Origin: Kribbella antiqua
GTDB lineage: Bacteria > Actinomycetota > Actinomycetes > Propionibacteriales > Kribbellaceae
DNA length: 64,000 nt
NCBI RefSeq assembly: GCF_004345665.1
Contig: NZ_SLWR01000007.1
Location: forward strand, 372,001-436,000
Reading direction: 5' to 3'
Shown here one piece after another: positions 1-64,000 of the stretch (the first letter of the stretch is position 1; each line of letters opens with the position of its first letter). The translations under genes and the position numbers were made by a program. The notes under the pieces were generated by a model. That model saw only the letters and a program-made list of their open reading frames with translations. It searched no databases and was not told the origin of the DNA.

Positions 1-531
1 GCACATGACCGCGGCCTTGACCGCGGCGCGGGCGTCCTTGCCGATGCTGAACACGCCGTGATTGCGCATCAGTACGGCGGGCGAGCGGTGGCCGGACAGT
101 GTCGCGACGATGCCCTTGCCGATGTCGTCGTTGCCGATCAGCGCGAACGGCCCGACTGGAATCTCCCCGCCGAACTCGTCGGCCATCGCGGTGAGTACGC
201 ACGGGATCGGCTCGTCCCGGGCCGCCCAGGCCGTCGCGTACGTCGAGTGGGTGTGGACAACTCCGCCGACCTCGGGCATCGCCCGGTACACGTAGGCATG
301 GGCCGCGGTGTCGCTCGACGGCGAGAGCTCACCCTCGACCAGCTTGCCGTCCAGGTCGCACAACACCATCGACTCGGCCGAGAGGTCGTCGTACGAGACG
401 CCGCTCGGCTTGATCAGGAAGAGGTCCTCACCGGGGATGCGTGCCGAGACGTTGCCGGCCGTCCAGGCGACCAGGTTGTAGCGGACCAGCTCCGCGTGCA
501 ACGCGACCAGTTCTTGTCTGAGCTTGTTCAT
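1..531 (-). CDS. araD: L-ribulose-5-phosphate 4-epimerase, 3' end cut by the window edge
   Basis: Class II aldolase/AraD fold that interconverts L-ribulose-5-P and D-xylulose-5-P in the cytosolic arabinose pathway. About 177 N-terminal residues of a roughly 230-residue family are visible. They include the phosphate-binding segment TAGNVSAR, the metal-ligand pair in VVHTHSTYATA, and a third ligand in MRNHGVF. The ATG (531-529) overlaps the araB stop as ATGA, so translation is probably coupled. The visible part is intact. araA (the isomerase) is not in the window and may lie beyond position 1. Confidence 0.93.
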   Translation of the reverse strand, partial: MNKLRQELVALHAELVRYNLVAWTAGNVSARIPGEDLFLIKPSGVSYDDLSAESMVLCDLDGKLVEGELSPSSDTAAHAYVYRAMPEVGGVVHTHSTYATAWAARDEPIPCVLTAMADEFGGEIPVGPFALIGNDDIGKGIVATLSGHRSPAVLMRNHGVFSIGKDARAAVKAAVMC

Positions 532-2207
532 CGGACCGCCTCGTTTCGGATCGCCCGCAGCCGGTGCAGTACGCCGGATCCGCCGTGTGCGACGCCGGCG
601 AAATGGTCGTGCAGTTCGCGGTACTCGGCGTACAACCGGTCGTAACCGTCAGCGCGGGCGTCGTCGGGAACGTAGACAGCCTCGGTCCGCCGGCCCATCA
701 CAGCCGCTGCCGCCGGTACGTCGGCGTACGCGCCGGCTGCGACCGCCGCGTGGATGGCCGAGCCGAGCGCGGGTCCCTGCTCCGAGCCGATGACCGACAG
801 CGGCCGGCGCAGCACATCGGCGTAGACCTGCATCAGGAAGCGGTTCTTCAGCAGGCCGCCCGCGGCGATGAACTCCTCGACGGCGACCCCGGACGTTTCG
901 AACGCCTCGACGATCCGGCGGGTGCCGAAGGCGGTCGCCTCGATCAGGGCGCGATAGGTGTCTTCAGGACGGGTCGCCAGGGTCTGGCCGACGACGACGG
1001 CGGACAGGTCGTGGTCGACCAGGACCGAGCGGTTGCCGTTGTGCCAGTCCAGCGCGACCAGGCCGTGCTGTCCGACCTGCTGCTTCTCCGCGAGCTCCAC
1101 CAGGTAGTCGTGAACGCTGATGCCACGTCGGTCGGCCTCAGCTTCGTATGCCGCCGGGACCGAGGTGTCGACGAACCAGCCGAAGATGTCGCCGACGCCG
1201 GACTGGCCGGCCTCGTAGCCCCACAGGCCGTCGACGATCCCGTCCCGTACGACGCCACACATGCCCGGCACCTCGGCGAGCTGGTCGGCCGGCATGATGT
1301 GGCAGGTCGACGTGCCCATGATCGCAACCATCTGACCGGTGTGTACGGCGTTCGCCGCAGCCGCCGTGACATGCGCGTCAACGTTGCCCACGGCAACTGC
1401 GATGCCTTCCGGCAGCCCGGTCCAGGCCGCAGCCTCGGCCGTCAACTGTCCGGCCAGACCACCCAGCGGCGACAGCGGGTGCTCGAGCTTGGCTAGGAAG
1501 TCCGCGAAACCCGGATCCAGCGCGGTCAGGTACTCGCGGGACGGATAGCCGGCCTCGGTGTGGATGCCTTTGTAGCCGGCCGTACAGAGGTTGCGGGACT
1601 CGGAGCCGGTGAGCTGCCAGATGATCCAGTCTGCTGCTTCGATCCAGCGATCCGCCCGGGCGTACATGTCCGGGTCCTCCTGCAGGACCTGCAGCGCCTT
1701 GGCAAACTCCCACTCGGACGAGATCTTCCCGCCGTACAGGGGGAGCCAGGCCTCGCCGAGCTCCTCCGCCACCGCGTTGACCCGGTCGGCCTGCGGCTGC
1801 GCGGCGTGGTGCTTCCACAGCTTCGGCCACGCATGCGGCCGGTCGGCGTGTCCGTCGACCTCGCACAGCGGCGTCCCGTCGGCCAGAGCGGGGAGCACGG
1901 TGCACGCGGTGAAGTCGGTCCCGATGCCGATCACCTCAGCCGCCGGGACGCCCGCAGCAGCAACAGCCTTCGGTACGGCGTTGCGGAGTACGGCGCGCCA
2001 GTCCTCAGGCGACTGCAAGGCCCAGCTCGGCCCGAGCTTCACCCCGGAACCCGGCAGCCGGTCCTCGATCACGCCATGCTCGTACTCGTGTACGGCGGTG
2101 CCCAGCTCAGCGCCGTCGGCGACCCTGACCACAACGGCCCGGCCGGACAGGGTGCCGAAGTCGACCCCTATGACGTATCCGCTGTGAGCGTTCACATCAT
2201 CGCTCAT
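528..2207 (-). CDS. araB: Ribulokinase
   Basis: FGGY-family sugar kinase of 559 residues, close to the usual 550-570 for AraB. It phosphorylates L-ribulose at the expense of ATP. The N-terminal ATPase-fold signature GVDFGTLSGRAVVV, the substrate-side TDFTACTVLP and the second-domain MGTSTCHIM segment typical of AraB rather than xylulokinase are all present. The gene sits 27 bp after the lacI-type regulator and overlaps araD by 4 bp, so the order regulator-araB-araD forms one operon. A rare-sugar kinase of the same family is possible but unlikely with araD next door. Confidence 0.95.
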   Translation of the reverse strand: MSDDVNAHSGYVIGVDFGTLSGRAVVVRVADGAELGTAVHEYEHGVIEDRLPGSGVKLGPSWALQSPEDWRAVLRNAVPKAVAAAGVPAAEVIGIGTDFTACTVLPALADGTPLCEVDGHADRPHAWPKLWKHHAAQPQADRVNAVAEELGEAWLPLYGGKISSEWEFAKALQVLQEDPDMYARADRWIEAADWIIWQLTGSESRNLCTAGYKGIHTEAGYPSREYLTALDPGFADFLAKLEHPLSPLGGLAGQLTAEAAAWTGLPEGIAVAVGNVDAHVTAAAANAVHTGQMVAIMGTSTCHIMPADQLAEVPGMCGVVRDGIVDGLWGYEAGQSGVGDIFGWFVDTSVPAAYEAEADRRGISVHDYLVELAEKQQVGQHGLVALDWHNGNRSVLVDHDLSAVVVGQTLATRPEDTYRALIEATAFGTRRIVEAFETSGVAVEEFIAAGGLLKNRFLMQVYADVLRRPLSVIGSEQGPALGSAIHAAVAAGAYADVPAAAAVMGRRTEAVYVPDDARADGYDRLYAEYRELHDHFAGVAHGGSGVLHRLRAIRNEAVR

Positions 2208-2234
2208 TGTCAGCCTTTCCTCGGTTGCGGTTGA

Positions 2235-3260
2235 TCAGGCGGTTTTCGTGCGGGCAGAGCTTTCCCGGACCACCAACCGGGCCGGGACCACGGAATGCTC
2301 GTAGCCCAAGTCTTCGCCGGACTCGACTCGGCGGAGCAAGATCTCGATGCTGCGCCGGCCGACCTCGCCGAAGTCCTGCCGGACGGTCGTCAGCGGTGGG
2401 CTGAAGAACTCCGCCTCCGGAATGTCGTCGAAGCCGGCCACACTGATTTGGCTGGGCACCCGGATCCGGAGCTCGGCGAAGGCGCGCAGCAGGCCGAGTG
2501 CCATCTGGTCGTTGGCGACGAACACCGCGGTGAGACCGGGCACCTCGGCCAGTCGGCGGCCGGCGTCGTACCCGGATCGTGGACTCCAGTCACCGATGAG
2601 CGGGTCCGGGATCGGGTGGCCGGCCGCGGTCAGCGCCTTGCGCCAGCCTTCGGCGCGGCCTTCGGCTTCGAGCCAATCGTTCGGCCCCGCGACATGCCAG
2701 ACGGTTTCGTGCCCGAGGCTGAGCAGATGCTCGACCACCTGACGGGCGCCGTCCGCCTGATCCACGCTGACAGCAGGTTTGCCGCCGGCTCGCCCACCCT
2801 CGACAGCGACGACCGGCACTTGCGTGCTGAGACCCGCCAGGGCGCGAGCAGCGGTTCGCTGCGGTGCGACCACGACGATGCCGTCGACGCCTTGGTCGGA
2901 CAGGAACTCGACCGCTTCGACCACGTGTTCCGCGGTCAGCGTCTTTAGGCTGACGATGCTGACGAAGTACCCGGCGGCCCGGGCGGCCTGCTCGATGCCG
3001 TAGAGCGTGCTGGCCGGGCCGTAGAGCGTGGTGTCGAAGCTGACTACGCCCAGTGTCCGGCTGTGCCGGGTGACGAGCGCCCGGGCAGCGAGATTACGCC
3101 GGTAGCCGAGGTCGTCGATCGCCGCGAGTACTCGGTCGCGAGTCTCGCTGCGGACGTTCGGGTGGTCGTTGAGGACCCTGGACACAGTCTGGTGCGACAC
3201 CCCGGCGAGCTGCGCGACGTCGGCCATCACCGGCGCGCGCCGGATCTCGCTCGAACTCAT
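2235..3260 (-). CDS. LacI-family regulator of the arabinose operon
   Basis: 341-residue LacI/GalR repressor. The N-terminal helix-turn-helix and hinge read VAQLAGVSHQTVSRVLNDHP, followed by a periplasmic-binding-protein-like effector domain. The ATG at 3260 is chosen because GGAG lies 5 nt upstream and the HTH follows directly; a longer reading from 3332 would run through the operator. It is the first gene of the regulator-araB-araD unit, so it probably represses its own operon and is released by arabinose or a pathway intermediate (inference). The 16-bp operator at 3317-3332 lies 57 bp upstream. Confidence 0.92.
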   Translation of the reverse strand: MSSSEIRRAPVMADVAQLAGVSHQTVSRVLNDHPNVRSETRDRVLAAIDDLGYRRNLAARALVTRHSRTLGVVSFDTTLYGPASTLYGIEQAARAAGYFVSIVSLKTLTAEHVVEAVEFLSDQGVDGIVVVAPQRTAARALAGLSTQVPVVAVEGGRAGGKPAVSVDQADGARQVVEHLLSLGHETVWHVAGPNDWLEAEGRAEGWRKALTAAGHPIPDPLIGDWSPRSGYDAGRRLAEVPGLTAVFVANDQMALGLLRAFAELRIRVPSQISVAGFDDIPEAEFFSPPLTTVRQDFGEVGRRSIEILLRRVESGEDLGYEHSVVPARLVVRESSARTKTA

Positions 3261-3316
3261 CGCAACTCCAGTGGGCAGTGCTCCGCGCGCCGTCGGCAGG
3301 GGCGGTCGCGTGGCAA

Positions 3317-3332
3317 TTGTGAGCGCTAACAA
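3317..3332. promoter_or_regulatory. LacI/GalR-type operator
   Basis: TTGTGAGCGCTAACAA is a 16-bp near-perfect palindrome (14 of 16 positions) centred on the CG step typical of LacI-family sites. It is upstream of the regulator gene and is the only such site in the intergenic space before the ara operon. Confidence 0.75.
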
Positions 3333-3359
3333 CCCTTGTGGTCAAGGCTCGGCGGACGA

Positions 3360-4847
3360 CTACCGAGGGTTGTAGGCGCACTCGTCGGTGAGGTTGGCGG
3401 TCGCGGGTTTGCGGGTCGGGGTGGTGCTCGGTCGCCGGGTGGGTTTGGCGGTGGGTTGCGGGGTGAGGGCGCGGGCGACGATCTCGCGCATGGCGGCGTA
3501 GTTCGGGTTGCGGCCGTTGGGGTAGTTCTTCTTCTTGTCGAGGTCGATGTTGGTGATCTTGGCCGTCTTGACCCGGGCACCGAGAGTGACGAAGTCAGCC
3601 AGCAGGTCCTGCGGGACGTCGGTGCGGATCAGCTTTTCGCCGGCCTTGGCGATGGACTGGTAGTTGGCGAGCACGTTCTGCGGGGTGGCACGTTCGACGA
3701 TCGCCTTCACCGTGCAGCGCTGGCGCGCCTGCCGGGCCAAGTCCGCGCCCTGCACCTTGTAGCGGCCGCGGGCGAACCAGAGCGCGTCGAAGCCGTTCAG
3801 CTTCCGGTCCTTGCCGGGCTCGAGGTACCGGCTCGGCGGGATCTTCTTGTCGTCGTTCCCACCGACCGGGACCGGGTAGTTGATGTTCACCGTGATCCCG
3901 CCCAGCGCCTGCACCAGCTGCTCGAACCCGGCCAGGTTGATCTGCACGTAGTAATGCAGCTTCAGCCCGAGCGCCTCACCCACCGACAGCTTGAGGACGT
4001 CGGCGCCCTCGTTGTCCGACGGCCCGAGGATGTCGTGATGCAGCTTCGGGACGTTCCGGTACATCGCGTCCAGGTAGAACTCCGACTGCTCCTTGTCCCC
4101 GTCCGGATCCCAGAACCCGGTCGGATAGAGCTTGTACAGCGGCGAGTCCTTCGGGAACGGCATCCGCATCCAGTTCCGGGTCAGCGAGATCAATGCGGTG
4201 TCGCCGGTCTTGGTGTCGATGCTCGCGACCATTACCGTGTCGGTCCGCGTCCCGTCGCGCCCCTCGCCGTCGTCCGCGCCGAGGAGCAGCAGGTTCAGCC
4301 GCGGCAGCTGGGCCCACGGGTCCTTGCTGTTCGTGATCGTCGGCCGCGTCTGGCTCTTCGAGTCCCCACCCGCGAACACCTTCTGCACCAGGCTGCGCTG
4401 CGCCATCAGGTTCTGCGTCCCGACCGCCGTACTGGACACCATCGCGAAGCACACCAGCCCGACGACCGCCGACCCGAACAGCCGCGTGCCCGGGCCTGCG
4501 GTCAGCGGCCGCAACATCTTGTACGACGTGACGAGTACGACGACCCAGCCGAGCCCGGCCGCGACCAGACCGGCGATCATCCACAGCAGCAACCCCGGAT
4601 CCAGCGCCCACCGGATCACGTCGTCGCGTCGGACCAGACCGGCGTACGACGCTCCGCCGTACAGCGCGAGGCTGATCGTCGTCACTACTGCGCCCAGCCG
4701 GAACCGCCGCGCGGCCAGGTACGCCGTACCGGGCACGACGGCACCGAGGACCGCAATCACCAGCGCGGCGAGCGCAGCCCCTTGCCGAAGTTTGGCTCTC
4801 CGGGCACGGCCAGGGGCACGCCTCGTGGCGCGACGCGCTTGGGACAT
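3360..4847 (-). CDS. LytR-CpsA-Psr (LCP) family cell-wall ligase
   Basis: About 495 residues. A basic cytoplasmic N-terminus is followed by four or so hydrophobic segments (roughly residues 25-175) and an extracellular LCP domain with LLLLGADDGEGRDGTRTDTV and ISLTRNWMRMP. The family transfers undecaprenyl-pyrophosphate-linked glycopolymers to peptidoglycan. Several membrane segments before the LCP domain, rather than one, is the actinobacterial multi-TM variant. ATG 4847 has GGAG just upstream; TTG 4856 is an alternative. The C-terminal tail is Thr/Pro/Arg rich. It is divergent from the acetyltransferase at 4956. Confidence 0.9.
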   Translation of the reverse strand: MSQARRATRRAPGRARRAKLRQGAALAALVIAVLGAVVPGTAYLAARRFRLGAVVTTISLALYGGASYAGLVRRDDVIRWALDPGLLLWMIAGLVAAGLGWVVVLVTSYKMLRPLTAGPGTRLFGSAVVGLVCFAMVSSTAVGTQNLMAQRSLVQKVFAGGDSKSQTRPTITNSKDPWAQLPRLNLLLLGADDGEGRDGTRTDTVMVASIDTKTGDTALISLTRNWMRMPFPKDSPLYKLYPTGFWDPDGDKEQSEFYLDAMYRNVPKLHHDILGPSDNEGADVLKLSVGEALGLKLHYYVQINLAGFEQLVQALGGITVNINYPVPVGGNDDKKIPPSRYLEPGKDRKLNGFDALWFARGRYKVQGADLARQARQRCTVKAIVERATPQNVLANYQSIAKAGEKLIRTDVPQDLLADFVTLGARVKTAKITNIDLDKKKNYPNGRNPNYAAMREIVARALTPQPTAKPTRRPSTTPTRKPATANLTDECAYNPR

Positions 4848-4955
4848 GGGCTCCAACTCAGGGCCGGCGACAGGGCGGATGGACGCGTCCCCGGTGCGCG
4901 TCCTGTCACTGAGATTCCATCAGTGGACAAAAAGTTCGGCTGAGATCATGGTCCG

Positions 4956-5435
4956 GTGAGCGATTTTCAGGTACGGCGGGCGAAGCCGGACGACGCCGAG
5001 GCACTCGTCCGGCTCAGAGGATTGATGCTGGCGGCAATGGGTGTGGACGTCAGCGGACCTTGGCGGGACGTCGCCCTCAGGTGGTTCACCGAGCAGTTGG
5101 CGTCGCCGGACACCTTCGCGGCGTACGTCGTCGACGACCCGGCCGTCGGCGTGGTCGCGGGCGCGGCGGGCAACGTCTATGCGCACGCGCCGGGCCCGAA
5201 GGACCTCAGCACCCTCCGCGGTCACCTCTACAACGTCAGCACCGAGCCCGCCTTCCGCCGCCGCGGTCTGGCCCGGGCATGCGTGGCCGCGCTGCTCGAC
5301 TGGTTCCGCGACGAGACCGCCGTCGGTCAGGTCGAGCTGCACGCGACGAACGACGGCATCGACCTGTACCGTGCGTTCGGCTTCGTGGACAGCCACTACC
5401 CGAGCTTGCGCCTGCGGGTGACCCGCGTAGGTTGA
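4956..5435 (+). CDS. GNAT-family N-acetyltransferase
   Basis: 159 residues with the GNAT fold. The acetyl-CoA pyrophosphate loop reads RRRGLARA near residue 100, and the last strands end in the family's typical YRAFGFVDSHY. The GTG start is the only one that keeps the first beta strand (FQVRRAKPDDAEAL). The substrate cannot be told. No operon partner: the next gene is 72 bp on with its own ribosome site. Confidence 0.85.
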   Translation: MSDFQVRRAKPDDAEALVRLRGLMLAAMGVDVSGPWRDVALRWFTEQLASPDTFAAYVVDDPAVGVVAGAAGNVYAHAPGPKDLSTLRGHLYNVSTEPAFRRRGLARACVAALLDWFRDETAVGQVELHATNDGIDLYRAFGFVDSHYPSLRLRVTRVG

Positions 5436-5507
5436 GAAGGGTTTTTGGGCACACAGGCAAGAACGAAGTGAGAACGCCCGCCTGGGTGCTGTGAGGAGCT
5501 CAGCTAG

Positions 5508-6311
5508 ATGCGCCGTAGGAGTGTTGCCCGGATGACCGGGTTGGCGGTCGCGGTGGTCGTCGCGATCTGCGCGCTGTACCAACTGCCGGCCAGCCCGTTG
5601 GCCCGCCGCGGCTACGCCGAACGCCCGGCCGTACAGGCCACGACATCCGGACCGGCCGTCGTACCTTCAGAGCGCCCAGTTCCGCCTCCGAAACGTGCGC
5701 CGGTGCGCATCACCTACCCCGCCCAAGGCACGGTCTCGTACGGCGTTCTGCCCGGTGACCCGAGGATCATCGGCAAGGGTGGACGGCTGATGACGTTCCA
5801 GATCGCGATCGAGGGTGGGATCAACGGAGTCGACCGGAACGCGCTGGTGCAGTTCGTGCGGGCGACGTACGGCGCACCGCAGGGCTGGGCCTCTCATGGG
5901 CTCTGGCGGTTCCGGCAGGTCGGCCCGGGCCAGGCCGCTGACTTCACGCTGATGCTGGTGACTCCGGCGACGCGCGACATCCTGTGCGGTGGCGGCTACG
6001 ACCGCTACACCAGCTGCCGGATCGGCGATCGCGTCGTCCTCAATGTCGCCCGCTGGGTGCACGGTGTGCCGAACTACGGCGCTCCGCTGACCGCGTATCG
6101 GCAGTACATGATCAACCACGAGACCGGCCACCGGCTTGGCCGCGGCCACGAGCTGTGCCCGGGACCCGGCCGGCCGGCGCCGGTCATGCAGCAGCAGACC
6201 CTCGGCTTACACGGCTGCACGCCGTACTCATGGCCGTACTTCAACGGCATCCGCTACCAGGGCCGCTTGGGTCAATACAACGACGCCGTACCTAAAGGTC
6301 GTGGCTGGTGA
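5508..6311 (+). CDS. Secreted/anchored DUF3152 protein, metalloprotease-like
   Basis: 267 residues. A basic N-terminus and hydrophobic segment (about residues 13-30) indicate export. The rest matches the actinobacterial DUF3152 family: the conserved core has paired cysteines (CGGGYDRYTSC), a zincin-like NHETGHRLGRGHELC near residue 205, and VMQQQTLGLHGC. This HExGHxxxxxH pattern resembles metzincins, so a zinc peptidase role is plausible but unproven. GAGGAG lies before the ATG. The last codons and the TGA stop fall inside the left arm of the 147-bp repeat element at 6305. Confidence 0.85.
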   Translation: MRRRSVARMTGLAVAVVVAICALYQLPASPLARRGYAERPAVQATTSGPAVVPSERPVPPPKRAPVRITYPAQGTVSYGVLPGDPRIIGKGGRLMTFQIAIEGGINGVDRNALVQFVRATYGAPQGWASHGLWRFRQVGPGQAADFTLMLVTPATRDILCGGGYDRYTSCRIGDRVVLNVARWVHGVPNYGAPLTAYRQYMINHETGHRLGRGHELCPGPGRPAPVMQQQTLGLHGCTPYSWPYFNGIRYQGRLGQYNDAVPKGRGW

Positions 6312-6451
6312 TCCCCCGCCTACTGCGCGGCACTCGGCACGGCACCTCGCCGCACTGGCGCACAGGCCACGATGCTCCGCATCGAGACCTGCGCTCCAGC
6401 ACGCCGATGCACCGCACCGAGCACCTGCTCGCTACGGCGCTGGATCACCAG
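6305..6451. repeat. 147-bp repeat element, copy 1, with terminal inverted repeats
   Basis: Copy 1 of a 147-bp sequence that recurs at 19851-19997. The internal stretch 6317-6451 differs from copy 2 at only one base. The ends CTGGTGATCC and GGATCACCAG are perfect 10-bp inverted repeats. Internal hairpins are CGATGC/GCATCG (6370-6384) and CGAGCA/TGCTCG (6418-6431). It fills the gap between two convergent genes and supplies the stop codon of the upstream one. No transposase is encoded. Confidence 0.85.
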
Positions 6452-6458
6452 CCACGAG

Positions 6459-6824
6459 CTACTCCTGAATGATCGCCAAGGTGTTTCCCGCCGGGTCCTT
6501 GAACCAGGCGATCGCGGGGCCCTCGCTTTCGCGGAGGATCCCGAGATCGTCGTGCTTGTCGCCGTACCGCTCGAAGGTGATGCCGCGCTCGGTCAGCTCC
6601 GTGACGGTCTTGTCGATGTCGTCGACCTGGAAGTTCAGCACGGTGTGCTCGGCCGGGACGTGGTTGTCCTTCGGGTAGACCATGACTTCGCTGCCGCCGG
6701 TGTGCAGCCCGAGCATCCCGTTCCGCTCCGTCACCTCGAGCCCGAGCTTGCCGGCGTAGAACTCCTTCGCCGCCCCGATGTCATTCGCCGAGAAACTGCT
6801 GAATGCCTTCGCGTCCTGCAACAT
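6459..6824 (-). CDS. VOC (glyoxalase/bleomycin-resistance fold) protein
   Basis: 121 residues, one vicinal-oxygen-chelate module with paired beta-alpha-beta-beta-beta units: [13 protein letters not shown] and [11 protein letters not shown], ending in [15 protein letters not shown]. The ATG at 6824 follows a strong GGAGGAGAGG. Ligand and activity are unknown; such small VOC proteins include metal-dependent lyases, dioxygenases and drug-binding proteins. It converges on the DUF3152 gene with the repeat element between them. Confidence 0.88.
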
Positions 6825-6928
6825 CACGCACCTCTCCTCCCAGCGCCCCTGGACAGGCGCCTTTCTTGGTACGTCGAGGCCACAGGTGCCTCTCTCGACA
6901 TGCTGCACCCGCGCGGCGGCTCGGTCTA

Positions 6929-7498
6929 TCAGTTGTGCAGGGCTGCTTGCGGGACGACCTGGGCGACCGAGGCGGAGACGGCCGCGGACTCCAGGCCGTC
7001 GGCGACGGTGTGAAGAAGGCGGACGAGGTGCGCGGCGTCGGCTGGGCCGAGGATGCCGGTGACGACGTCGAGGACGCGGACCGTCAGGCCGTCGAGCTGG
7101 GAGAGCCGGGCGTGGCCGAGCGAGCTGACGACGAGCCGCGGGTCGGTCCGGACCATGCCGAGCGCCTCGAGTTCGGCGATGGCGAGCTCGGCTTCGCCGG
7201 ACGTCGTACCGACCTGTTCGGCAACGGCGTCGATGGTGTTGCATCCGTTCGCGATCGCGCTCAGCACCAGCGCGGCCGGCATCTTCATCCCGACCGCGTC
7301 CTGCAGGCCGAGGATCAACGGGTGAGCGTGGCCGCGGACTCGCTCGACCGCATCGAGCAGGCGGAGGGCGTCACCGACATCGCTGATCAGCTGCTCGGTC
7401 TGAACTGCTGCGAGACCAGTGGGTTGCGGTTGCACGACCCCGTCAGCCACCCGTTCGGGCACCGCCAGGGCCTTCGTTCCAGCGTCTTCGATGGTCAC
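6929..7498 (-). CDS. Winged-helix-like regulator, divergent from an SDR gene
   Basis: 189 residues. The middle reads as a winged-helix: [38 protein letters not shown], then a wing with [13 protein letters not shown], then a helical C-terminus rich in Ala and Val. It is not clearly assigned to a named family. The GTG at 7498 is chosen because TACGCT sits exactly 7 nt upstream, the leaderless pattern seen across this window. It is head-to-head with the SDR at 7608, which it may control (inference from position). Confidence 0.65.
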
Positions 7499-7607
7499 GC
7501 GATCCAGCGTACGGAGTCCCGCCGACAGCCCGGCGTGTCTTTCCTGAGAGAACGCTATGAATCGGTATTCGAACAAGGCTTCGGTCGCCGCTGATACGCT
7601 CGCGCTC
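7499..7607. promoter_or_regulatory. Divergent leaderless promoters
   Basis: On the plus strand TACGCT (7595-7600) is followed by 7 nt and ATG 7608. On the minus strand TACGCT (7511-7506) is followed by 7 nt and GTG 7498. The two identical -10 boxes and spacings fix both start codons. Confidence 0.6.
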
Positions 7608-8372
7608 ATGCGGCTGAGCGGGAAACGTGCGCTGGTGATCGGTGGAGGTGGCGCCGGGATCGGGCGGGCTGTCACCAACGCGTTCGGAGCTGAAGGTGCT
7701 GCGGTGGTGGTGGCGGACATCGACGCCGACCGTGCCTCGGAGGCGGCCGATGCGCTGCGGGAGCAGGGTTTCACGGCGTACGGCGTGGCCGGCGACGTCC
7801 GGTCTCTCACCGACATCGAGGCGATGGTCGCCGGGGCGGTGGAGAAGCTCGGCGGTCTCGACGTCCTTGTCACCGTGGTCGGCGGGCAGGTCGCGTTCGT
7901 GCCCGCGGTCAAGCTCCACGAGATGGCCGACAGGGACTGGGACACCATCTACGAGGTCAACCTTCGGTACGTCGCTCGCGCCGTACGAGCGGCCTTGCGG
8001 GTCTTCCTGGAGCAGGGCAGTGGCGGCACGATCGTCAGCGTCGGCTCGGTCACCGGCTTCATGGCCGCGCCCCAGCAGGCGGCGTACGGGGTGATGAAGG
8101 CAGGCCTGCTCAGCCTGGCCCGGACGGTGTCGGCCGAGTATGCGGCTGACGGGATCCGGATGAACGTCGCGGCGGCCGGTGCGGTCGCGACGGCGGTGGC
8201 GAATGCGGCCGGCGACGGCTCCTGGGTCGACGAGGTGCCGGTCGGCCGGCTCGGCAGATCCGAGGAGGTGGCGGCCGCGGTCGTCTATCTCGCCTCGGAC
8301 GAGTCCGCCTACATGACCGGCCAGCAGCTGGTCCTGGACGGCGGCGTTTCGGTGCGCGGTCCATTCAGCTGA
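7608..8372 (+). CDS. Short-chain dehydrogenase/reductase (SDR)
   Basis: 254 residues. The nucleotide-binding loop reads GGGGAGIGRA (a variant of GxxxGxG), with VVADID after strand 2, the catalytic serine in VSVGSVTG, YGVMK as the YxxxK pair, and a C-terminal LDGGVSV as in classical SDRs. Asp after the second strand predicts NAD(H) rather than NADP(H). Substrate unknown. The ATG at 7608 is leaderless; an earlier ATG at 7557 would lie upstream of the promoter. Confidence 0.9.
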   Translation: MRLSGKRALVIGGGGAGIGRAVTNAFGAEGAAVVVADIDADRASEAADALREQGFTAYGVAGDVRSLTDIEAMVAGAVEKLGGLDVLVTVVGGQVAFVPAVKLHEMADRDWDTIYEVNLRYVARAVRAALRVFLEQGSGGTIVSVGSVTGFMAAPQQAAYGVMKAGLLSLARTVSAEYAADGIRMNVAAAGAVATAVANAAGDGSWVDEVPVGRLGRSEEVAAAVVYLASDESAYMTGQQLVLDGGVSVRGPFS

Positions 8373-8400
8373 ACCCCGGCCGGATTGGTAATCGAACAAA

Positions 8401-8430
8401 GGCTCGAAGAATTCGAGCCTGGTTGTTCTC
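8401..8430 (+). terminator. Probable terminator of the SDR gene
   Basis: Stem GGCTCGAA / TTCGAGCC with a GAA loop (8401-8419), followed by the T-rich stretch TGGTTGTTCT. It sits 28 bp after the SDR stop. Confidence 0.6.
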
Positions 8431-8592
8431 GAGAAAGTTTCCCGCGACCCGGACAAATCGGAATCGGGGCGTGACCTAGGGTCTCCGTCCTCCGTTGGAT
8501 CTGACGTGACGGTGAACACACGGCGCACCGGCACCGCGCTCGCTCCGCGTTTCCAGGCCGGCCACCTCTCGAAAGAACAGCCAGGAGGAACA

Positions 8593-8823
8593 GTGACAAC
8601 CGCCACCGCCACCCAGACGTCTGAGCGCCGGCGCGTCCGAGTCTGGTTCGGTGAGCACGTGATCGCCGACTACAACGCCGAGCCGGCGTTGGCCGAGCGG
8701 TACGCACACGCCATGAGCCGCCGGTTCGCCGGTCTGCGGGTCACCAACGACCCGATGCCGGCCGTCGATCGGCTCCCCGACCCCCTGCCCGGCGAGCGCA
8801 TGTGGGACGTAGCACCCCGCTGA
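8593..8823 (+). CDS. Small hypothetical protein of 76 residues
   Basis: Not recognised. The GTG at 8593 is set by a strong AGGAGG 7-8 nt upstream; a longer reading from 8506 lacks a ribosome site. The protein is soluble and compact: a Thr-rich start, then RRRVRVWFGEHVIADY, a helix AEPALAERYAHAMSRRF and a Pro/Asp-rich tail. A likely -10 (TAGGGT, 8478-8483) would give a leader of about 100 nt. It is directly followed by the structured RNA region at 8832-9053, so the mRNA probably carries or releases that RNA. Confidence 0.6.
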   Translation: MTTATATQTSERRRVRVWFGEHVIADYNAEPALAERYAHAMSRRFAGLRVTNDPMPAVDRLPDPLPGERMWDVAPR

Positions 8824-8831
8824 GAAGACAC

Positions 8832-8969
8832 CCGGTACCTTTTCGCGTTCCGTATCTCACCAGACAACCCACCCGGAACGCGGCAGGTCGAGAACCTCAC
8901 CTCGATCACCAAAGGTACCGGCCAATCGGCGGCAGGCGAGCGCGGGCGCTCTGCCCCTCGCCTGCCGCC
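8832..8969 (+). ncRNA. Candidate structured RNA: three-way junction plus long hairpin
   Basis: Closing stem: CCGGTACCTTT (8832-8842) pairs perfectly with AAAGGTACCGG (8911-8921). Inside it, CGCGTTCCG (8844-8852) pairs with CGGAACGCG (8874-8882), and TCGAG (8888-8892) pairs with CTCGA (8901-8905), giving a three-way junction. A separate 13-bp perfect stem follows (8928-8940 with 8957-8969). A rho-independent terminator at 9013-9053 ends the unit. No ORF fits. It could be a 3'-UTR-derived sRNA of the 76-aa gene or an independent RNA; no known Rfam family was recognised. Confidence 0.5.
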
Positions 8970-9012
8970 CATTTCTCCCCTGAATGCGCCTGACAACAGA
9001 AAAGACCCCGTC

Positions 9013-9053
9013 CGCACCGGCGATTCCCCAAGGTCCCGGTGCGGGCGTTTTTC
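9013..9053 (+). terminator. Rho-independent terminator
   Basis: Stem CGCACCGG (9013-9020) / CCGGTGCG (9036-9043), then GGCG and a run of five T (to 9053). It ends transcripts from the 76-aa gene and structured RNA region before the VOC gene at 9131. Confidence 0.8.
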
Positions 9054-9130
9054 TTTGTACGGCGATGTCGAGCGGCGCCGGCGAGTTCCGACGTACCAGG
9101 CGTTAGGTCCCCGAGACGTTGGAGAAGCTC

Positions 9131-9487
9131 GTGATTCTGAACAGCATGTTGCTCGGCAGCACCGACCCCGACCGCTTGAAGGCCTGGTACCGCGAAGGCT
9201 TCCACGCCAAAGTCGACGGCTACGGCAACCTCGACCTCGGCGGCTTCGGCCTGGTCATCGAACACCGCGACGACGTAGCCACCAAAACCGTCGAACCCGG
9301 ACGCTTCATCATCAACTTCGCCGTCGACGACATCGAGACAGCCGCCGCCCACCTCCGCACCCTCGACGTCACCTGGCTGGTCCACCCCGAAGACCGCGGC
9401 ATCGGCCACTTCGCCACCCTGATCGACCCAGACGGCAACTACGTCCAGCTCATCCAGATGAAGCCGGAGTACTACGCCAACCTCTGA
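9131..9487 (+). CDS. VOC-family protein
   Basis: 118 residues, single glyoxalase-like module: LNSMLLGSTDPDRLKAWY at the start, INFAVDDIETAAAHL in the middle, and LIDPDGNYVQLIQM at the end. The GTG at 9131 has GGAG at 9121-9124, which fits better than TTG 9119. It lacks an obvious full metal-ligand set, so a catalytic role is uncertain. It follows the terminator at 9053 and stands alone. Confidence 0.85.
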   Translation: MILNSMLLGSTDPDRLKAWYREGFHAKVDGYGNLDLGGFGLVIEHRDDVATKTVEPGRFIINFAVDDIETAAAHLRTLDVTWLVHPEDRGIGHFATLIDPDGNYVQLIQMKPEYYANL

Positions 9488-9551
9488 TGGACCCTCGGCG
9501 GGCTACGGTCCGAGACATCGTGCAGCGCAGTCGCGCGGAGGGGAGTGTGTG

Positions 9552-10001
9552 ATGAGGTTCAACGCCGAACTCGAGTCCACCGGCAAGACGACAGCCGGCT
9601 TCGAGGTACCCGAAGAGGTCGTCGAAGGCCTCGGCGGCGGTGCGCACCCGAAGGTCAGCGTGACCGTCAACGGCTTCACCTTCCGCACTTCGATCGCCCG
9701 GATGGGCGGTCGCTACCTGCTCGGCGTCAGCGCGGAACGCCGTACCGCCGCGGGTATCTCAGCCGGCGACGTCCTCGACGTCGACGTGGACCTCGACACC
9801 GCACCCCGCGAGGTCGAGGTCCCCGACGACTTCGCCGCCGCCCTGGCCGCCAACCCGAAGGCCAAGGCTTTCTGGGACACCCTCAGCTACAGCAACCAGC
9901 AATGGCACGTAACCCAAGCCACCTCCGCCAAAACCCCCGAAACCCGCACCCGCCGCCTCGAAAAGTCCATCACCCTGCTCGCAGAAGGCCGAGCCCGCTG
10001 A
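9552..10001 (+). CDS. DUF1905 / YdeI-OmpD-associated family protein
   Basis: 149 residues. The N-terminal DUF1905 barrel runs FNAELESTGKTTAGFEVPEEVVEGLG through VTVNGFTFRTSIARMGGRYLLGV. A YdeI-like C-terminal part follows with ALAANPKAKAFWDTLSYSNQ and RRLEKSITLLAEGR. Molecular role is unknown; relatives are linked to bacteriocin or peptide resistance. ATG 9552 is preceded by GGAGGGGAG. Confidence 0.88.
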   Translation: MRFNAELESTGKTTAGFEVPEEVVEGLGGGAHPKVSVTVNGFTFRTSIARMGGRYLLGVSAERRTAAGISAGDVLDVDVDLDTAPREVEVPDDFAAALAANPKAKAFWDTLSYSNQQWHVTQATSAKTPETRTRRLEKSITLLAEGRAR

Positions 10002-10049
10002 GCCATCCAACGCCATGCTCGAGGATGTCCAAGCGCTCAGGCGATCACG

Positions 10050-10097
10050 ACTAAAGTGATGATTCTGATACTATAGTGCTGATATAGAGACTATAGT
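10050..10097 (+). promoter_or_regulatory. Three phased 20-bp iterons overlapping the promoter of the nucleotidyltransferase/HEPN pair
   Basis: ACTAAAGT (10050), ACTATAGT (10070) and ACTATAGT (10090) are 8-bp near- or perfect palindromes spaced exactly 20 bp. The 20-bp units share ACTAWAGTGMTGAT. Each second or third unit also contains TATAGT, a good -10 box, so a bound protein would block transcription. This AT-rich tract is unlike its surroundings. The likely binder is the N-terminal winged helix of the adjacent protein (inference). Confidence 0.7.
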
Positions 10098-10109
10098 AAG
10101 GATTGCGGC

Positions 10110-10742
10110 GTGGACTTGTCTCACCCGATCAGCACGGTGGTTCCGTCGCTCGACGGCCCCGTGCTGACCGTGCTCGCCCGGACCACGGAGCCACTGACGG
10201 GCCGCAGGATTCAGCAGCTGGCAGGTGCCGGCAGTGAATCCGGCGTGCGAAAGGTCCTTCTGCGGCTGACGGAGACCGGCCTGGTCGGAGCCTCCCAGGC
10301 AGGTGCGAGCACCCTTTATCTCCTCAACAGGCAGCACATCGCGGCCGCCACGATCGAGCAGTTGATCAACCTGCGGCAACGTCTGATCGACAGAATCCAC
10401 GACGCCATCGCAGACTGGCCGACCCCGCCAGTGCACGCGAGCCTGTTCGGCTCGGCGGCTCGCGGCGAGGGTGGTCTGGATAGCGACATTGACATCTTGC
10501 TGATCCACGAGAACTACCCGGATTTACCACCAGCGGAGTGGGCCGACCAGGTGGACGACCTCGCCCAGCAGGTGTACCGCTGGACCGGGAATCGCGCTCA
10601 GATGTACGAGCTCAGCCTCTCGCAACTCGATGAGCATCTCGCCGCCGACGAGCCGATCGTCGCAGAATGGCACCGCGACGCGATCACCGTTGCCGGGGTC
10701 GACTTTCGTCACATCCGTACGTCGCAACGGGACGGGCGATGA
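10110..10742 (+). CDS. Winged-helix/minimal nucleotidyltransferase fusion, putative antitoxin
   Basis: 210 residues. The N-terminal part (about 15-90) is a winged-helix DNA-binding region (LTGRRIQQLAGAGSESGVRKVLLRLTETGL). The C-terminal part is a minimal nucleotidyltransferase with LFGSAARGEGGLDSDIDILLI, the family's GS...DxD active site, so catalysis should be intact. GTG start with AAGGA 7 nt upstream. It overlaps the HEPN gene as ATGA. MNT-HEPN pairs work as toxin-antitoxin modules in which the MNT protein can nucleotidylate the HEPN partner. The DNA-binding domain plus iterons suggests autoregulation. Confidence 0.85.
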   Translation: MDLSHPISTVVPSLDGPVLTVLARTTEPLTGRRIQQLAGAGSESGVRKVLLRLTETGLVGASQAGASTLYLLNRQHIAAATIEQLINLRQRLIDRIHDAIADWPTPPVHASLFGSAARGEGGLDSDIDILLIHENYPDLPPAEWADQVDDLAQQVYRWTGNRAQMYELSLSQLDEHLAADEPIVAEWHRDAITVAGVDFRHIRTSQRDGR

Positions 10743-11149
10743 CTCCGAAAGCATCCGGCCGAACCCAGCAGTGCGGTCGCGAGCAGGCGCGCGTTCGCCT
10801 GACCCAGGCCAGGGCCTTTCTCGAGGTGGCTGAGCTCATCGACAGCGAGGAGGACGACCTCGCACATCCCGGCGTGGCCGCTTCGCTTGCAGGAATTGCC
10901 GCAGCCGACGCCGGGTGCTGTATCGCGCTGGGAGAGCGGCCCCGTGGCAAGGACCACCGCCAGGCAGTCGATCTCGTCCGAACGATCGCGGGTCATGGCG
11001 GCGCGATGGCTCGGGCGCTGGACCGGCTGCTCGACATCAAGGACGGCGCACACTACGGCATGGTGTTCGTCGGTTCGCAGAAGGCCAAAGCGGCGGTCAA
11101 GCAAGCACAACTGCTGGTGGACGGTGCCGAAGCCGTCTTCAGGAGTTGA
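10739..11149 (+). CDS. HEPN-domain partner of the nucleotidyltransferase
   Basis: 136 residues, all-helical. Four helices with AFLEVAELIDSEE, GIAAADAGCCIALGERP, and LLDIKDGAHYG before the last helix. The usual RNase motif Rx4-6H is not present: the matching position reads IKDGAH, so Arg is missing. It belongs to the HEPN branch in which this motif is LLxxKxxAxY. Ribonuclease activity is therefore doubtful. It is translationally coupled to the upstream gene by a 4-bp overlap. A role in substrate binding or in the MNT complex is inferred. Confidence 0.75.
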   Translation: MTPKASGRTQQCGREQARVRLTQARAFLEVAELIDSEEDDLAHPGVAASLAGIAAADAGCCIALGERPRGKDHRQAVDLVRTIAGHGGAMARALDRLLDIKDGAHYGMVFVGSQKAKAAVKQAQLLVDGAEAVFRS

Positions 11150-11160
11150 GCGCCACTTGG

Positions 11161-11895
11161 CTAGCAGTAGGAGCGGCAGGTGGTGTCGGGGCCGTAGGTG
11201 CGTTTGGTTTTGAGGACTGTGGGGGCGGGGGAGAGTTGGCGGCCGTTGCGCCAGGCGGTGAGGAAGGGTTGGGGTGGGACGGTGCCGCGGCGGATCCACC
11301 AGTGGTTGGCGGGGGTGGGCCAGCTGATGCCGAAGTGCAGGTGGGGTGGAGTGACGCGGGCGCTACCGGTGTTGCCGGTCAAGCCGAGGCGCTGACCGGC
11401 ACGGACCTGTAGGCCGGGCTTGATGCCGGTGGTGATCGCGGAGAGGTGTGAGCCGTAGTACCGGACGCCGTCGACGCCGACCACCGAGACGGCCAGACCG
11501 CCGCGATCCCGCCCGATGTTGGTCTTCGGGTTCCAACGATCCACCGTCGTCACCTCGTCGACCCGACCGTCCACCGGTGAAACGAACTCACACCCGACTG
11601 GGGCAAAAATGTCCGAGGCTGGATAGTCATGATGACTCTGCGACGCAGACGCCTTGCAGCCCGCGATCGGAAACACATAGACAGTCTTTGCCGACGGCAA
11701 CGAAGCCGACGGCAACGATGGCGACGGCTGCGGGCGGGATCTAGTGGCGGTGCTCGTCACCGGGGGTGTGGTCGTGGCGCTGGTTGTCGGCGTACGAGCG
11801 ACATCCCCAGCCGGTGGGTTCGACGTGCAGGCTGTGGACAGCGCGAGCAGACCGATCCCAGTCACCACCGCCGCGGCCGACACGAGATTGCCCAC
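11161..11895 (-). CDS. M23 (LytM) family peptidase, probable lipoprotein
   Basis: 244 residues from GTG 11895. The N-terminal hydrophobic stretch ends in LLALSTAC, a weak lipobox, then a Thr/Pro/Ser-rich linker (about 25-75). The LytM domain carries the zinc-ligand pattern HHDYPASDIFA and HLHFGISWP and the GNTGSARVTPPHLH loop. It probably cleaves peptidoglycan cross-links or activates amidases outside the membrane. An upstream ATG at 11979 adds a Arg/His-rich stretch and overlaps the divergent gene, so the GTG is preferred. It converges on the HEPN gene, 11 bp apart. Confidence 0.85.
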   Translation of the reverse strand: MGNLVSAAAVVTGIGLLALSTACTSNPPAGDVARTPTTSATTTPPVTSTATRSRPQPSPSLPSASLPSAKTVYVFPIAGCKASASQSHHDYPASDIFAPVGCEFVSPVDGRVDEVTTVDRWNPKTNIGRDRGGLAVSVVGVDGVRYYGSHLSAITTGIKPGLQVRAGQRLGLTGNTGSARVTPPHLHFGISWPTPANHWWIRRGTVPPQPFLTAWRNGRQLSPAPTVLKTKRTYGPDTTCRSYC

Positions 11896-11922
11896 GTGGC
11901 ATTGAAGCTTCGTCGCTCTGTG

Positions 11923-12183
11923 ATGTCTAGTGGCGGGATGGAGATCCGCCCGGAGGACGTCGAGGTACTGATTCGGCATCCGTTCGGGGATTTGTGGCCG
12001 ACGTTGGCGGAGTGGATGGAGCGGGGGCCTGGTCCGCGTACGGCGCTTCGGCCGGTGGCGGCGCGGTCACGGCTGACCGGTGAGGCGTTGCCGTTGTCGG
12101 TGATTCCGTTGCGCTACCGGAACGACGGGGCGTCGCTGGCGGCGATCGCTCGTGGGGAGTTCACCGATCCCTGGGCGGGCTGA
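11923..12183 (+). CDS. Small hypothetical protein of 86 residues
   Basis: Not recognised. The reading frame gives MEIRPEDVEVLIRHPFGDLW, ATLAEW-like helices, and SVIPLRYRNDGASLAAIARGEFTDPWAG, with acidic and aromatic residues typical of a folded soluble protein. ATG 11923 or 11938 are both possible. It is divergent from the M23 lipoprotein. Codon use matches real genes of the window, but the evidence is limited to an intact frame. Confidence 0.5.
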   Translation: MSSGGMEIRPEDVEVLIRHPFGDLWPTLAEWMERGPGPRTALRPVAARSRLTGEALPLSVIPLRYRNDGASLAAIARGEFTDPWAG

Positions 12184-12263
12184 GCGTTCACCGGGGGAAC
12201 ACCTTCCGGTCATGGGAAAAGGTGATGATCTCGCCGGATTCCGCCATCCGAGAGGACACCCCG

Positions 12264-14012
12264 ATGGGTCACACGCACGACCACCCGCACAGCCACGGGC
12301 ATGGACACGGGCACGGGCACGGTCACACCCACGAGCACGGTCACGACCACCACCACCCGAATACCGAGCTCGACGCGGCGACGCTGGCCGCGCTCGACGA
12401 GTCGGTGCCGGACAGCGACCTCTCGCCGACCGAGGTCTCCCGCCGCGCTCTCCTCCGCTCAGCCGGCATCCTCGGCGGTACGGCGGCCCTCGGCATCACC
12501 GGAGCCCAGGTCGCCGCGGCCAACGACTACGGCTGGGTTTTCCAGCCAGGCAACCGCCCGAACGTCTGGCTGGCCGGCGACCACCACATCCACACCCAGC
12601 TGAGCTCCGACGGTCTGTACCGGGTGATCGATCAGGCCCGGCACGCGGCGGCGTACGGGCTCGACTGGCTCGTCATCACCGACCACGGCGGCGCGACGCA
12701 CGCCCGGATCGGCGTCGACCTGGTCAACCCGCAGATCAAGGCGGCCCGCTCCGAGCTCAAGAACACGCTGATCTTCCAGGGCCTGGAGTGGAACATTCCG
12801 GCCGCCGAACACGGCACGATCTTCGTCGCGCCCGGCAGCCGCGAGGTCGACGTACTCAAGCAGTTCGAGAACGAGTACGACGGCAGCGTGAAGGGCGCCG
12901 GGGCGAACACCCCCACCAACGAAGCGCTCGCGGTGTCCGGCATCCAGTGGCTCGGTCAACAGGTGGACCAGCGCCGGGTCGCGGACGCCCTTTTCCTCGC
13001 CAACCACCCGGCTCGCAACGGCATCGACAGCCCGCACGAGATCCGCAACTGGCGCGACGCCGACCCGCGGATCGCCGTCGGCTTCGAGGGTGCGCCCGGT
13101 CACCAGGCCGCGGGTCTGCCGTACGGGGCGGCGAGCGCCCGCGGTCTCTACGGCAACTCGCCGAACGCGAACTCCTTCCCCGGCTACCCGGCCGAGAGCT
13201 ACCGCACCTGGGGTGGCTTCGACTGGATGACCGCGACCGTCGGCGGTTTGTGGGGCAGCCTGCTCGCCGAAGGCAAGCCGTGGTGGATCAGCGCCAACTC
13301 CGACTCACACCAGAACTGGAACGAGACCGCCCGTCGCCCCGACGGTTCGAGCCAGGCGCAGTTCGACCGCGACGGCCGCTACATGGACCCGGTGTACAGC
13401 AACGCGGTCAACTCCACCGCGAGCGACTTCTGGCCCGGCTTCTACAGCCGCACCCACGTCGGCGCCGATCGCCGCGACTACCTCGCGGTGATGGAGGGTC
13501 TGCGCAACGGCCGTGTCTGGGTCGACCACGGCGCGCTGGTCAAGGGCGTCGACGTCGAGGTCCGCGAAGTCGGCAAACGGTACGGCGAACCGCTCGGCGG
13601 CGCGCTGGTCACGCGCAAGGGCCGCCCGGTGGAGCTCGTCGTACGGATCACCGCGCAAACACTGCCGAACTGGGCGAACTTCGTCCCGAGTCTCAACCGC
13701 GTCGACGTGATCCAGGGCTCGGTCAACGGCCTGGTCACCGACCGCGACACCTTCACCACGCCGAACACCAAGGTCGTCCGGCAGTGGGACACGTCCGGCC
13801 GGCGCGGCACGTTCGAGCTGGTCTACCCGCTGGGCAACGCGGAGGAGCCGTTCTACGTGCGCGTTCGCGGCACCGACGGGAACCGCAGCCAGCCCGGCTA
13901 CCTCGGCGCGGCGGTCGATCCGGCCGGCCCGAAGCTCGACGTGGTCGGCGACGCGGACCCGTGGGTCGACCTGTGGTTCTACACCAACCCGATCTGGGTG
14001 CTGCCCAAGTGA
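12264..14012 (+). CDS. Tat-exported PHP-domain phosphoesterase with a His-rich N-terminus
   Basis: 582 residues. The first 33 residues hold 16 histidines (HTHDHPHSHGHGHG and so on). A twin-arginine signal follows near residue 55: SRRALLRSAGILGG, ending in QVAAAN. The PHP domain starts with GDHHIHTQLSSDG (metal ligands) and LVITDHGG, and later has ANHPARNG and SANSDSHQNW. It is likely a secreted metal-dependent phosphoesterase. ATG 12264 has GAGAGG upstream. A metal-binding tail in front of a Tat signal is unusual and would stay cytoplasmic until cleavage. It overlaps the next gene as GTGA. Confidence 0.85.
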   Translation: MGHTHDHPHSHGHGHGHGHGHTHEHGHDHHHPNTELDAATLAALDESVPDSDLSPTEVSRRALLRSAGILGGTAALGITGAQVAAANDYGWVFQPGNRPNVWLAGDHHIHTQLSSDGLYRVIDQARHAAAYGLDWLVITDHGGATHARIGVDLVNPQIKAARSELKNTLIFQGLEWNIPAAEHGTIFVAPGSREVDVLKQFENEYDGSVKGAGANTPTNEALAVSGIQWLGQQVDQRRVADALFLANHPARNGIDSPHEIRNWRDADPRIAVGFEGAPGHQAAGLPYGAASARGLYGNSPNANSFPGYPAESYRTWGGFDWMTATVGGLWGSLLAEGKPWWISANSDSHQNWNETARRPDGSSQAQFDRDGRYMDPVYSNAVNSTASDFWPGFYSRTHVGADRRDYLAVMEGLRNGRVWVDHGALVKGVDVEVREVGKRYGEPLGGALVTRKGRPVELVVRITAQTLPNWANFVPSLNRVDVIQGSVNGLVTDRDTFTTPNTKVVRQWDTSGRRGTFELVYPLGNAEEPFYVRVRGTDGNRSQPGYLGAAVDPAGPKLDVVGDADPWVDLWFYTNPIWVLPK

Positions 14013-14581
14013 TCGTCGCCATCGACGCGGACAGCCGGGACACGGCCGAGGCCGACCACCTGCTGTACGAGCTGCTGGACGCTATGGACCAGCCTGTCGT
14101 CGCCTGCACCCACATGGTGTCAGGCGGCGACCTCCCGCACGTCGCCGTCTCGATCATGAGCGCCGCGGACCTGGCTGACGACATTCGCCACCGCTTCAAC
14201 CAGCACCACGTCGGCCTGGCGATCACCCGCCCTCAAGCGTCCGAGCCGGAGCTCGCCGGCCCCAGTCACCTCGTCCGTGGTGCGTACGTCGCCGCCGTCG
14301 AAGCAGCCCTGGGTACGGCGGGACGCGTCGTCCGCTGGCCTGGACACGAACAAGCCCGCGGCATCCTCCTCGCCAAAGAGCTCCGGATCCGCTGCGGCAT
14401 CGACCACCTCGAAGCCGTCGGCGGCGTGCCCATCACCGACGACACCCTGGTCGACACCCGCGACTTCCTCCGCCCGATCCGCCGTGACAGCCGCCTGGTC
14501 CTCCAACTCCAGCCGGCCGCCGGCAACCTCCTCATCCCCTTCGAACTCCAACACCAGCAAAAGTGCTGCGCGGATCATTGA
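14009..14581 (+). CDS. Hypothetical protein coupled to the PHP phosphoesterase
   Basis: 190 residues, not recognised. Alternating strands and helices: VIVAIDADSRDTAEADHLLYELLDAM, VVACTHMVSGGDLPHVAVSIM, and a C-terminal acidic/basic region. It has no signal peptide or membrane segment. The GTG at 14009 overlaps the PHP stop as GTGA, so the two are made together. The last 7 bp overlap the 3' end of helD on the other strand. No function is claimed. Confidence 0.65.
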   Translation: MIVAIDADSRDTAEADHLLYELLDAMDQPVVACTHMVSGGDLPHVAVSIMSAADLADDIRHRFNQHHVGLAITRPQASEPELAGPSHLVRGAYVAAVEAALGTAGRVVRWPGHEQARGILLAKELRIRCGIDHLEAVGGVPITDDTLVDTRDFLRPIRRDSRLVLQLQPAAGNLLIPFELQHQQKCCADH

Positions 14582-16821
14582 CTCCAGGCGGTTGAGGAGC
14601 GCAGTACGTCGGGGAGAGTGCCGATGACGCCGAGTCGCTGAGTGCATCGGGTCAGGGCGACGTACAGATCGCGGAGGCCGCGCGGGGACTCGATCATGAT
14701 GCCGTCGGCATCGACGACGAGGACCGAGTCGAACTCGAGCCCTTTTGCGTTGCGTGCGGTGAGCACGGTGACGTCGGCGAGATCCGCGACCGCCTCTTGG
14801 ACCAGCTCGAGTCGGCGCCGCGATGTGATGACCCCGACCTGACCATGCTGGGTCTCGTCCCCGGCAATCTTGTGGACGTACAAGGCCTGCTCGGGGGCCG
14901 GTACATCGGCGTACCAAGGCTTTATGCCGGTCGACCGGACCGAACGTGGCGCGGGGATCGAGGGGTCGACCTCACGGAGGACGTCGCCGGCGAGTTCCAT
15001 CACCTCGGCGGGGGTGCGGTAGTTCAACGTCAGCTCGGCCAGTCGCCAGCGGTCCCCGAACGTCTCGCCCAGCGCGGCCGACCAGCTGGTGCCGCCGCCG
15101 ATCGCACCGGTCTGGGCGACATCGCCGACGACGGTCATCGAGCGCAAGGGGCACCGCCGCGCGATCGCACGCCACGCCATCGGGGTCAGCTCCTGCGCCT
15201 CGTCCACGATCACGTGCCCGTAGGTCCAGCGCCGATCCGCCGCAGCGCGATCGGCGAGCGTACGGTCGTCCTCAGCCTCGTACCGTTCGGCCAGTGCCTC
15301 GGCGTCGAGAATGTCCTTGGCAGTAAGGACTTCCGACTCGTCGTCCTCGTCGAAGTCGGTCGATCCCGAGCCGGACAGCACATCCAAAGAGCCTTGTGCA
15401 TAAGCGATTGCGCGCGCTCGCGCCGCCTTCTCCCGGGCCGCCTCGCGTCCGTCATCGCCGAGCAACTCAGCCGCCTCATCGAGCAGCGGTACGTCGGACG
15501 GGCTCCAATCGTCGCCGTATCGCAGCAGGTGTTCACGATCCAGCACGCTCAACTGCGGTGCGGCCAGAGCCAGCCGGTCCTCATCGCCGTACAAGTCCTC
15601 GAGCAGTCTCTGCGGGCTGAGCATCGGCCAGAGCTGGTCGAGCAATGCTTGGACCGCCGGCTCGGCGACGACCTCTTTGCGCAGTTCGGCAAGGTCGTAC
15701 TCGTCGAGGATCATCTCGCCGTCGAGGGGGTCGGTGCCGATCAGCTCGGCGTACTGGTTCGTCAGGTGATCGATGATCTCGGTCAGGAAGAGCGGCCGGG
15801 CCTGGTTGTGGCTCAGGTTGCGGGCGCGCGCTCGCCGCCGTACCTCTTCGCACACTGACGGGTCGAGCCGGAGCTCGGTCCGGTCGACGGTCACCCGGAT
15901 CGGCCGGCTCGGGACCCACTGCCGGTCGGCAACCGCCTTGGCGATCACGTCCGCCATCACCGCGCGGCCCTTGACCTCGGCGCTCTCGGCGTCCTCGGGC
16001 CGGGTCGCGGTCAGCCCTGGATACAGCTCGGCGACCGTGACCAGGCGTACGCCGTCCTCGCCGAGCGACGGCAACACCTGGCCGATGAACCGCAGGAACG
16101 CCGCATTCGGCCCGACCACGAGAATTCCGCGCTTTTCCAGTTGCTCACGGTGCGTATAAAGCAAATAGGCGGCGCGATGCAGGGCGATAGCGGTCTTGCC
16201 GGTCCCGGGACCGCCTTGGACGACGAGGATCCCGGGCAGCTCCGAGCGGATGATCCGGTCCTGGTCGGCCTGGATCGTCTGGACGATCGACTCCATCCGG
16301 CCGGTCCGGCGGGCCTCCAGTGCCTTCAGCAGCACCGCCTCGCCCATCACCCCGGTGCCGGGTTTGGACGCGTCGGCGGCGTCGTGCTCGAGGTCGAGCT
16401 GCTCGTCCTGGACGTCCACCACCTTCCGCAGCCGGGTCTGGATGTGCCGCCGTCGTACGACGCCCTCGTTCGCCACCGCGGTCGCGATGTAGAACGGGCG
16501 GGCCGCGGGTGCACGCCAGTCGACCAGCAGGGGTTCGTAGTCGTCGTCGTGCAGGCCGAGGCGGCCGATGTGCAGGACCTCGCCGTCGACGTCGTCCAGC
16601 CGGCCGAAGTACAGCCCTTCCTCCGCCGAGTTGAGCCGGGCCAGCCGCACGTTGAGGTCGCGGATCCGGCCGTCGCGCTGGTGCAGGGCCTGGGCGTTGC
16701 GGGTACCGACGAGCTGTTCGTCGCGCTTGCGGGCCTCGGTGCGCTCGCGCTCGGCGTCGAGCGCGGCGTAGAACGTCGTCAGGTGAACCTGTTCAGCCTG
16801 GACCGGATTCGGCAATTCCAA
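14575..16821 (-). CDS. helD: HelD-type RNA-polymerase-recycling ATPase
   Basis: 748 residues. UvrD/Rep-like superfamily 1 architecture: long N-terminal coiled coil (QVHLTTFYAALDAERERTE...), Walker A GGPGTGKTAIALHR near residue 200, DEAQELTP as the Walker B/DExQ motif near 580, and late motifs VLTARNAKGLEFDSVLVVDAD and YVALTRCTQ. HelD removes stalled RNA polymerase from nucleic acid and can protect it from rifamycins. TTG 16821 is in the reported frame; TTG 16815 with AAGGGG 6 nt before it is a good alternative. The promoter region is the structured tract at 16830-16908. Confidence 0.93.
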   Translation of the reverse strand: MELPNPVQAEQVHLTTFYAALDAERERTEARKRDEQLVGTRNAQALHQRDGRIRDLNVRLARLNSAEEGLYFGRLDDVDGEVLHIGRLGLHDDDYEPLLVDWRAPAARPFYIATAVANEGVVRRRHIQTRLRKVVDVQDEQLDLEHDAADASKPGTGVMGEAVLLKALEARRTGRMESIVQTIQADQDRIIRSELPGILVVQGGPGTGKTAIALHRAAYLLYTHREQLEKRGILVVGPNAAFLRFIGQVLPSLGEDGVRLVTVAELYPGLTATRPEDAESAEVKGRAVMADVIAKAVADRQWVPSRPIRVTVDRTELRLDPSVCEEVRRRARARNLSHNQARPLFLTEIIDHLTNQYAELIGTDPLDGEMILDEYDLAELRKEVVAEPAVQALLDQLWPMLSPQRLLEDLYGDEDRLALAAPQLSVLDREHLLRYGDDWSPSDVPLLDEAAELLGDDGREAAREKAARARAIAYAQGSLDVLSGSGSTDFDEDDESEVLTAKDILDAEALAERYEAEDDRTLADRAAADRRWTYGHVIVDEAQELTPMAWRAIARRCPLRSMTVVGDVAQTGAIGGGTSWSAALGETFGDRWRLAELTLNYRTPAEVMELAGDVLREVDPSIPAPRSVRSTGIKPWYADVPAPEQALYVHKIAGDETQHGQVGVITSRRRLELVQEAVADLADVTVLTARNAKGLEFDSVLVVDADGIMIESPRGLRDLYVALTRCTQRLGVIGTLPDVLRSSTAWSQ

Positions 16822-16829
16822 CCCCTTGT

Positions 16830-16908
16830 GATAAACTATGCGCCGTTGGTTCCCAGAGAATCATTTGTGGAATTTCTCTGGTAGCAGCCACAAATCCTTG
16901 AGTTTATC
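16830..16908. promoter_or_regulatory. AT-rich divergent control region with three interleaved inverted repeats
   Basis: GATAAACT (16830-16837) pairs with AGTTTATC (16901-16908). Inside, CCAGAGAA (16853-16860) pairs with TTCTCTGG (16874-16881), and ATTTGTGG (16863-16870) pairs with CCACAAAT (16888-16895). The inner two are interleaved, as in an H-type pseudoknot or two overlapping operators. It lies between helD and the M4 protease gene. Confidence 0.6.
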
Positions 16909-16973
16909 TTCTCCCGCACATTTTCTGTAGCGCCTCTGTTATGTGGACTGCCCGAACGGGCAGGATCTGCCGC

Positions 16974-18086
16974 ATGGCTCGCCACTACATCGTCCCGCCG
17001 TACCTGCTCGAGCAGCTCGAGCGAGCCGTGGACGACCCCAACCTCCGTGCCCGCTATCGCCAGTCGCTGCAGCACGACGCCGTACTGCGAACCCGTCCCG
17101 CGGCCGGGACTGCCACGGCTGCTGCCGGTGGTCTGCAGCGAGCCGTCTACGACGCCGAGAACGAGACCACGCTTCCAGGTCGACCGGCCCGGGCCGAGGG
17201 CGCGGACCCGGTCGAGGACGAGGCGGTGAATCAGGCGTACGACGGGACCGGCGCGACCTGGACCATGTTCAGCGAGTGCTTCGGCCGCGACTCGATCGAC
17301 GGTCAAGGGCTGGTGCTGACGTCGTCGGTGCACTACGACCGCGGGTACGCGAACGCCTTCTGGGACGGCGCGCAGATGGTCTTCGGCGACGGTGACGGCG
17401 AGATCTTCCGGGGCTTCACCGGCTCGATCGATGTGACCGGACACGAGCTGACCCACGGCGTCACCCAGTACACGGCGAAGCTCTCGTACGAAGGCCAATC
17501 GGGTGCGCTGAACGAGAGCATCTCCGACGTCTTCGGCTCGCTCGCCAAGCAGCATCAGCTCGGTCAGAGCACCGAGGCTGCCGACTGGCTGATCGGCGCC
17601 GGCCTCTTCACCGACAGCGTCCAGGGCGTGGCTCTCCGCTCGATGAAGGAACCGGGGACGGCGTACGACGATCCACGGCTCGGCAAGGATCCGCAGCCCT
17701 CGCGCATGTCGGGCTACGTCGAGACCGAGGACGACAACGGCGGCGTGCACATCAACTCGGGCATCCCCAACCGCGCGTTCTACCTGGTCGCAGCGGAGCT
17801 CGGCGGCAACGCGTACGACGACCCCGGCAAGATCTGGTACGCCACCCTCACCTCCGGCGCCCTCGCGGAAACCGCGACCTTCACCGACTTCGCCGAGGCG
17901 ACCCAGGCCTGCGCCCGCAACCTCTTCGGCGACGGCTCACCCCAACTGACCGCAGTCACCAAGGCCTGGCAAACCGTCGGCGTTCTGACCGGGGCGGCCT
18001 CGTCGGAAGACCTCATGCGTGCCGCCCAGACAGAACTCGAACCGAGCACACCGCCATCGCTACCACCTGCCGCACCCGAGGGCTGA
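16974..18086 (+). CDS. Protealysin-like M4 metalloprotease
   Basis: 370 residues, no signal peptide. Near the N-terminus, HYIVPPYLLEQL matches the short propeptide of the protealysin branch, which carries a conserved Pro-Pro-aromatic-Leu motif. The catalytic domain has GHELTHGVT (zinc ligands, about residues 157-161), NESISD (third ligand Glu about 181) and GGVHINSGIPNRAFY. Thermolysin-like peptidase that acts or accumulates in the cytoplasm. ATG 16974 keeps the intact propeptide. In related bacteria an emfourin inhibitor gene is next door; no such gene is seen here. Confidence 0.92.
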   Translation: MARHYIVPPYLLEQLERAVDDPNLRARYRQSLQHDAVLRTRPAAGTATAAAGGLQRAVYDAENETTLPGRPARAEGADPVEDEAVNQAYDGTGATWTMFSECFGRDSIDGQGLVLTSSVHYDRGYANAFWDGAQMVFGDGDGEIFRGFTGSIDVTGHELTHGVTQYTAKLSYEGQSGALNESISDVFGSLAKQHQLGQSTEAADWLIGAGLFTDSVQGVALRSMKEPGTAYDDPRLGKDPQPSRMSGYVETEDDNGGVHINSGIPNRAFYLVAAELGGNAYDDPGKIWYATLTSGALAETATFTDFAEATQACARNLFGDGSPQLTAVTKAWQTVGVLTGAASSEDLMRAAQTELEPSTPPSLPPAAPEG

Positions 18087-18131
18087 GATGCATTTGACCT
18101 CAAGCGTTGTTGAGGTACTAGCGTCACGCCG

Positions 18132-18659
18132 GTGACTGTTCATCCGCTCCGGCTCGCGCTGCTCACGCGCAACGTCGACGCCGGGCGGTTCGGCACGCTG
18201 GTCACGCGCTGGTTCGCCCGCGAGGCCGAGCGATCCGACGACTTCAAGCTCGACCTGATCGACCTCAGCGCCGTACCGCTGGCTGAGCTGCCGGCCCGGA
18301 TCGACGAAGCCGACGCCGTGGTGATCGTCACAGCGGAGTACAACCACGCCTATCCGGGCGACCTGAAGACAGCGATCGACGCCGTACGACGGCCCTGGTA
18401 TGGGAAGCCGGTCGCGTTCGTCGTCTACGGCGGCCGGTCCGGTGGACTGCGCGCGGCCGAGCAGCTCCGGCTGGTCTTCGCCGAGCTGCACGCAGTCACG
18501 ATCCGCGACACCCTCGGCTTCCACGAGGCCGACTTCACGGCCGCCGGCGAGCCCACCGACCCCACCACCCCAGCCGCCGCCTCCGCCCTCCTCGCCCAAC
18601 TCGCCTGGTGGTCCCGCCCCCTCCGCGACGCCCGCACCCAATCGCCCTACCCCGCCTAA
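18132..18659 (+). CDS. NADPH-dependent FMN reductase family protein
   Basis: 175 residues, flavodoxin-like fold. Phosphate-binding loop LLTRNVDAGRFGTLVTRWF, then VVIVTAEYNHAYPGDLKTAID, the family's ExNxSxPxxLK-type flavin contact, and VAFVVYGGRSGGLRAAEQLR. It reduces FMN or quinones with NAD(P)H. GTG 18132. It lies 45 bp after the M4 protease and ahead of the palindromic repeat and luciferase-like gene, for which it could supply reduced flavin (inference). Confidence 0.9.
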   Translation: MTVHPLRLALLTRNVDAGRFGTLVTRWFAREAERSDDFKLDLIDLSAVPLAELPARIDEADAVVIVTAEYNHAYPGDLKTAIDAVRRPWYGKPVAFVVYGGRSGGLRAAEQLRLVFAELHAVTIRDTLGFHEADFTAAGEPTDPTTPAAASALLAQLAWWSRPLRDARTQSPYPA

Positions 18660-18692
18660 CCCCACCCCGCCGCCCCGGCCCACGTGCCGACC

Positions 18693-18781
18693 TTTGATGG
18701 GTTCACCCATCAAATTGTGGGTTCGCAGCCCGTATGCGGTTGGGGAACCCACCATCTCGTGGGTGAACCAATCAAATGGGG
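18693..18781. repeat. 89-bp imperfect palindromic element, copy A
   Basis: TTTGATGGGTTCACCC at the left, with a partly complementary right arm ending in AAATGGGG. It shares the same 89-bp length and the first 20 bases with the copy at 41366-41454. The two arms form a long imperfect stem with an AT-containing middle, and GATGGGT/ACCCATC is a nested small hairpin. It lies before the luciferase-like gene; an in-frame ATG at 18776 falls within it and is not used as the start. Confidence 0.7.
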
Positions 18782-18829
18782 TCGGCGGGCTTCGGAATAG
18801 GTGGGGGCGAGTGGCGGTTGGGGATTCAA

Positions 18830-19843
18830 GTGAGCGCCGAACCGATGCCCCTGTCCGTGCTCGACCTTTCGCCGGTGCCGACGGGATCACGTCCGTCGCA
18901 GGCGCTGCACGAGACGCTCGAGCTGGCCCGCACCGCGGAGGCCGCCGGCTACCACCGCTACTGGCTGGCTGAGCATCACAACATCCCGAGCGTGGTCAGC
19001 AGCAGTCCCGAGGTGATGATCGCGGCCGTCGCCGCGGCCACCTCGAGCATCCGCGTCGGCTCCGGCGGCATCATGCTGCCGAACCACTCACCGCTCAAGG
19101 TCGCCGAGACCTTCCGCGTCCTGGCCGGCCTGCATCCCGGCCGCATCGACCTCGGCATCGGCCGCGCCCCCGGCACCGACCAGCGCACCGCGCTCGCCCT
19201 CCGCCGCAGCCGCGAGACACTCGGTGCCGACGACTTCCCCGAGCAGTACGCCGAACTGCGCGCGTACGCCGAGGGCTTCCCGGCCGGCCACCCGTTCGCC
19301 CCGATCTCCGCCCAACCGGACGACGTACCGCTGCCGCCGGTGTGGATCCTAGGATCCAGCACGTACGGCGGTCAGGCGGCCGCCGCGCTGGGCACGGGCT
19401 TCGCCTACGCCGGCCACTTCGGCACCTTGGATCCGGCCGAGGTGATCGCGTCGTACCGGGAGAACTTTCAGCCCTCGGATCACCAGTCGGAGCCGCACGT
19501 CATCCTCGCCCTGGCCGCGATCGTCGCCGACACCGAGGAACGCGCTCAGCAACTCGCCCAGGCGAACGCACTCTCCATGCTCCGCCTCCGCTCCGGCCGG
19601 CCCGGCCCACTCCCGTCGCCCGAGGAGGCTGCCGCCTACCCGTGGAGCGACGCGGAGCGTGCCGCCGTCGAGGAATGGTCCGGCCTGGTCTCCGTCGGCA
19701 CCCCTGACCAAGTCGCCACGGACCTGTCCCGCCGCGCCAAGTCCGCGGACGCCGACGAACTCATCATCACCACGAATATCCACAACCCGGCCGAACGCCG
19801 GCAGTCCTTCGAGCTGCTCGCGAAGGCCTGGGGCCTGCGCTAG
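18830..19843 (+). CDS. Luciferase-like (LLM-class) flavin-dependent monooxygenase
   Basis: 337 residues, TIM-barrel. It opens with MPLSVLDLSPVPTG and EAAGYHRYWLAEHHN, followed by SSPEVMIAAVAAAT and RVGSGGIMLPNHSPLKVAE, the typical LLM set. The GTG at 18830 has GGGG 6 nt before it. Reduced flavin would be needed from a partner such as the reductase at 18132. Substrate unknown. It converges on the Lrp gene with the repeat element in between. Confidence 0.9.
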   Translation: MSAEPMPLSVLDLSPVPTGSRPSQALHETLELARTAEAAGYHRYWLAEHHNIPSVVSSSPEVMIAAVAAATSSIRVGSGGIMLPNHSPLKVAETFRVLAGLHPGRIDLGIGRAPGTDQRTALALRRSRETLGADDFPEQYAELRAYAEGFPAGHPFAPISAQPDDVPLPPVWILGSSTYGGQAAAALGTGFAYAGHFGTLDPAEVIASYRENFQPSDHQSEPHVILALAAIVADTEERAQQLAQANALSMLRLRSGRPGPLPSPEEAAAYPWSDAERAAVEEWSGLVSVGTPDQVATDLSRRAKSADADELIITTNIHNPAERRQSFELLAKAWGLR

Positions 19844-19850
19844 GCCCTGT

Positions 19851-19997
19851 CTGGCAATCCATCGCCTACTGCGCGGCACTCGGCACGGCACCTCGCCGCA
19901 CTGGCGCACAGGCCACGATGCTCCGCATCGAGACCTGCGCTCCAGCACGCCGATGCACCGCACCGAGCACCTGCTCGCTACGGCGCTGGATTACCAG
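19851..19997. repeat. 147-bp repeat element, copy 2, with terminal inverted repeats
   Basis: Copy 2 of the element at 6305-6451, identical length. Its end arms are CTGGCAATCC and GGATTACCAG, with one mismatch that is a G-U pair on the other strand. The arms differ from copy 1 in a partly compensating way, so structure seems to be kept. It fills the convergent gap between the luciferase-like gene and the Lrp gene. Confidence 0.85.
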
Positions 19998-20004
19998 ACG
20001 GGAC

Positions 20005-20502
20005 CTAGACCCCAGCACCCCGGACGTGCTCGAAGATCAGGCTCGTCTCGGCGTGCACAACCGCCGGATCGGCCGTCAGATGATCGAGCACGAACTCACG
20101 CAGCGCGTCAGGCGACGGCGCTGACACATGCAGCAGGTAGTCGTTCGCACCGCTGACATGGAAGAGCGACAGGACTCCCGGTAGCTCCGGCGCCTTCGTC
20201 CGGAAGCGGTTGATCTCGTCGCGCGAGTGCGCCCCGATGCGCACCGCGACCAGGGCCTGGATCGGCTGGCCCAGGGCCGCCAGATCCACCTCCGCGTGAA
20301 ACCCGCGGATCACCCCACGCTCTCGCAGTGACCGTACGCGCGTCAGGCAGGTCGACGGCGCGATCCCGGTCGCCTCGGCGAGGGCGTTGTTCGGCATCCG
20401 CCCGTCGGCGGTCAGCAGCCGGACCAGCTCCCGATCGACCTCGTCGAGCCCGCCCGGAACCGGCCGCGGAGCCGGTCCAGGGCTCCGACGATCCTTCGGC
20501 AT
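20005..20502 (-). CDS. Lrp/AsnC-family regulator
   Basis: 165 residues. N-terminal HTH: LDEVDRELVRLLTADGRMPNNALAEATGIAPSTCLTRVRSL. C-terminal RAM effector domain: QALVAVRIGAHSRDEINRF and HVSGANDYLLHV. ATG 20502 has a -10 TACAGT 6 nt upstream, consistent with a leaderless transcript. It is divergent from a Cys/Met-metabolism PLP lyase and probably controls it through the sites at 20519-20599. Confidence 0.92.
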   Translation of the reverse strand: MPKDRRSPGPAPRPVPGGLDEVDRELVRLLTADGRMPNNALAEATGIAPSTCLTRVRSLRERGVIRGFHAEVDLAALGQPIQALVAVRIGAHSRDEINRFRTKAPELPGVLSLFHVSGANDYLLHVSAPSPDALREFVLDHLTADPAVVHAETSLIFEHVRGAGV

Positions 20503-20518
20503 GGCACCACTGTAGAGC

Positions 20519-20599
20519 TCATCCACAGAATCTACAGCGTGTGCATGACCCTGTGGATGAATTTTCTTCGGAACCATTGCCATCAATCTGCAGAAGATT
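20519..20599. promoter_or_regulatory. Candidate Lrp operator region
   Basis: TCATCCACAG (20519-20528) and CTGTGGATGA (20551-20560) are perfect 10-bp inverted repeats. AATCT (20585-20589) and AGATT (20595-20599) form a 15-bp palindrome of the size bound by Lrp dimers. Both lie in the divergent gap. Confidence 0.6.
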
Positions 20600-20638
20600 C
20601 CATCCTCGTCGCCGAGTCACCCCCCGAGGAGGCAGGCC

Positions 20639-21784
20639 ATGTTCCAGCTCGACACCCGGTCCGTGCACGCCGGTCGCGACGACCTGACCGCGCTCGGCGT
20701 TCACGTCCCGCCGATCGACCTGTCCACCACCTATCCGCTGCCCGACGTCGGTCGCGGCGGAACGTCGTACGACGAACTCGCCCAAGGCAACGGCCCGGAC
20801 GGCGGCAGCCTCGTCTACCAGCGCCTGTGGAACCCGACGGTCGCCCGCTTCGAGACCGCGCTCGCGGAGCTGGAGCACACCGACGGCGCCGTCGCGTTCG
20901 GCTCCGGCATGGCCGCGCTCACCGCCTGCCTGCTCGCCACCGTCGCCGCCGGCCGTCCGCACGTGGTCGCCGTACGACCGATCTACGGCGGCTCGGACCA
21001 CCTGTTGTCCACAGGCCTCCTGGGTACGACGGTCAGCTGGGCCCGGCCGAGCGATGTCGCGGCGGAGATCCGGACCGACACCGGATTCGTGATTGTGGAG
21101 ACGCCGGCGAACCCGACGGTGGAGCTGGTGGACATCGCGGCGGTGGCGCGGCAGGCGGGTGATGTCCCGGTGCTTGTGGATAACACCTTCGCGACGCCGA
21201 TCCTGCAGCAGCCGGCTCGGCACGGAGCGAGCCTGGTGATGCACTCGGCAACCAAGTACCTCGGCGGCCACGGCGACGTCATGGGCGGCGTCGTCGCGGC
21301 CGGCGTGGAGTGGATTGCCCGGCTCCGCCAGATCCGGGCTGTGACCGGTGGGCTGCTGCACCCGCTGGCGGCGTACGAACTGCACCGGGGACTGCAGACG
21401 TTGCCAGTGCGAGTACGGGCGCAGCAGGCGACCGCTATGAAGGTGGCGGACTGGCTCTCAGCCCAGCCCGCCGTCGAGCAGGTCTACTACCCAGGCCCGC
21501 ACGAGCTGATCGGACGCCAACAATCAGGCCCAGGCGCCGTACTCGCGTTCACGGTCGCCGGCGGCTACGAAGCCGCAGCCCGAGTAGCCGCGAGCCTCCA
21601 GCTCATCACCCACGCGGTCTCGCTTGGCGGCGTGGACACCCTCATCCAGCACCCCGCCGCCCTGACCCACCGCCTGGTCACCCCCGAAGCCAAACCCCCA
21701 ACCAACCTCCTCCGCCTCAGCCTCGGCCTGGAAGACCCCGAGGACTTGACCGCCGACCTGGCCCAAGCCCTCGCCCAGGTCTGA
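20639..21784 (+). CDS. PLP-dependent Cys/Met-metabolism enzyme, methionine gamma-lyase-like
   Basis: 381 residues, fold type I. TRSVHAGRDD at the N-terminus, DNTFATPILQQPARHGASLVMHSATKYLGGHGD with the PLP-binding Lys in SATKY, and GSGMAAL as the cofactor loop. A lyase acting on methionine, homocysteine or cystathionine is likely; MGL-like function is inferred from the divergent Lrp gene. RBS GAGGAGG precedes ATG 20639. Confidence 0.88.
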   Translation: MFQLDTRSVHAGRDDLTALGVHVPPIDLSTTYPLPDVGRGGTSYDELAQGNGPDGGSLVYQRLWNPTVARFETALAELEHTDGAVAFGSGMAALTACLLATVAAGRPHVVAVRPIYGGSDHLLSTGLLGTTVSWARPSDVAAEIRTDTGFVIVETPANPTVELVDIAAVARQAGDVPVLVDNTFATPILQQPARHGASLVMHSATKYLGGHGDVMGGVVAAGVEWIARLRQIRAVTGGLLHPLAAYELHRGLQTLPVRVRAQQATAMKVADWLSAQPAVEQVYYPGPHELIGRQQSGPGAVLAFTVAGGYEAAARVAASLQLITHAVSLGGVDTLIQHPAALTHRLVTPEAKPPTNLLRLSLGLEDPEDLTADLAQALAQV

Positions 21785-21785
21785 A

Positions 21786-22361
21786 TCAGGCGGGCACCGG
21801 CGTGGGCCGCGTGAGAACTCGGTCGATGATGCCGTAGTCGCGGGCTGCGTCCGGGGTGAACCAGCGGTCCCGGTCGAAGTCGGTTTCGATCCGATCCAGT
21901 GGTTGCCCGGTGCGCTCCGAGATCAGTCGAGCCAGATCCTCCCGCGCCTTGATCGCCTGTTCCGCCTGCACCTTGATGTCGGACGCCGTACCGCCCATCC
22001 CGCCCGTCGGCTGGTGCATCATGATCCGCGCATGCGGCAGCGCGTACCGCTTGCCCGGCGTCCCGCAGGTCAACAGCACCTGACCCATCGACGCGACCAG
22101 CCCCATCGCGTACGTCGCCACGTCGTTGCTGATGAAATTCATCGTGTCGTAGATCGCCAGCCCGGCCGACACCGAGCCGCCGGGGGAGTTGATGTAGAGC
22201 GAGATGTCCGCCTTCGGGTCCTCGGCGTTCAGCAGGATCAGCTGCGCGCACAGGGCGTTGGCGTTCTCGTCCTTGATCTCGTCGCCGAGCACGAGGATGC
22301 GCTGCCAGAGCAGGCGCTGGTAGATGTGACTGTCGAGGTTGCTGAAAGGCATCTCACTCAT
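21786..22361 (-). CDS. clpP: ATP-dependent Clp protease proteolytic subunit (stand-alone paralogue)
   Basis: 191 residues. ClpP fold with catalytic Ser in GLVASMGQ (residue 91), His in RIMMHQPTG (116) and Asp in DFDRDRWF (165), in the spacing of the family. The main clpP1-clpP2 pair is not in this window, so this is an extra paralogue. It faces a ClgR-like XRE regulator gene. ATG 22361 is the best-supported start; upstream frame extension is not conserved-looking. Unfoldase partner unknown. Confidence 0.92.
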
Positions 22362-22402
22362 GTCGTCCAGCCTGCGCGCACACTGCCTGTTGAAGCTCAG
22401 GA

Positions 22403-22433
22403 ATCTGCCCGTGGCAGATCTGCCGTCCGCAGA
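22403..22433. promoter_or_regulatory. Tandem palindromes in the clpP/XRE divergent promoter
   Basis: ATCTGCCCGTGGCAGAT (22403-22419) is a perfect inverted repeat with a 3-nt spacer. It abuts TCTGC...GCAGA (22419-22433). Both are good candidate sites for the adjacent XRE regulator. Confidence 0.6.
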
Positions 22434-22488
22434 CCTGGTGAGGATGGCACACTCGGTACAGGACATCCGGAGGCGAGGAGGGCCAGAC

Positions 22489-22845
22489 GTGTTGCTACGC
22501 CAGGTGATCGGGAACGTCTTCCGCCGGTTGCGGCGCGAGCGGGGGATCACCCTGCGCGAGCTCGCCGAGCTGGCTCAGGTGTCGGTGCCCTACCTGTCCG
22601 AGATCGAGCGCGGCCGCAAGGAGCCGTCCTCGGAGATCCTCGCCGCGATCTGCCGCGCGCTGGACCTGGAGCTGACCGACCTGCTGGCCGCGGTGCAGTT
22701 CGACCTCACCACCGCGGTCCGGTCCACGCTGCCGATCCGGCTCCAGACCGCCGCGATCCGCGTCGAGCAGTCCGCTCCCCAGCGCATCACCTCCTCGCCT
22801 AGCGCCTACTCCGCCTCCGCTCAGGCGTTCGCCCTGGTCGCCTAG
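22489..22845 (+). CDS. ClgR-like XRE-family regulator
   Basis: 118 residues. N-terminal Cro/CI helix-turn-helix: [52 protein letters not shown], the pattern of actinobacterial clp-gene regulators. The C-terminus is Ala/Ser rich and ends in Ala-rich residues, as ClgR proteins often do for degradation. AGGAGG precedes the GTG at 22489. It is divergent from clpP, so it probably activates clpP. It is followed 3 bp later by the PLP ammonia-lyase-like gene, likely in one transcript. Confidence 0.85.
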
Positions 22846-22848
22846 CTG

Positions 22849-23829
22849 GTGCGCTGGTACGAGAACCCGACCGCACGCGGTTGGCGTACGACGCCTGCCC
22901 CGGACGAGGTACTGGCGTTCCACCAGAGCGTGCCCGGCTACCGCCCGACCCCGCTGACACCTGTGCCGGCCCTGGCGGCCGAGCTGGGCGTCGGTCAGGT
23001 TCTGGTCAAGGACGAGTCGCGGCGACTCGGCCTGCCCGCTTTCAAGGCACTGGGCGCCTGGTGGGCGATCCACCGCGTGCTGCAGGACCACCCCGGTCCC
23101 GTGGAGCTCGTCACCGCGACTGACGGCAACCACGGCCGCGCGGTCGCCCGCCGAGCCACCATGCTCGGCCTGCCGTCGCACGTGTTCGTCCCTGACGTCG
23201 TGAGTGACGCGGCGATCGACGCCATCCGCTCCGAGGGCGCGACGGTGACAGTCGTCCCGGACTCGTACGACGCCGCAGTCGCCGAGGCAGCGTCGTACGC
23301 CGTGGACAACCGGCTGCTGATCCAGGACTCGGCTTGGCCTGGCTACGAGGTGGTGCCGCAGTACATCGTCGACGGCTACTCCACTCTGTTCCGGGAGATC
23401 GACGTACAGCCTGACCTGGTCGTTGTACCGATGGGGGTGGGGTCTGTGGCTCAGGCTGCGGTCACGCACTATCGCAGTGGTCCGGCTGCACCCACTCTGC
23501 TCGGTGTGGAGCCCGCCAGCGCCTCCTGCGTCACCACGAGCCTTCTGGCCGGTGAGCTGATCACTGTGCCCACCGGCAAGACCGTGATGGCCGGCCTGAA
23601 CTGCGGTACGGCGTCCACTCTCGCCTGGCCAATACTGCGCTCCGGCCTGGACTACGCCGTGACAGTCGAAGACGACGCGGCCCTACAGGCAGCAGCCGAC
23701 CTCGCAGCGGCTGGCATCTCCTCCGGGCCTAGCGGCGCCGCCACTCTCGCCGGTCTCCGAGCGGCCCGCCTTGACCTCAGCCGCGACAGCACAATCATCC
23801 TCATCAGCACGGAGGCAGCCCACCCGTGA
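22849..23829 (+). CDS. Diaminopropionate ammonia-lyase-like PLP enzyme
   Basis: 326 residues, TrpB-like fold type II. VKDESRRLGLPAFKALGAWWA holds the PLP Lys and a substrate loop typical of diaminopropionate ammonia-lyase. TDGNHGRAVAR is the asparagine loop, VPMGVGSVAQA a phosphate cup and LISTEAAHP the C-terminus. It eliminates ammonia from a short diamino acid or Ser/Thr (inference). GTG start 3 bp after the XRE stop. Confidence 0.82.
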   Translation: MRWYENPTARGWRTTPAPDEVLAFHQSVPGYRPTPLTPVPALAAELGVGQVLVKDESRRLGLPAFKALGAWWAIHRVLQDHPGPVELVTATDGNHGRAVARRATMLGLPSHVFVPDVVSDAAIDAIRSEGATVTVVPDSYDAAVAEAASYAVDNRLLIQDSAWPGYEVVPQYIVDGYSTLFREIDVQPDLVVVPMGVGSVAQAAVTHYRSGPAAPTLLGVEPASASCVTTSLLAGELITVPTGKTVMAGLNCGTASTLAWPILRSGLDYAVTVEDDAALQAAADLAAAGISSGPSGAATLAGLRAARLDLSRDSTIILISTEAAHP

Positions 23830-24221
23830 CGGATATCCGCGTGAAGTTCGCGGTGGACGACCGCGAGCTGTCGACTCTCCATGCGCTTGCCTTTGGGGGC
23901 GAGGTCGAGGTGACGGCGTGGGGCGCGCGGCTTGCCAGGCATGCGCTGACGTGGGTAGGTGCCTTTAGCAACGACCAGCTCATCGGCTTCGTGCAGGTGT
24001 GCTGGGATGGCGGCGCCCATGCGTTCGTGCTGGACACCGCCGTACATCCTGAGCATGGCCGCAAGGGGATCGGGAAGCGGCTGGTGCTTGCGGCGGCGGA
24101 GGAGGCGAAGGCGGCCGGGTGTGAGTGGTTGCATGTGGATTACGAGCCGCACCTGACCGCCTTCTACGTTGACGCTTGCGGCTTCCGGCCGACCGACGCC
24201 GCGTTGCTCAAGTTGAGATAG
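23826..24221 (+). CDS. GNAT-family N-acetyltransferase
   Basis: 131 residues with GNAT fold: LDTAVHPEHGRKGIGKRLVLAAAEEAKAAGCEWLHVDYEPHLTAFYVDACGFRPT holds the acetyl-CoA loop and the terminal strand. It overlaps the preceding gene as GTGA and is in the same operon (XRE, PLP lyase, GNAT). Its 3' end overlaps the convergent gene by 14 bp. Confidence 0.86.
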   Translation: MTDIRVKFAVDDRELSTLHALAFGGEVEVTAWGARLARHALTWVGAFSNDQLIGFVQVCWDGGAHAFVLDTAVHPEHGRKGIGKRLVLAAAEEAKAAGCEWLHVDYEPHLTAFYVDACGFRPTDAALLKLR

Positions 24222-25083
24222 CGGTCAGTCGTTCGGTCGAGATGCAGGAGATCAGACAGCGCTCCTTGGCGTCGCCGAGTAGGTCGGCGGTCCATCGTGT
24301 GAAGCCTCCGTCGCCCAGTTCTGCGCCGCCTTGGCCGATGCCGATCGCCGTACCGGAGTAGTAGTTCGCGCCCTTGGTCCGCTCCGTGTCCTCGGTGAAG
24401 CCGACCTTCAAGGCCGGCCGGACCGTGTCGTCAATCAGCTCCCGCACAGCGGACGGGCTGAAGGTGGTGAAGGTGAACTCAGCCGCGTCACCGAGTACGT
24501 CGTACCAGTAGCGCAGGTGATCGAGCAGCAGCTCGGCTTCGGTCCGCCCGGAGCCGGCGTCCCGCGCACTCGACACGAGAGCGAACAACTGGAAATGCGC
24601 GAACATCCCTGGCCCCTCCACCGCCTGCGCCCGTACGACGCGCTGGCAGGCGGCGAGGTCGACCCGCGCCTGCCCCGCACGACGTCGTACGGCGGCCTCG
24701 ATCGCGAGCTCGTTGGTGGGGTCGCTGGCGACTTCGGTGGTGCGCATTGTGCTGAGCACCTGGTGCTGGTTGATGGTGGCGATCGCGGAACACGTGCCGA
24801 GCGGCGTCACCGGAGACAGCTCCACGCCCTCGAACTGCGCCGGCAACGCGTCCCACAGCCGCTGCTGGGTCTTCACCAGTTGCCGTGGATCGGTGGTCGA
24901 CGGCCGTACGAAGCGATCCTGCTGCCAGCGCTGCAGCAGCCGTGCCGGCGTCACCTTGGCGGCCCGGCCGCGGCTCACGTCCAGCAGCACCGACTGCAGA
25001 TCCGTCGGGCTCAATCCGTCGATCAACGCGTCGCGGCTGCCCTCCGGCAGCTTGGCCCAGACCCGTTCGTTCACGTCTCCCAT
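24208..25083 (-). CDS. Hypothetical protein, unrecognised
   Basis: 291 residues, soluble. Not recognised with confidence. TPLGTCSAIATINQHQVLSTMRTTEVASDPTNELAIEA, with QTLLLLDHL-like and YWYDVLGDAAEFTF segments, has the look of a class II aminoacyl-tRNA-synthetase-like fold, but this is a guess. GLSPTDLQSVLLDVSRGRA near the N-terminus is a helix pair. Start ATG 25083, following a short gap before the DUF4865 gene. No function claimed. Confidence 0.7.
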   Translation of the reverse strand: MGDVNERVWAKLPEGSRDALIDGLSPTDLQSVLLDVSRGRAAKVTPARLLQRWQQDRFVRPSTTDPRQLVKTQQRLWDALPAQFEGVELSPVTPLGTCSAIATINQHQVLSTMRTTEVASDPTNELAIEAAVRRRAGQARVDLAACQRVVRAQAVEGPGMFAHFQLFALVSSARDAGSGRTEAELLLDHLRYWYDVLGDAAEFTFTTFSPSAVRELIDDTVRPALKVGFTEDTERTKGANYYSGTAIGIGQGGAELGDGGFTRWTADLLGDAKERCLISCISTERLTAIST

Positions 25084-25174
25084 CGCCCCAGCCTGCCGGA
25101 TGCCCGGGTGAATCCGCTCCCGAATTAGCTCTGTACCTACTAGTATGTTCCGGACCGATCGAGAGGGGTACGAC

Positions 25175-25756
25175 GTGTTCGCGATGCAGTACGAGATCTC
25201 GTTGCCGACCGACTACGACATGGGGATCATCCGGCGCCGGGTCGAGACGACCGGGCATCGGCTGGACGACTTCGAGGGTCTCGGGCTGAAGGCGTACCTG
25301 ATCCAGGACCGTGCGAACGGCGCGATGGTCAACCAGTACGCGCCGTTCTACCTGTGGAACGACCCGGCAGCGATGGGTCGCTTCCTCTGGGGTGGCGGAT
25401 TCTTCACCGCCATCTGCAGCTCCTTCGGCCGGCCGCCGGTCCGCCACTGGACCGGAGTCGAAGCCTTGTCCGGTCCTGCCGCGGACCAGCCTGCGCTGAG
25501 CGCGACCAAGCACACCCAGCAGATCCCGCCGGACGTCGATCCGGCCGACCCGGTCACTGAAGCCGTCGAGGCTCTTCTTCGCCAGACCGCTACCAAGCCG
25601 GCGGCGCATACGACGGCGATCGCCGTCGACCCGGCGCGCTGGGAGCTGGTTCACTTCACGCTCTGGGCGACTCCAGAACCGCCGGTCACCCCGGGCACGC
25701 GCTACCAGGTCCTGCACTTGTCCACACCTGGGATAAAAGACCTGCTGGCGGGGTGA
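25175..25756 (+). CDS. DUF4865 family protein
   Basis: 193 residues. MQYEISLPTDYDMGIIRRRVETTGHRLDDFEGLGLKAYLIQD, then GGGFFTAICSSFGRPPVRHWTGVE and RWELVHFTLWA, the DUF4865 pattern (an alpha/beta dimeric-barrel-like family of unknown role). GTG 25175 has GAGAGGGG 6 nt upstream; the ATG at 25184 is an alternative. A TAGTAT-like -10 lies at about 25140. It is followed 21 bp later by an MFS transporter. Confidence 0.85.
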   Translation: MFAMQYEISLPTDYDMGIIRRRVETTGHRLDDFEGLGLKAYLIQDRANGAMVNQYAPFYLWNDPAAMGRFLWGGGFFTAICSSFGRPPVRHWTGVEALSGPAADQPALSATKHTQQIPPDVDPADPVTEAVEALLRQTATKPAAHTTAIAVDPARWELVHFTLWATPEPPVTPGTRYQVLHLSTPGIKDLLAG

Positions 25757-25777
25757 TTTCGCCGTATCTTTCAAGAC

Positions 25778-27034
25778 ATGAGGTACACGAGCCCACACCT
25801 TTGACGCCCTGACCGAAATCTGTCCTGGCGCATCGTCGCGTACGAGGCGCTGCAGGACTTCATCCCGCTGTATCCGCTGTACCAGCTGCTGTTCGCCGAC
25901 CACGGGTTGTCGGCCGCCCAGATCTCGATGCTGTTCGTCATCTGGTCGACGACCGCGTTCGTGCTCGAGGTGCCGTCCGGCGCCTGGGCCGACACGTACT
26001 CGCGGCGCAAGCTGCTGGTCCTCGGTGCCCTGATCAGCGGTCTCGGCTACGCCGCCTGGATCGCGCTGCCGTCGTTCGCCGGCTTCGCGCTCGGCTTCGT
26101 TCTCTGGGGTACGGCGTCCGCGCTGATCTCCGGCACGTTCGAAGCCTTCGTGTACGACGAACTCGCCGCGCGCGGGAGCACCGCCAAGTACGCCGGCCTG
26201 CTCGGCCGCGCCAGATCGGCCGCTCTGGTCGCCAACCTGGCCGCGACCGCTTTGGCCGCGCCACTGTTCGACCTCGGCGGCTACACGCTCGCGGGCATCG
26301 TCAGCATCCTCAGCTGCCTGATCCAGGCCGCTGTCGCGCTGACGTTCCCGGAAGCCCCACCCGTCGAGCCCGCACAAGCAGAGGAGGACGAACCGCAACC
26401 GACGTCAACCAGAGCCGCGCTCACCGGCTATTGGTCGATGCTCCGGGCCGGTGTGACAGAAGCATTGACCAGCCGTGGCGTGCGTAGAGCGGTGGCGCTG
26501 GTGGCCTTGCTCGGCGGCTTCCTGGCGTTCGACGAGTACTTCCCGTTGCTCGCCAGAGATGCCGGCGCGTCCACCACCTTGGTGCCGCTGCTGATCGCTG
26601 GAACCGTTGCGGCCCAAGCGATTGGAGGCGCACTCGCCGGACCGGCCTACAAGTTGCCAGCAGCAACATTTGCGGTAGGCCTCGGAGCGACGGCCGCATT
26701 GATCGCCTGGGGTGCGCTGAGCGGAACGGCGTGGGGCTTCGCGCCGATCGCCATCGGGTACGGCGTGATGCAGCTCGTCATCGTGGTCGCGGAGGCGCGA
26801 CTGCAGGACTCGATCACCGGACCGGCCCGAGCGACCGTGACGTCGGTGTCCGGCTTCTTCGCCGAAGTCTTCGCGGTCGCGGTCTACGCGGGATTCGCGC
26901 TGGGCTCACTCTGGTTCAGCATGTCGATCCTCGTCGCCGCTCTGACGATCCCGGTCGTGCTGACGGCGATCGTCGTACCGTTCTCGCTTCCGGCGGCGAA
27001 GAATTCGGCGTCCGCCGAAGTAACTGACACATAG
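25778..27034 (+). CDS. MFS transporter with an in-frame TGA near its start
   Basis: Major-facilitator efflux-type protein of about 12 membrane segments: FVIWSTTAFVLEVPSGAWADTYSRRK is the loop 2-3 signature. ATG 25778 has TATCTT 7 nt upstream (leaderless pattern), but its frame reaches TGA at 25802 after eight codons and then stays open (RNLSWRIVAYEALQDF) to 27034. Reading +1 from about 25797 gives TFDALT, so one extra base near 25795 and one missing base near 25814 would restore an ordinary N-terminus. Starting at TTG 25907 loses the first membrane helix. The gene is thus broken, mis-sequenced, or starts unusually. Confidence 0.6.
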
Positions 27035-27044
27035 CGTGGGAGGT

Positions 27045-27977
27045 ATGAAGAGACAGGGCGCGCTGGCGGCGGCTGCAGCGGCAGTGACCGTGGTGTTGTG
27101 GGCTTCGGCCTTCGTGGCGATTCGTCATGTCGGCCAGGAGGTCTCACCCGGTGCGCTGTCGTTGGGCCGGCTGCTGGTCGGGAGTGTGCTGCTGGGCGCG
27201 TTTGTGTTCTCTCGTCCGCGCCGCTGGCCGGCGAGGAGCGACTGGAAGTTCCTCCTGCTCTGCGGTCTGTTGTGGTTCGGCGTGTACAACCTCGCGCTGA
27301 ACGCGGCCGAGCAACGCCTCGACGCCGGTACGACGGCCATGCTCGTCAACATCGGCCCGTTGCTCATCGCACTGCTGGCCGGCGTACTGCTTCACGAAGG
27401 CTTCCCGCGCCAGTTGGTGATCGGCAGCATCGCCGCGTTCGGGGGCGTCGTACTGATCGGCTTGTCTTCATCCGAGGGGCGCGCCGAGACCTGGGGAGTG
27501 GTCCTCTGCCTCGTCGCCGCAGCCGCGTACGCCGTCGGGGTCGTCTCGCAGAAGCCGCTGCTCGCCCGGCTACCCGCTCTCGAAGTCACTTGGCTGGCGT
27601 GCGTGATCGGCGCGATCAGCTGCCTCCCGTTCGCTCCGGCGCTCGTACGCGAATCGGCCGACGCCAAGCCGTCGACGCTCTGGTGGATCGTGTTCCTCGG
27701 TGCGTTCCCGACCGCGATCGCCTTCACGACCTGGGCCTACGCCTTGGCCCGTACGACGGCCGGTCGGATGGGCGCGACGACGTACCTCGTCCCGCCGCTG
27801 ACGATCTTCCTCGGCTGGCTGCTGCTGGATGAGAGCCCGGCTCCGCTCGCCTACCTCGGCGGTCTGCTCTGCCTGGCCGGCGTGGCGATCTCGCGCTATC
27901 GGCCGCGGCGGACGCCGGCCGCGATGCCCGCGGTGAGCACGGTCAGCCCGGACTCGAAGCCGCTGTCGAAGTCGTAG
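27045..27977 (+). CDS. EamA/DMT-family transporter
   Basis: 310 residues, ten membrane segments in two EamA repeats (about 8-140 and 150-290). LWASAFVAIRHVG opens the first repeat and LVPPLTIFLGWLLLDE closes the second, both typical of drug/metabolite exporters. ATG 27045 is preceded by TAGCGT (27032-27037) with 7 nt spacing, so probably leaderless. Substrate unknown. Its last 82 bp overlap the convergent TetR gene. Confidence 0.88.
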   Translation: MKRQGALAAAAAAVTVVLWASAFVAIRHVGQEVSPGALSLGRLLVGSVLLGAFVFSRPRRWPARSDWKFLLLCGLLWFGVYNLALNAAEQRLDAGTTAMLVNIGPLLIALLAGVLLHEGFPRQLVIGSIAAFGGVVLIGLSSSEGRAETWGVVLCLVAAAAYAVGVVSQKPLLARLPALEVTWLACVIGAISCLPFAPALVRESADAKPSTLWWIVFLGAFPTAIAFTTWAYALARTTAGRMGATTYLVPPLTIFLGWLLLDESPAPLAYLGGLLCLAGVAISRYRPRRTPAAMPAVSTVSPDSKPLSKS

Positions 27978-28591
27978 GCGAGACCTTCGGGTCCCAACTC
28001 GCCGACTACGCGGGCGAGAGTCGGTGCCTTGCCGGCAGGCAGATCCTGCACACGGGTCAGCAGGTCTGGGGCCAGGTCGAACGTCTCGGAGCGGACGGAC
28101 GTCTCGCCGAGGGCGAAGCCGTGGATGAAGTCGATGATCGTGTTCACTGCCTCGAAGATCTGCCGCGGTGACAGCCCGCCGCGATCGAGCGCGCGGTAGA
28201 ACGGCTCCACCACCACGACAACGACCTCGGACACCGCGGAGGTGTCGGACAGCACCTGCAGCGCGAGGTTCGGATGCGCCCGAAGCGCATTGCGATAAGC
28301 CCGGGCCGCGTCCTTCAACTGCTCCTGCCACGGCACCGCATCGCCCGGATCGGGCAGCTCCAGACCTGCGAACACCAATTCGGCGAGCCCAGCCAGTACG
28401 GCGGCCTTGTTCGGCAGGTGGTGGTAGAGCGACATCGGGTTGACCTCGAGCGTGGCGGCGAGCCGCCGCATGGTCAGCGCGTCGATCCCTTCGTCGTCGA
28501 CGATCCGCAGCGCCGTGGTCAGGATCGCCTCCCGGCTCAGTCGCTCCTCGCCCAAGCGGGGTCGTCCGGAGCGCTTGCCAGCATTAACCAT
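27896..28591 (-). CDS. TetR-family repressor
   Basis: 231 residues. N-terminal HTH: REAILTTALRIVDDEGIDALTMRRLAATLEVNPMSLYHHLPNKAAVLAG. C-terminal ligand-binding helices as in the TetR_C_1 type. The start ATG 28591 lies inside its own likely operator (28587-28603), giving tight autoregulation. It is divergent from the SDR at 28637. It probably controls the SDR and itself. Confidence 0.92.
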   Translation of the reverse strand: MVNAGKRSGRPRLGEERLSREAILTTALRIVDDEGIDALTMRRLAATLEVNPMSLYHHLPNKAAVLAGLAELVFAGLELPDPGDAVPWQEQLKDAARAYRNALRAHPNLALQVLSDTSAVSEVVVVVVEPFYRALDRGGLSPRQIFEAVNTIIDFIHGFALGETSVRSETFDLAPDLLTRVQDLPAGKAPTLARVVGELGPEGLAYDFDSGFESGLTVLTAGIAAGVRRGR

Positions 28592-28623
28592 ACGTCGTAT
28601 GGTACATAAACATACAGCGTATG
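28587..28623. promoter_or_regulatory. Two TetR-type operators
   Basis: ACCATACGTCGTATGGT (28587-28603) is a perfect palindrome. CATACAGCGTATG (28611-28623) is a second half-related site 24 bp centre to centre. They flank the two divergent starts. Confidence 0.75.
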
Positions 28624-28636
28624 GAAAGGAGCCGTG

Positions 28637-29548
28637 ATGAAGCCGTTGGCGGAGAAGGTTGCGTTGGTGACGGGTGCAACGCGGGCGGCCGGGCGGGGGA
28701 TCGCGGTCCAGCTCGGCGCCGCAGGTGCGACCGTCTACGTGACTGGGCGCAGCACGCGGTCACAACGGTCGGAGATGAACCGGCCGGAGACGATCGAGGA
28801 GACCGCCGAGCTGGTCGACCGTGCCGGTGGGCGCGGCATCGCCGTACCGGTGGACCACCTGGATCCCGAGCAAGTCCGCGCTCTCGTCGACCGGATCGAA
28901 CGCGAACAGGGCGCGCTGCACATCCTGGTCAACGACATCTGGGGTCAGTTCGGCGAACCCGAATGGGACAAGTCCGTCTGGGAGAGCGACCTCGACGGCG
29001 GTCTGCGACTGCTGCGGCTCGGCATCGACACGCACGTGATCACCAGCCACTTCGCGCTGCCGCTGCTGATCAAGTCCCCCAGCGGGCTCGTCATCGAGAT
29101 GACCGATGGCACGAACGAGTACAACGCCGAGAACTACCGCGTCTCCTTCTTTTACGACCTCGCCAAGGGTGCGGTCAGCCGGATCGCGTTCGCCCTCGCG
29201 CACGAGCTCGACCAGTACGACGCGACCGCCGTACTGCTCACGCCTGGTTGGCTCCGGTCCGAGGCGATGCTCGAAGCCTTCGGCGTGACGGAGGCCAACT
29301 GGCAGGACGCGACCGAGCGGATCCCGCACTTCGCGATCTCCGAAAGCCCGTCGTACGTCGGTCGCGCTGTGGCTGCTCTGGCCGCGGATCCCGACGTACG
29401 GCGCTGGAACGGCAAGTCCACCTCGAGTGGTGAACTCGCGCAGGTCTACGGCTTCACCGATCTGGACGGGAGCCGGCCTGATGCGTGGCGCTACATCGTC
29501 GAGGTGCAGGACCCGGGCAAGCCCACCGACACCACCGGCTACCGCTAA
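28637..29548 (+). CDS. SDR oxidoreductase regulated by the TetR gene
   Basis: 303 residues. VTGATRAAGRGIAVQLG is the cofactor loop, VTGRST with Arg after strand 2 (NADP preferred), SFFYDLAKGA as the YxxxK motif, and an extended C-terminus compared with classical SDRs of about 250. AAAGGAG precedes ATG 28637. Substrate unknown. It is under the double palindromic operator and is probably induced by the ligand of the TetR repressor. Confidence 0.9.
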   Translation: MKPLAEKVALVTGATRAAGRGIAVQLGAAGATVYVTGRSTRSQRSEMNRPETIEETAELVDRAGGRGIAVPVDHLDPEQVRALVDRIEREQGALHILVNDIWGQFGEPEWDKSVWESDLDGGLRLLRLGIDTHVITSHFALPLLIKSPSGLVIEMTDGTNEYNAENYRVSFFYDLAKGAVSRIAFALAHELDQYDATAVLLTPGWLRSEAMLEAFGVTEANWQDATERIPHFAISESPSYVGRAVAALAADPDVRRWNGKSTSSGELAQVYGFTDLDGSRPDAWRYIVEVQDPGKPTDTTGYR

Positions 29549-30345
29549 AGCTTGTACGGCGGGCACGCCTCGCTGCCATCAGTTGGCGTCGGCAGCGGTC
29601 GAGCGTCGCCAGACAACGCCGCATGCGGATGGGCGGCCGCGATCGGGATGCCGGACGCGGCCGCCAACGCCAGCACCTCCCGCCGCGACGTCACCGCCCT
29701 CGCCGGATCACGCTCGTACACATAAGTCAGCTCAGGCCACCGAGCCTGCGCCGGATGCACCAGCACATCCCCGCCGAGCAGGGCCCGCTCGGTCACCACG
29801 GACTGATGCCCAGGCGTATGCCCCGGCGTCGGCAACAACCGCATCCCGCGGAGCTCAGCCTCCCCGTCCACAACCCTGAGCTGCCCGGCCTCCACGATCG
29901 GCCGGATCATCCGCTCGTACGTCGTCCCACCTCGCACATGCTCCAGCTCATCCTTCTGTACGACGTACTCCGCATTCACAAACCGCGGACGCCCACCCTC
30001 CGCGTTCCACCCCACGTGATCCAGATGCACATGCGTCAAAACCACCAGCTCGACATCGCTCTCCCGAACCCCCACCTTCTCCAGCAACTTCGGCAACCGC
30101 CCCGCCACCCCCAACCACTCAGCCGCCTCCCCACCCGCCGGCCCGATCCCCGCATCAACCAGCACAACGCCCGCATCCCCAGTCACCAAGTAACTATGGA
30201 AATGCAGCCACCATCCACCGGCCCGCACGTTCCCCGGCACGACACTCGCGGTCCAGCCCGCGTGCTCAACGCCCCACCCCGGCAACGCCTCCTCCACCCT
30301 CTCCGGAAACACCGCCACAGCATCACACAACACCGTCACGTCCAT
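29545..30345 (-). CDS. Metallo-beta-lactamase-fold hydrolase
   Basis: 266 residues. HVHLDHVGW is the HxHxDH zinc motif, LPTPGHTPGHQSV the third His, and GGDVLVHP and AHPHAALSG the remaining ligands. Typical of lactonases and similar hydrolases. GGAGGAG precedes ATG 30345. It overlaps the convergent SDR by 4 bp at 29548. Its first 23 bp overlap the 3' end of the Abi_2 gene, so they are read as one transcript. Confidence 0.9.
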   Translation of the reverse strand: MDVTVLCDAVAVFPERVEEALPGWGVEHAGWTASVVPGNVRAGGWWLHFHSYLVTGDAGVVLVDAGIGPAGGEAAEWLGVAGRLPKLLEKVGVRESDVELVVLTHVHLDHVGWNAEGGRPRFVNAEYVVQKDELEHVRGGTTYERMIRPIVEAGQLRVVDGEAELRGMRLLPTPGHTPGHQSVVTERALLGGDVLVHPAQARWPELTYVYERDPARAVTSRREVLALAAASGIPIAAAHPHAALSGDARPLPTPTDGSEACPPYKL

Positions 30346-31318
30346 GCGCAGCTCCTCCGTTCGCCCATGGCCGATGCGCGGCCCACCCCTCCGGAAACCC
30401 CAACTCGGCAAGGCTCCGACCGCAGGCCGGAATCTCCATACTGAGAAGTTGCCGTAGCCGTGACGCCCAATCAGTGCCTTGCCCGACTCGCTCTACCAGG
30501 AATGCCAGGACGCAGAGCATCGAGTAGATCCGGTGCGGCGGCACGTCCGGGGCGGTCAGATGGCGGAGATCCGAAACATGTGCCAACTGTCGTGACGCGA
30601 TCTTGTACACCAGATGCCGATTCCACAGTCGTGAATGGTGTGCGCAGATGTTGCGGACGTAGTTGAGCACCCGTAACCAATTGCCCAACGCATGTCCGTT
30701 GCCGAGGCCAGTCTGATCGACTACGTCGAGGTCCCGTGCGATGGCGTTGCGGTCTGCAGCCTTGAGGCCTCTGTAGAGATGTGCCGTCGAGCCGAAGTCC
30801 AGGATCTCAGTGACCACCCACACCGGCAGGCGCCCGTCGTACTTCTGCTGGAAATGCACGACGAAGTCCTCCGTCGAGCGTGCTTGTGCTCCGACGAGCT
30901 TGGCGACCCACTCGTCGTACCTGCTCGGTTCCCTGCCTCTCGCTTGAGTGAACTGTCCGTCGAGGTTACTGCGGTTCAGGTGGGCGTAGGCGCCGCGTTT
31001 GCCCAGAGTGAAGCTGATCATCACGCGCAACGCGATCTCGACGCGCTCGATGGCGTCGAGGACGTGAAGCTTGAGTCGTCGATCGGTGTCGTAGAGACGC
31101 ACGACCGCGGCAAACGTCGTGCCCTCGACGAAGCGATCGTCGCGCTGCGCCGGGCCGAGCCGGCGACGGTACGGGTACCAATACCCGCTTAGCCGGTAGT
31201 ACCCGACGACACTCAACAGATCGCTGGCCGCGGCAGGATCGTCGATGACCATGCCCCTGCTCTTCAGCAGTTGAACTTGGTCATCGAAGGACAGGTGTGG
31301 CTTGGTGTAGGCAGTCAC
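30323..31318 (-). CDS. Abi_2 (AbiD/AbiF-like) abortive-infection protein
   Basis: 331 residues. YYRLSGYWYPYR near residue 40 is the Abi_2 signature. The C-terminal HEPN-like part has RNICAHHSRLWN, a complete Rx4H catalytic pair near residue 220, consistent with an RNase toxin. GTG 31318. Known family members block phage growth. Two copies of a structured RNA lie directly upstream in the same orientation, an arrangement known for abiF-type genes. It runs into the MBL gene with a 23-bp overlap. Confidence 0.88.
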   Translation of the reverse strand: MTAYTKPHLSFDDQVQLLKSRGMVIDDPAAASDLLSVVGYYRLSGYWYPYRRRLGPAQRDDRFVEGTTFAAVVRLYDTDRRLKLHVLDAIERVEIALRVMISFTLGKRGAYAHLNRSNLDGQFTQARGREPSRYDEWVAKLVGAQARSTEDFVVHFQQKYDGRLPVWVVTEILDFGSTAHLYRGLKAADRNAIARDLDVVDQTGLGNGHALGNWLRVLNYVRNICAHHSRLWNRHLVYKIASRQLAHVSDLRHLTAPDVPPHRIYSMLCVLAFLVERVGQGTDWASRLRQLLSMEIPACGRSLAELGFPEGWAAHRPWANGGAAHGRDGVV

Positions 31319-31332
31319 GAGAGTCCCCAGGG

Positions 31333-31392
31333 AAAGGAAAACCAGCCCGTGCCCTGAGGGGCAAAGGGGCTGGCCATGTTGTCAACAGTTTA
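31333..31392 (-). ncRNA. Abi-associated structured RNA, copy B (proximal)
   Basis: Minus-strand TAAACTGT (31392-31385) is followed by a hairpin with stem CCAGCCC/GGGCTGG (31373-31342) and an inner stem GCCC/GGGC, then a C/T-rich tail. It ends just before the Abi_2 start. Copy A at 31453-31511 has the same plan. The inner pair changes from GCTC/GAGC to GCCC/GGGC between copies, which is compensatory. Confidence 0.7.
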
Positions 31393-31452
31393 CGCCTATC
31401 AGGCCGTCCAATCGCACTCCAGGTTGCTGGCTGTGGATGGCGTAAACCCCGG

Positions 31453-31511
31453 AAAAAGACGACCAGCCCGTGCTCGGAGAGCAGAGGGGCTGGTCTGGTA
31501 CTGACAGTTTA
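31453..31511 (-). ncRNA. Abi-associated structured RNA, copy A (distal)
   Basis: Minus-strand TAAACTGT (31511-31504) followed by ACCAGCCC/GGGCTGGT (31494-31462) with inner GCTC/GAGC and a GTCTTTTT tail that resembles a terminator. Unit spacing to copy B is 119 bp. The two copies share the 5' box, both stems and the AC bulge. Confidence 0.7.
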
Positions 31512-31559
31512 TCCGACTTGTGCGCGTTCGTCGGACTCTGCTCGCTGCTTGTGGACAAG

Positions 31560-32156
31560 TCAGGGGAGGAGCATCCAGGTGGCTAGGGCGGTCATGAGGA
31601 GGGCGATGGTGGAGTCTAGGTATTTCCAGGATTGGGGGCGGGCGAAGACGGGGGTGAGTTTGCGGGCGAAGAAGCCTAGGGAGAAGAACCAGGTGAAGGA
31701 GGCTGCGACGGAGCCGAGGCCGTAGATCCAGCGGCCGTCGGTGCCGCGTTGGTTGGCGAGGGAGCCGAGCAGGACGACGGTGTCGAGGTAGACGTGCGGG
31801 TTGAGGTAGGTGAAGGCAAGGCAGGTGAGAAGGACGCTGCGGAGGGTGGCGGGGGCGTGATCGGCGGGGCTGATCGAGCTGGGGCTGAAAGCGCGGCGGA
31901 GGGCGAAGGCGGCGTACAGGTAGAGGAATGTGGCGCCGCCGTACTTTGCGATGTCGAGAGCCAGCTCGCTGCGGGTGAGCAGGGCGCCGAGGCCTGCGAT
32001 GCCGCTCGTGATCAGCAAGGCGTCGGACAGCGAGCAGACGAGCACCACTGGCAGGACGTGCTCGCGGCGTAGGCCCTGGCGCAGGACGAAGGCGTTCTGC
32101 GCTCCGATCGCGACGATCAGGGTCAGGGTGGTGGCAAAGCCGGCAAGCAGGGGCAT
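31560..32156 (-). CDS. LysE/ArgO-type amino-acid exporter
   Basis: 198 residues with about six membrane segments. IVAIGAQNAFVLRQGLRREHV is the LysE signature and TYLNPHVYLDTVVLLG a second one. It exports basic amino acids in this family. ATG 32156 has TACCGT 7 nt upstream, so leaderless. It is divergent from a LysG/ArgP-like LysR regulator, the classical lysE-lysG layout. Confidence 0.9.
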   Translation of the reverse strand: MPLLAGFATTLTLIVAIGAQNAFVLRQGLRREHVLPVVLVCSLSDALLITSGIAGLGALLTRSELALDIAKYGGATFLYLYAAFALRRAFSPSSISPADHAPATLRSVLLTCLAFTYLNPHVYLDTVVLLGSLANQRGTDGRWIYGLGSVAASFTWFFSLGFFARKLTPVFARPQSWKYLDSTIALLMTALATWMLLP

Positions 32157-32230
32157 GTCTACGACGGTAGGCAGCGCCCACCGCTTCAAGCCAGCTAAAG
32201 ATTCTGACGTGCCATTAGCATTGCTTCATC

Positions 32231-33112
32231 ATGCAAATCGACTCCGCACAGCTCGACACCTTCGCGGCCGTGGTCGACGAGGGCAGTTTCGACGCGGCCG
32301 CGCGACGGCTGAATGTCACACCGTCGGCGGTCAGTCAGCGCATCAAGGCGCTCGAGAGTCGCCTGGGCCAGGTCGTGGTGATGCGCGGCAAGCCAGCGCG
32401 ACCCACCGAAGCCGGCGAAGCCCTGCTCCGGCTCGCCCGCCAGGTCTCGCTGCTCGAGTTGGAGGCGATTGCCTCGGTCCGCGGCACGGTCGACGCGCTC
32501 CGCCTGCCGATCGCGGTGAACGCGGACTCGCTCAACAACTGGTTCCTCCCCGCGATGCTCGACGTATCGCAGCAGTACGACGCCAGGTTCGTTGTACATC
32601 AGGAGGACGAGGAACACTCCGCCGAGTTCCTGCGCAACGGCACCGTCCTCGCCGCGGTGACCGCCGACCCGCGCCCGGTGCAGGGTTGTCGCGTCCTGCC
32701 GCTCGGCAAGATGCGCTACCTCGCGGTCGCCACTCCCGAGTACGCCGATCGCTGGCTGGCAACGAAACCGTTGCCGGAGGCACTCGCCGACGCGCCGATG
32801 ATGATCTTCAACACCAAGGACACACTGCAGCATCGCCTGATCCGCAAGGTGACCCGGCGCAAACTCAACCCACCGATGCATGCGGTCCCGGCGCCCGGCG
32901 CGTTCCATCAGTCGGTCCGCATCGGCCTGGGGTGGGGCATGATCGAGGACGAGGTCGCCCAGCCCGAGCTCGTCGCCGGCCGCCTGGTGGACATTGCCCC
33001 CGGCAAGTACATCGACGTCCCGCTCTACTGGCAGCATTGGAAGCTGCAGTCCGCCATCCTCGACGCTCTCACTACAGCAGTACGACGCGCAGCAGCGAAA
33101 GGCCTCAGGTAG
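32231..33112 (+). CDS. LysG/ArgP-family LysR-type regulator
   Basis: 293 residues. N-terminal HTH: LDTFAAVVDEGSFDAAARRLNVTPSAVSQRIKALESRLGQVVVMR. Effector domain with NADSLNNWFLPAML and the GLGWGMIEDEVAQPEL loop of ArgP/LysG proteins. ATG 32231. It faces the exporter gene and probably activates it with lysine or arginine as coinducer. Confidence 0.93.
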   Translation: MQIDSAQLDTFAAVVDEGSFDAAARRLNVTPSAVSQRIKALESRLGQVVVMRGKPARPTEAGEALLRLARQVSLLELEAIASVRGTVDALRLPIAVNADSLNNWFLPAMLDVSQQYDARFVVHQEDEEHSAEFLRNGTVLAAVTADPRPVQGCRVLPLGKMRYLAVATPEYADRWLATKPLPEALADAPMMIFNTKDTLQHRLIRKVTRRKLNPPMHAVPAPGAFHQSVRIGLGWGMIEDEVAQPELVAGRLVDIAPGKYIDVPLYWQHWKLQSAILDALTTAVRRAAAKGLR

Positions 33113-33113
33113 C

Positions 33114-33959
33114 TCAGTCCCACCGCATGGCCATCGGATTGTCGGGTGGGATCAAGCCTGACGACATCAAGGAAGCGCTCAACGGGTGGACGAGGTCGTG
33201 CAGCTCGGTGGTCAGTTCCTCGCCGAGTGCGCGCCAACCCTGGTCGGCCAAGGCGTCCGTCGTGTCCTCCACCTGCTGGCGGAGTTCCCGGCCGGCGACC
33301 GTTAGTGCACCGGCCGAATCGAGCAGCCCACGGCTCCTCAGATCGTCTGATGCAGCGGCCCAGTCGTCATCGCTCCAGCGGCGATTGACCTGGAAGACCT
33401 TCTTCGAGGGTCCTCCCGCGGCGGAGATCGTCACGCAGGCCTGACAAGGACTCAGCCCTGCGCCGACCAGTGCGGCAACATGCCCGTCACCTCGCGACTC
33501 CCGCAAGATCGTCGTTGCCTGCCACAGCACGAGGTGCGGCTCGTCAGGCCATTCCAACGCCGCGTTGGCCGCCGCGATCGGTCTCCCCGCGACGGGCGCC
33601 AATTCGGCAGCGCGACGAGCCACTTCGGCCGTACGACGGAGCGACGCGTCAGGGAACAGTCGTCGTACGGCGGAATCGACCGCGCGCAACCGGGCGTCGA
33701 GCAATTGTGCAGGCGAGGCGTAACCCCAGGCATCCGGCAGTGACCGAGCCACCATCGCCGGATGGAAGTTGTAGAACACAGCCGCGACCACCGACGGACC
33801 AACCGGGCCGAGTGGAGCGGCGCGGCAGCCGAAGTAGCTCATCCAGCCGCCACGCAGACCCAACGCGTCCGTCTCCCGCTTGGTGTCCGGGGCGAAGTAC
33901 GTGATCGCGTGGTTTGGCTCGAGGGTCTTCCACATCCGCCGCGCCCGGTTGCCGGTCAT
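33114..33959 (-). CDS. SCO6745-like / SalK-type regulatory protein
   Basis: 281 residues. GGWMSYFGCRAAPLGPVGPSVVAAVFYNFHPAMVARSLPDAW is the family pattern, followed by helices rich in Ala and an acidic C-terminus. The function is uncertain: SalK-type proteins are in antibiotic clusters. The ATG (33959) overlaps the GNAT stop as ATGA, so the GNAT and this gene form one operon. Not a clear DNA-binding protein by eye. Confidence 0.8.
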   Translation of the reverse strand: MTGNRARRMWKTLEPNHAITYFAPDTKRETDALGLRGGWMSYFGCRAAPLGPVGPSVVAAVFYNFHPAMVARSLPDAWGYASPAQLLDARLRAVDSAVRRLFPDASLRRTAEVARRAAELAPVAGRPIAAANAALEWPDEPHLVLWQATTILRESRGDGHVAALVGAGLSPCQACVTISAAGGPSKKVFQVNRRWSDDDWAAASDDLRSRGLLDSAGALTVAGRELRQQVEDTTDALADQGWRALGEELTTELHDLVHPLSASLMSSGLIPPDNPMAMRWD

Positions 33960-34453
33960 CAGAGCGGGCGGTGCATGACGTGGAGTCCGACGTACCCGTG
34001 CAGCGGGTGCTCGAACGCCTCCGGCACTGTCCCGATGATGGTGAAGCCCAGCTCCTGCCACAGATGCACCGCTGACGAGTTCGTCTCGACCACGGCGTTG
34101 AACTGGATCGCCCGGAAGCCCTCGCGCTTAGCCCAGTCGATCATGTCCTCGCAGAGCTGACGCCCGACCCCCTTGCCGCGAGCCGCCGCGTCGACCATGA
34201 AGCTCGCGCTGGCGACATGCGATCCGGGCCCAGGACGGTTCGGGTACATGTTCGCGCTGCCGAGAACGGTGCCATCGGCATCGACCGCGACCGTCGTCCG
34301 GCTGAGGGTGGCACTCGACGGTGACATCCAGAGTGCGCGCGCCTGCTCCTCGGTGAGGTCCGGATCGTAGGCGTAGGTTTCACGGGCCGTGACGATCTCG
34401 TGGAAGAACGGCCAGATAGCCGGCCAATCGGCGTCGGTCGCGTTCCTGATCAT
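33959..34453 (-). CDS. GNAT-family N-acetyltransferase (phosphinothricin-type)
   Basis: 164 residues. IRNATDADWPAIWPFFHEIVTARETYAYDPDLTEEQARALW and DAAARGKGVGRQLCEDMIDWAK form the acetyl-CoA loop. FTIIGTVPEAFEHPLHGYVGLHVM at the C-terminus is close to the phosphinothricin/methionine-sulfoximine acetyltransferase branch. ATG 34453 keeps the first strand. Substrate inferred only. Confidence 0.86.
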   Translation of the reverse strand: MIRNATDADWPAIWPFFHEIVTARETYAYDPDLTEEQARALWMSPSSATLSRTTVAVDADGTVLGSANMYPNRPGPGSHVASASFMVDAAARGKGVGRQLCEDMIDWAKREGFRAIQFNAVVETNSSAVHLWQELGFTIIGTVPEAFEHPLHGYVGLHVMHRPL

Positions 34454-34523
34454 GCGAGAAGCATCACCCGTCCAGCGGTGAGGTGCCAACCGCATTAGTC
34501 CAGAACCAATAGACTTTCTGAGG

Positions 34524-35675
34524 ATGACTGACACGGTGGTGCATGGGATGCCGCGCTGGAGTCTGGCCGTGCCCCCGCTCGCTCTCGTTGTCCTGTTGCT
34601 GTCCTGGGGTCGTGACCTCGGCGCAGTCCTGCTGATCCTGGTGTGCGCCGGTCTGGGTGCGGCGGTGATCGCCGCCGTCCATCACGCCGAAGTCGTGGCG
34701 CACCGGGTCGGTGAACCGTTCGGAACGCTGATTCTCGCGCTCGCCGTGACGATCATCGAGGTGGCGCTGATCGTCACGCTGATGGCGTCGGGCGGTGACA
34801 AGGCCTCGTCGCTGGCGCGGGACACCGTTTTCGCCGCGGTGATGATCACCTGCAACGGAATCCTCGGGCTGTCCCTCGTCGTCGGTTCGCTGCGGCACGG
34901 CACGCAAGAGTTCCGCGTACGCGCGTCCAACAGCGCGCTGGCGGTGATGACCGCGCTCGTCACACTCAGCCTGGTGCTGCCGACGTTCACGACCAGTGCG
35001 CCCGGCCCGCAGTTCAGCACGGCCCAGCTCGCCTTCGCCGGCGTGACCTCATTGGTGATGTACGGCGTCTTCGTCTTCGTGCAGACCATCCGGCACCGGG
35101 ACTACTTCCTGCCGGTCCTTTCCAGTACGCCGGAAGTCCGTCGGCACCGCGACCTCGAAGACGCCCCGGCCACGGTCGTCGAGGAGGACGACGACGAAGA
35201 GCACGCATCGGCACCGAGCACCAAAGTGGCCCTGATCAGCCTGGGGCTGCTGTTCGTCTGCCTGATCTCGGTCGTCGGCCTGGCCAAGACCGTGTCGCCC
35301 AAGCTCGAATCGGCGGTCGAATCGGCCGGCGCGCCGCTCGCGGTGGTCGGTGTCGTGATCGCACTGCTGGTGCTGCTGCCGGAGACGGTTGCCGCAGTAC
35401 GCGCGGCACTGCGGAACCGCCTCCAGACCAGCGTCAACCTGGCGCTTGGGTCGGCGCTCGCCAGCATCGGCCTGACCATCCCGGCCATCGCGATCGCCTC
35501 GATCTGGCTCAGTGGACCGCTCGTGCTCGGCCTGGGTGGCAAGGAGATGGTGCTGTTCGCCCTGACCGTGGTGACCAGCATGCTGACGCTGGCGACCGGT
35601 CGCGCGACGCTGCTGCAGGGCGCCGTACATCTGATGGTGTTCAGTGCGTTCCTGTTCCTCGCGGTAAGTCCTTGA
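34524..35675 (+). CDS. Ca2+/H+ antiporter (CaCA family, ChaA-like)
   Basis: 383 residues, about 11 membrane segments. The two conserved repeats GEPFGTLILALAVTIIEVALIV and VLLPETVAAVRAALRNRLQTSVNLALGSALASIGLTIPAI carry the Glu residues that bind cation. An acidic loop EEDDDEEHA near residue 215 may sense calcium. The ATG at 34524 has TAGACT (34510-34515) 8 nt upstream. The last 35 bp overlap the convergent ankyrin gene. Confidence 0.92.
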   Translation: MTDTVVHGMPRWSLAVPPLALVVLLLSWGRDLGAVLLILVCAGLGAAVIAAVHHAEVVAHRVGEPFGTLILALAVTIIEVALIVTLMASGGDKASSLARDTVFAAVMITCNGILGLSLVVGSLRHGTQEFRVRASNSALAVMTALVTLSLVLPTFTTSAPGPQFSTAQLAFAGVTSLVMYGVFVFVQTIRHRDYFLPVLSSTPEVRRHRDLEDAPATVVEEDDDEEHASAPSTKVALISLGLLFVCLISVVGLAKTVSPKLESAVESAGAPLAVVGVVIALLVLLPETVAAVRAALRNRLQTSVNLALGSALASIGLTIPAIAIASIWLSGPLVLGLGGKEMVLFALTVVTSMLTLATGRATLLQGAVHLMVFSAFLFLAVSP

Positions 35676-37083
35676 GGTAGTCGATCACCGCCTGCTGACG
35701 GCCGTGCTCGGCCCAGCCGAGCGCGTTCCCGCCGTACGACGGATCACGCAGCTCCGGGTCGGCGCCGAGCTCGACGAGCTTGCGCACGGTTTCGACGTGG
35801 CCGTTGTGCGCGGCCTGGTGGATCGGCGCGCACATGCCGATGATGTTGAGGTCGAAGCCGACGTTCTTCAACGGTTCCAGGGCTTCGGTCCGGCCGATCT
35901 CGGCGGCGCGGATCGGCAGGTAGGGGTTGCGCGCGACGGCCCGCGCGGCGAGTTCGCCGCTGACCTTTGGTGTCTCGCCGCGCATGATTGCGGCGAAAAC
36001 CTCGTGGACGTCGTCCAGCGGCGCCGCACCGTGCGCGCGGAGCAACTCGGCGATCTCGGTATGCCCTTGTACGGCGGCCAGCTCGTACGGGCGATGTCCG
36101 CCGAAGATCGGGTGTTCGGTGCCGCGGCCCTCCGGATCGGTGCCTTGGGCAAGCACTAGCTCGACACGATGGAGCAGTCCCTCGTGGGAGGCGAAGACCA
36201 GCTCGTCCTCCAGTAGCTGCTGAGGCGTCGGGTGGGCCGTGGTCAGGCGCTCATGCCACGGACCGCCGTCGCCGCGGCCGAGGCCGTACTCGAGCAGCAA
36301 CTCCAGGTGCACGTCGTCGTACGGCGGGGGAGCGCCGGGACCGCAGTTGTACATGGTCTGGCTGTCGTTGGGATCGGCGCCGGCGTCGAGCAGCACGCGG
36401 GCGAGCTCGATCCGGTCGCGATGCGGTGGCTGGTCGCCTTCGCCGCGGCCGAAGACACCGGTCAGCGCGGTGAACGGCGACGGTAGGCCTTGCCACAGAT
36501 AGCCGGCATTCGGATCGGCGCCGTGCTCGAGCAGCAACCGCGCGATCTCGACCTGATGGGGTGCGTCGAGACGGCTGTAGGTGAGGTAGAGCAACGGCTC
36601 CCACCGATACGGCCCGCCTTCCTCCGCAGCGTGCCGGGGAAGTTCGTCCCGGACGGCGTCCAGCTCGCCGGCCACGACCTTGGTGTAAATGTTGCTGAGA
36701 GCAACTTCTGGGAAGCGGTCGAGGAGCTGCCTGGCCGCCTGTTGCCGCGCGGGATCGTCGCCGCCGTAGTGCAGCGTCGCCAGCCGGAGGAACTCGTCCG
36801 CGCGTTGCTCGGGCGTGTCGAGTGGGCCGCCGACCTCCTGGCGATGAGGCGAACGGCTGTAGCGGTCGACCAGCTCGAGGTGCCGGACGATCCGCGGCCA
36901 GCTGGGGAAGCCATAGCTGCGGGCGATCACGAGCTGCGCATCGGCCAGCGTCTGCACCGGATGGAACTCGTCAGCCAGGGCAACAGCCTGGGGATCGGCA
37001 GCGCGGACCTGTTTGAGCAGGGCTTTGGCCTGCTTGCGCAGGTGGTCCAGGTGCGGGTCGTCCGGGAGATTCCGGGTCGCCAT
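35641..37083 (-). CDS. Ankyrin-repeat protein
   Basis: 480 residues. Repeats of the type EIARLLLEHGADPNAGYL, ELARVLLDAGADPNDS, EIAELLRAHGAAPL and TVRKLVELGADPEL. The N-terminus (PDDPHLDHLRKQAKALLKQ) is a helix typical of actinobacterial ankyrin proteins with no signal peptide. Likely a cytoplasmic scaffold; partner unknown. AGGAGG precedes ATG 37083. Confidence 0.9.
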   Translation of the reverse strand: MATRNLPDDPHLDHLRKQAKALLKQVRAADPQAVALADEFHPVQTLADAQLVIARSYGFPSWPRIVRHLELVDRYSRSPHRQEVGGPLDTPEQRADEFLRLATLHYGGDDPARQQAARQLLDRFPEVALSNIYTKVVAGELDAVRDELPRHAAEEGGPYRWEPLLYLTYSRLDAPHQVEIARLLLEHGADPNAGYLWQGLPSPFTALTGVFGRGEGDQPPHRDRIELARVLLDAGADPNDSQTMYNCGPGAPPPYDDVHLELLLEYGLGRGDGGPWHERLTTAHPTPQQLLEDELVFASHEGLLHRVELVLAQGTDPEGRGTEHPIFGGHRPYELAAVQGHTEIAELLRAHGAAPLDDVHEVFAAIMRGETPKVSGELAARAVARNPYLPIRAAEIGRTEALEPLKNVGFDLNIIGMCAPIHQAAHNGHVETVRKLVELGADPELRDPSYGGNALGWAEHGRQQAVIDYLKDLPRGTGTH

Positions 37084-37228
37084 CGCGACCTCCTCTCTAC
37101 GAGCCTGCTGTCCGCGTCGTCAGGCGAGAAAGGAGGTGAACAACTACCGCACAACTCTCGTGTTCAGGTGGGCTGAGCCCTTCCCGCGGACCGGTGGCAC
37201 CCTGAGTGCCTACCCGGGAAAGGCTAGC

Positions 37229-37588
37229 TCAGAGCGGCCGTTCCATCCACCACTCGACGAACTCGTGCGCGCGATCCTTGTCGAGGCGGACCACCCACAG
37301 GTTGCTGAACTCGCTCGGCGGCTGGGTGAGGTACGTCGTCCAGCCGCGGACGAACCCGACGCCGTCGCCGAACCCGAGCACCTGGTACTCGAACGTCGTC
37401 TCACCCGGTGCATCGGCGACCTCCAGCCAGGCGTTCACGATCGCGTCCCGGCCGAGCACCGGCTCCTCGTCCGGCCGCCGGTACCACGCGGCGTCCTCGG
37501 TCCACAACGCCGCGATATCGGCCGGATCGTTCGACTCCCACGCCTTCCGGTACTTCGCCACCCACCGGTCGAGGTGCTTCTCCCGCAT
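37229..37588 (-). CDS. SnoaL/NTF2-like protein
   Basis: 119 residues. WVAKYRKAWESNDPADIAALWTEDAAWYRRPDEEPVLGRDAIVNAWL is the SnoaL-fold opening, with later strands TTFEYQVLGFGDGVGFVRGWTTY and LWVVRLDKDRAHEFVEWWMERP. Enzyme or binding role unknown. ATG 37588 has a GGAGG upstream. Confidence 0.86.
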   Translation of the reverse strand: MREKHLDRWVAKYRKAWESNDPADIAALWTEDAAWYRRPDEEPVLGRDAIVNAWLEVADAPGETTFEYQVLGFGDGVGFVRGWTTYLTQPPSEFSNLWVVRLDKDRAHEFVEWWMERPL

Positions 37589-37712
37589 ACCCCCATCCTC
37601 CCGCGCGCCCCGGCCCGGGGGTGGACTGGGGAGTCTGACCTGTCAATTCAGGTAGGTAGCGCTCCCCAAACCCGCTCGGCGACCAGTCCGGGGGCGTGGT
37701 CAGGCCGTAGAG

Positions 37713-38222
37713 CTATTCGCCGGTGAGGCCGTCGATGCGTTCGCGGAGGAGGTCGGCGTGGCCGTTGTGGCGCGCGTACTCCTCGATCAGGTGGATGAGG
37801 AGATAGCGCACGGAGTAGTCGCCCTCGCGCGCCGGCCGGGTGAACGTGTGGTCCAGGTCATACCCGGCGACGATCTCGTCGGAGAGGTGCACGATCGCGC
37901 GGTAGTCCTCGAGATCCTGCTCGGCCCGCGCCGGATCGACCAGATCGAAGTCGCCGTCCGGGTGCTCGTCGGTCCAGTACGTCGGCTGGACCGGTCGCTG
38001 CGCGAGACAGACCTGGTACCAGTAGCGCTCGACCTCGGTCAGGTGCCGGACCAGGCCGATCAGCGACATGCTCGACGGCTCGACCGACCGCTGGACAAGC
38101 TGCTCCCCGGTCAGTCCGGAGACCTTCCACAGCAGGGTGCCGCGGTGGTAGTCGAGGAAGCCCTGCAGCAGTTCGCGTTCACCAGCGGCGGTGGCCGGAT
38201 CGGTCCGGAACTCTGTGGTCAC
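37713..38222 (-). CDS. DinB-family protein (DUF664)
   Basis: 169 residues. A four-helix bundle with the metal-ligand histidines in LVRHLTEVERYW and YLLIHLIEEYARHNGHADLLRERIDG, the pattern of DinB/YfiT proteins and mycothiol-dependent enzymes. The GTG start has TATCTT 7 nt upstream (leaderless). Thiol substrate or partner unknown. Confidence 0.9.
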   Translation of the reverse strand: MTTEFRTDPATAAGERELLQGFLDYHRGTLLWKVSGLTGEQLVQRSVEPSSMSLIGLVRHLTEVERYWYQVCLAQRPVQPTYWTDEHPDGDFDLVDPARAEQDLEDYRAIVHLSDEIVAGYDLDHTFTRPAREGDYSVRYLLIHLIEEYARHNGHADLLRERIDGLTGE

Positions 38223-38405
38223 GCAGCAGAAGATAGCTCACTGGAGGGAGCTGACCTGGCGGTGCCGTAGACTGTTGACGACGGCCCGCCCAGTTCTGCC
38301 TCGGGCCGGTGTGCGCATTTACGCTGCGCCAGCAGTCGACTACCACGCGCCGCGGCCCACCGGCCGCGCCGGGCAGGACGACCACCCGACTTTTTGGAGT
38401 ACTAC
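38223..38405 (+). promoter_or_regulatory. Long leader of the DEAD-box helicase gene
   Basis: TAGACT at about 38270 is a likely -10, giving a leader near 125 nt. It has stems CGGCCCG/CGGGCCG and CGCGGCC/GGCCGCG ahead of a T5-GGAG ribosome site. Such a leader could respond to cold or to the helicase itself (inference). No ORF. Confidence 0.4.
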
Positions 38406-40055
38406 ATGGCGGCCCGCCGCCCCACGTCTACAACCACGCAAACCCAATCTCGCACCACCAACTCAGCTACCGGTTCTGGCCGCCCGCGCCGCCGGCGCGG
38501 ATCCGGTGCCCGACGCAACAATCCCGACGCGGCCCCAAAGGTTGCTAAGAGCAACGATGCCGTGACGGCCGGCGGGTACGAAGAGGTCGCGCCGATGGTT
38601 GTCCCCGACAACCTCACGTTCGCGGATCTCGGCGTACCGGCTGCGCTGGTGCAGGCCTTGTCCGCTGCCGGCGTGTCGAAGCCGTTCCCGATCCAGGCCG
38701 CGACGCTGCCGGACTCGCTCGCCGGCAAGGACGTGCTCGGGCGCGGCCGGACCGGATCCGGCAAGACGTACGCGTTCGTGCTTCCGGTTCTGGCCCGGCT
38801 GGCCGCGAGCCGCGGCAAGCGCCGGCCGAACCACCCGCGCGCGCTCATCCTCGCGCCGACCCGTGAGCTCGCGACCCAGATCCAGGCGTCGATCACCCCG
38901 CTCACCGACGCGCTCGACCTGCGCACGATGACGATCTTCGGCGGCGTCGGCCACGGCCCGCAGATCAACGGCCTGCGCAAGGGCGCCGACATCGTCGTCG
39001 CCTGTCCCGGCAGGCTCGAGGACCACCTCAAAGCCGGTCACGCGAAGCTCGACGCGGTCGAGATCACCGTGCTGGACGAGGCCGACCACATGGCCGACCT
39101 CGGCTTCCTGCCCGCCGTACGGCGGATCCTGGAGGCGACGCCGGGTGACGCGCAACGGCTGCTGTTCTCGGCCACGCTGGACGCCGGTGTCGACGTACTC
39201 GTGCAGCGGTTCATGACCGACCCCGTCACGCACAGCGTCGACTCGGCGCAGTCGCCGGTCGCGAAGATGACGCACCACGTGCTGCATGTTCAGTCCGACA
39301 GCCGGCTGCCGGTGCTCGTCGACCTGACCGCGGCGCCCGGGCGGACGCTCGTCTTCACCCGGACCAAGTACGGCGCCAAGTCGCTCACGAAGAAGCTGAT
39401 CGCGCAGGGCGTCCCGGCGGTCGAGCTGCACGGCAACCTGTCGCAGGGCGCGCGTACGCGGAACCTGGAGGCATTCTCCGACGGTACGGCGAAGACGCTC
39501 GTCGCGACCGACATCGCCGCCCGCGGTATCCACGTCGACGACGTCGCGCTGGTGATCCACGCGGACCCGCCGATCGAGCACAAGGCCTACCTGCACCGCT
39601 CCGGCCGTACCGCGCGTGCAGGCGCCGAGGGCACTGTCGTCACCTTGATGACCGACGACCAGGTCCGCGACGTGCGCGACCTGACCCGCAAGGCCGGCAT
39701 CGCCGCGACCGTCACCAAACTCACAACCGGCGACCCGCTGCTGACCGAGCTCGCTCCGGGCGACCGCGTCTTCGTCGAGCCCCCGGCCAAGGCTCCGCAG
39801 CCGGAACGTGCCACCGTGTCCGCGGGGCGCGGTTCGGCCAGAGGCCGTCGCGGTGGTCGCGCCGCTGGACCGAGGTCGGCAGGCTCCGGCGAGCCGAGCC
39901 AACCGCGTGGTGCGAAGCGTGGCGGGCGCGCGAAGTCCCGTAGCGGCTCGAACGCCCCGACGACGTACAGCACCAGCACGCCCGGTTCGACCTCCCGTCC
40001 GGCCGGCGCCGCCGCCTTCTCTGCCAACAGCAGGCCGTCCCGCCGCGCCCGCTGA
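38406..40055 (+). CDS. DEAD-box RNA helicase
   Basis: 549 residues. The N-terminal tail is low-complexity (Thr, Asn, Arg) to about residue 60. The helicase core has Q-motif FADLGVPAALVQALSAAGVSKPFPIQ, GRTGSGKT, PTRELA, DEADHM, SATLD and HRSGRTARAG. The C-terminal tail is Arg/Gly/Ser rich (AGRGSARGRRGGRA). It unwinds RNA in ribosome biogenesis or cold adaptation. ATG 38406 follows GGAG by 6 nt. Confidence 0.93.
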   Translation: MAARRPTSTTTQTQSRTTNSATGSGRPRRRRGSGARRNNPDAAPKVAKSNDAVTAGGYEEVAPMVVPDNLTFADLGVPAALVQALSAAGVSKPFPIQAATLPDSLAGKDVLGRGRTGSGKTYAFVLPVLARLAASRGKRRPNHPRALILAPTRELATQIQASITPLTDALDLRTMTIFGGVGHGPQINGLRKGADIVVACPGRLEDHLKAGHAKLDAVEITVLDEADHMADLGFLPAVRRILEATPGDAQRLLFSATLDAGVDVLVQRFMTDPVTHSVDSAQSPVAKMTHHVLHVQSDSRLPVLVDLTAAPGRTLVFTRTKYGAKSLTKKLIAQGVPAVELHGNLSQGARTRNLEAFSDGTAKTLVATDIAARGIHVDDVALVIHADPPIEHKAYLHRSGRTARAGAEGTVVTLMTDDQVRDVRDLTRKAGIAATVTKLTTGDPLLTELAPGDRVFVEPPAKAPQPERATVSAGRGSARGRRGGRAAGPRSAGSGEPSQPRGAKRGGRAKSRSGSNAPTTYSTSTPGSTSRPAGAAAFSANSRPSRRAR

Positions 40056-40067
40056 CGAGGAGAAGCA

Positions 40068-40994
40068 ATGATCAGAACGGTCCTGGGCGACATCGCACCG
40101 GAGCAGCTCGGTGTCTGTGACGCCCACGACCATCTGTTCTTCCGTACGGCGATGCTGCCCGGGCAGGAGCTGGACGACGCGGACGCGGCGCTCGCGGAGG
40201 TGCGAGCTTTCGCGGCCGCGGGCGGGCAGGCGATCGTGCAGTGGACGCCGCACGGACTGGGCCGACGGGCCGACCTGTTGCCCGGAATCTCGACCAGCAC
40301 AGGGGTTTCGATCGTCGCGGCGACAGGGCTGCATCGGGCTGAGCACTACCCTCCGGGCTTCGTCGAGAGCATCCGCGACCGGCTGGCCGAGATCTTCGTG
40401 ACAGAGCTGACCGTTGGCATCGGCAACAGTTCGGTCCGGGCCGGGCTGATCAAGGTGGCCGGCGGTTTCCATCTGCTGGATGCGCACGCCGAGTTGGTGA
40501 TGCGGGCCGCGGCGGAGGCGCATCACGCGACCGGCGCGCCGATCGCGGTTCATCACGAGCACGGGTCGGGCGCGGACGCCGTACTGGATCTGCTGGTCGA
40601 CGAACTCGCCGTACCGCCGTCGAGTGTCATCCTCGGGCACCTGAATCGCTTCCCGGATCACTACGTGCACGGGGAGTTGGCCGACCGCGGCGCCTGGCTG
40701 GCGTTCGATGGGCCGTCGCGGGCGAATCACGCCACCGATCCGTGGCTGCTCGAGTCCCTTTCCTGGATGGTCGACGACGGGTACGCCGATCAACTGCTGC
40801 TCGGCGGTGACACGACCACCGCCCGCGCCAGAGCCGCGACCGGCGAAGGTCCGGGCATCCCCTATCTCCTGACGCACCTCCGCCCGCGTATCACCCGCCA
40901 CCTCGGCCAGGAGGTGGCCGACGCCATCTTCACCACCAACCCGGCCCGCGCCTTAGACGCGGAGTGGCGAGACGGCGGTACCGTTCCTGCGTGA
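40068..40994 (+). CDS. Phosphotriesterase-like amidohydrolase-superfamily enzyme
   Basis: 308 residues. CDAHDHLFF is the first metal-ligand pair (HxH), AGLIKVAGG holds the Lys near the bridge, then VHHEHGSG, LGHLNR and GGDTTT. This is the PHP/PTE-type (binuclear metal) hydrolase plan. Natural substrate is probably a lactone, as in PLL enzymes. AGGAGAAGC precedes ATG 40068, only 12 bp after the helicase stop. Its stop overlaps the next start as GTGA. Confidence 0.88.
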   Translation: MIRTVLGDIAPEQLGVCDAHDHLFFRTAMLPGQELDDADAALAEVRAFAAAGGQAIVQWTPHGLGRRADLLPGISTSTGVSIVAATGLHRAEHYPPGFVESIRDRLAEIFVTELTVGIGNSSVRAGLIKVAGGFHLLDAHAELVMRAAAEAHHATGAPIAVHHEHGSGADAVLDLLVDELAVPPSSVILGHLNRFPDHYVHGELADRGAWLAFDGPSRANHATDPWLLESLSWMVDDGYADQLLLGGDTTTARARAATGEGPGIPYLLTHLRPRITRHLGQEVADAIFTTNPARALDAEWRDGGTVPA

Positions 40995-41359
40995 GCGTGA
41001 TCGCGCAGGTGTTCGTCGTACTGGCCGGGGTGTTTCATCTCGCGGTGTTCGCGATGGAGAGTCTGCTCTTCCGGAAGCCGAGCACGTACAAGCGGTTCCG
41101 GGTCAAGGATGACACCGAGGCGGCTGTCGCGCGGCCGTGGGCCTTCAACCAGGGCTTCTACAACCTGTTCCTGGCGCTTGGTGCGCTCGGCGGCCTCATC
41201 GCGGGCGGCGACAAGGGACATGCCATCGCGCTGTTCGCCTGCGCGTGCATGGCCGGCGCCGGGATCGTGCTGATCGCGTCCGACCGCCGGATGGCCCAAG
41301 CCGCCGCCCTCCAGGCCGCCCCACCCATCGCCGCCCTGGTCCTCGCCGCGGTCCTGTGA
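40991..41359 (+). CDS. DUF1304 membrane protein
   Basis: 122 residues, four membrane segments: VFVVLAGVFHLAVFAMESLLF, NQGFYNLFLALGALGGLIAGG, IALFACACMAGAGIVLIAS and a last Ala-rich helix. MESLLFRKPSTYKRF is the family pattern. Role unknown. GTG 40991 overlaps the previous stop. Confidence 0.85.
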   Translation: MSVIAQVFVVLAGVFHLAVFAMESLLFRKPSTYKRFRVKDDTEAAVARPWAFNQGFYNLFLALGALGGLIAGGDKGHAIALFACACMAGAGIVLIASDRRMAQAAALQAAPPIAALVLAAVL

Positions 41360-41365
41360 CCCACG

Positions 41366-41454
41366 TTTGATGGGTTCACCCATCAGCTTGTGGGTTCGCA
41401 CGCCGTATTCCGGCCGGTAACCCACAAGCTGGTAGGTGAACCCACGAAATGGGG
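41366..41454. repeat. 89-bp imperfect palindromic element, copy B
   Basis: Same length and first 20 bases as copy A at 18693-18781. Its arms, CATCAGCTTGTGGGTT and AACCCACAAGCTGG, pair better than those of copy A. Centre CCGGCCGG is a loop. It lies 36 bp before a set of TTGAA/TTCAA sites. Confidence 0.7.
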
Positions 41455-41490
41455 CGCTGCGCAGCTCTGGTTGTCGCGCGGTGCTATGAA

Positions 41491-41536
41491 GTTCAACTGA
41501 GCTTGAAGTCAGCTAGTTGACTTCAAGTGCACTTGA
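41491..41536. promoter_or_regulatory. Cluster of TTGAA/TTCAA palindromes before the MFS gene
   Basis: CTTGAAGTCA (41502-41511) and TGACTTCAAG (41518-41527) are perfect 10-bp inverted repeats. TCAAGTGCACTTGA (41523-41536) is a 14-bp palindrome overlapping the second arm. Regulator not adjacent; MarR- or SoxR-type protein suspected. Confidence 0.6.
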
Positions 41537-41554
41537 TGTCCGAGGGTTCTCGGC

Positions 41555-42943
41555 ATGACGACGACAGCCGACGACCTGACCGAGCAGAGCACCCGTACCG
41601 AACCACCGTCCGGCGGCGTGCTGTCACCGCAGTACCGAGCGCTGACGGTCGGCATGGTCGCGCTGATCACGCTGGTCGCGTTCGAGTCCCTGGCCGTGAC
41701 GACCGCGATGCCGACCGTCGCGCAGGCCCTCGACGGGCTCCACCTTTACGCCCTCGCGTTCGGCGGGCCGCTCGCCTCCAGCGTCGTGGCCATGGTCATC
41801 TCCGGCACCTGGAGTGACCTCAAAGGCCCGACCCGCCCGCTCTGGCACGGGACCGCCTGGTTCCTGGGCGGTCTGATCATCGCGGGCCTGGCGCCGAGCA
41901 TGGAGATCCTGGTCGTCGGCCGCATCATCCAGGGCTTCGGTTCCGGCCTCTTGACGGTCGCCCTGTACGTCGTCGTCGGCCACCTGTACCCAGCCGCGCT
42001 GAGACCCCGCATCTTCGCCGCGTTCGCCACCGGCTGGGTCGTCCCCTCGTTGGTCGGCCCCGCGATCGCTGGTCTGGTCGTCGAACACACCACCTGGCGT
42101 GCCGTCTTCCTCGCCGTACCGGCCATCGCCATCCCGGCCGCACTGGTCATGCGCCCTGGCCTCGCCCGCGGCAGCGCGCACGAAGCGCGGCCAGGCCGAC
42201 TGTGGGACAAGCGAGCGCTGTGGGCGGTCGCGGCGGCGGTTGGAGTCGGCCTGCTCCACTACGGCGGTCAGCAGCGCGGCGCGCTCCAGCTCATCCTGCT
42301 CGCCAGCGGACTGGCCGGTGTTGTCGCGTTCGCGCCCAAGCTGCTGCCGAGCGGTACCTTCGCGCTCAAGAAGGGCCTGCCGTCCGTGATCGCCACGCGT
42401 GGTCTGGTCGCCGCGGCAGGCTTCGGCGCCGAGGTCTTCCTCCCGCTGATGCTCACCCGCGAACGCGGCCTGTCGCCGGCCTTTGCAGGTCTGGTACTCA
42501 CGGTCAGCGCACTCAGCTGGACCGCCGCCTCCTGGTACCGCGGTCGCCCGAACCAGCCGTTCTCGCACGCGGTCTTCCTGCAGGCCGGCATGATCTCGAT
42601 CGTGCTCGGCATCGTGACGGCGGCGTTGACGCTCAACGAGCACGTCCCGGTTGTGGTCGGCATCCTCGGCTGGGGTCTGGCCGGGCTCGGCATGGGCACG
42701 GTCTTCCCGACCGTATCCGTGCAGGTCCTCGAGTACTCCGAGCGCGAGGAGCAGGGCGCCAACAGCTCAGCCCTTCAGCTCAGCGATTCGTTGGCCACGG
42801 CAACTGTTCTGGCCGTCGGCGGTTCCCTCTTCGCCGCGCTCGAGCCGCACTCCGCGCTGACTGCGTACCTCGTCGCGTTCGGGCTCCCCGCCGTACTGGC
42901 GCTGCTCGGCGTACAGGCGGGTCGTCGTACGGCTACTCCTTAG
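41555..42943 (+). CDS. MFS multidrug-type transporter
   Basis: 462 residues, about 12-14 membrane segments. AVTTAMPTVAQALDG is the DHA2-like N-terminal signature, GRIIQGFGSGLLTVALYVVVGHLYP a second one. Likely exports a toxic compound. The ATG follows the palindrome cluster and a weak ribosome site. Its end overlaps the LysE-type gene by 11 bp. Confidence 0.9.
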   Translation: MTTTADDLTEQSTRTEPPSGGVLSPQYRALTVGMVALITLVAFESLAVTTAMPTVAQALDGLHLYALAFGGPLASSVVAMVISGTWSDLKGPTRPLWHGTAWFLGGLIIAGLAPSMEILVVGRIIQGFGSGLLTVALYVVVGHLYPAALRPRIFAAFATGWVVPSLVGPAIAGLVVEHTTWRAVFLAVPAIAIPAALVMRPGLARGSAHEARPGRLWDKRALWAVAAAVGVGLLHYGGQQRGALQLILLASGLAGVVAFAPKLLPSGTFALKKGLPSVIATRGLVAAAGFGAEVFLPLMLTRERGLSPAFAGLVLTVSALSWTAASWYRGRPNQPFSHAVFLQAGMISIVLGIVTAALTLNEHVPVVVGILGWGLAGLGMGTVFPTVSVQVLEYSEREEQGANSSALQLSDSLATATVLAVGGSLFAALEPHSALTAYLVAFGLPAVLALLGVQAGRRTATP

Positions 42944-43574
42944 AACCCGTCACGGCGATGCTCGCGCCGAGGCCGATGATCATCAGCCCGCCGGTGCCGC
43001 CCACGAGCTCGAGCCGACGCGGGGAGCGGGCGAACCACTCCCGGGCGGTGCCGGCGACGACGGCCCAGACGCTGTCGGAGCAGAGCGCGATCAGGATGAA
43101 GATCAGGCCGAGGATCAGGATCTGGAGCCAGGCCGGGCTGCTCGCGCTCTTGTCGACGAACTGCGGCAGGGCGGCGGCGAAGAAGACCGCCGTCTTGGCG
43201 TTGGTCACCCCGACCATGAACCCCTGCCGGACCGTACGGCGGCTGCTGCCTGGCTTCACGCCGCTCGTCATGGCCGTCACCAGCGACTTCCGGCTCCGGA
43301 AGGCCTGGACGCCGAGATAGATCAGGTACGCCGCACCGGCCAGCTTCACCGCGGTCAGCGCGATCGCACTGGCGGCGATGAGCGTGCCGAGGCCGAGGGC
43401 GACCGCGACGAGCATGACCGCGGCGCCGATGGTGTTGCCGACCATCGTCAGCACCGCCTCGCGCCGCCCGGCCGCGAGAGCGCGACCGACGATGAACAGC
43501 ACACTCGGGCCCGGTACGACGATGATGATGAACGCGGTGATCGCGAACGCGATCAGGTGATGAGCGGACGGCAT
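42933..43574 (-). CDS. LysE/RhtB-family exporter
   Basis: 213 residues, six membrane segments. FIIIVVPGPSVLFIVGRALAAGRREAV and GFMVGVTNAKTAVFFAAALPQFV are RhtB-type signatures. It probably exports amino acids such as homoserine. TACTCT 6 nt before ATG 43574 suggests a leaderless transcript. No regulator adjacent. Confidence 0.9.
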   Translation of the reverse strand: MPSAHHLIAFAITAFIIIVVPGPSVLFIVGRALAAGRREAVLTMVGNTIGAAVMLVAVALGLGTLIAASAIALTAVKLAGAAYLIYLGVQAFRSRKSLVTAMTSGVKPGSSRRTVRQGFMVGVTNAKTAVFFAAALPQFVDKSASSPAWLQILILGLIFILIALCSDSVWAVVAGTAREWFARSPRRLELVGGTGGLMIIGLGASIAVTGSKE

Positions 43575-43677
43575 CTGCCCAGAGTAAGTTCCATCACGCC
43601 AGGACGCACCTGTGAATCCGGCGGGTGGGATACATCACCGGCGCGCCGTCACGCGTTGACCGTGGATCAACGCGGCC

Positions 43678-43795
43678 GCTACGGTGCGGGGGACAACCTG
43701 CGGTGCCAAGAGGGAAGCCGGTGAGAGTCCGGCACGGCCGCGCCACTGTGAGCGAGCTCTGCTCGTGAGTCAGGACGCTCGGGCACCAGCAGCCT
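43678..43795 (+). promoter_or_regulatory. Cobalamin (B12) riboswitch
   Basis: GAGGGAAGCCGGTGAGAGT plus GGCACGGCCGCGCCACTGT form the B12-box core, with AGTCAGGACGCTC after it and GGTGC/GCACC as a closing stem (43683-43787). An upstream hairpin CGCGTTGA/TCAACGCG (43652-43674) precedes it. It controls cbtB-cbtA. Confidence 0.93.
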
Positions 43796-43830
43796 TTCGA
43801 AGGGGACGCGCACTTCCCCAGGAGGTTCAG

Positions 43831-44028
43831 ATGGCAGCTCCTGCCCGCACTATCGCCGTACCGGCCATTTCACCCCGTCTGCTCGCGGTCGCACTGCTCA
43901 GTGTCGGCCTGATGCTCCTGCTCGGTTACCTGGTGGCGTTCGACCAGGGTGCCGTCTCGCAGTCGGGCATGTACCTGCACGAGCTGATGCACGACGGGCG
44001 CCACCTCCTCGGCGTGCCCTGCCATTAG
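43831..44028 (+). CDS. cbtB: CbtB, small subunit of the cobalt transporter
   Basis: 65 residues, one membrane helix (LLAVALLSVGLMLLLGYLVAF) and a His-rich C-terminal tail YLHELMHDGRHLLGVPCH that binds cobalt, as in CbtB. AGGAGG 5 nt before ATG 43831. The B12 riboswitch ends 35 bp upstream. CbtA follows after 4 nt. Confidence 0.92.
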   Translation: MAAPARTIAVPAISPRLLAVALLSVGLMLLLGYLVAFDQGAVSQSGMYLHELMHDGRHLLGVPCH

Positions 44029-44032
44029 TCGC

Positions 44033-44797
44033 ATGCGCACCTTCGGATCGCTCCTGGTGCGCGGACTGATCGTCGGACTCTTCGCCGGCCTGCTGGCCGG
44101 AACGTTCGCGTACGTGATGGGCGAACCGCACATCGACGCCGCGATCGCGATCGAGGAAGCCGGCGCCGCGCACTCCCATGACCATGCTTCTGGCGACGCG
44201 ACTCAGGCTGCCGAAGAAGAGCCGCTCGTCAGCCGCGACGGCCAGCGGGCCGGCCTGTTCCTCGCCACCTCCCTGTACGGCGTCGCGCTCGGCGGCATGT
44301 TCGCGGTCGCCTTCACCCTGCTCCGGCGGAAGCTACCGACCAGCAGTGACCCGTACGCCGCTCTGGGCCTAGCCGCGGCCGGATTCATCGGCATCGTGCT
44401 GGTGCCGTTCCTCAAGTACCCGCCGAACCCGCCGGCGGTCGGGAACCCGGACACGATCACCCGCCGGACGGTGACCTATCTGCTGACTCTCGTGATCGGC
44501 CTGCTCGCCGTCTGGGCCGGCGTCGCCGCGTCCCGCTGGGCCGATCGCCTGGTCGATCGCTGGGGGGTCGTCGCCCGCCTGGCCGTCGGCGCGGCCGCCT
44601 TCCTCGCCACGATTGTTGCGGCATATCTGTTGCTACCGGCAATCAACGAGGTTCCGGGGTCGTTCCCCGCTACGCTGCTGTGGCAGTTCCGGTTCGCCTC
44701 GCTCGGTACGCAGGCGACGCTGTGGCTCCTGCTCGGTCTCGGGTACGCCGCCACAGTCGACCCCCGGATGTCCCGACAGAAAGTAGTGGCCGCTTGA
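44033..44797 (+). CDS. cbtA: CbtA, cobalt transporter
   Basis: 254 residues, five or so membrane segments. GLIVGLFAGLLAGTFAYVMGEPHIDAAIAIEEA is the CbtA N-terminal pattern; HSHDHASGD after the first helix is a metal-binding loop. Works with CbtB for cobalt uptake needed in cobalamin synthesis. Under B12 riboswitch control. Confidence 0.92.
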   Translation: MRTFGSLLVRGLIVGLFAGLLAGTFAYVMGEPHIDAAIAIEEAGAAHSHDHASGDATQAAEEEPLVSRDGQRAGLFLATSLYGVALGGMFAVAFTLLRRKLPTSSDPYAALGLAAAGFIGIVLVPFLKYPPNPPAVGNPDTITRRTVTYLLTLVIGLLAVWAGVAASRWADRLVDRWGVVARLAVGAAAFLATIVAAYLLLPAINEVPGSFPATLLWQFRFASLGTQATLWLLLGLGYAATVDPRMSRQKVVAA

Positions 44798-45345
44798 TTG
44801 CGCTGACGCTCGTCGCACACGCTCTGACACCCGCGCTGCGCGGCCTGGTCCTTGGCGGTGACGTCGAGCCGGACCTGGCGAGCCTCGAAGCTGCCGGGGA
44901 GCTGAAGCTGCAGGCCGATGCGGTGTACGCCGGACCGGAGCAGGCCGCCGTACGGACGGCAGAGGCGCTTGGCCTCGCACCAGCGGTCGAGCCGGCGCTA
45001 CGGGACCGTGAGTACGGCGAGTGGGCCGGCCGCGGACTGGAGGAGCTGCTGGCCGCTGAGCCGGGGCGGGTGGCCGCCTGGCTCGAGCGCCCGCACACCG
45101 CGACACCCGGCGGCGAGACCGAGAACGACGTACTGACCCGGGTCGCTGACTGGCTGGGCGACCTCGCGCAGGAGTCTGAGGAGCGCCGTACGGTCGTGGC
45201 CGTCGTACACCCGGCTGTGGTCCGGGCGATCGTGCTGTACGTACTGGACGCCCCGGCGGAGTCGCTGCGGCACATGGACGTCAGACCGCTCGCCACAGTC
45301 GACCTCTCCCTCCACGAAGGCTCCTGGTCACTCGCCTTCCACTGA
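44794..45345 (+). CDS. Histidine-phosphatase-fold protein with altered RHG motif
   Basis: 183 residues. TLVAHALTPALRGL replaces the usual RHG phosphohistidine motif: Arg is Ala and Gly is Ala, while His remains. REYGEWAGRGLEELLAAEPG, PGGETENDVLTRVADWL and VVHPAVVRAIVLYVL match the rest of the fold. The TTG start overlaps the cbtA stop as TTGA, so it is in the B12-riboswitch operon and may act on a cobalamin precursor such as alpha-ribazole phosphate (inference). Activity is doubtful. Confidence 0.75.
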   Translation: MIALTLVAHALTPALRGLVLGGDVEPDLASLEAAGELKLQADAVYAGPEQAAVRTAEALGLAPAVEPALRDREYGEWAGRGLEELLAAEPGRVAAWLERPHTATPGGETENDVLTRVADWLGDLAQESEERRTVVAVVHPAVVRAIVLYVLDAPAESLRHMDVRPLATVDLSLHEGSWSLAFH

Positions 45346-45377
45346 GTGTTAACCACCGACTGGTTGGCTGGTCGATC

Positions 45378-46649
45378 ATGACTCAGGCCGGGCAGCTCGA
45401 CCTGTTGATCCGTCATGTCCAGAACCTGCCGTACGACGTGGCGGCCCGAGAGGTCCACGGCCACTTCTACGACCTGCCGCCGGCGACAGCCCGCGCGCTG
45501 GCCAAGGAACGGTATGAGCAGGTCGGACCGCTCGATGGAGCGCCGCCGGAACTGCGGTACGTCGCAAACCGCCGGATCCTGGTCGACGCACGCCGTACGC
45601 TCCAGGCCAAGGTCGCGGCCGGACGGGCGACGCGCGCCCAGGACACCCGGTTCAGAACGCTCGACGCGATGCTCGAGCCGGTCTCGACGACAGAGGATGT
45701 CGACGGGCGACTGGTCAAGGTGGTTCACGACCGGCGGTTCCTGTACGTCGACCCGGTGGGCCAGGGCCGGATGGTCGAGCTGCTCGGCGAAGATCTGGGT
45801 AAGGCGAAGAACGTGGCCACGCTGGTCCCGGGGCTCAACAACACGCTGGAGAAGACCGCTGCGCAGGTTGACCGGGGATACGACCTCTTGAACGAGGCCG
45901 GCCCTGGGACCGCAGTGGTGGTGTGGAAGGGGTACGACGCGCCGCTCACCCTGGAAGAGGCGATGTCGACGGAATGTGCTCGCGCTGCCGTGCCGCTGGT
46001 GTCCCGCTTCGACGCCGGCCTCGCTGTGGTGATGGCGCCGGAAGCCGAGCGGACCCTGATCGGGAACAGCTATGGCTCTCAGGTAGTCGGTCTGGCGCTG
46101 CTGGCCGGAATGGATCCGGAGTCGCCGGACGGCGTACACCCTGATCGTCCAGTGCTGATCGGATGCCCCGGAGTCGAACCGAGCGTGCACTCGGCAGCCC
46201 AGCTCGTCCCGCCGGGGAAGGTGCTCTACGTGGCGCGCACGCCGTGGGACTACGTCTCCTATGGGGAGCAGTTCGGACCGGATCCGGCCACGTTTCCCGA
46301 CGCCTTCCGGTTCGAGACGCGCGGGGCGGTGCCGGTCCGTGGGCACATGAAGTACTTCCGGAAGAACAGCGAGTCCCTGCGGAACCTCGGCCGCATCATC
46401 AGCGGCAACCTGGACGCGGTCACGCGGGCCGCGCAGACCACGCCGGAGCAGGAGAGCAAGTTGCTGCCCGGAGTCTCCTGGGCCGAGTCGATGCGCAGGC
46501 TGCCCAGGTCCGAAGCGGCGGCGCCGCTCGCGAAGGTGTTCGATGGTGTCGCCGCGGCCCGCAAGCTCAGCGTGCCCGCCAAGCACAAGCCCACCGACGG
46601 AGCCCGGAACCGCCGCTCCCCGCAACGACCGGAAGGACCCGCTCGATGA
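45378..46649 (+). CDS. DUF1023 alpha/beta-hydrolase-like protein
   Basis: 423 residues. N-terminal helical region, then the hydrolase part with LVPGLNNTLEKTAAQVDRGYDLLNEA and the nucleophile elbow GNSYGS. Later GVEPSVHSAAQL and RGHMKYF. The DUF1023 family has hydrolase fold with unknown substrate. Its stop overlaps the next gene's start. Confidence 0.88.
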   Translation: MTQAGQLDLLIRHVQNLPYDVAAREVHGHFYDLPPATARALAKERYEQVGPLDGAPPELRYVANRRILVDARRTLQAKVAAGRATRAQDTRFRTLDAMLEPVSTTEDVDGRLVKVVHDRRFLYVDPVGQGRMVELLGEDLGKAKNVATLVPGLNNTLEKTAAQVDRGYDLLNEAGPGTAVVVWKGYDAPLTLEEAMSTECARAAVPLVSRFDAGLAVVMAPEAERTLIGNSYGSQVVGLALLAGMDPESPDGVHPDRPVLIGCPGVEPSVHSAAQLVPPGKVLYVARTPWDYVSYGEQFGPDPATFPDAFRFETRGAVPVRGHMKYFRKNSESLRNLGRIISGNLDAVTRAAQTTPEQESKLLPGVSWAESMRRLPRSEAAAPLAKVFDGVAAARKLSVPAKHKPTDGARNRRSPQRPEGPAR

Positions 46650-47026
46650 CGTTGGCCCAGGCCCGGGACTTCCTCCGGGCAGAGTTGCTCGCCGCGGCCG
46701 CTGCCGCCGTACCCGGTCAGGAAGGGGTGGTGACGCGCGACCTCGGACCGGTGAACCCGAACGTGCTGTCCGACGGCAGTGGACCGGAGACGATCTGCTC
46801 GATCACGGTCGAAACGGGCGATCCGGGAGTGGTCGATCCGGCCGGTCAGGTGGCGGCCGCTGCCGCCGAGCTGACCGCCCGCGGGTGGCAGGCCGAGGTC
46901 GAACCGGTCGAGCGCGGCCACCACCGCGTCTCCGCTCATCGGGACGGGTACGACGTCGCCGTCCACGGCTGGGACGGCGAGTGGCGGCTCACGCTCTCCG
47001 GCGAAACCCCTGAGATCGATACCTAG
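46646..47026 (+). CDS. Hypothetical protein coupled to the DUF1023 gene
   Basis: 126 residues, soluble, not recognised. VTRDLGPVNPNVLSDGSGPETICSITVETGD and GYDVAVHGWDGEWRLTLSGE suggest a small beta-rich domain. ATG 46646 overlaps the previous stop as ATGA. Function unknown; partner of the DUF1023 protein by position. Confidence 0.7.
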   Translation: MTLAQARDFLRAELLAAAAAAVPGQEGVVTRDLGPVNPNVLSDGSGPETICSITVETGDPGVVDPAGQVAAAAAELTARGWQAEVEPVERGHHRVSAHRDGYDVAVHGWDGEWRLTLSGETPEIDT

Positions 47027-47400
47027 CTGGTCGCGGCTCGTTCGGCCGCGCTGCGTAGTACGCAGAACTCGTGGGCTTCCGGGTCGAGCATGACGACGAA
47101 GCCGGTGCCGTCGGGCTCGCGATGGTCGTGCTCGATGGTGGCGCCGAGCTTGAGCAGTCGCTCGACCTCCTCGTCGCGCGGCCCGTCCGGCTCCAGGTCG
47201 AGGTGGACCCGGTTCTTGGCCAACTTCTCGTCGTTGTTCTGCTCGAAGAGCAAGGTCACCGAGTCCGTCACCACGGCGGCGTACGGATCACCCGGAGCGT
47301 CGTCGTCCGGTCGCGGTACGTTGAACACCTGCAGCCAGAATCCGGCCAGCTCATAAGGGTCGTGGGCATCGAAGGTCACGGTACGAACGTGCGAAGTCAT
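47023..47400 (-). CDS. VOC-family protein
   Basis: 125 residues. VRTVTFDAHDPYELAGFWLQVFNV, then RVHLDLEPDGPRDEEVERLLKLGATI and GFVVMLDPEAHEFCVLR, a single VOC module. A TAGGGT -10 lies 6 nt before ATG 47400. Convergent with the hypothetical gene by 4 bp. Substrate unknown. Confidence 0.88.
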   Translation of the reverse strand: MTSHVRTVTFDAHDPYELAGFWLQVFNVPRPDDDAPGDPYAAVVTDSVTLLFEQNNDEKLAKNRVHLDLEPDGPRDEEVERLLKLGATIEHDHREPDGTGFVVMLDPEAHEFCVLRSAAERAATS

Positions 47401-47409
47401 GCGCCGACC

Positions 47410-48003
47410 CTACTTCCGGAAACACAGCCGGTCGCCCGGAATTTCCGCGTCGACGTACGGCGTGAAGCCGGCGGCGACGGCGATCTCGGTGAGCGCGGCC
47501 GCCGTCCAGCGGTGAACGTAGATGTTCATCGGGTGACCGCCGTACCCGAAGGTCTTGTGGGTGGACTCCTCGCCGACGTGGAAGCCGAGCAGGAGGACGC
47601 CACCGGGAGCGAGCACGCGATGGAACTCGGCGAATGCCTGGGGGACCACATCGCGCGGCAGGTGGATGATCGACCACCAGGAGATGACACCACCCAGCTC
47701 GCCGTCCGGCAGCTCCAGGTCGGTCATCGACCCCACTCGGAAGTCGAGGCCCGGGTGATCCCGCCGGGCGATCTCGATCATGCTCGGTGACAGGTCGATA
47801 CCGATCACCTGCAGCCCACGCTCATGCAGGAGTGCGGCGAGCCGCCCCGGCCCGCACCCCACGTCGAGGACTGGGCCCGAGGCCAGCTTCGCGAACAGGT
47901 CGAGATTCGCCGGCTCGTCGGCCGCACCGTCTTGCACGAGTTCGGCGTACGACGCGGCGACGGTGTTGTAGGAGGTCCGGATATCGTCCAGGGGATCGGT
48001 CAC
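47410..48003 (-). CDS. Class I SAM-dependent methyltransferase
   Basis: 197 residues. VLDVGCGPGRLAALLHERGLQVIGIDLSPSMIEIARRDHP is the SAM-binding motif I-II. WWSIIHLPRDV and FHRVLAPGGVLLLGFHVG follow. TAAGGT 7 nt before the GTG start suggests a leaderless mRNA. Substrate unknown. Confidence 0.9.
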   Translation of the reverse strand: MTDPLDDIRTSYNTVAASYAELVQDGAADEPANLDLFAKLASGPVLDVGCGPGRLAALLHERGLQVIGIDLSPSMIEIARRDHPGLDFRVGSMTDLELPDGELGGVISWWSIIHLPRDVVPQAFAEFHRVLAPGGVLLLGFHVGEESTHKTFGYGGHPMNIYVHRWTAAALTEIAVAAGFTPYVDAEIPGDRLCFRK

Positions 48004-48040
48004 CCGGCCGACCTTAGAGCCGGCCGGGGACAGTTTTCGG

Positions 48041-48904
48041 TCAGGCCTTGCCGAGGGTCTGCTTCTGGCGGCCGAGGCCCTGGATCTCCAGTTCCATCGT
48101 GTCGCCGGGGGCCAGGTACGGGAAGCGGCCGGAGAGGGCGACGCCTTCCGGGGTGCCGGTGTTCACGATGTCGCCCGGGCTGAGGACCATGTACTGCGAG
48201 AGGTCGCGGATCAGGGCGGCCACGGTGAAGATCATGTCCTTGGTGTTCGAGGCCTGGCGGGGCTCGCCGTTCACCCAGGACTTCAGGTCGAGGTCCTGCG
48301 GGTCGCCGACCTCGTCGGCCGGGACCAGCGCCGGGCCGAACGGGTTGAACGTCTCGCAGCACTTGCCCTTCGACCACTGCCCGCCGGACTGCTCGATCTG
48401 GAACGCCCGCTCGGACACGTCGTTGGAGACCGCGTACCCGGCGACACAGGCCAGTGCTTCGGCGTCAGAGTCGACGTACCGGGCCTGCTTGCCGATGACG
48501 ACGGCGAGCTCGACCTCCCAGTCGGTCTTGGTCGCGCCGCGCGGCACCAGGACCTCGTCGTACGGGCCGACGACCGTGTTCGGGTGCTTGAAGAAGACGA
48601 TCGGCTGCTTCGGCGGTTCGGCGCCGGACTCGGCCGCGTGGGCGGCGTAGTTCTGGCCGATGCAGACCACCGCGCCCGGCCGCGCGATCGGCGCGCCGAC
48701 CCGCAGGCCCTCGACGTCAGCGACCGGGAGCGAGCCGCTCTCGAGTGCGGCGCGCGTACGGGCGATGCCGTCGGCGGCCAGGAAGGCGCCGTCGATCTCG
48801 CCGCCAGTGTCACGGGTGACGGAGCTCAGGTCGTGAACGGTGCCGTCGGCGGCGCGCACGTACGGGCGCTCCTCACCGACCGCGCCGAGGCGCAGCAGTT
48901 CCAC
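48041..48904 (-). CDS. Fumarylacetoacetate-hydrolase-family protein, probable 2,4-diketo-3-deoxy-sugar-acid hydrolase
   Basis: 287 residues. VCIGQNYAAHAAESG, KHPNTVVGPYDEVLVPRGATKTDWEVELAVVIGKQARYV and GDIVNTGTPEGV are the FAH core and metal site. It is 19 bp after the FadR-type regulator in the same direction, next to an enolase-type dehydratase and a lactonase. This supports the last step of L-fucose or L-rhamnose diketo-hydrolase routes (inference). GGGAG precedes the GTG at 48904. Confidence 0.86.
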   Translation of the reverse strand: MELLRLGAVGEERPYVRAADGTVHDLSSVTRDTGGEIDGAFLAADGIARTRAALESGSLPVADVEGLRVGAPIARPGAVVCIGQNYAAHAAESGAEPPKQPIVFFKHPNTVVGPYDEVLVPRGATKTDWEVELAVVIGKQARYVDSDAEALACVAGYAVSNDVSERAFQIEQSGGQWSKGKCCETFNPFGPALVPADEVGDPQDLDLKSWVNGEPRQASNTKDMIFTVAALIRDLSQYMVLSPGDIVNTGTPEGVALSGRFPYLAPGDTMELEIQGLGRQKQTLGKA

Positions 48905-48923
48905 AGAATTCTCCCTGGTTCGG

Positions 48924-49619
48924 TTATTCCTGGTCGAAGATGGGTCGCAGCCTGGCCCGGGAGGCCTCGATGTGAGACCGCATCGCCGCGGCCGCGTCCT
49001 CCGGGTCGCCCTTGCGGACCGCCGTGACGACCGCCTTGTGCTCACGCAACGCCTTCGTCGCGATGCCGCCACCGTAGTACAGCCGGAACAGGTGCAGGTG
49101 GCAGTGCGTCCGGGCGAAGGACAGCCGGGCCGTCTCGTTCCCAGCCAGTTCCAGCACCAGATCGTGGAAGCGCTGGTCGTGCGCCGCCATCGCCCGGTAG
49201 CTCTCGTACGCCGGCCGGTCCGGCACGTCGGTGTAGCTCAGCATCTCGTCCTTCAGCCGGGCCAGATCCTCAGGCCCGGCCCGCTCGGCGGCGCGGCCGG
49301 CCGCCCAGGGCTCGACGTGCAGGCGGAACTCGAACAGGTCCTCGAACTCCGCCCGGGTCAGCCGGGACGACACCCGGTAACCGCGCAGCGGCTCCTTGAT
49401 CACCAGGCCGTCGGACTCCAGCCGGGCCAGCGACTCCCGGATCGGCGTCTGCGAGATGCCCAGCTCACGGGTCAGCGCGTCGATGTTCAGCCGGGTGCCC
49501 GGCTCGACCACGCTGTCCATGATCAGGCCTTTCACCGTCTCGTAGACGTCGTCGCTCAGCACCTGTCGCTGGGGCAGGCGCGTGAGCTGCCCCGCCAGAC
49601 CCACATGCGCATCCGTCAC
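48924..49619 (-). CDS. GntR/FadR-family (FCD) regulator
   Basis: 231 residues. HTH: YETVKGLIMDSVVEPGTRLNIDALTRELGISQTPIRESLARLESDGLV. FCD domain with FEFRLHVEPWAAGRAAER and HDQRFHDLVLELAGN. GGAGGAG precedes the GTG at 49619. It probably binds ATCCTATAGGAT at 49699 and controls the divergent catabolic genes. Confidence 0.92.
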   Translation of the reverse strand: MTDAHVGLAGQLTRLPQRQVLSDDVYETVKGLIMDSVVEPGTRLNIDALTRELGISQTPIRESLARLESDGLVIKEPLRGYRVSSRLTRAEFEDLFEFRLHVEPWAAGRAAERAGPEDLARLKDEMLSYTDVPDRPAYESYRAMAAHDQRFHDLVLELAGNETARLSFARTHCHLHLFRLYYGGGIATKALREHKAVVTAVRKGDPEDAAAAMRSHIEASRARLRPIFDQE

Positions 49620-49698
49620 CGTCGCTCCTCCCGAAGCACCCAATTCTGCCCGACCCTTGACGGCTCCAGTGTGAGGGCGGCACCATCAGCTACGCAAT

Positions 49699-49710
49699 AT
49701 CCTATAGGAT
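49699..49710. promoter_or_regulatory. FadR-type operator
   Basis: ATCCTATAGGAT is a perfect 12-bp palindrome in the gap between the GntR gene and the enolase gene, 16 bp before its ATG. Confidence 0.75.
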
Positions 49711-49725
49711 CGTGGAGCCGCCCCG

Positions 49726-50826
49726 ATGAACGCCCTGCCCCCGAAGATCAGCCGGGCCGCGGCCTATCTCGTCGACCTGGAGGTCGAGACGGTCCGGACC
49801 GACGCGGTGCAGTCCTTCGTCAAACAGGAAACGATCTTCGTCGAACTCGAGACCACCGACGGGCTCACCGGGCTGGGGTACTCGTACACGATCGGCACGG
49901 GCGGGACCGCCGTACTGGCGCTGCTGCGGGACAACCTCCTGCCGCGGCTGGCCGGCGCGGATGCGCGGAACATCGAGGCGACGTGGCACGACCTCTTCGC
50001 GTCCACCCGGGCGACGACGGTCGGAGCGATCACGTCGCTCGCGCTGGCGGCCGTCGACACCGCGCTGTGGGACCTGCGCTGCCTGCGGGCAGGGGAACCG
50101 TTGTGGCGGCTGGCCGGCGGGTACCGGCAGCAGGTGCCGCTGTACGACACCGAGGGCGGTTGGTTGCACCTGACAACGGATCAGCTGGTGGCCGGCGCGC
50201 TCGCGTCGCAGAAGGCGGGTTGGCCGGGCGTGAAGCTCAAGGTCGGCAAACCCCGCGTCCATGAAGATCTCGAGCGACTGCGCGCCGTACGGGAGGCGGT
50301 CGGGCCGTCGCTGGACATCATGGTGGACGCCAACCAGTCGATGACGTACGCCGAGGCTCGCCGCCGGGCTGCGGCCTTCGAGGCGGTGGACTTGGCGTGG
50401 TTCGAGGAGCCGTTGCCGGCCGATGATCTGACCGGGCATGTCCGGCTGGCCGCATCCACGTCGATCCCGATCGCGGTGGGGGAGTCCCTGTACTCCGTCT
50501 CGCAGTTCCGCGAGTACGCCGCCGCCGGGGCCGCCGGGATCATCCAGGTCGACGTCGCGCGGGTCGGTGGCATCACGCCGTGGCTCAAAGTGGCGCATCT
50601 GGCCGAGACGTTCAATCTCGAGGTGTGCCCGCACTTCCTGATGGAACTGCATGTCAGCCTGGCGGCCGCCGTACCGAACGGGCGTTATGTAGAGCACATC
50701 CCCCAGCTGCGGGCGATCACGCGCTCGGAGCTGGAAGTCAACCACGGACACGCGGTGGCGCCGGATGTCCCCGGCCTCGGCATCGACTGGAATGCTGATG
50801 CGATCGACGATCGGAGGGTCGGATAG
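49726..50826 (+). CDS. Enolase-superfamily (mandelate-racemase group) dehydratase
   Basis: 366 residues. The barrel has VKLKVGK (KxK), DIMVDANQSM, FEEPLP, AVGESLY and EVCPHFLM with His-Asp general base, so it is MR-subgroup. With a neighbouring lactonase and FAH-type hydrolase it is probably a sugar-acid dehydratase such as L-fuconate dehydratase (inference). Start ATG 49726. Confidence 0.88.
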   Translation: MNALPPKISRAAAYLVDLEVETVRTDAVQSFVKQETIFVELETTDGLTGLGYSYTIGTGGTAVLALLRDNLLPRLAGADARNIEATWHDLFASTRATTVGAITSLALAAVDTALWDLRCLRAGEPLWRLAGGYRQQVPLYDTEGGWLHLTTDQLVAGALASQKAGWPGVKLKVGKPRVHEDLERLRAVREAVGPSLDIMVDANQSMTYAEARRRAAAFEAVDLAWFEEPLPADDLTGHVRLAASTSIPIAVGESLYSVSQFREYAAAGAAGIIQVDVARVGGITPWLKVAHLAETFNLEVCPHFLMELHVSLAAAVPNGRYVEHIPQLRAITRSELEVNHGHAVAPDVPGLGIDWNADAIDDRRVG

Positions 50827-51665
50827 TGAACAGAGTTGACGCTCACCACCACATCTGGGACCTGACTGTCCGCGAGCAGAGCTGGATGGCGGGCCCTGAG
50901 ATGGATCCGATCCGGCGCAGCTTCGCCATCGACGACCTCGCGCCTCAGGCCGCGGCGGCCGGCATCACCGCGACCGTCCTGGTGCAGACAGTTGGTTTGG
51001 TCGACGAGACTGTGGAGTTCCTGGAAGTTGCTGCTAGCAACGAACTGGTGGCCGGCGTGGTCGGCTGGGTCGATCTGACCGCACCAAACCTCTCCGACGT
51101 GTTGACGGGCCTGCAGCAGCGTCCAGACGGCTCGTTCTTGAAGGGCATCCGCCACCAGGTCCACGACGAGCCGGATGTGAACTGGCTCCTCCGCCCAGAC
51201 GTCCAGCGCGGCCTGGCCGCGGTCGCCGACGCCGGGCTCGTCTACGACCTGCTCACCAAGACGCCGCACCTACCCGCAGCGATCGAAACCGCCCGGGCCC
51301 TGCCAGGGCTGACTTTCGTCGTGGACCACATCTCCAAACCGGTGATCGGTGATCCGCTTGAGCCATGGGCCGGTCAACTGCGCGAACTCGCCGCGCTCCC
51401 CAACGTCACGTGCAAACTCTCCGGGATGGTCACCGAAGCTGACTGGACCAACTGGAAACCCTCCGACCTCCAGCCCTACGCCGACGTAGTGCTCGACGCG
51501 TTCACCCCATCCCGAGTCATGTTCGGCTCCGACTGGCCTGTCTGCCTCCTCGCCGCCGGCTACGCCGACGTGGTCGAAACCGCGGAAGCCTTGACGGCCA
51601 CCCTGACCGCCGACGAGCGCGAGGCCGTCTTCACCACAACCGCCACCCAGATCTACAACCTCTAG
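50826..51665 (+). CDS. Amidohydrolase-family lactonase-like protein
   Basis: 279 residues. VDAHHHIWDL at the N-terminus, VDHISKPV, and MFGSDWPVCLLAAGY at the C-terminus match Amidohydro_2 and L-fuconolactonase-like proteins. It hydrolyses sugar lactones to acids (inferred). GTG 50826 overlaps the previous stop by 1 nt. Overlaps polymerase IV by 4 bp at the end. Confidence 0.87.
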   Translation: MNRVDAHHHIWDLTVREQSWMAGPEMDPIRRSFAIDDLAPQAAAAGITATVLVQTVGLVDETVEFLEVAASNELVAGVVGWVDLTAPNLSDVLTGLQQRPDGSFLKGIRHQVHDEPDVNWLLRPDVQRGLAAVADAGLVYDLLTKTPHLPAAIETARALPGLTFVVDHISKPVIGDPLEPWAGQLRELAALPNVTCKLSGMVTEADWTNWKPSDLQPYADVVLDAFTPSRVMFGSDWPVCLLAAGYADVVETAEALTATLTADEREAVFTTTATQIYNL

Positions 51666-52735
51666 CTCGGGACGAACTCGACGCGGACGCCGAGGTGGCG
51701 GACGGGTCTGCGGAGCTCGAACTTCTCGAGTAGTTCGAGTGCGGTGGTGGCGACGACCTCTGGGTCCTGCGTGGGATCTGCGAGTTTGCGGCTCTTGATG
51801 GGGGTGTAGAAGGTGGTGAAGCGGACCTTCACCCAGATGCGCTGGATAGTGCGGCCGTCGGCGACGACCTCGCGGGTGACCTCCTGGGCGATCCGGCGTA
51901 CCTGGGATTCGATGTCCGATCGTTCGACCAGGTCTTGCGGGAAGGTCTCCTCGTGGCTTCGGGAGACCGGTTCGCGGGGGATGTCGGTGACTTCCGTGTC
52001 GCCCAGGCCGCGGCCGAGGGCGGCATACCAGGCACCCATCTTCGGGCCGAAGCGTTTCCGGAGTACGTCGAGGTCGGCGGCGGCGAGGTCGGCGACGGTG
52101 ACCAGGCCGAGTTCGTTGAGGTTGCGTTCCATCCGGCTGCCGATGCCCCAGAGTTCGCGGACCGGTCGGTGGTCCATCACCTGACGCCAGTTCTCCGCGG
52201 TCAGGCGGTAGACGCCGTCTCGCGTGTTCGTCGTACCTTCGAAGGGCGCCGCGTGTGACCGGGGCTGTTTCGCGAAGGTTGTGGCGAGCTTGGCGCGGGT
52301 CTTGTTGTCGCCGATGCCGATCGAGCAAGTGAGCGTCGTACGGTCGTGGACGGCGGCGCGAAGCTCGGCGGCGAGCTGCTCGGGGTCGTCGGTTTCGGCG
52401 CCGACGAAGCACTCGTCCCAGCCCCAGACCTCGACCACGACCGGGAAAGCACGCAGCGTGTCCATCACCTCGGTTGAAGCGGCTTCGTAGGCAGCGGGGT
52501 CCGACGGCAGGAAAACGGCCTGTGGACAACGCTTGTACGCCGCCCGCACCGGCATCCCGGAGTGGACACCGAACTCACGAGCCTCGTACGACGCTGTGGC
52601 GACGACCTGGCGCGGTTGCGTCGGATCGCCCGAGCCCCCGACCACCACCGGCAACCCCCGCAACTCCGGCCGCCGCCGGATCTCCACAGCCGCAATGAAC
52701 TGATCCATGTCCACATGCAGGACCCACCAGCTCAT
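51662..52735 (-). CDS. dinB: DNA polymerase IV (Y family)
   Basis: 357 residues. WVLHVDMDQFIAAVEIRRRPELRGLPVVVGG is the palm motif, WGWDECFVGAE the second catalytic acid motif, and LTCSIGIGDNKTRAKLATTFAKQ the third. Translesion synthesis of damaged DNA. No C-terminal beta-clamp motif is obvious at the end (VEFVPS). ATG 52735 has GGAGGGG upstream. Confidence 0.92.
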   Translation of the reverse strand: MSWWVLHVDMDQFIAAVEIRRRPELRGLPVVVGGSGDPTQPRQVVATASYEAREFGVHSGMPVRAAYKRCPQAVFLPSDPAAYEAASTEVMDTLRAFPVVVEVWGWDECFVGAETDDPEQLAAELRAAVHDRTTLTCSIGIGDNKTRAKLATTFAKQPRSHAAPFEGTTNTRDGVYRLTAENWRQVMDHRPVRELWGIGSRMERNLNELGLVTVADLAAADLDVLRKRFGPKMGAWYAALGRGLGDTEVTDIPREPVSRSHEETFPQDLVERSDIESQVRRIAQEVTREVVADGRTIQRIWVKVRFTTFYTPIKSRKLADPTQDPEVVATTALELLEKFELRRPVRHLGVRVEFVPS

Positions 52736-52777
52736 CGCGCCCCTCCGCACTCGGCTACCTCAGGGTTACCACAGCGG

Positions 52778-53242
52778 TCAGAGCTGTTTGCGCATTTGCT
52801 GGGAGGTGACGGTGTAGCCGAGGGAGTTGTAGAGGTTGATGGCGGTGGGATTGTTGCCGAAGACGTTCAGGTCGAGGTGGGTGTGGCCGAGGCGACGGAT
52901 CTCCTCCTCGCCGGCGAGCATGATCGCGCGGCCGTAGCCCTTGCCGCGGTGGGCGGCGTCGACCTCGAGGCCGTAGATGAACGGGATGCGCGGCTTGGTG
53001 CTGATCCACAGGCTGCCGACCGGCTCGTCGCCGGCGCACGCCATCCAGACCAGGTGGTGCTCGGTGTCGCGGCCGTCCGGCAGCAGCTTGGCCACCTCGG
53101 TGTGGGCGAACTCGATCGCCTTCTCCGGACTCAGCCCGCGGGCCGGCCCCACCCCGGCCGCGAACGACTCGGCATTACGCCGCTTCCAGACCTCGAACTC
53201 GGCCTCGGTCATCGGACGAAGGCTCACCCCAGGCGTACTCAC
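52778..53242 (-). CDS. GNAT-family N-acetyltransferase
   Basis: 154 residues. LRPMTEAEFEVWKRRNAESFAAGV opens, EVDAAHRGKGYGRAIMLAGEEEIRRLG carries the acetyl-CoA loop and NVFGNNPTAINLYNSLGYTV ends the fold. The GTG 53242 has TAGGGT 7 nt before, so leaderless. Substrate unknown. Confidence 0.88.
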   Translation of the reverse strand: MSTPGVSLRPMTEAEFEVWKRRNAESFAAGVGPARGLSPEKAIEFAHTEVAKLLPDGRDTEHHLVWMACAGDEPVGSLWISTKPRIPFIYGLEVDAAHRGKGYGRAIMLAGEEEIRRLGHTHLDLNVFGNNPTAINLYNSLGYTVTSQQMRKQL

Positions 53243-53318
53243 GCCCCTGACCCTAGCCCCGATCCCCACCCCCGCGCCGCCCACAGCGGCGGCTTCGGCC
53301 AGGTCGGGTTGCCTGGCG

Positions 53319-53378
53319 GGGGTGCTGGGATGGTGGTGGGGCGAGTTTGGGGGCGGGGTACCAGGAGGGGTACCCCGC
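53319..53378 (+). promoter_or_regulatory. G-rich tract and palindrome upstream of whiB-like gene
   Basis: Five G-runs of three or more bases (53319-53358) can form a G-quadruplex. GCGGGGTACC (53353-53362) and GGTACCCCGC (53369-53378) are inverted repeats. It lies between the divergent GNAT and WhiB genes. Confidence 0.4.
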
Positions 53379-53451
53379 GGTTGCGGATGGGGTCGCGCGG
53401 CCGGGGAATGTAGAGACTCACCCCGCCCCGGGTGACTGACCGAAGTCCGAG

Positions 53452-53799
53452 GTGTCTGGCGATGACGTCATTGAGGAAGTCGTCGTGAGCCGGCGCAAGC
53501 CGCCCGCTGGAGCGGTGACGAAAGCGCCGGCCGGGTTGCCGTATCCGCTGATCGAGAACTGGGCGTGGCAGGACCGGGCCGCCTGCCGCGACGTCGACCC
53601 CGATCTGTTCTTCGCCGCCGAATCCGAGCGCGGCCTCCGCAAACACGCCCGAGAGCTGCTCGCCAAGTCGCTCTGCGGGACGTGTCCCGTACGGCGGGAG
53701 TGCCGCGAGCACGCGCTGGTCGTCGGCGAGACGTACGGCGTCTGGGGCGGCACGACCGAAGAGGAACGCGAACCCGTCCTCCACGCGCGCCGCGTCTGA
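53452..53799 (+). CDS. WhiB-family iron-sulfur regulator
   Basis: 115 residues. Four Cys at about 45, 75, 78 and 84 (AACRDV and CGTCPVRREC) and the GVWGG turn followed by TEEEREPV. Binds a [4Fe-4S] cluster and the primary sigma factor. The GTG start gives a Lys/Arg-rich N-terminal extension; a GTG at about 53485 would remove it. WhiB-subclass uncertain. Confidence 0.92.
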   Translation: MSGDDVIEEVVVSRRKPPAGAVTKAPAGLPYPLIENWAWQDRAACRDVDPDLFFAAESERGLRKHARELLAKSLCGTCPVRRECREHALVVGETYGVWGGTTEEEREPVLHARRV

Positions 53800-53851
53800 A
53801 CGCCGTACGACCACACCACCGGACCACCAGGAACCGGCGAGCTGCCGCCTG

Positions 53852-54190
53852 TCAGTCGAAGAGTTCTTCGAAGAAGGACTTCTTCTTCTTGCCGCGGTAT
53901 TGCTCTTTTCCGTAGCGGGGGTCGTAGCGTCGGTCGCTGTCGTACTTCCGGTCGTCGTAGCGGCGATCGTTGTCGTAGCGGCGGTCGTCGTGCCGCTTCT
54001 CCTCGTAGTGCTGCTGTGGTGGCGGCGGCGCGGCCGGAGCGTTGTACTGGAGCTCGGCGTCGACGAGCCGCTCCAGCTCACCCCGGTCGAGGAAGATGCC
54101 GCGGCACTCACCGCACTGGTCGACGGTGATGCCGCTGCGTTCGTACGTACGCATCGCGCCACGGCACTTGGGACAAATCAAGCTCTCCAT
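53852..54190 (-). CDS. zf-TFIIB domain protein with a RRYD repeat tail
   Basis: 112 residues. CPKCRGAM and CGECRG are the two zinc knuckles; FLDRGELERLV follows. The C-terminal part has repeats of the DRRYD/DRKYD type (residues 65-95), ending in Lys-rich and FFEELFD. The zinc ribbon may bind RNA or protein. TAGGGT 6 nt before ATG 54190 suggests a leaderless mRNA. Confidence 0.88.
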   Translation of the reverse strand: MESLICPKCRGAMRTYERSGITVDQCGECRGIFLDRGELERLVDAELQYNAPAAPPPPQQHYEEKRHDDRRYDNDRRYDDRKYDSDRRYDPRYGKEQYRGKKKKSFFEELFD

Positions 54191-54336
54191 CCGACCACCC
54201 TAGGTGACAATTTCCCCGCAACGCCGCGCCTTAAGGGAACTCTCAGGGACTTCAGAGCGCAACTCTCAGGGAGTCGCGAGCCCGGCCAGTTCTGTCTCCT
54301 CCATGGCGCGCACGCTAGTACGCGCTACCGACACTC

Positions 54337-56244
54337 CTACTTGAAGCGGGTGAGGAAGTTTTTCAGGATGGGGCCGGCGGCTTTGGCGCCGGAGGCGCCG
54401 CCTTCGACGATGACGGCGAAGGCTACGTCGCCGCGGTAGCCGACCATCCAGCCGTTGGTGACGACCTTGCCGTTCTGGACGACCTCGGCGGTTCCGGTCT
54501 TGGCGGCAACGGCACCGTTGCCGGCCAGGACACGGGCGGTTCCTCCGGTGACGTTGGCCCGCATGAAGGTGCGCAGCGCGGCGACCGTTGCCGCAGGCAA
54601 CGGAGAGGCGGCGGGTCCGGCTGCGTCCTTGCCCGGCACCAGCACCGGCTTCATCGCCGTGCCCCGGTCCACCGCCGCGCCGATCAGCGCGACCTGGAGC
54701 GGGCTCGCGGTGACCGTGCCCTGGCCGATCATCGACGCGGCCTCGGCGACGACGTCCTTCGGTGCCGGCACCTCACCGCCGTACGCCGGGATCGACAGGT
54801 CCAGGTCCCGCCCGACCCCGAACATCGCTGCCGCCTTCGTCATCCCGTCGGCCGGCAGCCGCCCGTGCTGTGAGATGAACGCGGTGTTGCACGAGTTGAT
54901 GAACGCCTTCTGCATCGTCCCGGCGCCGTACGCGGCCAGTCCGTCGTAGTTCTTGAACGACTTGCCGAACACGTTGATCGTGTTCGTGCACGGCAGCGTG
55001 CTGTTGGCGGTCTCGCCGCTGCCCAGCAACGCCGCCGAGGTGACGATCTTGAACGTCGACCCAGGCGCATAGCGGCCCTGGAACGCGCGGTTGTAGTTCG
55101 TCGCCGTCGGCCCGTTCCCCACGGCCAGGATCTGACCGGTCGAGGCCTGTACGGCGACCAGCGACGCGGGCAGCTTGCTCGTCGCCAGCGCGGCCTCGGC
55201 AGCGCGTTGCAGGTTCCGGTCGAGGGTGGTCTTGACCGGCTTCCCGACGGTGCCCTTCTGCTGGTAGACGACCTTGATCGTCATCTTGGTCTTGCCGTCC
55301 CGCAGCGTGACCGTCCCGCCCGGCGTCCCGGCGAGCTGCTGCTGGAACGCGTACTGAAGCCCGGTCGCACCCACTTGGTCCTGCGCCGACGCCATCGGAC
55401 CCGCGTTCTTCAGCGTCTCCGCGGTCGCCGTACCCATCGTCCCCAGCACCGAGCGGGCGAAGGACGACGACTCGGCCAGCGACTGCGTGCCGCCCATCGT
55501 CAGCACCCCGGGCAGCTTGCCCATGGTCGGCCGCAGCCTCTCCCACTCCGCGGCGCGGATAGTGATCGCGTCGACGAACTGACCGGCCGGCGACGCCTTC
55601 GCGCGGGCAGCGAGCTTCTTGCCGTCGACGTCCAGGTTCTTGGTGAAGGCGGCGTACGTCGCCGCTGTCGCGACGTTGCCCGAGGCGACACCGACGATGA
55701 CGACCGGCTGGTTGGTGGTCAGCGCGGTGCCGTTGCGGTCCAGGATCGAGGCGCGCGCGGGTACGGCGCGGACCCGCTTGAGGTAGTTCGCGTCGCCGAG
55801 GCCGGGGTAGATCGTGTCGCCGGAGGCCTTGATCTTCCACGCGTCCGCGACCTTGACTGCGGTCGCCGTACTGGTCCATTTCATCGTTCCGATACCGCGG
55901 AGCACCGCCTCGACGGCGAGCTCCTGCGTGCACGTGCTGCCATCGGTGCAGTTCGGCTCGCCCTGCGGCGTCACCTTCACGGTGCTGGCGACGAGGGCGG
56001 TGTCGACGTCGTCGAGCCGCTTGCCGAACGTCGTCGGGCTGTCGGTGAGCGCCGCGGCCGCATCCGGCTTGCCATCTGGTGCCCAGGCCGCTATCCAGGC
56101 GGCGGCGAACTTCTGCACCACCTCGGCGGACGCCTGCTTCTCGTCGTTCGGGTCCGGCTTGCCGTCGCTGCCCGACTTGGAGTCGGAACAACCGGCGGTG
56201 ATCAGCAGACTACTCAGACAGACGATCGCAGTGGTTCGCTTCAC
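54337..56244 (-). CDS. Lipoprotein penicillin-binding protein, MecA-like
   Basis: 635 residues. Lipobox ITAGC at Cys 19. An NTF2-like MecA_N domain (about 35-140), a PBP-dimer region, then the transpeptidase with STFK (about 396), SCN (about 451) and KTGT (about 582). It is a class B PBP that cross-links peptidoglycan and is anchored by lipid. GTG 56244. No beta-lactam operon beside it. Confidence 0.92.
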   Translation of the reverse strand: MKRTTAIVCLSSLLITAGCSDSKSGSDGKPDPNDEKQASAEVVQKFAAAWIAAWAPDGKPDAAAALTDSPTTFGKRLDDVDTALVASTVKVTPQGEPNCTDGSTCTQELAVEAVLRGIGTMKWTSTATAVKVADAWKIKASGDTIYPGLGDANYLKRVRAVPARASILDRNGTALTTNQPVVIVGVASGNVATAATYAAFTKNLDVDGKKLAARAKASPAGQFVDAITIRAAEWERLRPTMGKLPGVLTMGGTQSLAESSSFARSVLGTMGTATAETLKNAGPMASAQDQVGATGLQYAFQQQLAGTPGGTVTLRDGKTKMTIKVVYQQKGTVGKPVKTTLDRNLQRAAEAALATSKLPASLVAVQASTGQILAVGNGPTATNYNRAFQGRYAPGSTFKIVTSAALLGSGETANSTLPCTNTINVFGKSFKNYDGLAAYGAGTMQKAFINSCNTAFISQHGRLPADGMTKAAAMFGVGRDLDLSIPAYGGEVPAPKDVVAEAASMIGQGTVTASPLQVALIGAAVDRGTAMKPVLVPGKDAAGPAASPLPAATVAALRTFMRANVTGGTARVLAGNGAVAAKTGTAEVVQNGKVVTNGWMVGYRGDVAFAVIVEGGASGAKAAGPILKNFLTRFK

Positions 56245-56404
56245 ATTCCCAACTCTCGCACGACGATTGATGGACACCGGGGCACAGTCTTCGGCGTGTG
56301 GCAACGTGCCACGCTACTCAACCAGTGCAAGTACGACGTCCGTACGCCTGCGGGAGTTGGCAGATCGCTCGAGTGAATCGCCGGCAAGAGCAAGGACGAA
56401 TCGC

Positions 56405-57178
56405 TCAGCACTCGAGCTGGATGATCCCGAACGGCGCCGCTTCGGGATCGGTGAGGATGGCGACCCGCCCGAAGTCGGTGTCGAAGGCAGGACTGATCAC
56501 GTCACCACCCGTCGCCCGGACATCGGCGACAAACGCGTCCGCACCCGCAGCCGCGAAGTACGGCAACCACTGTGGCGGGCGATTCCCGGCCGGGAGCTCC
56601 GGGCGGAGTTCGCCGATGCCCGCGACCGGCTGGCCACCGGCGTACAAGGCGGCGTACCGGGGGCCGAAGTCGCGGATCTCCTCGGCCCGGTAGCCGAAGA
56701 CTGCGGTGTAGAACTCCTTGGCTCGATCGAAGTCGTCGGTCAGTGCCTCGCTCCAGACGAGCGATCCGGGGTCGATGCCACGGCCTCTCCCGATGTGTTC
56801 GGCCGCCTGCCAGAGCCCGAAGATCGCGCCGCTCGGGTCTGTCGCGAGCGCCATCCGGCCATGTTGATCGATATCGCGTGGCTTGACCACGACCTGGCCG
56901 CCGTACGTCGTCACCGCCTCGAGAGTGCGCTCGAGTTGCTCGGTCGCGAGGTACGTCGTCCAGCGGCTGGGCAGGTGTTCGGTGCCGGCGTGCTTCGGGC
57001 CGACCCCGCCGAGGTCGCGGCCGTCCAGCGCGCACACCCAATAGTCCCGGGCGCCCTGATACGTGGCGTCCCAGCCGAACAGCTCGCCGTAGAACTTCAT
57101 CGCCGTCGCCGGGTCGTCAGCAGCCATCGCGACCCAGATGGGGGTGCCGCCCGGCCATGGTTCGGTCCGCTCGCGCAT
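56405..57178 (-). CDS. Two-module VOC protein
   Basis: 257 residues, two glyoxalase modules: TPIWVAMAADDPATAMKFYGELFGWDA and GSLVWSEALTDDFDRAKEFYTAVFGYRAEE. Each ends with a metal-site-type strand. It is the tandem type seen in antibiotic-resistance or hydroxylase-related proteins. GGAGG precedes ATG 57178. Confidence 0.9.
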   Translation of the reverse strand: MRERTEPWPGGTPIWVAMAADDPATAMKFYGELFGWDATYQGARDYWVCALDGRDLGGVGPKHAGTEHLPSRWTTYLATEQLERTLEAVTTYGGQVVVKPRDIDQHGRMALATDPSGAIFGLWQAAEHIGRGRGIDPGSLVWSEALTDDFDRAKEFYTAVFGYRAEEIRDFGPRYAALYAGGQPVAGIGELRPELPAGNRPPQWLPYFAAAGADAFVADVRATGGDVISPAFDTDFGRVAILTDPEAAPFGIIQLEC

Positions 57179-57330
57179 CAGTCCTCCGCAGTCTTGATCA
57201 GCCCCGAATCCCTGATCAGCCCCCCAAAATGCCAGCAACCGAACGGTTCCGTCGAGATGAGCCGCGCGCCGTAGTGCGTAACGGTTCGGTCACCGCGCGA
57301 CAAACACCCACCGGCGTATCCTGCTCACTT

Positions 57331-57660
57331 GTGACCCGCCTAGCTCTGCACAGCCGGCTGATCCCCGGTACCGAAGAGGCCTACGAGACCGAGCACGCCC
57401 GCGTCTGGCCGGAACTGATCACCGTGATGCGCGCGGCCGGCATTACCGACTGGTCCATCTGGCGCAGCGGCCGGGACCTCTTCCACCTGGTCGAGTGCGA
57501 GGACTTCGAGGCCGCCGTGGCACAACTCAAGGACGACCCGGTCGACCAGCGCTGGCAGCAGCACATGAGCCAGTTCGTCGAGGGCTTCGCCAAGAACCCT
57601 GACGGCATCGCGGGCCAATCCCTCCGCCACGTCTGGACCATGAGCGAGCAGCAGGACTAG
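57331..57660 (+). CDS. rhaM: L-rhamnose mutarotase
   Basis: 109 residues. RLALHSRLIPGTEEAYETEHARVWPELITVMRAAGITDWSIW and LFHLVECEDFEAAVAQLKDDPVDQRWQQHM are RhaM patterns. It interconverts L-rhamnose anomers. TATCCT lies 8 nt before the GTG, so leaderless. No other rha genes nearby. Confidence 0.9.
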   Translation: MTRLALHSRLIPGTEEAYETEHARVWPELITVMRAAGITDWSIWRSGRDLFHLVECEDFEAAVAQLKDDPVDQRWQQHMSQFVEGFAKNPDGIAGQSLRHVWTMSEQQD

Positions 57661-58364
57661 TCGTACATCTCCCACACCAGTAGTTCGGCACCGGCCGGCC
57701 CCGCGGTGACGCGTGGTCCGTCGGCACCGCTCAGCCGGGCGGCATCCGCCGTACCGAGGTCGCCGGCGCCTTCCAGGCTGACCGTGCCTTGGGCAACAAA
57801 GAGATGCACGTGCGGCGCCGACGGCAACTGAACGGCCCGCCCCGGGTCGAGCCGGGCCACCGACATCCCGGCGGACTTCTGGTGGATGCGGATCGCGGTA
57901 CTCGAAGCGTGCTTGGCCAGTCCGGACGCGATCGGCACCAGCTCACCGGTCGACAAATCGATCTCGGCCTGCGCGTACGACGGCTCGAGGTCGAATTGGT
58001 CCGGCCGGACCCACATCTGCACGTAGTGGACCGGGTCAGTGCCGTCATTGCGTTCAGAGTGCCGAATGCCGGAGCCCGCGCTCATTCGTTGCGCGAGGCC
58101 CGGATACACGATGCCGCGGTGTCCCCGGGAGTCCTGATGGGCCAGGGCGCCCTGCAGAACCCAGGTGACGATCTCCAGGTCCTGATGCGGATGCGTGCCG
58201 AAACCGGTGCCGGGGGCAACGGTCTCGTCGTTGTGCGCGAGCAGGAAACCGAACCCGACGTTCGCCGGATCGTAGTAGGGCCCGAACGAGAACGAATACC
58301 GCGAGTCGAGCCACTCGCTCGACGTCCGGAACCGCTCGTCCGCCGGCCGGATCTCCACACCCAT
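57657..58364 (-). CDS. Pirin-family protein
   Basis: 235 residues, bicupin. Metal ligands in GFGTHPHQDLEIVTWVLQGALAHQDS and GSGIRHSERN. Many act as quercetinase-type oxygenases or as regulators of metabolic enzymes. TACCTT 7 nt before ATG 58364 gives a leaderless start; the TTG 58373 is not needed. Convergent overlap with rhaM is 4 bp. Confidence 0.92.
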   Translation of the reverse strand: MGVEIRPADERFRTSSEWLDSRYSFSFGPYYDPANVGFGFLLAHNDETVAPGTGFGTHPHQDLEIVTWVLQGALAHQDSRGHRGIVYPGLAQRMSAGSGIRHSERNDGTDPVHYVQMWVRPDQFDLEPSYAQAEIDLSTGELVPIASGLAKHASSTAIRIHQKSAGMSVARLDPGRAVQLPSAPHVHLFVAQGTVSLEGAGDLGTADAARLSGADGPRVTAGPAGAELLVWEMYD

Positions 58365-58514
58365 GACAGACAAGGTACGAGGCGAGTTTCCGACATGTCG
58401 TGGCGGCCCGAGAGCCCGGCCTCCGGCACGTCCGCTGGGTCGGCGGCACCGTCTCGGCCGGGGACCGCCCAGGTAGCGGTGCCCGCTTCGTCGTCTGTGT
58501 CCCGCTGGTGCGCC

Positions 58515-59870
58515 CTACCTGACGTCCACCACCCGCAGCCAGCGGAAGGCCGAGCCGACCGACTGATACGGCGAGATGAACGCGACCCGCACGTCCACGT
58601 CGGATCGCGCGAACCAGTTCGTGTAGTAGTACCCGGTGCCGGTCGTCGTCGCGCTGGCGACCGTGCTGTACGGAACCGAGGTCTGGCCGTGCGGCCGGGT
58701 CTGCACTACGACCCGCTGACCGGCGAACGGGCCGGTGGCACCCGTCGTGTACATAGCCGTCAGGTGGCCGTACGTCGACATCTTCGTACCCGGCCGGATG
58801 ACCGTCGCGTTGGTCGGGCGGGCGGACCCGGTGATGGTCGCCGGCCGGGCGGTGACCGTGACCGGGCTGACCTCACGGTCGATCGGCAGGTTGTCCGGGC
58901 CGGTTCCGGCGAGCTCGACCCGCAGCCGGTAGGTGCCGGCGGTATCCGGCTTCCACCAGCGCGTGAAAGTGCCATCGGCGGCCGGGTTGCCGAAGGACTG
59001 CGTCGAGGTCCACGACGCGCCGTCCCACCGCTGCAGGTTGGTGAACACCGTCGTCGGGAAGGCCTTGGCGCTGACACGCCACCACACCCCGATGTAGGCG
59101 CGTGTCGAAGCGATCAGCGGCGAAAGGCTCGCGAGCACCCGCGCGGTCACGGTGCCCGACCCGGCCGGGCCGTAGCCGGCGCTCTGGACCACCGCGACCT
59201 TGAACAGGACGGGTGCGGAGATCGGGAGCTGGAACCGGTAGCGCCCGGTCGTGTCCGTCCTGCCCGATCCGAGCAAGTGCAGCTGGGCGCTCTGCGCCCC
59301 GCCGCCGTACAGCTGCACCGTGCGGCCGGAGCTGATCGCGAGACTGCCGGTGGATGTGTAGTTGCGTACCACTCCGGTGACCGTGGTCTTGGTCGGGCTG
59401 GTCACCCGCGCCGGCTGCTCGATCGTCGCGGTGGTGCCGCGACGGATCCGGAACGGCACCGACACAGCCATCGACTCGGCCCCGCGCGTCACCTTGGTCA
59501 CGACCCAGTCCCCGGCGCCGTTCACGAGCGGGATCGGCAGGGTCGCGGTGATCGCGATCGCCGGTGGCATGCCGGTGCCGTCGCGACCGTCGAAGGCGAT
59601 CTCGCGGCGCAGTGACCCGTCGGTCTTCTGCACGGTGGCCGTCACCCCCGAGCAGTAGTCAGGCGGATACCAGTCACCGGAGTAGGCGATGAACATCGTC
59701 GCCTGTCCGTCGCCGGCCAGCAGGTCGGGCACCACGCCCTGGGCGTGAATGTCACCGAGTACCGGCGGGTGCAGGCATTCGTCGACGGCGTGGGCGGGGG
59801 TGCCTACGCCCAGAGTGGCCAGCGCCAGGAACAAGACCTGCGCGAGCGTGACAGTGCGCAACCGGGACAT
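58515..59870 (-). CDS. Secreted protein with Ig-like repeats
   Basis: 451 residues. Signal peptide MSRLRTVTLAQVLFLALAT...AHAV. The rest is beta-rich with Ig/bacterial-Ig style modules: VKVAVVQSAGY, RDTTGRYRFQL and ADGTFTRWWKPDTAGTYRLRVELAG. No catalytic motif is seen. Probably a surface or cell-wall adhesive protein; role unknown. Confidence 0.8.
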   Translation of the reverse strand: MSRLRTVTLAQVLFLALATLGVGTPAHAVDECLHPPVLGDIHAQGVVPDLLAGDGQATMFIAYSGDWYPPDYCSGVTATVQKTDGSLRREIAFDGRDGTGMPPAIAITATLPIPLVNGAGDWVVTKVTRGAESMAVSVPFRIRRGTTATIEQPARVTSPTKTTVTGVVRNYTSTGSLAISSGRTVQLYGGGAQSAQLHLLGSGRTDTTGRYRFQLPISAPVLFKVAVVQSAGYGPAGSGTVTARVLASLSPLIASTRAYIGVWWRVSAKAFPTTVFTNLQRWDGASWTSTQSFGNPAADGTFTRWWKPDTAGTYRLRVELAGTGPDNLPIDREVSPVTVTARPATITGSARPTNATVIRPGTKMSTYGHLTAMYTTGATGPFAGQRVVVQTRPHGQTSVPYSTVASATTTGTGYYYTNWFARSDVDVRVAFISPYQSVGSAFRWLRVVDVR

Positions 59871-59958
59871 CGCAACCCCTCCAAGGTGGTCTTACCAACC
59901 TCGATGCACGCTCCGGCCAGAAAGTTGTCAGCCCTGCCGATGACGGCAATGAAAGAGG

Positions 59959-59991
59959 TACTGCGGCCGCTCGGTGGGCGGCCGCAGTACC
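59959..59991 (-). terminator. Terminator of the pepD-like gene
   Basis: GTACTGCGGCCGC (59959-59971) and GCGGCCGCAGTAC (59979-59991) are 13-bp perfect arms with a 7-nt loop. On the minus strand CTCTTTCATT follows. It lies 27 bp beyond the stop at 60018. Confidence 0.75.
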
Positions 59992-60017
59992 AACCAGGGA
60001 AGGGATGAACGAGTGGC

Positions 60018-61433
60018 TTAGCCGGTGGGGTTCCCGTTGTCGGAGCCGAGGGTTGCTGTCACCGTCATGGACTTGCCGGCCCGGGTGAGGGTGATCTTCA
60101 CTTCATCGCCCGGGCGGTGCGAACGGACCGCGGCGACCAGCGCGTCCCCTGACGCGATCGCCTTGCCGTCTACAGCGGTCACCACATCACCCGCTTGCAG
60201 ACCGGCCTTGTCCGCCGCACCGCCGGACGTTACCTCGCCGAGGCGTGCTCCCTGCGAGAGCCCGTCGGAGGACGACTGCGCGTCGCCGACCTGTACTCCG
60301 AGCCGCGCATGCGTGGCCTTGCCCTTGGCCACCAGCTCGTCGATGATCGGCTTGGCCTGGTCGATCGGGATTGCGAAGCCCAGGCCGATGTTGCCGCCTT
60401 CGGATTGTCCCGATCCGCCGGCGGTCTTGATCGCGCTGTTGATTCCGACCACCTGGCCGGCGAGGTCGATCAGGGCGCCGCCGGAGTTACCCGGGTTGAT
60501 CGCGGCGTCCGTCTGAATTGCTGGGAAAACCGTCGTACTGTCCTGCTCGTCGTCGCCCGAGGTGACCGGGCGGTTCAGCGCCGAGACGATGCCGCTGGTC
60601 ACGGTCTCCTCCAGCCCGAACGGCGAGCCGATCGCGACCACACCTTGCCCGACGGCGAGCTTGCTGCTCTGGCCGAGGGTGGCCGGGGTGAGGTCGGTCG
60701 CGTCCGCCTTGATCACGGCGAGGTCGGTGAGCGGGTCGGTGCCCTTGATGGTGGCCGGAACCGTCCGGCCGTCGTGCAGCATCACCGTGATCTGGGCGTT
60801 GCTGCCGGCACCGGCCACGACGTGGTTGTTGGTGACGATCAGCCCGTCCTTGCTGATGATGATCCCGGAGCCGGTCGCCGCGCCCTGCGACGTCGCGACT
60901 CCGATCTTCACCGTGCTCGGCAGCACCTTCGCGGCGGCGCTCTGCACCGAGCCGTCCGGTGCCGCGGCGGGCGCGGCCTGGTTGCCGTTCAGCGGCGCCG
61001 TCACTGACGGGCTGTTCGCGCTGGATTCGTTGGTCGCCGAGTACACAGCCGCACCACCCACACCACCGGCAGTGCCGACCAGCAACGCTGTCGCCGCGAC
61101 CAGAGCCAGACCGCCACGCCGCTTGGGCTTGGCGGGCTGTGCTGACTGGGAGTACGGCGGCGGCGGGCCGAACGGCCAGCTCGGACCGGGAGACGTCCCC
61201 TGATGCGTCCCTGGCGCCCCGAACTGCGGGTAAGCGCTCCCACCTGAAGGGTGCTGACCCGACCGCTCCTGCCCACCCAGCGGCGCGAACTGCTGCTGCT
61301 GATGCTGCCCGTACATCGGCAGCTGCTGCGTCCGCTCCGGCTGCTGCCCAGAATTCTGCGCAGAAGAGCTCTGGCCGGGCTGAGAGCCCTGGCCGGGCTG
61401 GTTTCGCGGCTGGTGCGGCTGGTTCTCGGTCAT
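60018..61433 (-). CDS. HtrA/PepD-like serine protease with PDZ domain
   Basis: 471 residues. Cytoplasmic Gln/Pro/Gly-rich N-terminus (1-104), one membrane helix (about 107-130), then the S1C protease with His 204 (TNNHVV), Asp 237 (DLAVIK), Ser 317 (GNSGG) and a C-terminal PDZ. It degrades or senses misfolded envelope proteins. In mycobacteria the same protein is next to mprAB; here an MprB-like kinase lies 1.2 kb away on the same strand. Confidence 0.93.
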   Translation of the reverse strand: MTENQPHQPRNQPGQGSQPGQSSSAQNSGQQPERTQQLPMYGQHQQQQFAPLGGQERSGQHPSGGSAYPQFGAPGTHQGTSPGPSWPFGPPPPYSQSAQPAKPKRRGGLALVAATALLVGTAGGVGGAAVYSATNESSANSPSVTAPLNGNQAAPAAAPDGSVQSAAAKVLPSTVKIGVATSQGAATGSGIIISKDGLIVTNNHVVAGAGSNAQITVMLHDGRTVPATIKGTDPLTDLAVIKADATDLTPATLGQSSKLAVGQGVVAIGSPFGLEETVTSGIVSALNRPVTSGDDEQDSTTVFPAIQTDAAINPGNSGGALIDLAGQVVGINSAIKTAGGSGQSEGGNIGLGFAIPIDQAKPIIDELVAKGKATHARLGVQVGDAQSSSDGLSQGARLGEVTSGGAADKAGLQAGDVVTAVDGKAIASGDALVAAVRSHRPGDEVKITLTRAGKSMTVTATLGSDNGNPTG

Positions 61434-61455
61434 GACGAGTACTTTGCTGGCCGCA

Positions 61456-61520
61456 CCTGAGAACCCCCTGAAGATCCCGTCAGAGCTACCGAAGAACTCT
61501 GTGAAGATCCCCTGAAGGTC
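61456..61520 (-). promoter_or_regulatory. Two OmpR/MprA-type box pairs before the pepD-like gene
   Basis: On the minus strand TCTTCAG-GGGG-TTCTCAG (about 61475-61456) and CCTTCAG-GGGA-TCTTCAC (about 61520-61500) are direct repeats spaced 11 bp, as in OmpR-family sites. They lie 25-90 bp upstream of the ATG. Confidence 0.55.
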
Positions 61521-61681
61521 CAGTCAGCTCGCCGTCAGACCGGTCGAGCGGAAACCTTAACCTGGGGCTTACGAAAATCTATGGTGGCGAAAGTAGACAT
61601 TCGCGGATGACCGGGCTAAGGTCTTTCTCGTTGCGAAGAGAGAACAGTGCAAGCCGACGCGGACGGCCAACGACCGTCCAG

Positions 61682-61710
61682 CAGTACCAGCAGTACCAGC
61701 AGTACGCAGG
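61682..61710 (+). repeat. CAGTACCAG 9-bp tandem repeat
   Basis: CAGTACCAG occurs about three times in a row, with a partial fourth. It is in a long intergenic stretch with no clear ORF. It shares CAGTAC with the 21-bp repeats at 61809. Confidence 0.8.
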
Positions 61711-61808
61711 ACCGCGCTGCCGGAACCGTTCAAGGTAAGGGGTTCCGGGAGTTGCAGCAGGAACCGGCCGAGGAGTTCGAAGTAGAAGTTCAGCAGTCAG
61801 AAGTAACG

Positions 61809-61879
61809 CAGTACCGAAGTTGCAAGTCGCAGTACCGAAGTTGCAAGTCGCAGTACCGAAGTTGCAAGTCGCAGTACTC
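61809..61879 (+). repeat. 21-bp tandem repeat, three copies and a partial fourth
   Basis: Three exact 21-bp units (61809-61829, 61830-61850, 61851-61871), each starting CGCAGTACCGAAG, then a fourth partial unit. It may be part of the leader of the MerR gene. Confidence 0.85.
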
Positions 61880-62036
61880 GGCCGGCGCAGTCGGAAGTCG
61901 GAACGCTGAGAGAAGGAGAGGATTACATCATCAGGATCGCCCGCTGTGGCTGTGTTTCGCCGGGCGGGTACCGCAGTCCCATCGTGATTGGAAGGTGGTT
62001 CTCGGTTACGCAATGTGCGATCCCCGCCGTCTCAGT

Positions 62037-62135
62037 CCCCGAAAGGGGCGGACCGCGGAAGTAGAGGCTGGCTCGAGAGCCAGTAGATGGTGAGAATCCA
62101 AACCCAGGGCCCCGGTGCTTCGGCACCGGGGCCCT
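62037..62135 (+). ncRNA. Candidate structured leader RNA of the MerR gene
   Basis: Three hairpins in a row with stable loops: CCCC-GAAA-GGGG (62037-62048, GNRA), CTGGCT-CGAG-AGCCAG (62068-62083) and a 13-bp stem with a TTCG loop (62106-62135). No T-run follows the last one. It ends 15 nt before the MerR start. A reading frame at 61647-62093 runs through it, but its composition is low-complexity. Confidence 0.4.
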
Positions 62136-62150
62136 CGACACGGAGGTGCG

Positions 62151-62510
62151 ATGACCCCAGACCAGCACGTGGAGCAGACGATGACGCACGACGACCCCGA
62201 GAATCCGCCGACCAACCTCGACGACGAGGACTACCCCGCCTACACGATGGGACGGGCCGCCGAGATGCTCGGTACGACGCCTGGATTCCTGCGGAGCCTG
62301 GACGAGGCGAAGCTGATCACCCCGCAGCGCTCCGAAGGCGGACATCGCCGCTACTCCCGCTACCAGCTCCGTCTGGCCGCCCGCGCCCGCGAACTGGTCG
62401 ACGGCGGGACGTCCCTGGACGCCGCGTGCCGGATCATCATCCTGGAAGACCAATTGGCTGAGGCACTGCGGATCAACGCGGAGCTGCGCGAGCCGGACGA
62501 CGAGAGCTGA
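62151..62510 (+). CDS. MerR-family regulator
   Basis: 119 residues. YTMGRAAEMLGTTPGFLRSLDEAKLITPQRSEGGHRRYSRYQLRLAARARELVDGG is the MerR HTH and wing, with no cysteine-based metal site after it, so it may be a short MerR without effector domain. GGAGG precedes ATG 62151. It is opposite to the kinase gene and the pepD-like gene. It is downstream of the 21-bp repeats and hairpins. Confidence 0.88.
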   Translation: MTPDQHVEQTMTHDDPENPPTNLDDEDYPAYTMGRAAEMLGTTPGFLRSLDEAKLITPQRSEGGHRRYSRYQLRLAARARELVDGGTSLDAACRIIILEDQLAEALRINAELREPDDES

Positions 62511-62591
62511 CTCCCTGACGAGACAGGGGTCGAGCGGGTCCACACCCGTTCTCGGCACGTCGTACGGATGGATCCCGGACTGATTGGATGA

Positions 62592-64000
62592 TCAGCGGGT
62601 TTGGGTGGCGGCGTGGGGGAGCCACAGGGTGAACTGGGCTCCGGCGCCGGGAGCGTTGCGGGCGTAGATCATGCCACCGTGCTGCTCGGCCGCGTGCTTC
62701 ACGATCGCCAGGCCGAGCCCAGAGCCCGGCCTGCTGCGTGCCTCGCTGGACCGGTAGAACCGCTCGAACACATGCGGCAGGTCCGCCTCGGCGATACCCG
62801 GCCCGGAGTCTGTCACCGTGAGTACGCCGTCCAGCAGCCGGACCGTGACCCGGCCGACCGGCTGACCATCGCTGCGCTGGATGGCGCCCTCGGGGACGCT
62901 GTACTTCGCGGCGTTGTCGAGCAGGTTCGTCACTGCCCGGCCGAGCAGCCGCTCGTCGCCCCACACCGGGAACGGAGTGAGCTGGACGTCCCACTCCAGC
63001 CCGGGCGCGCGGCGCCGTACCTTGATCACCGCGTCCTCGACCACGTTCGCCAGCTCGATCAGCTCGGCGTTGCGCACCTGCGGAGTGTCGCGGGCGAGCT
63101 CGGTCAGGTCACCGATCAGCGTGGTCAGCTCGTCCATCTGCGCGCGTACGTCGTCCAGCAGCTGCTTGCGGTCCTCAGGACGGAGGCCGCCGCGCTTGTC
63201 GGCCTGGGCGAGCAGGTCGAGGTTGGTCCGGACGCTGGTGAGCGGCGTACGCAATTCATGGCCGGCGTCTCCGACCAGCCGGCGTTGTCGGTCCTGCGAC
63301 CGTGCCAGCGCCGCCAGCATCGCGTTGAACGCCTGCGCCAAGCGCGACACCTCGTCCGAGCCGGTGACCGGAATCGGGTTCAAGTCTTCGGTACGAGCGA
63401 CGTGCTCCGCAGCACCCGTCAATCGCGCGAGCGGTCTCAGACCGGAGGCGGCGACGGCGTTGCCGGCCAGTGCGGCACCGATGACACCGAGCAGCCCGAC
63501 TGACCACAGCACGATGCCGAGGTTGTGCAGGGTGTGGTCGATCGGCTCGAGCGACTGGGCTACTACCAGAGCTTGGTCACCGCCGAGTGGGATCGCAATG
63601 ACGCGATAGTGCTGGTTGTTGGGTGAGCCCGCCGTACGGATGCTGGCGTCGCCGTTCGAAGGCGAGCTCGCGACGGCCAGTTCGGCGGGGCCGATCGGCG
63701 GAGTGGCCGAGCGTGGGCCGACCAGCGTGCTGCCGTCAGCGGCCAGCAGGCCCATCCGGATATCGATCAGGCCGAGCGCCTCGGGTGGCAGCTGACGCAT
63801 GATGTCGGGTTCGGTGATCACGCCGCTCTTGGCCGCTGCTGTCGAGCGTTGGATCAGGCTCTCGTCCAGGTTCCGGTACATCTGCTGCCGGACGGTCAGG
63901 TACGCCGCCACACTCACGAACGCGACGGCGAGACCGACCGCGACGGCGGCTAGCAGCGTGACGCGGGCGTGCAGGCTGAGCTGGTGCAGCTTCTCCTGCG
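62592..64000 (-). CDS. MprB-like sensor histidine kinase, 5' end cut by the window edge
   Basis: About 469 residues visible, and the frame stays open at 64000. The N-terminal membrane helix HARVTLLAAVAVGLAVAF is followed by a periplasmic region (about 60-155), a second helix (LGIVLWSVGLLGVIGA), HAMP, then HELRTPLTSVRTNLDLL (H box), NLLDNAAKYS (N box), DSGPGIAEADL and GSGLGLAIVKHAAEQHGG. It is close to actinobacterial MprB-type envelope-stress kinases. Its response-regulator partner is expected beyond the right edge. Confidence 0.9.
   Translation of the reverse strand, partial: QEKLHQLSLHARVTLLAAVAVGLAVAFVSVAAYLTVRQQMYRNLDESLIQRSTAAAKSGVITEPDIMRQLPPEALGLIDIRMGLLAADGSTLVGPRSATPPIGPAELAVASSPSNGDASIRTAGSPNNQHYRVIAIPLGGDQALVVAQSLEPIDHTLHNLGIVLWSVGLLGVIGAALAGNAVAASGLRPLARLTGAAEHVARTEDLNPIPVTGSDEVSRLAQAFNAMLAALARSQDRQRRLVGDAGHELRTPLTSVRTNLDLLAQADKRGGLRPEDRKQLLDDVRAQMDELTTLIGDLTELARDTPQVRNAELIELANVVEDAVIKVRRRAPGLEWDVQLTPFPVWGDERLLGRAVTNLLDNAAKYSVPEGAIQRSDGQPVGRVTVRLLDGVLTVTDSGPGIAEADLPHVFERFYRSSEARSRPGSGLGLAIVKHAAEQHGGMIYARNAPGAGAQFTLWLPHAATQTR

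Follow-up and report, generated by a model that had tools for sequence, protein, structure and literature searches.

Why do some genes of Kribbella antiqua end inside one and the same non-coding repeat, and how did this repeat come to lie where it does? The question is raised by a window of DNA (the whole stretch that was analysed, 64,000 nt), in which an earlier note, made by reading the sequence, had seen two near-identical copies of a short element with terminal inverted repeats. Alignment and repeat finding show that the two copies are real. The note had given them a length of 147 bp (6305-6451 and 19851-19997), with 10-bp inverted repeats. Comparison with empty sites corrects the length to 165 bp, and folding of the window copy indicates that the inverted repeats are part of something larger: the whole element is a single long imperfect hairpin. 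Its ends, AGG...CCT, were set by comparing filled with empty sites in other copies; the limits returned by the repeat finder were 6296-6461 and 19842-20007 (166 nt, with one extra A). The features of the two copies and of the genes around the first one are as follows.

5508-6311, plus strand: DUF3152-type gene (name taken from the earlier note), upstream of copy 1
6296-6460, minus strand (the well-folding strand): hairpin element copy 1, A6296...T6460, 165 bp, ends placed by the filled/empty comparison of other copies
6297-6314, no strand assigned: left arm of copy 1, pairing with 6442-6459 in 17 of 18 positions, G6298/G6458 unpaired
6309-6311, plus strand: TGA stop of the DUF3152-type gene, within the left arm of copy 1
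6317-6439, minus strand: core of copy 1, approximate limits, about 127 nt, a long imperfect hairpin
6442-6459, no strand assigned: right arm of copy 1, partner of the left arm
6459-6461, minus strand: TAG stop of the opposing VOC-type gene (CTA on the plus strand), its C and T supplied by the right end of the element
6459-6826, minus strand: VOC/glyoxalase-type gene (named from its sequence), convergent neighbour of copy 1
19842-20006, minus strand: hairpin element copy 2, in the same orientation as copy 1, 165 bp

The left end of copy 1 does hold the stop codon of the DUF3152-type gene, just as the note had stated. In other species this gene ends in PHS or similar residues, without the element. 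Its neighbourhood with the VOC-type gene is conserved in about 25 Kribbella genomes, and in most other Kribbella the stops of the two genes abut or overlap (gap -7 to 22 bp) with no hairpin between them. At the same junction K. rubisoli (G018) has a shortened relative of the element. In genome G001, from another species, this junction is occupied by a long, divergent hairpin (L113), each end of which has CTAG. Copy 2 lies between a luciferase-like (LLM) gene and an Lrp/AsnC-type gene, both named from their sequences, with the TAG stop of the LLM gene at 19841-19843. The element accounts for the fact that some genes of these bacteria end inside a repeat.

The near-identity of the twins holds for the core, where we observed 0 differences over a 128-nt alignment, and does not extend to the ends: each arm has 5-6 differences within its outer ∼19 bp. 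Each copy is nevertheless self-complementary, with the arm of copy 1 (GTGGCTGGTGATCC) and that of copy 2 (CTGTCTGGCAATCC) each pairing with its own partner arm. The sequence context around the two copies is unrelated. Folding of the minus strand gave -123.5 kcal/mol (z = -11.9), as against -93.5 kcal/mol (z = -8.2) for the plus strand, and the core read on the minus strand contains ∼11 conserved G-T/G-U pairs. The earlier note had denied the element any coding capacity; indeed none is evident. The window contains a second dispersed repeat as well (18671-18781 and 41344-41454, 111 nt, 77% identical), either strand of which folds into a long hairpin (z about -5 to -6); it is unrelated to the 165-bp element.

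The earlier note had proposed a count of copies in this and related genomes. The own genome of the window has 13 matches (E<1e-5), well above two and far more than chance would give, and matches were found in 38 of 38 Kribbella genomes (1-26 in each), so that absence from related genomes, named in the note as an observation that would speak against its reading, is not what we see. For the analysis of structure we aligned 78 copies and then 139. On the minus strand the 78 copies had 828 G-T versus 20 A-C cells; in the 139 copies the counts were 74 versus 7 in the arms and 1410 versus 16 in the core (1484 versus 23 in total). The strand that corresponds to the window minus strand was the more stable one in all 139 copies, with RNA and DNA energies alike. 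Only one strand of the element folds well. In an ungapped alignment of 69 sequences the named structure had 97.7% of its cells paired, and in 33 pairs both partners had changed; none of 500 shuffles reached this covariation, and slid partners were paired in 34-49% of cells. Almost half of the pairs in the core are invariant, and therefore have no bearing on the structure either way.

The sequence of the left arm varies among copies while its complementarity to the right arm is kept. There were 109 different left arms in the 139 copies, 115 of which were perfectly paired over 19 positions, and the Kribbella arms vary 2- to 4-fold per position in a covarying manner. An identical core was seen in nine copies from six species; their arms differ, by a few bases in some cases and by many in others. 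In four clear pairs of copies at the same site in different species (L035/L130, L042/L174, L149/L216 and L291/L292) we counted 0, 1, 0 and 2 arm changes of 38, and 2, 7, 5 and 7 core changes of 127, respectively; in pairs from different sites with a core difference of at most 1, the arms differed by up to 23 of 38 bases. Judged from these sequence comparisons, the idea that arms are renewed only at transposition is partly supported. More distant same-site pairs have compensated arm changes, so change in place also occurs, and the contrast between arms and core could also reflect strong constraint or homogenisation of the core. Arm flips such as G-C to C-G have almost no intermediates among the 139 copies, which suggests that one arm serves as the template for the other.

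Palindromes made of arms alone, about 28-34 bp long, were numerous between genes (L299-L318, in K. pratensis, K. soli and G029; e.g. TAGGTCCTGTCTGGATCACCAGACAGGACCTA); they are apparently products of internal deletion. A different family of short palindromes, with the same outer GTGTCTG and another inner stem, occurs in G010, G012, G016, G020, G021 and G033 (e.g. GTGTCTGGGGACAGGTCATAGCCTGTCCCCAGACAC).

To locate empty sites, the joined flanks of 18 insertions were used as queries against sister species. Most of the 18 have a contiguous, i.e. empty, site in several sister species, with flanks 91-97% identical. Within Kribbella the element is both scattered and mobile. The sites represent individual insertions that sister species lack, and a recent segmental duplication, which the earlier note had considered as a possible source of both copies, is refuted. 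At five sites (L151, L139, L040, L147 and L133) the empty sequence equals the filled one minus AGG..CCT exactly, so that any target-site duplication must be shorter than 3 bp; the comparison of orthologous loci suggested in the note has turned up no longer one. A 2-bp TA duplication would fit three of the five sites, but not L147 or L133. At the other sites the length is mostly kept and 1-3 bases are changed at the left junction in comparison with the sister sequence. The junction logo reads YTA at the left and TAG at the right, with variable second bases. The element inserts into sites that conform weakly to YT|AG, and does so without duplicating 3 bp or more of the target.

Gene contexts were considered for 79 copies: 13 are convergent, 31 tandem and 9 divergent, the rest being unclear. 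A rule that the element always lies between convergent genes is rejected by these numbers. Stop codons lie directly beside many copies, probably because a YTAG site between genes is often a TAG stop; the supply of a stop codon or of a terminator-like hairpin would be a by-product of insertion. Two further ideas about the origin of the copies were given up. A core that invades the loop of a pre-existing terminator hairpin does not agree with the orthologous empty sites, which have no hairpin; short hairpins retain remnants of the core ends and are therefore internal deletions. Arms derived from the target were hinted at by L037 only, where the sister sequence is explicable as a deletion through a CCCTGG repeat.

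With dnaA as the marker of the origin, we determined the orientation of all listed matches in seven complete genomes. One replichore rule, by which the query plus strand is on top in the right replichore, is obeyed by 98 of 100 full-length copies (p = 8e-27; the exceptions are G020:647866 and G034:2770226) and by all 44 partial copies, which are deletion remnants; the total is 142 of 144, in which some copies, being common to several species, are not independent observations. The orientation of the element is locked to the direction of replication. Seven insertions of G029 that are lacking in sister species follow the rule without exception (7/7). At tandem sites 19 copies are co-directional with transcription and 12 opposed to it, so transcription is not what sets the orientation. 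Copy density drops toward the terminus (29, 23, 25, 18 and 5 by fifths). The distance between dnaA and the DUF3152-type gene is 0.14-0.17 Mb in 11 of 11 complete genomes, and in all of them the gene is directed away from dnaA; this would make the fork in the window run in the plus direction, with both window copies obeying the rule. It follows from the rule that the well-folding strand corresponds in sequence to the nascent lagging strand (and to the leading-strand template).

In a pattern scan of named genomes only Kribbella was present among the matches listed. A class-wide search of 395 Actinomycetes genomes gave weak matches, among which are clear cases of a long hairpin with similar arms from other families (L462, L460, L458 and L437). 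The plasmid search produced a single relative, on an Embleya megaplasmid, which is a hairpin whose arms are different; a search of viral contigs with one exact pattern produced 0 matches. In G299, a Streptomyces-like genome whose origin was taken near 4.3-4.5 Mb from coding-strand bias, the orientation rule holds in 11 of 14 copies and all exceptions are in the outer chromosome arms. In several copies of this genome (L464-L491) one side of the core carries an additional inner hairpin as an insert (AGCCTTCGGCCGGGGG...).

The earlier note had read the repeat as a small non-autonomous mobile or RNA element. Its mobility is supported by copy number, genus-wide presence and empty sister sites; on the choice that the note had left open, the strand-specific fold and the replication lock point to a single-stranded intermediate, DNA or RNA. 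We consider it rather probable, with considerable reserve, that the element is a protein-free mobile hairpin whose folded, single-stranded form is taken up into the nascent lagging strand. The moving form would be the well-folding strand, as ssDNA or an RNA copy, with its two ends held side by side as in a hairpin adaptor. It would enter the nascent lagging strand at a nick, a gap or an Okazaki-fragment end, at YT|AG; the 3′ end of the element would prime or be joined to the target, and replication would then make the second strand. Such an entry would leave the 5′ junction precise, cause no duplication and account for the changes of 1-2 nt at the 3′ junction. Differences in the arms may arise, or stay matched by complementary changes, when one arm of the folded strand acts as template for the other. 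We put forward only tentatively that this is a mobile kind which lacks a transposase family of its own, in which a folded RNA or ssDNA serves as primer or adaptor, host replication and repair enzymes do the work, and every move rebuilds the arms by fold-back copying.

An ordinary MITE of a DDE transposon (with an ERIC/IS630-like TA target, or of an IS that targets YTAG), mobilised in trans and oriented by contact of the transposase with the sliding clamp at the fork, is unlikely in our estimate, even though the element resembles MITEs in being short, non-coding, multi-copy and mobile. Its inverted repeats, small size, intergenic location and YTA..TAG flanks are in keeping with such an origin, as are the three sites that, taken alone, would fit a 2-bp TA duplication. 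MITE copies share conserved TIRs, and the arms of G299 are uniform (AGGGCGTGTCTGACA), as expected of a TIR; uniformity is seen only there, whereas the Kribbella arms vary and covary unlike a protein-bound TIR. A target-site duplication is expected of a MITE too; the five exact sites have none, and L147 and L133 exclude one of TA. Among the lone close arm matches checked in three genomes no autonomous partner with the same ends was found; these were arm-only palindromes or truncated copies. Nor does a DDE transposase give a reason for the strand-specific fold, and an orientation bias of 98% is extreme. Tn7 is a DDE transposon of large size that leaves a 5-bp duplication, in contrast to a 165-bp element without duplication. 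What the element shares with Tn7 (TnsE pathway) is the orientation bias at replication forks, and such bias together with clamp binding is described for several IS families (review PMC5371812); fork polarity read by a transposase through the sliding clamp, rather than by the moving strand, could impose orientation. ERIC and similar MITEs of Enterobacteria are likewise 127-bp-class imperfect palindromes, intergenic, protein-free and in many copies, with an unknown mover (PMC2759123), but ERIC has TA duplications, while the Kribbella element has none at the deciding sites, its arms covary and its orientation is locked to replication.

Random insertion followed by loss of those copies whose well-folding strand is the lagging template, through palindrome instability or cleavage, appears still less probable. 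Long palindromes are unstable on the lagging template, and internal deletion derivatives are common in this family; remnants should then include the wrong orientation, yet the partial copies and the seven G029 insertions lacking in sister species all obey the rule. We find it very improbable that a Y1 HUH transposase moves the element as an ssDNA element of the IS200/IS605 or REPIN/RAYT type. The absence of target duplication, the single-strand hairpins and an orientation that follows replication are shared with IS608 and ISDra2 (PMC5371812), but short subterminal hairpins and a transposase gene are lacking in the element. If the well-folding strand moves, the polarity is opposite: the IS608 strand is on the lagging template, the strand here is the nascent lagging one. 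REPINs of Pseudomonas and E. coli are also small protein-free intergenic palindromes with predicted ssDNA/RNA hairpins and compensatory stem changes (PMC3116915); they consist, however, of two conserved REPs, in contrast to one long replichore-locked hairpin with variable arms, and a Y1/RAYT gene is expected for them. Y1_Tnp (PF01797) was detected in 1 of 38 Kribbella genomes and not in the other 37, while the same search was positive in 5 of 14 controls. Fixed bidirectional terminators or structured RNAs without mobility, suggested by the hairpin energy, the stop codons at the ends and the convergent context of both window copies, are scarcely credible. Orthologous sites are empty, the contexts of the 79 copies are mixed, no T-run stands beside the stem at either end of the element as read from its sequence, and Rfam 15 has no family above the gathering score. 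As the origin of the copies this explanation is refuted; termination as a side effect is possible.

The element thus resembles a palindromic MITE or REPIN but fails the tests that define these (shared TIRs with a target-site duplication; a Y1 transposase), which makes it a variant with a mechanism that is perhaps new. Our literature search found no paper describing this element, which is not proof of absence.

How palindromic repeats of bacteria without a transposase, ERIC and similar ones, are moved is an open question. The Kribbella family gives unusually clean evidence on it: empty sister sites, a strand-specific fold and an almost absolute replication lock. The joint changes of its two arms are, in addition, natural examples useful for the study of template switching in palindromes. 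The co-oriented copies of the seven complete genomes suggest a mobile folded strand at the replication fork, and a single-strand, replication-coupled route becomes directly testable in culturable bacteria.
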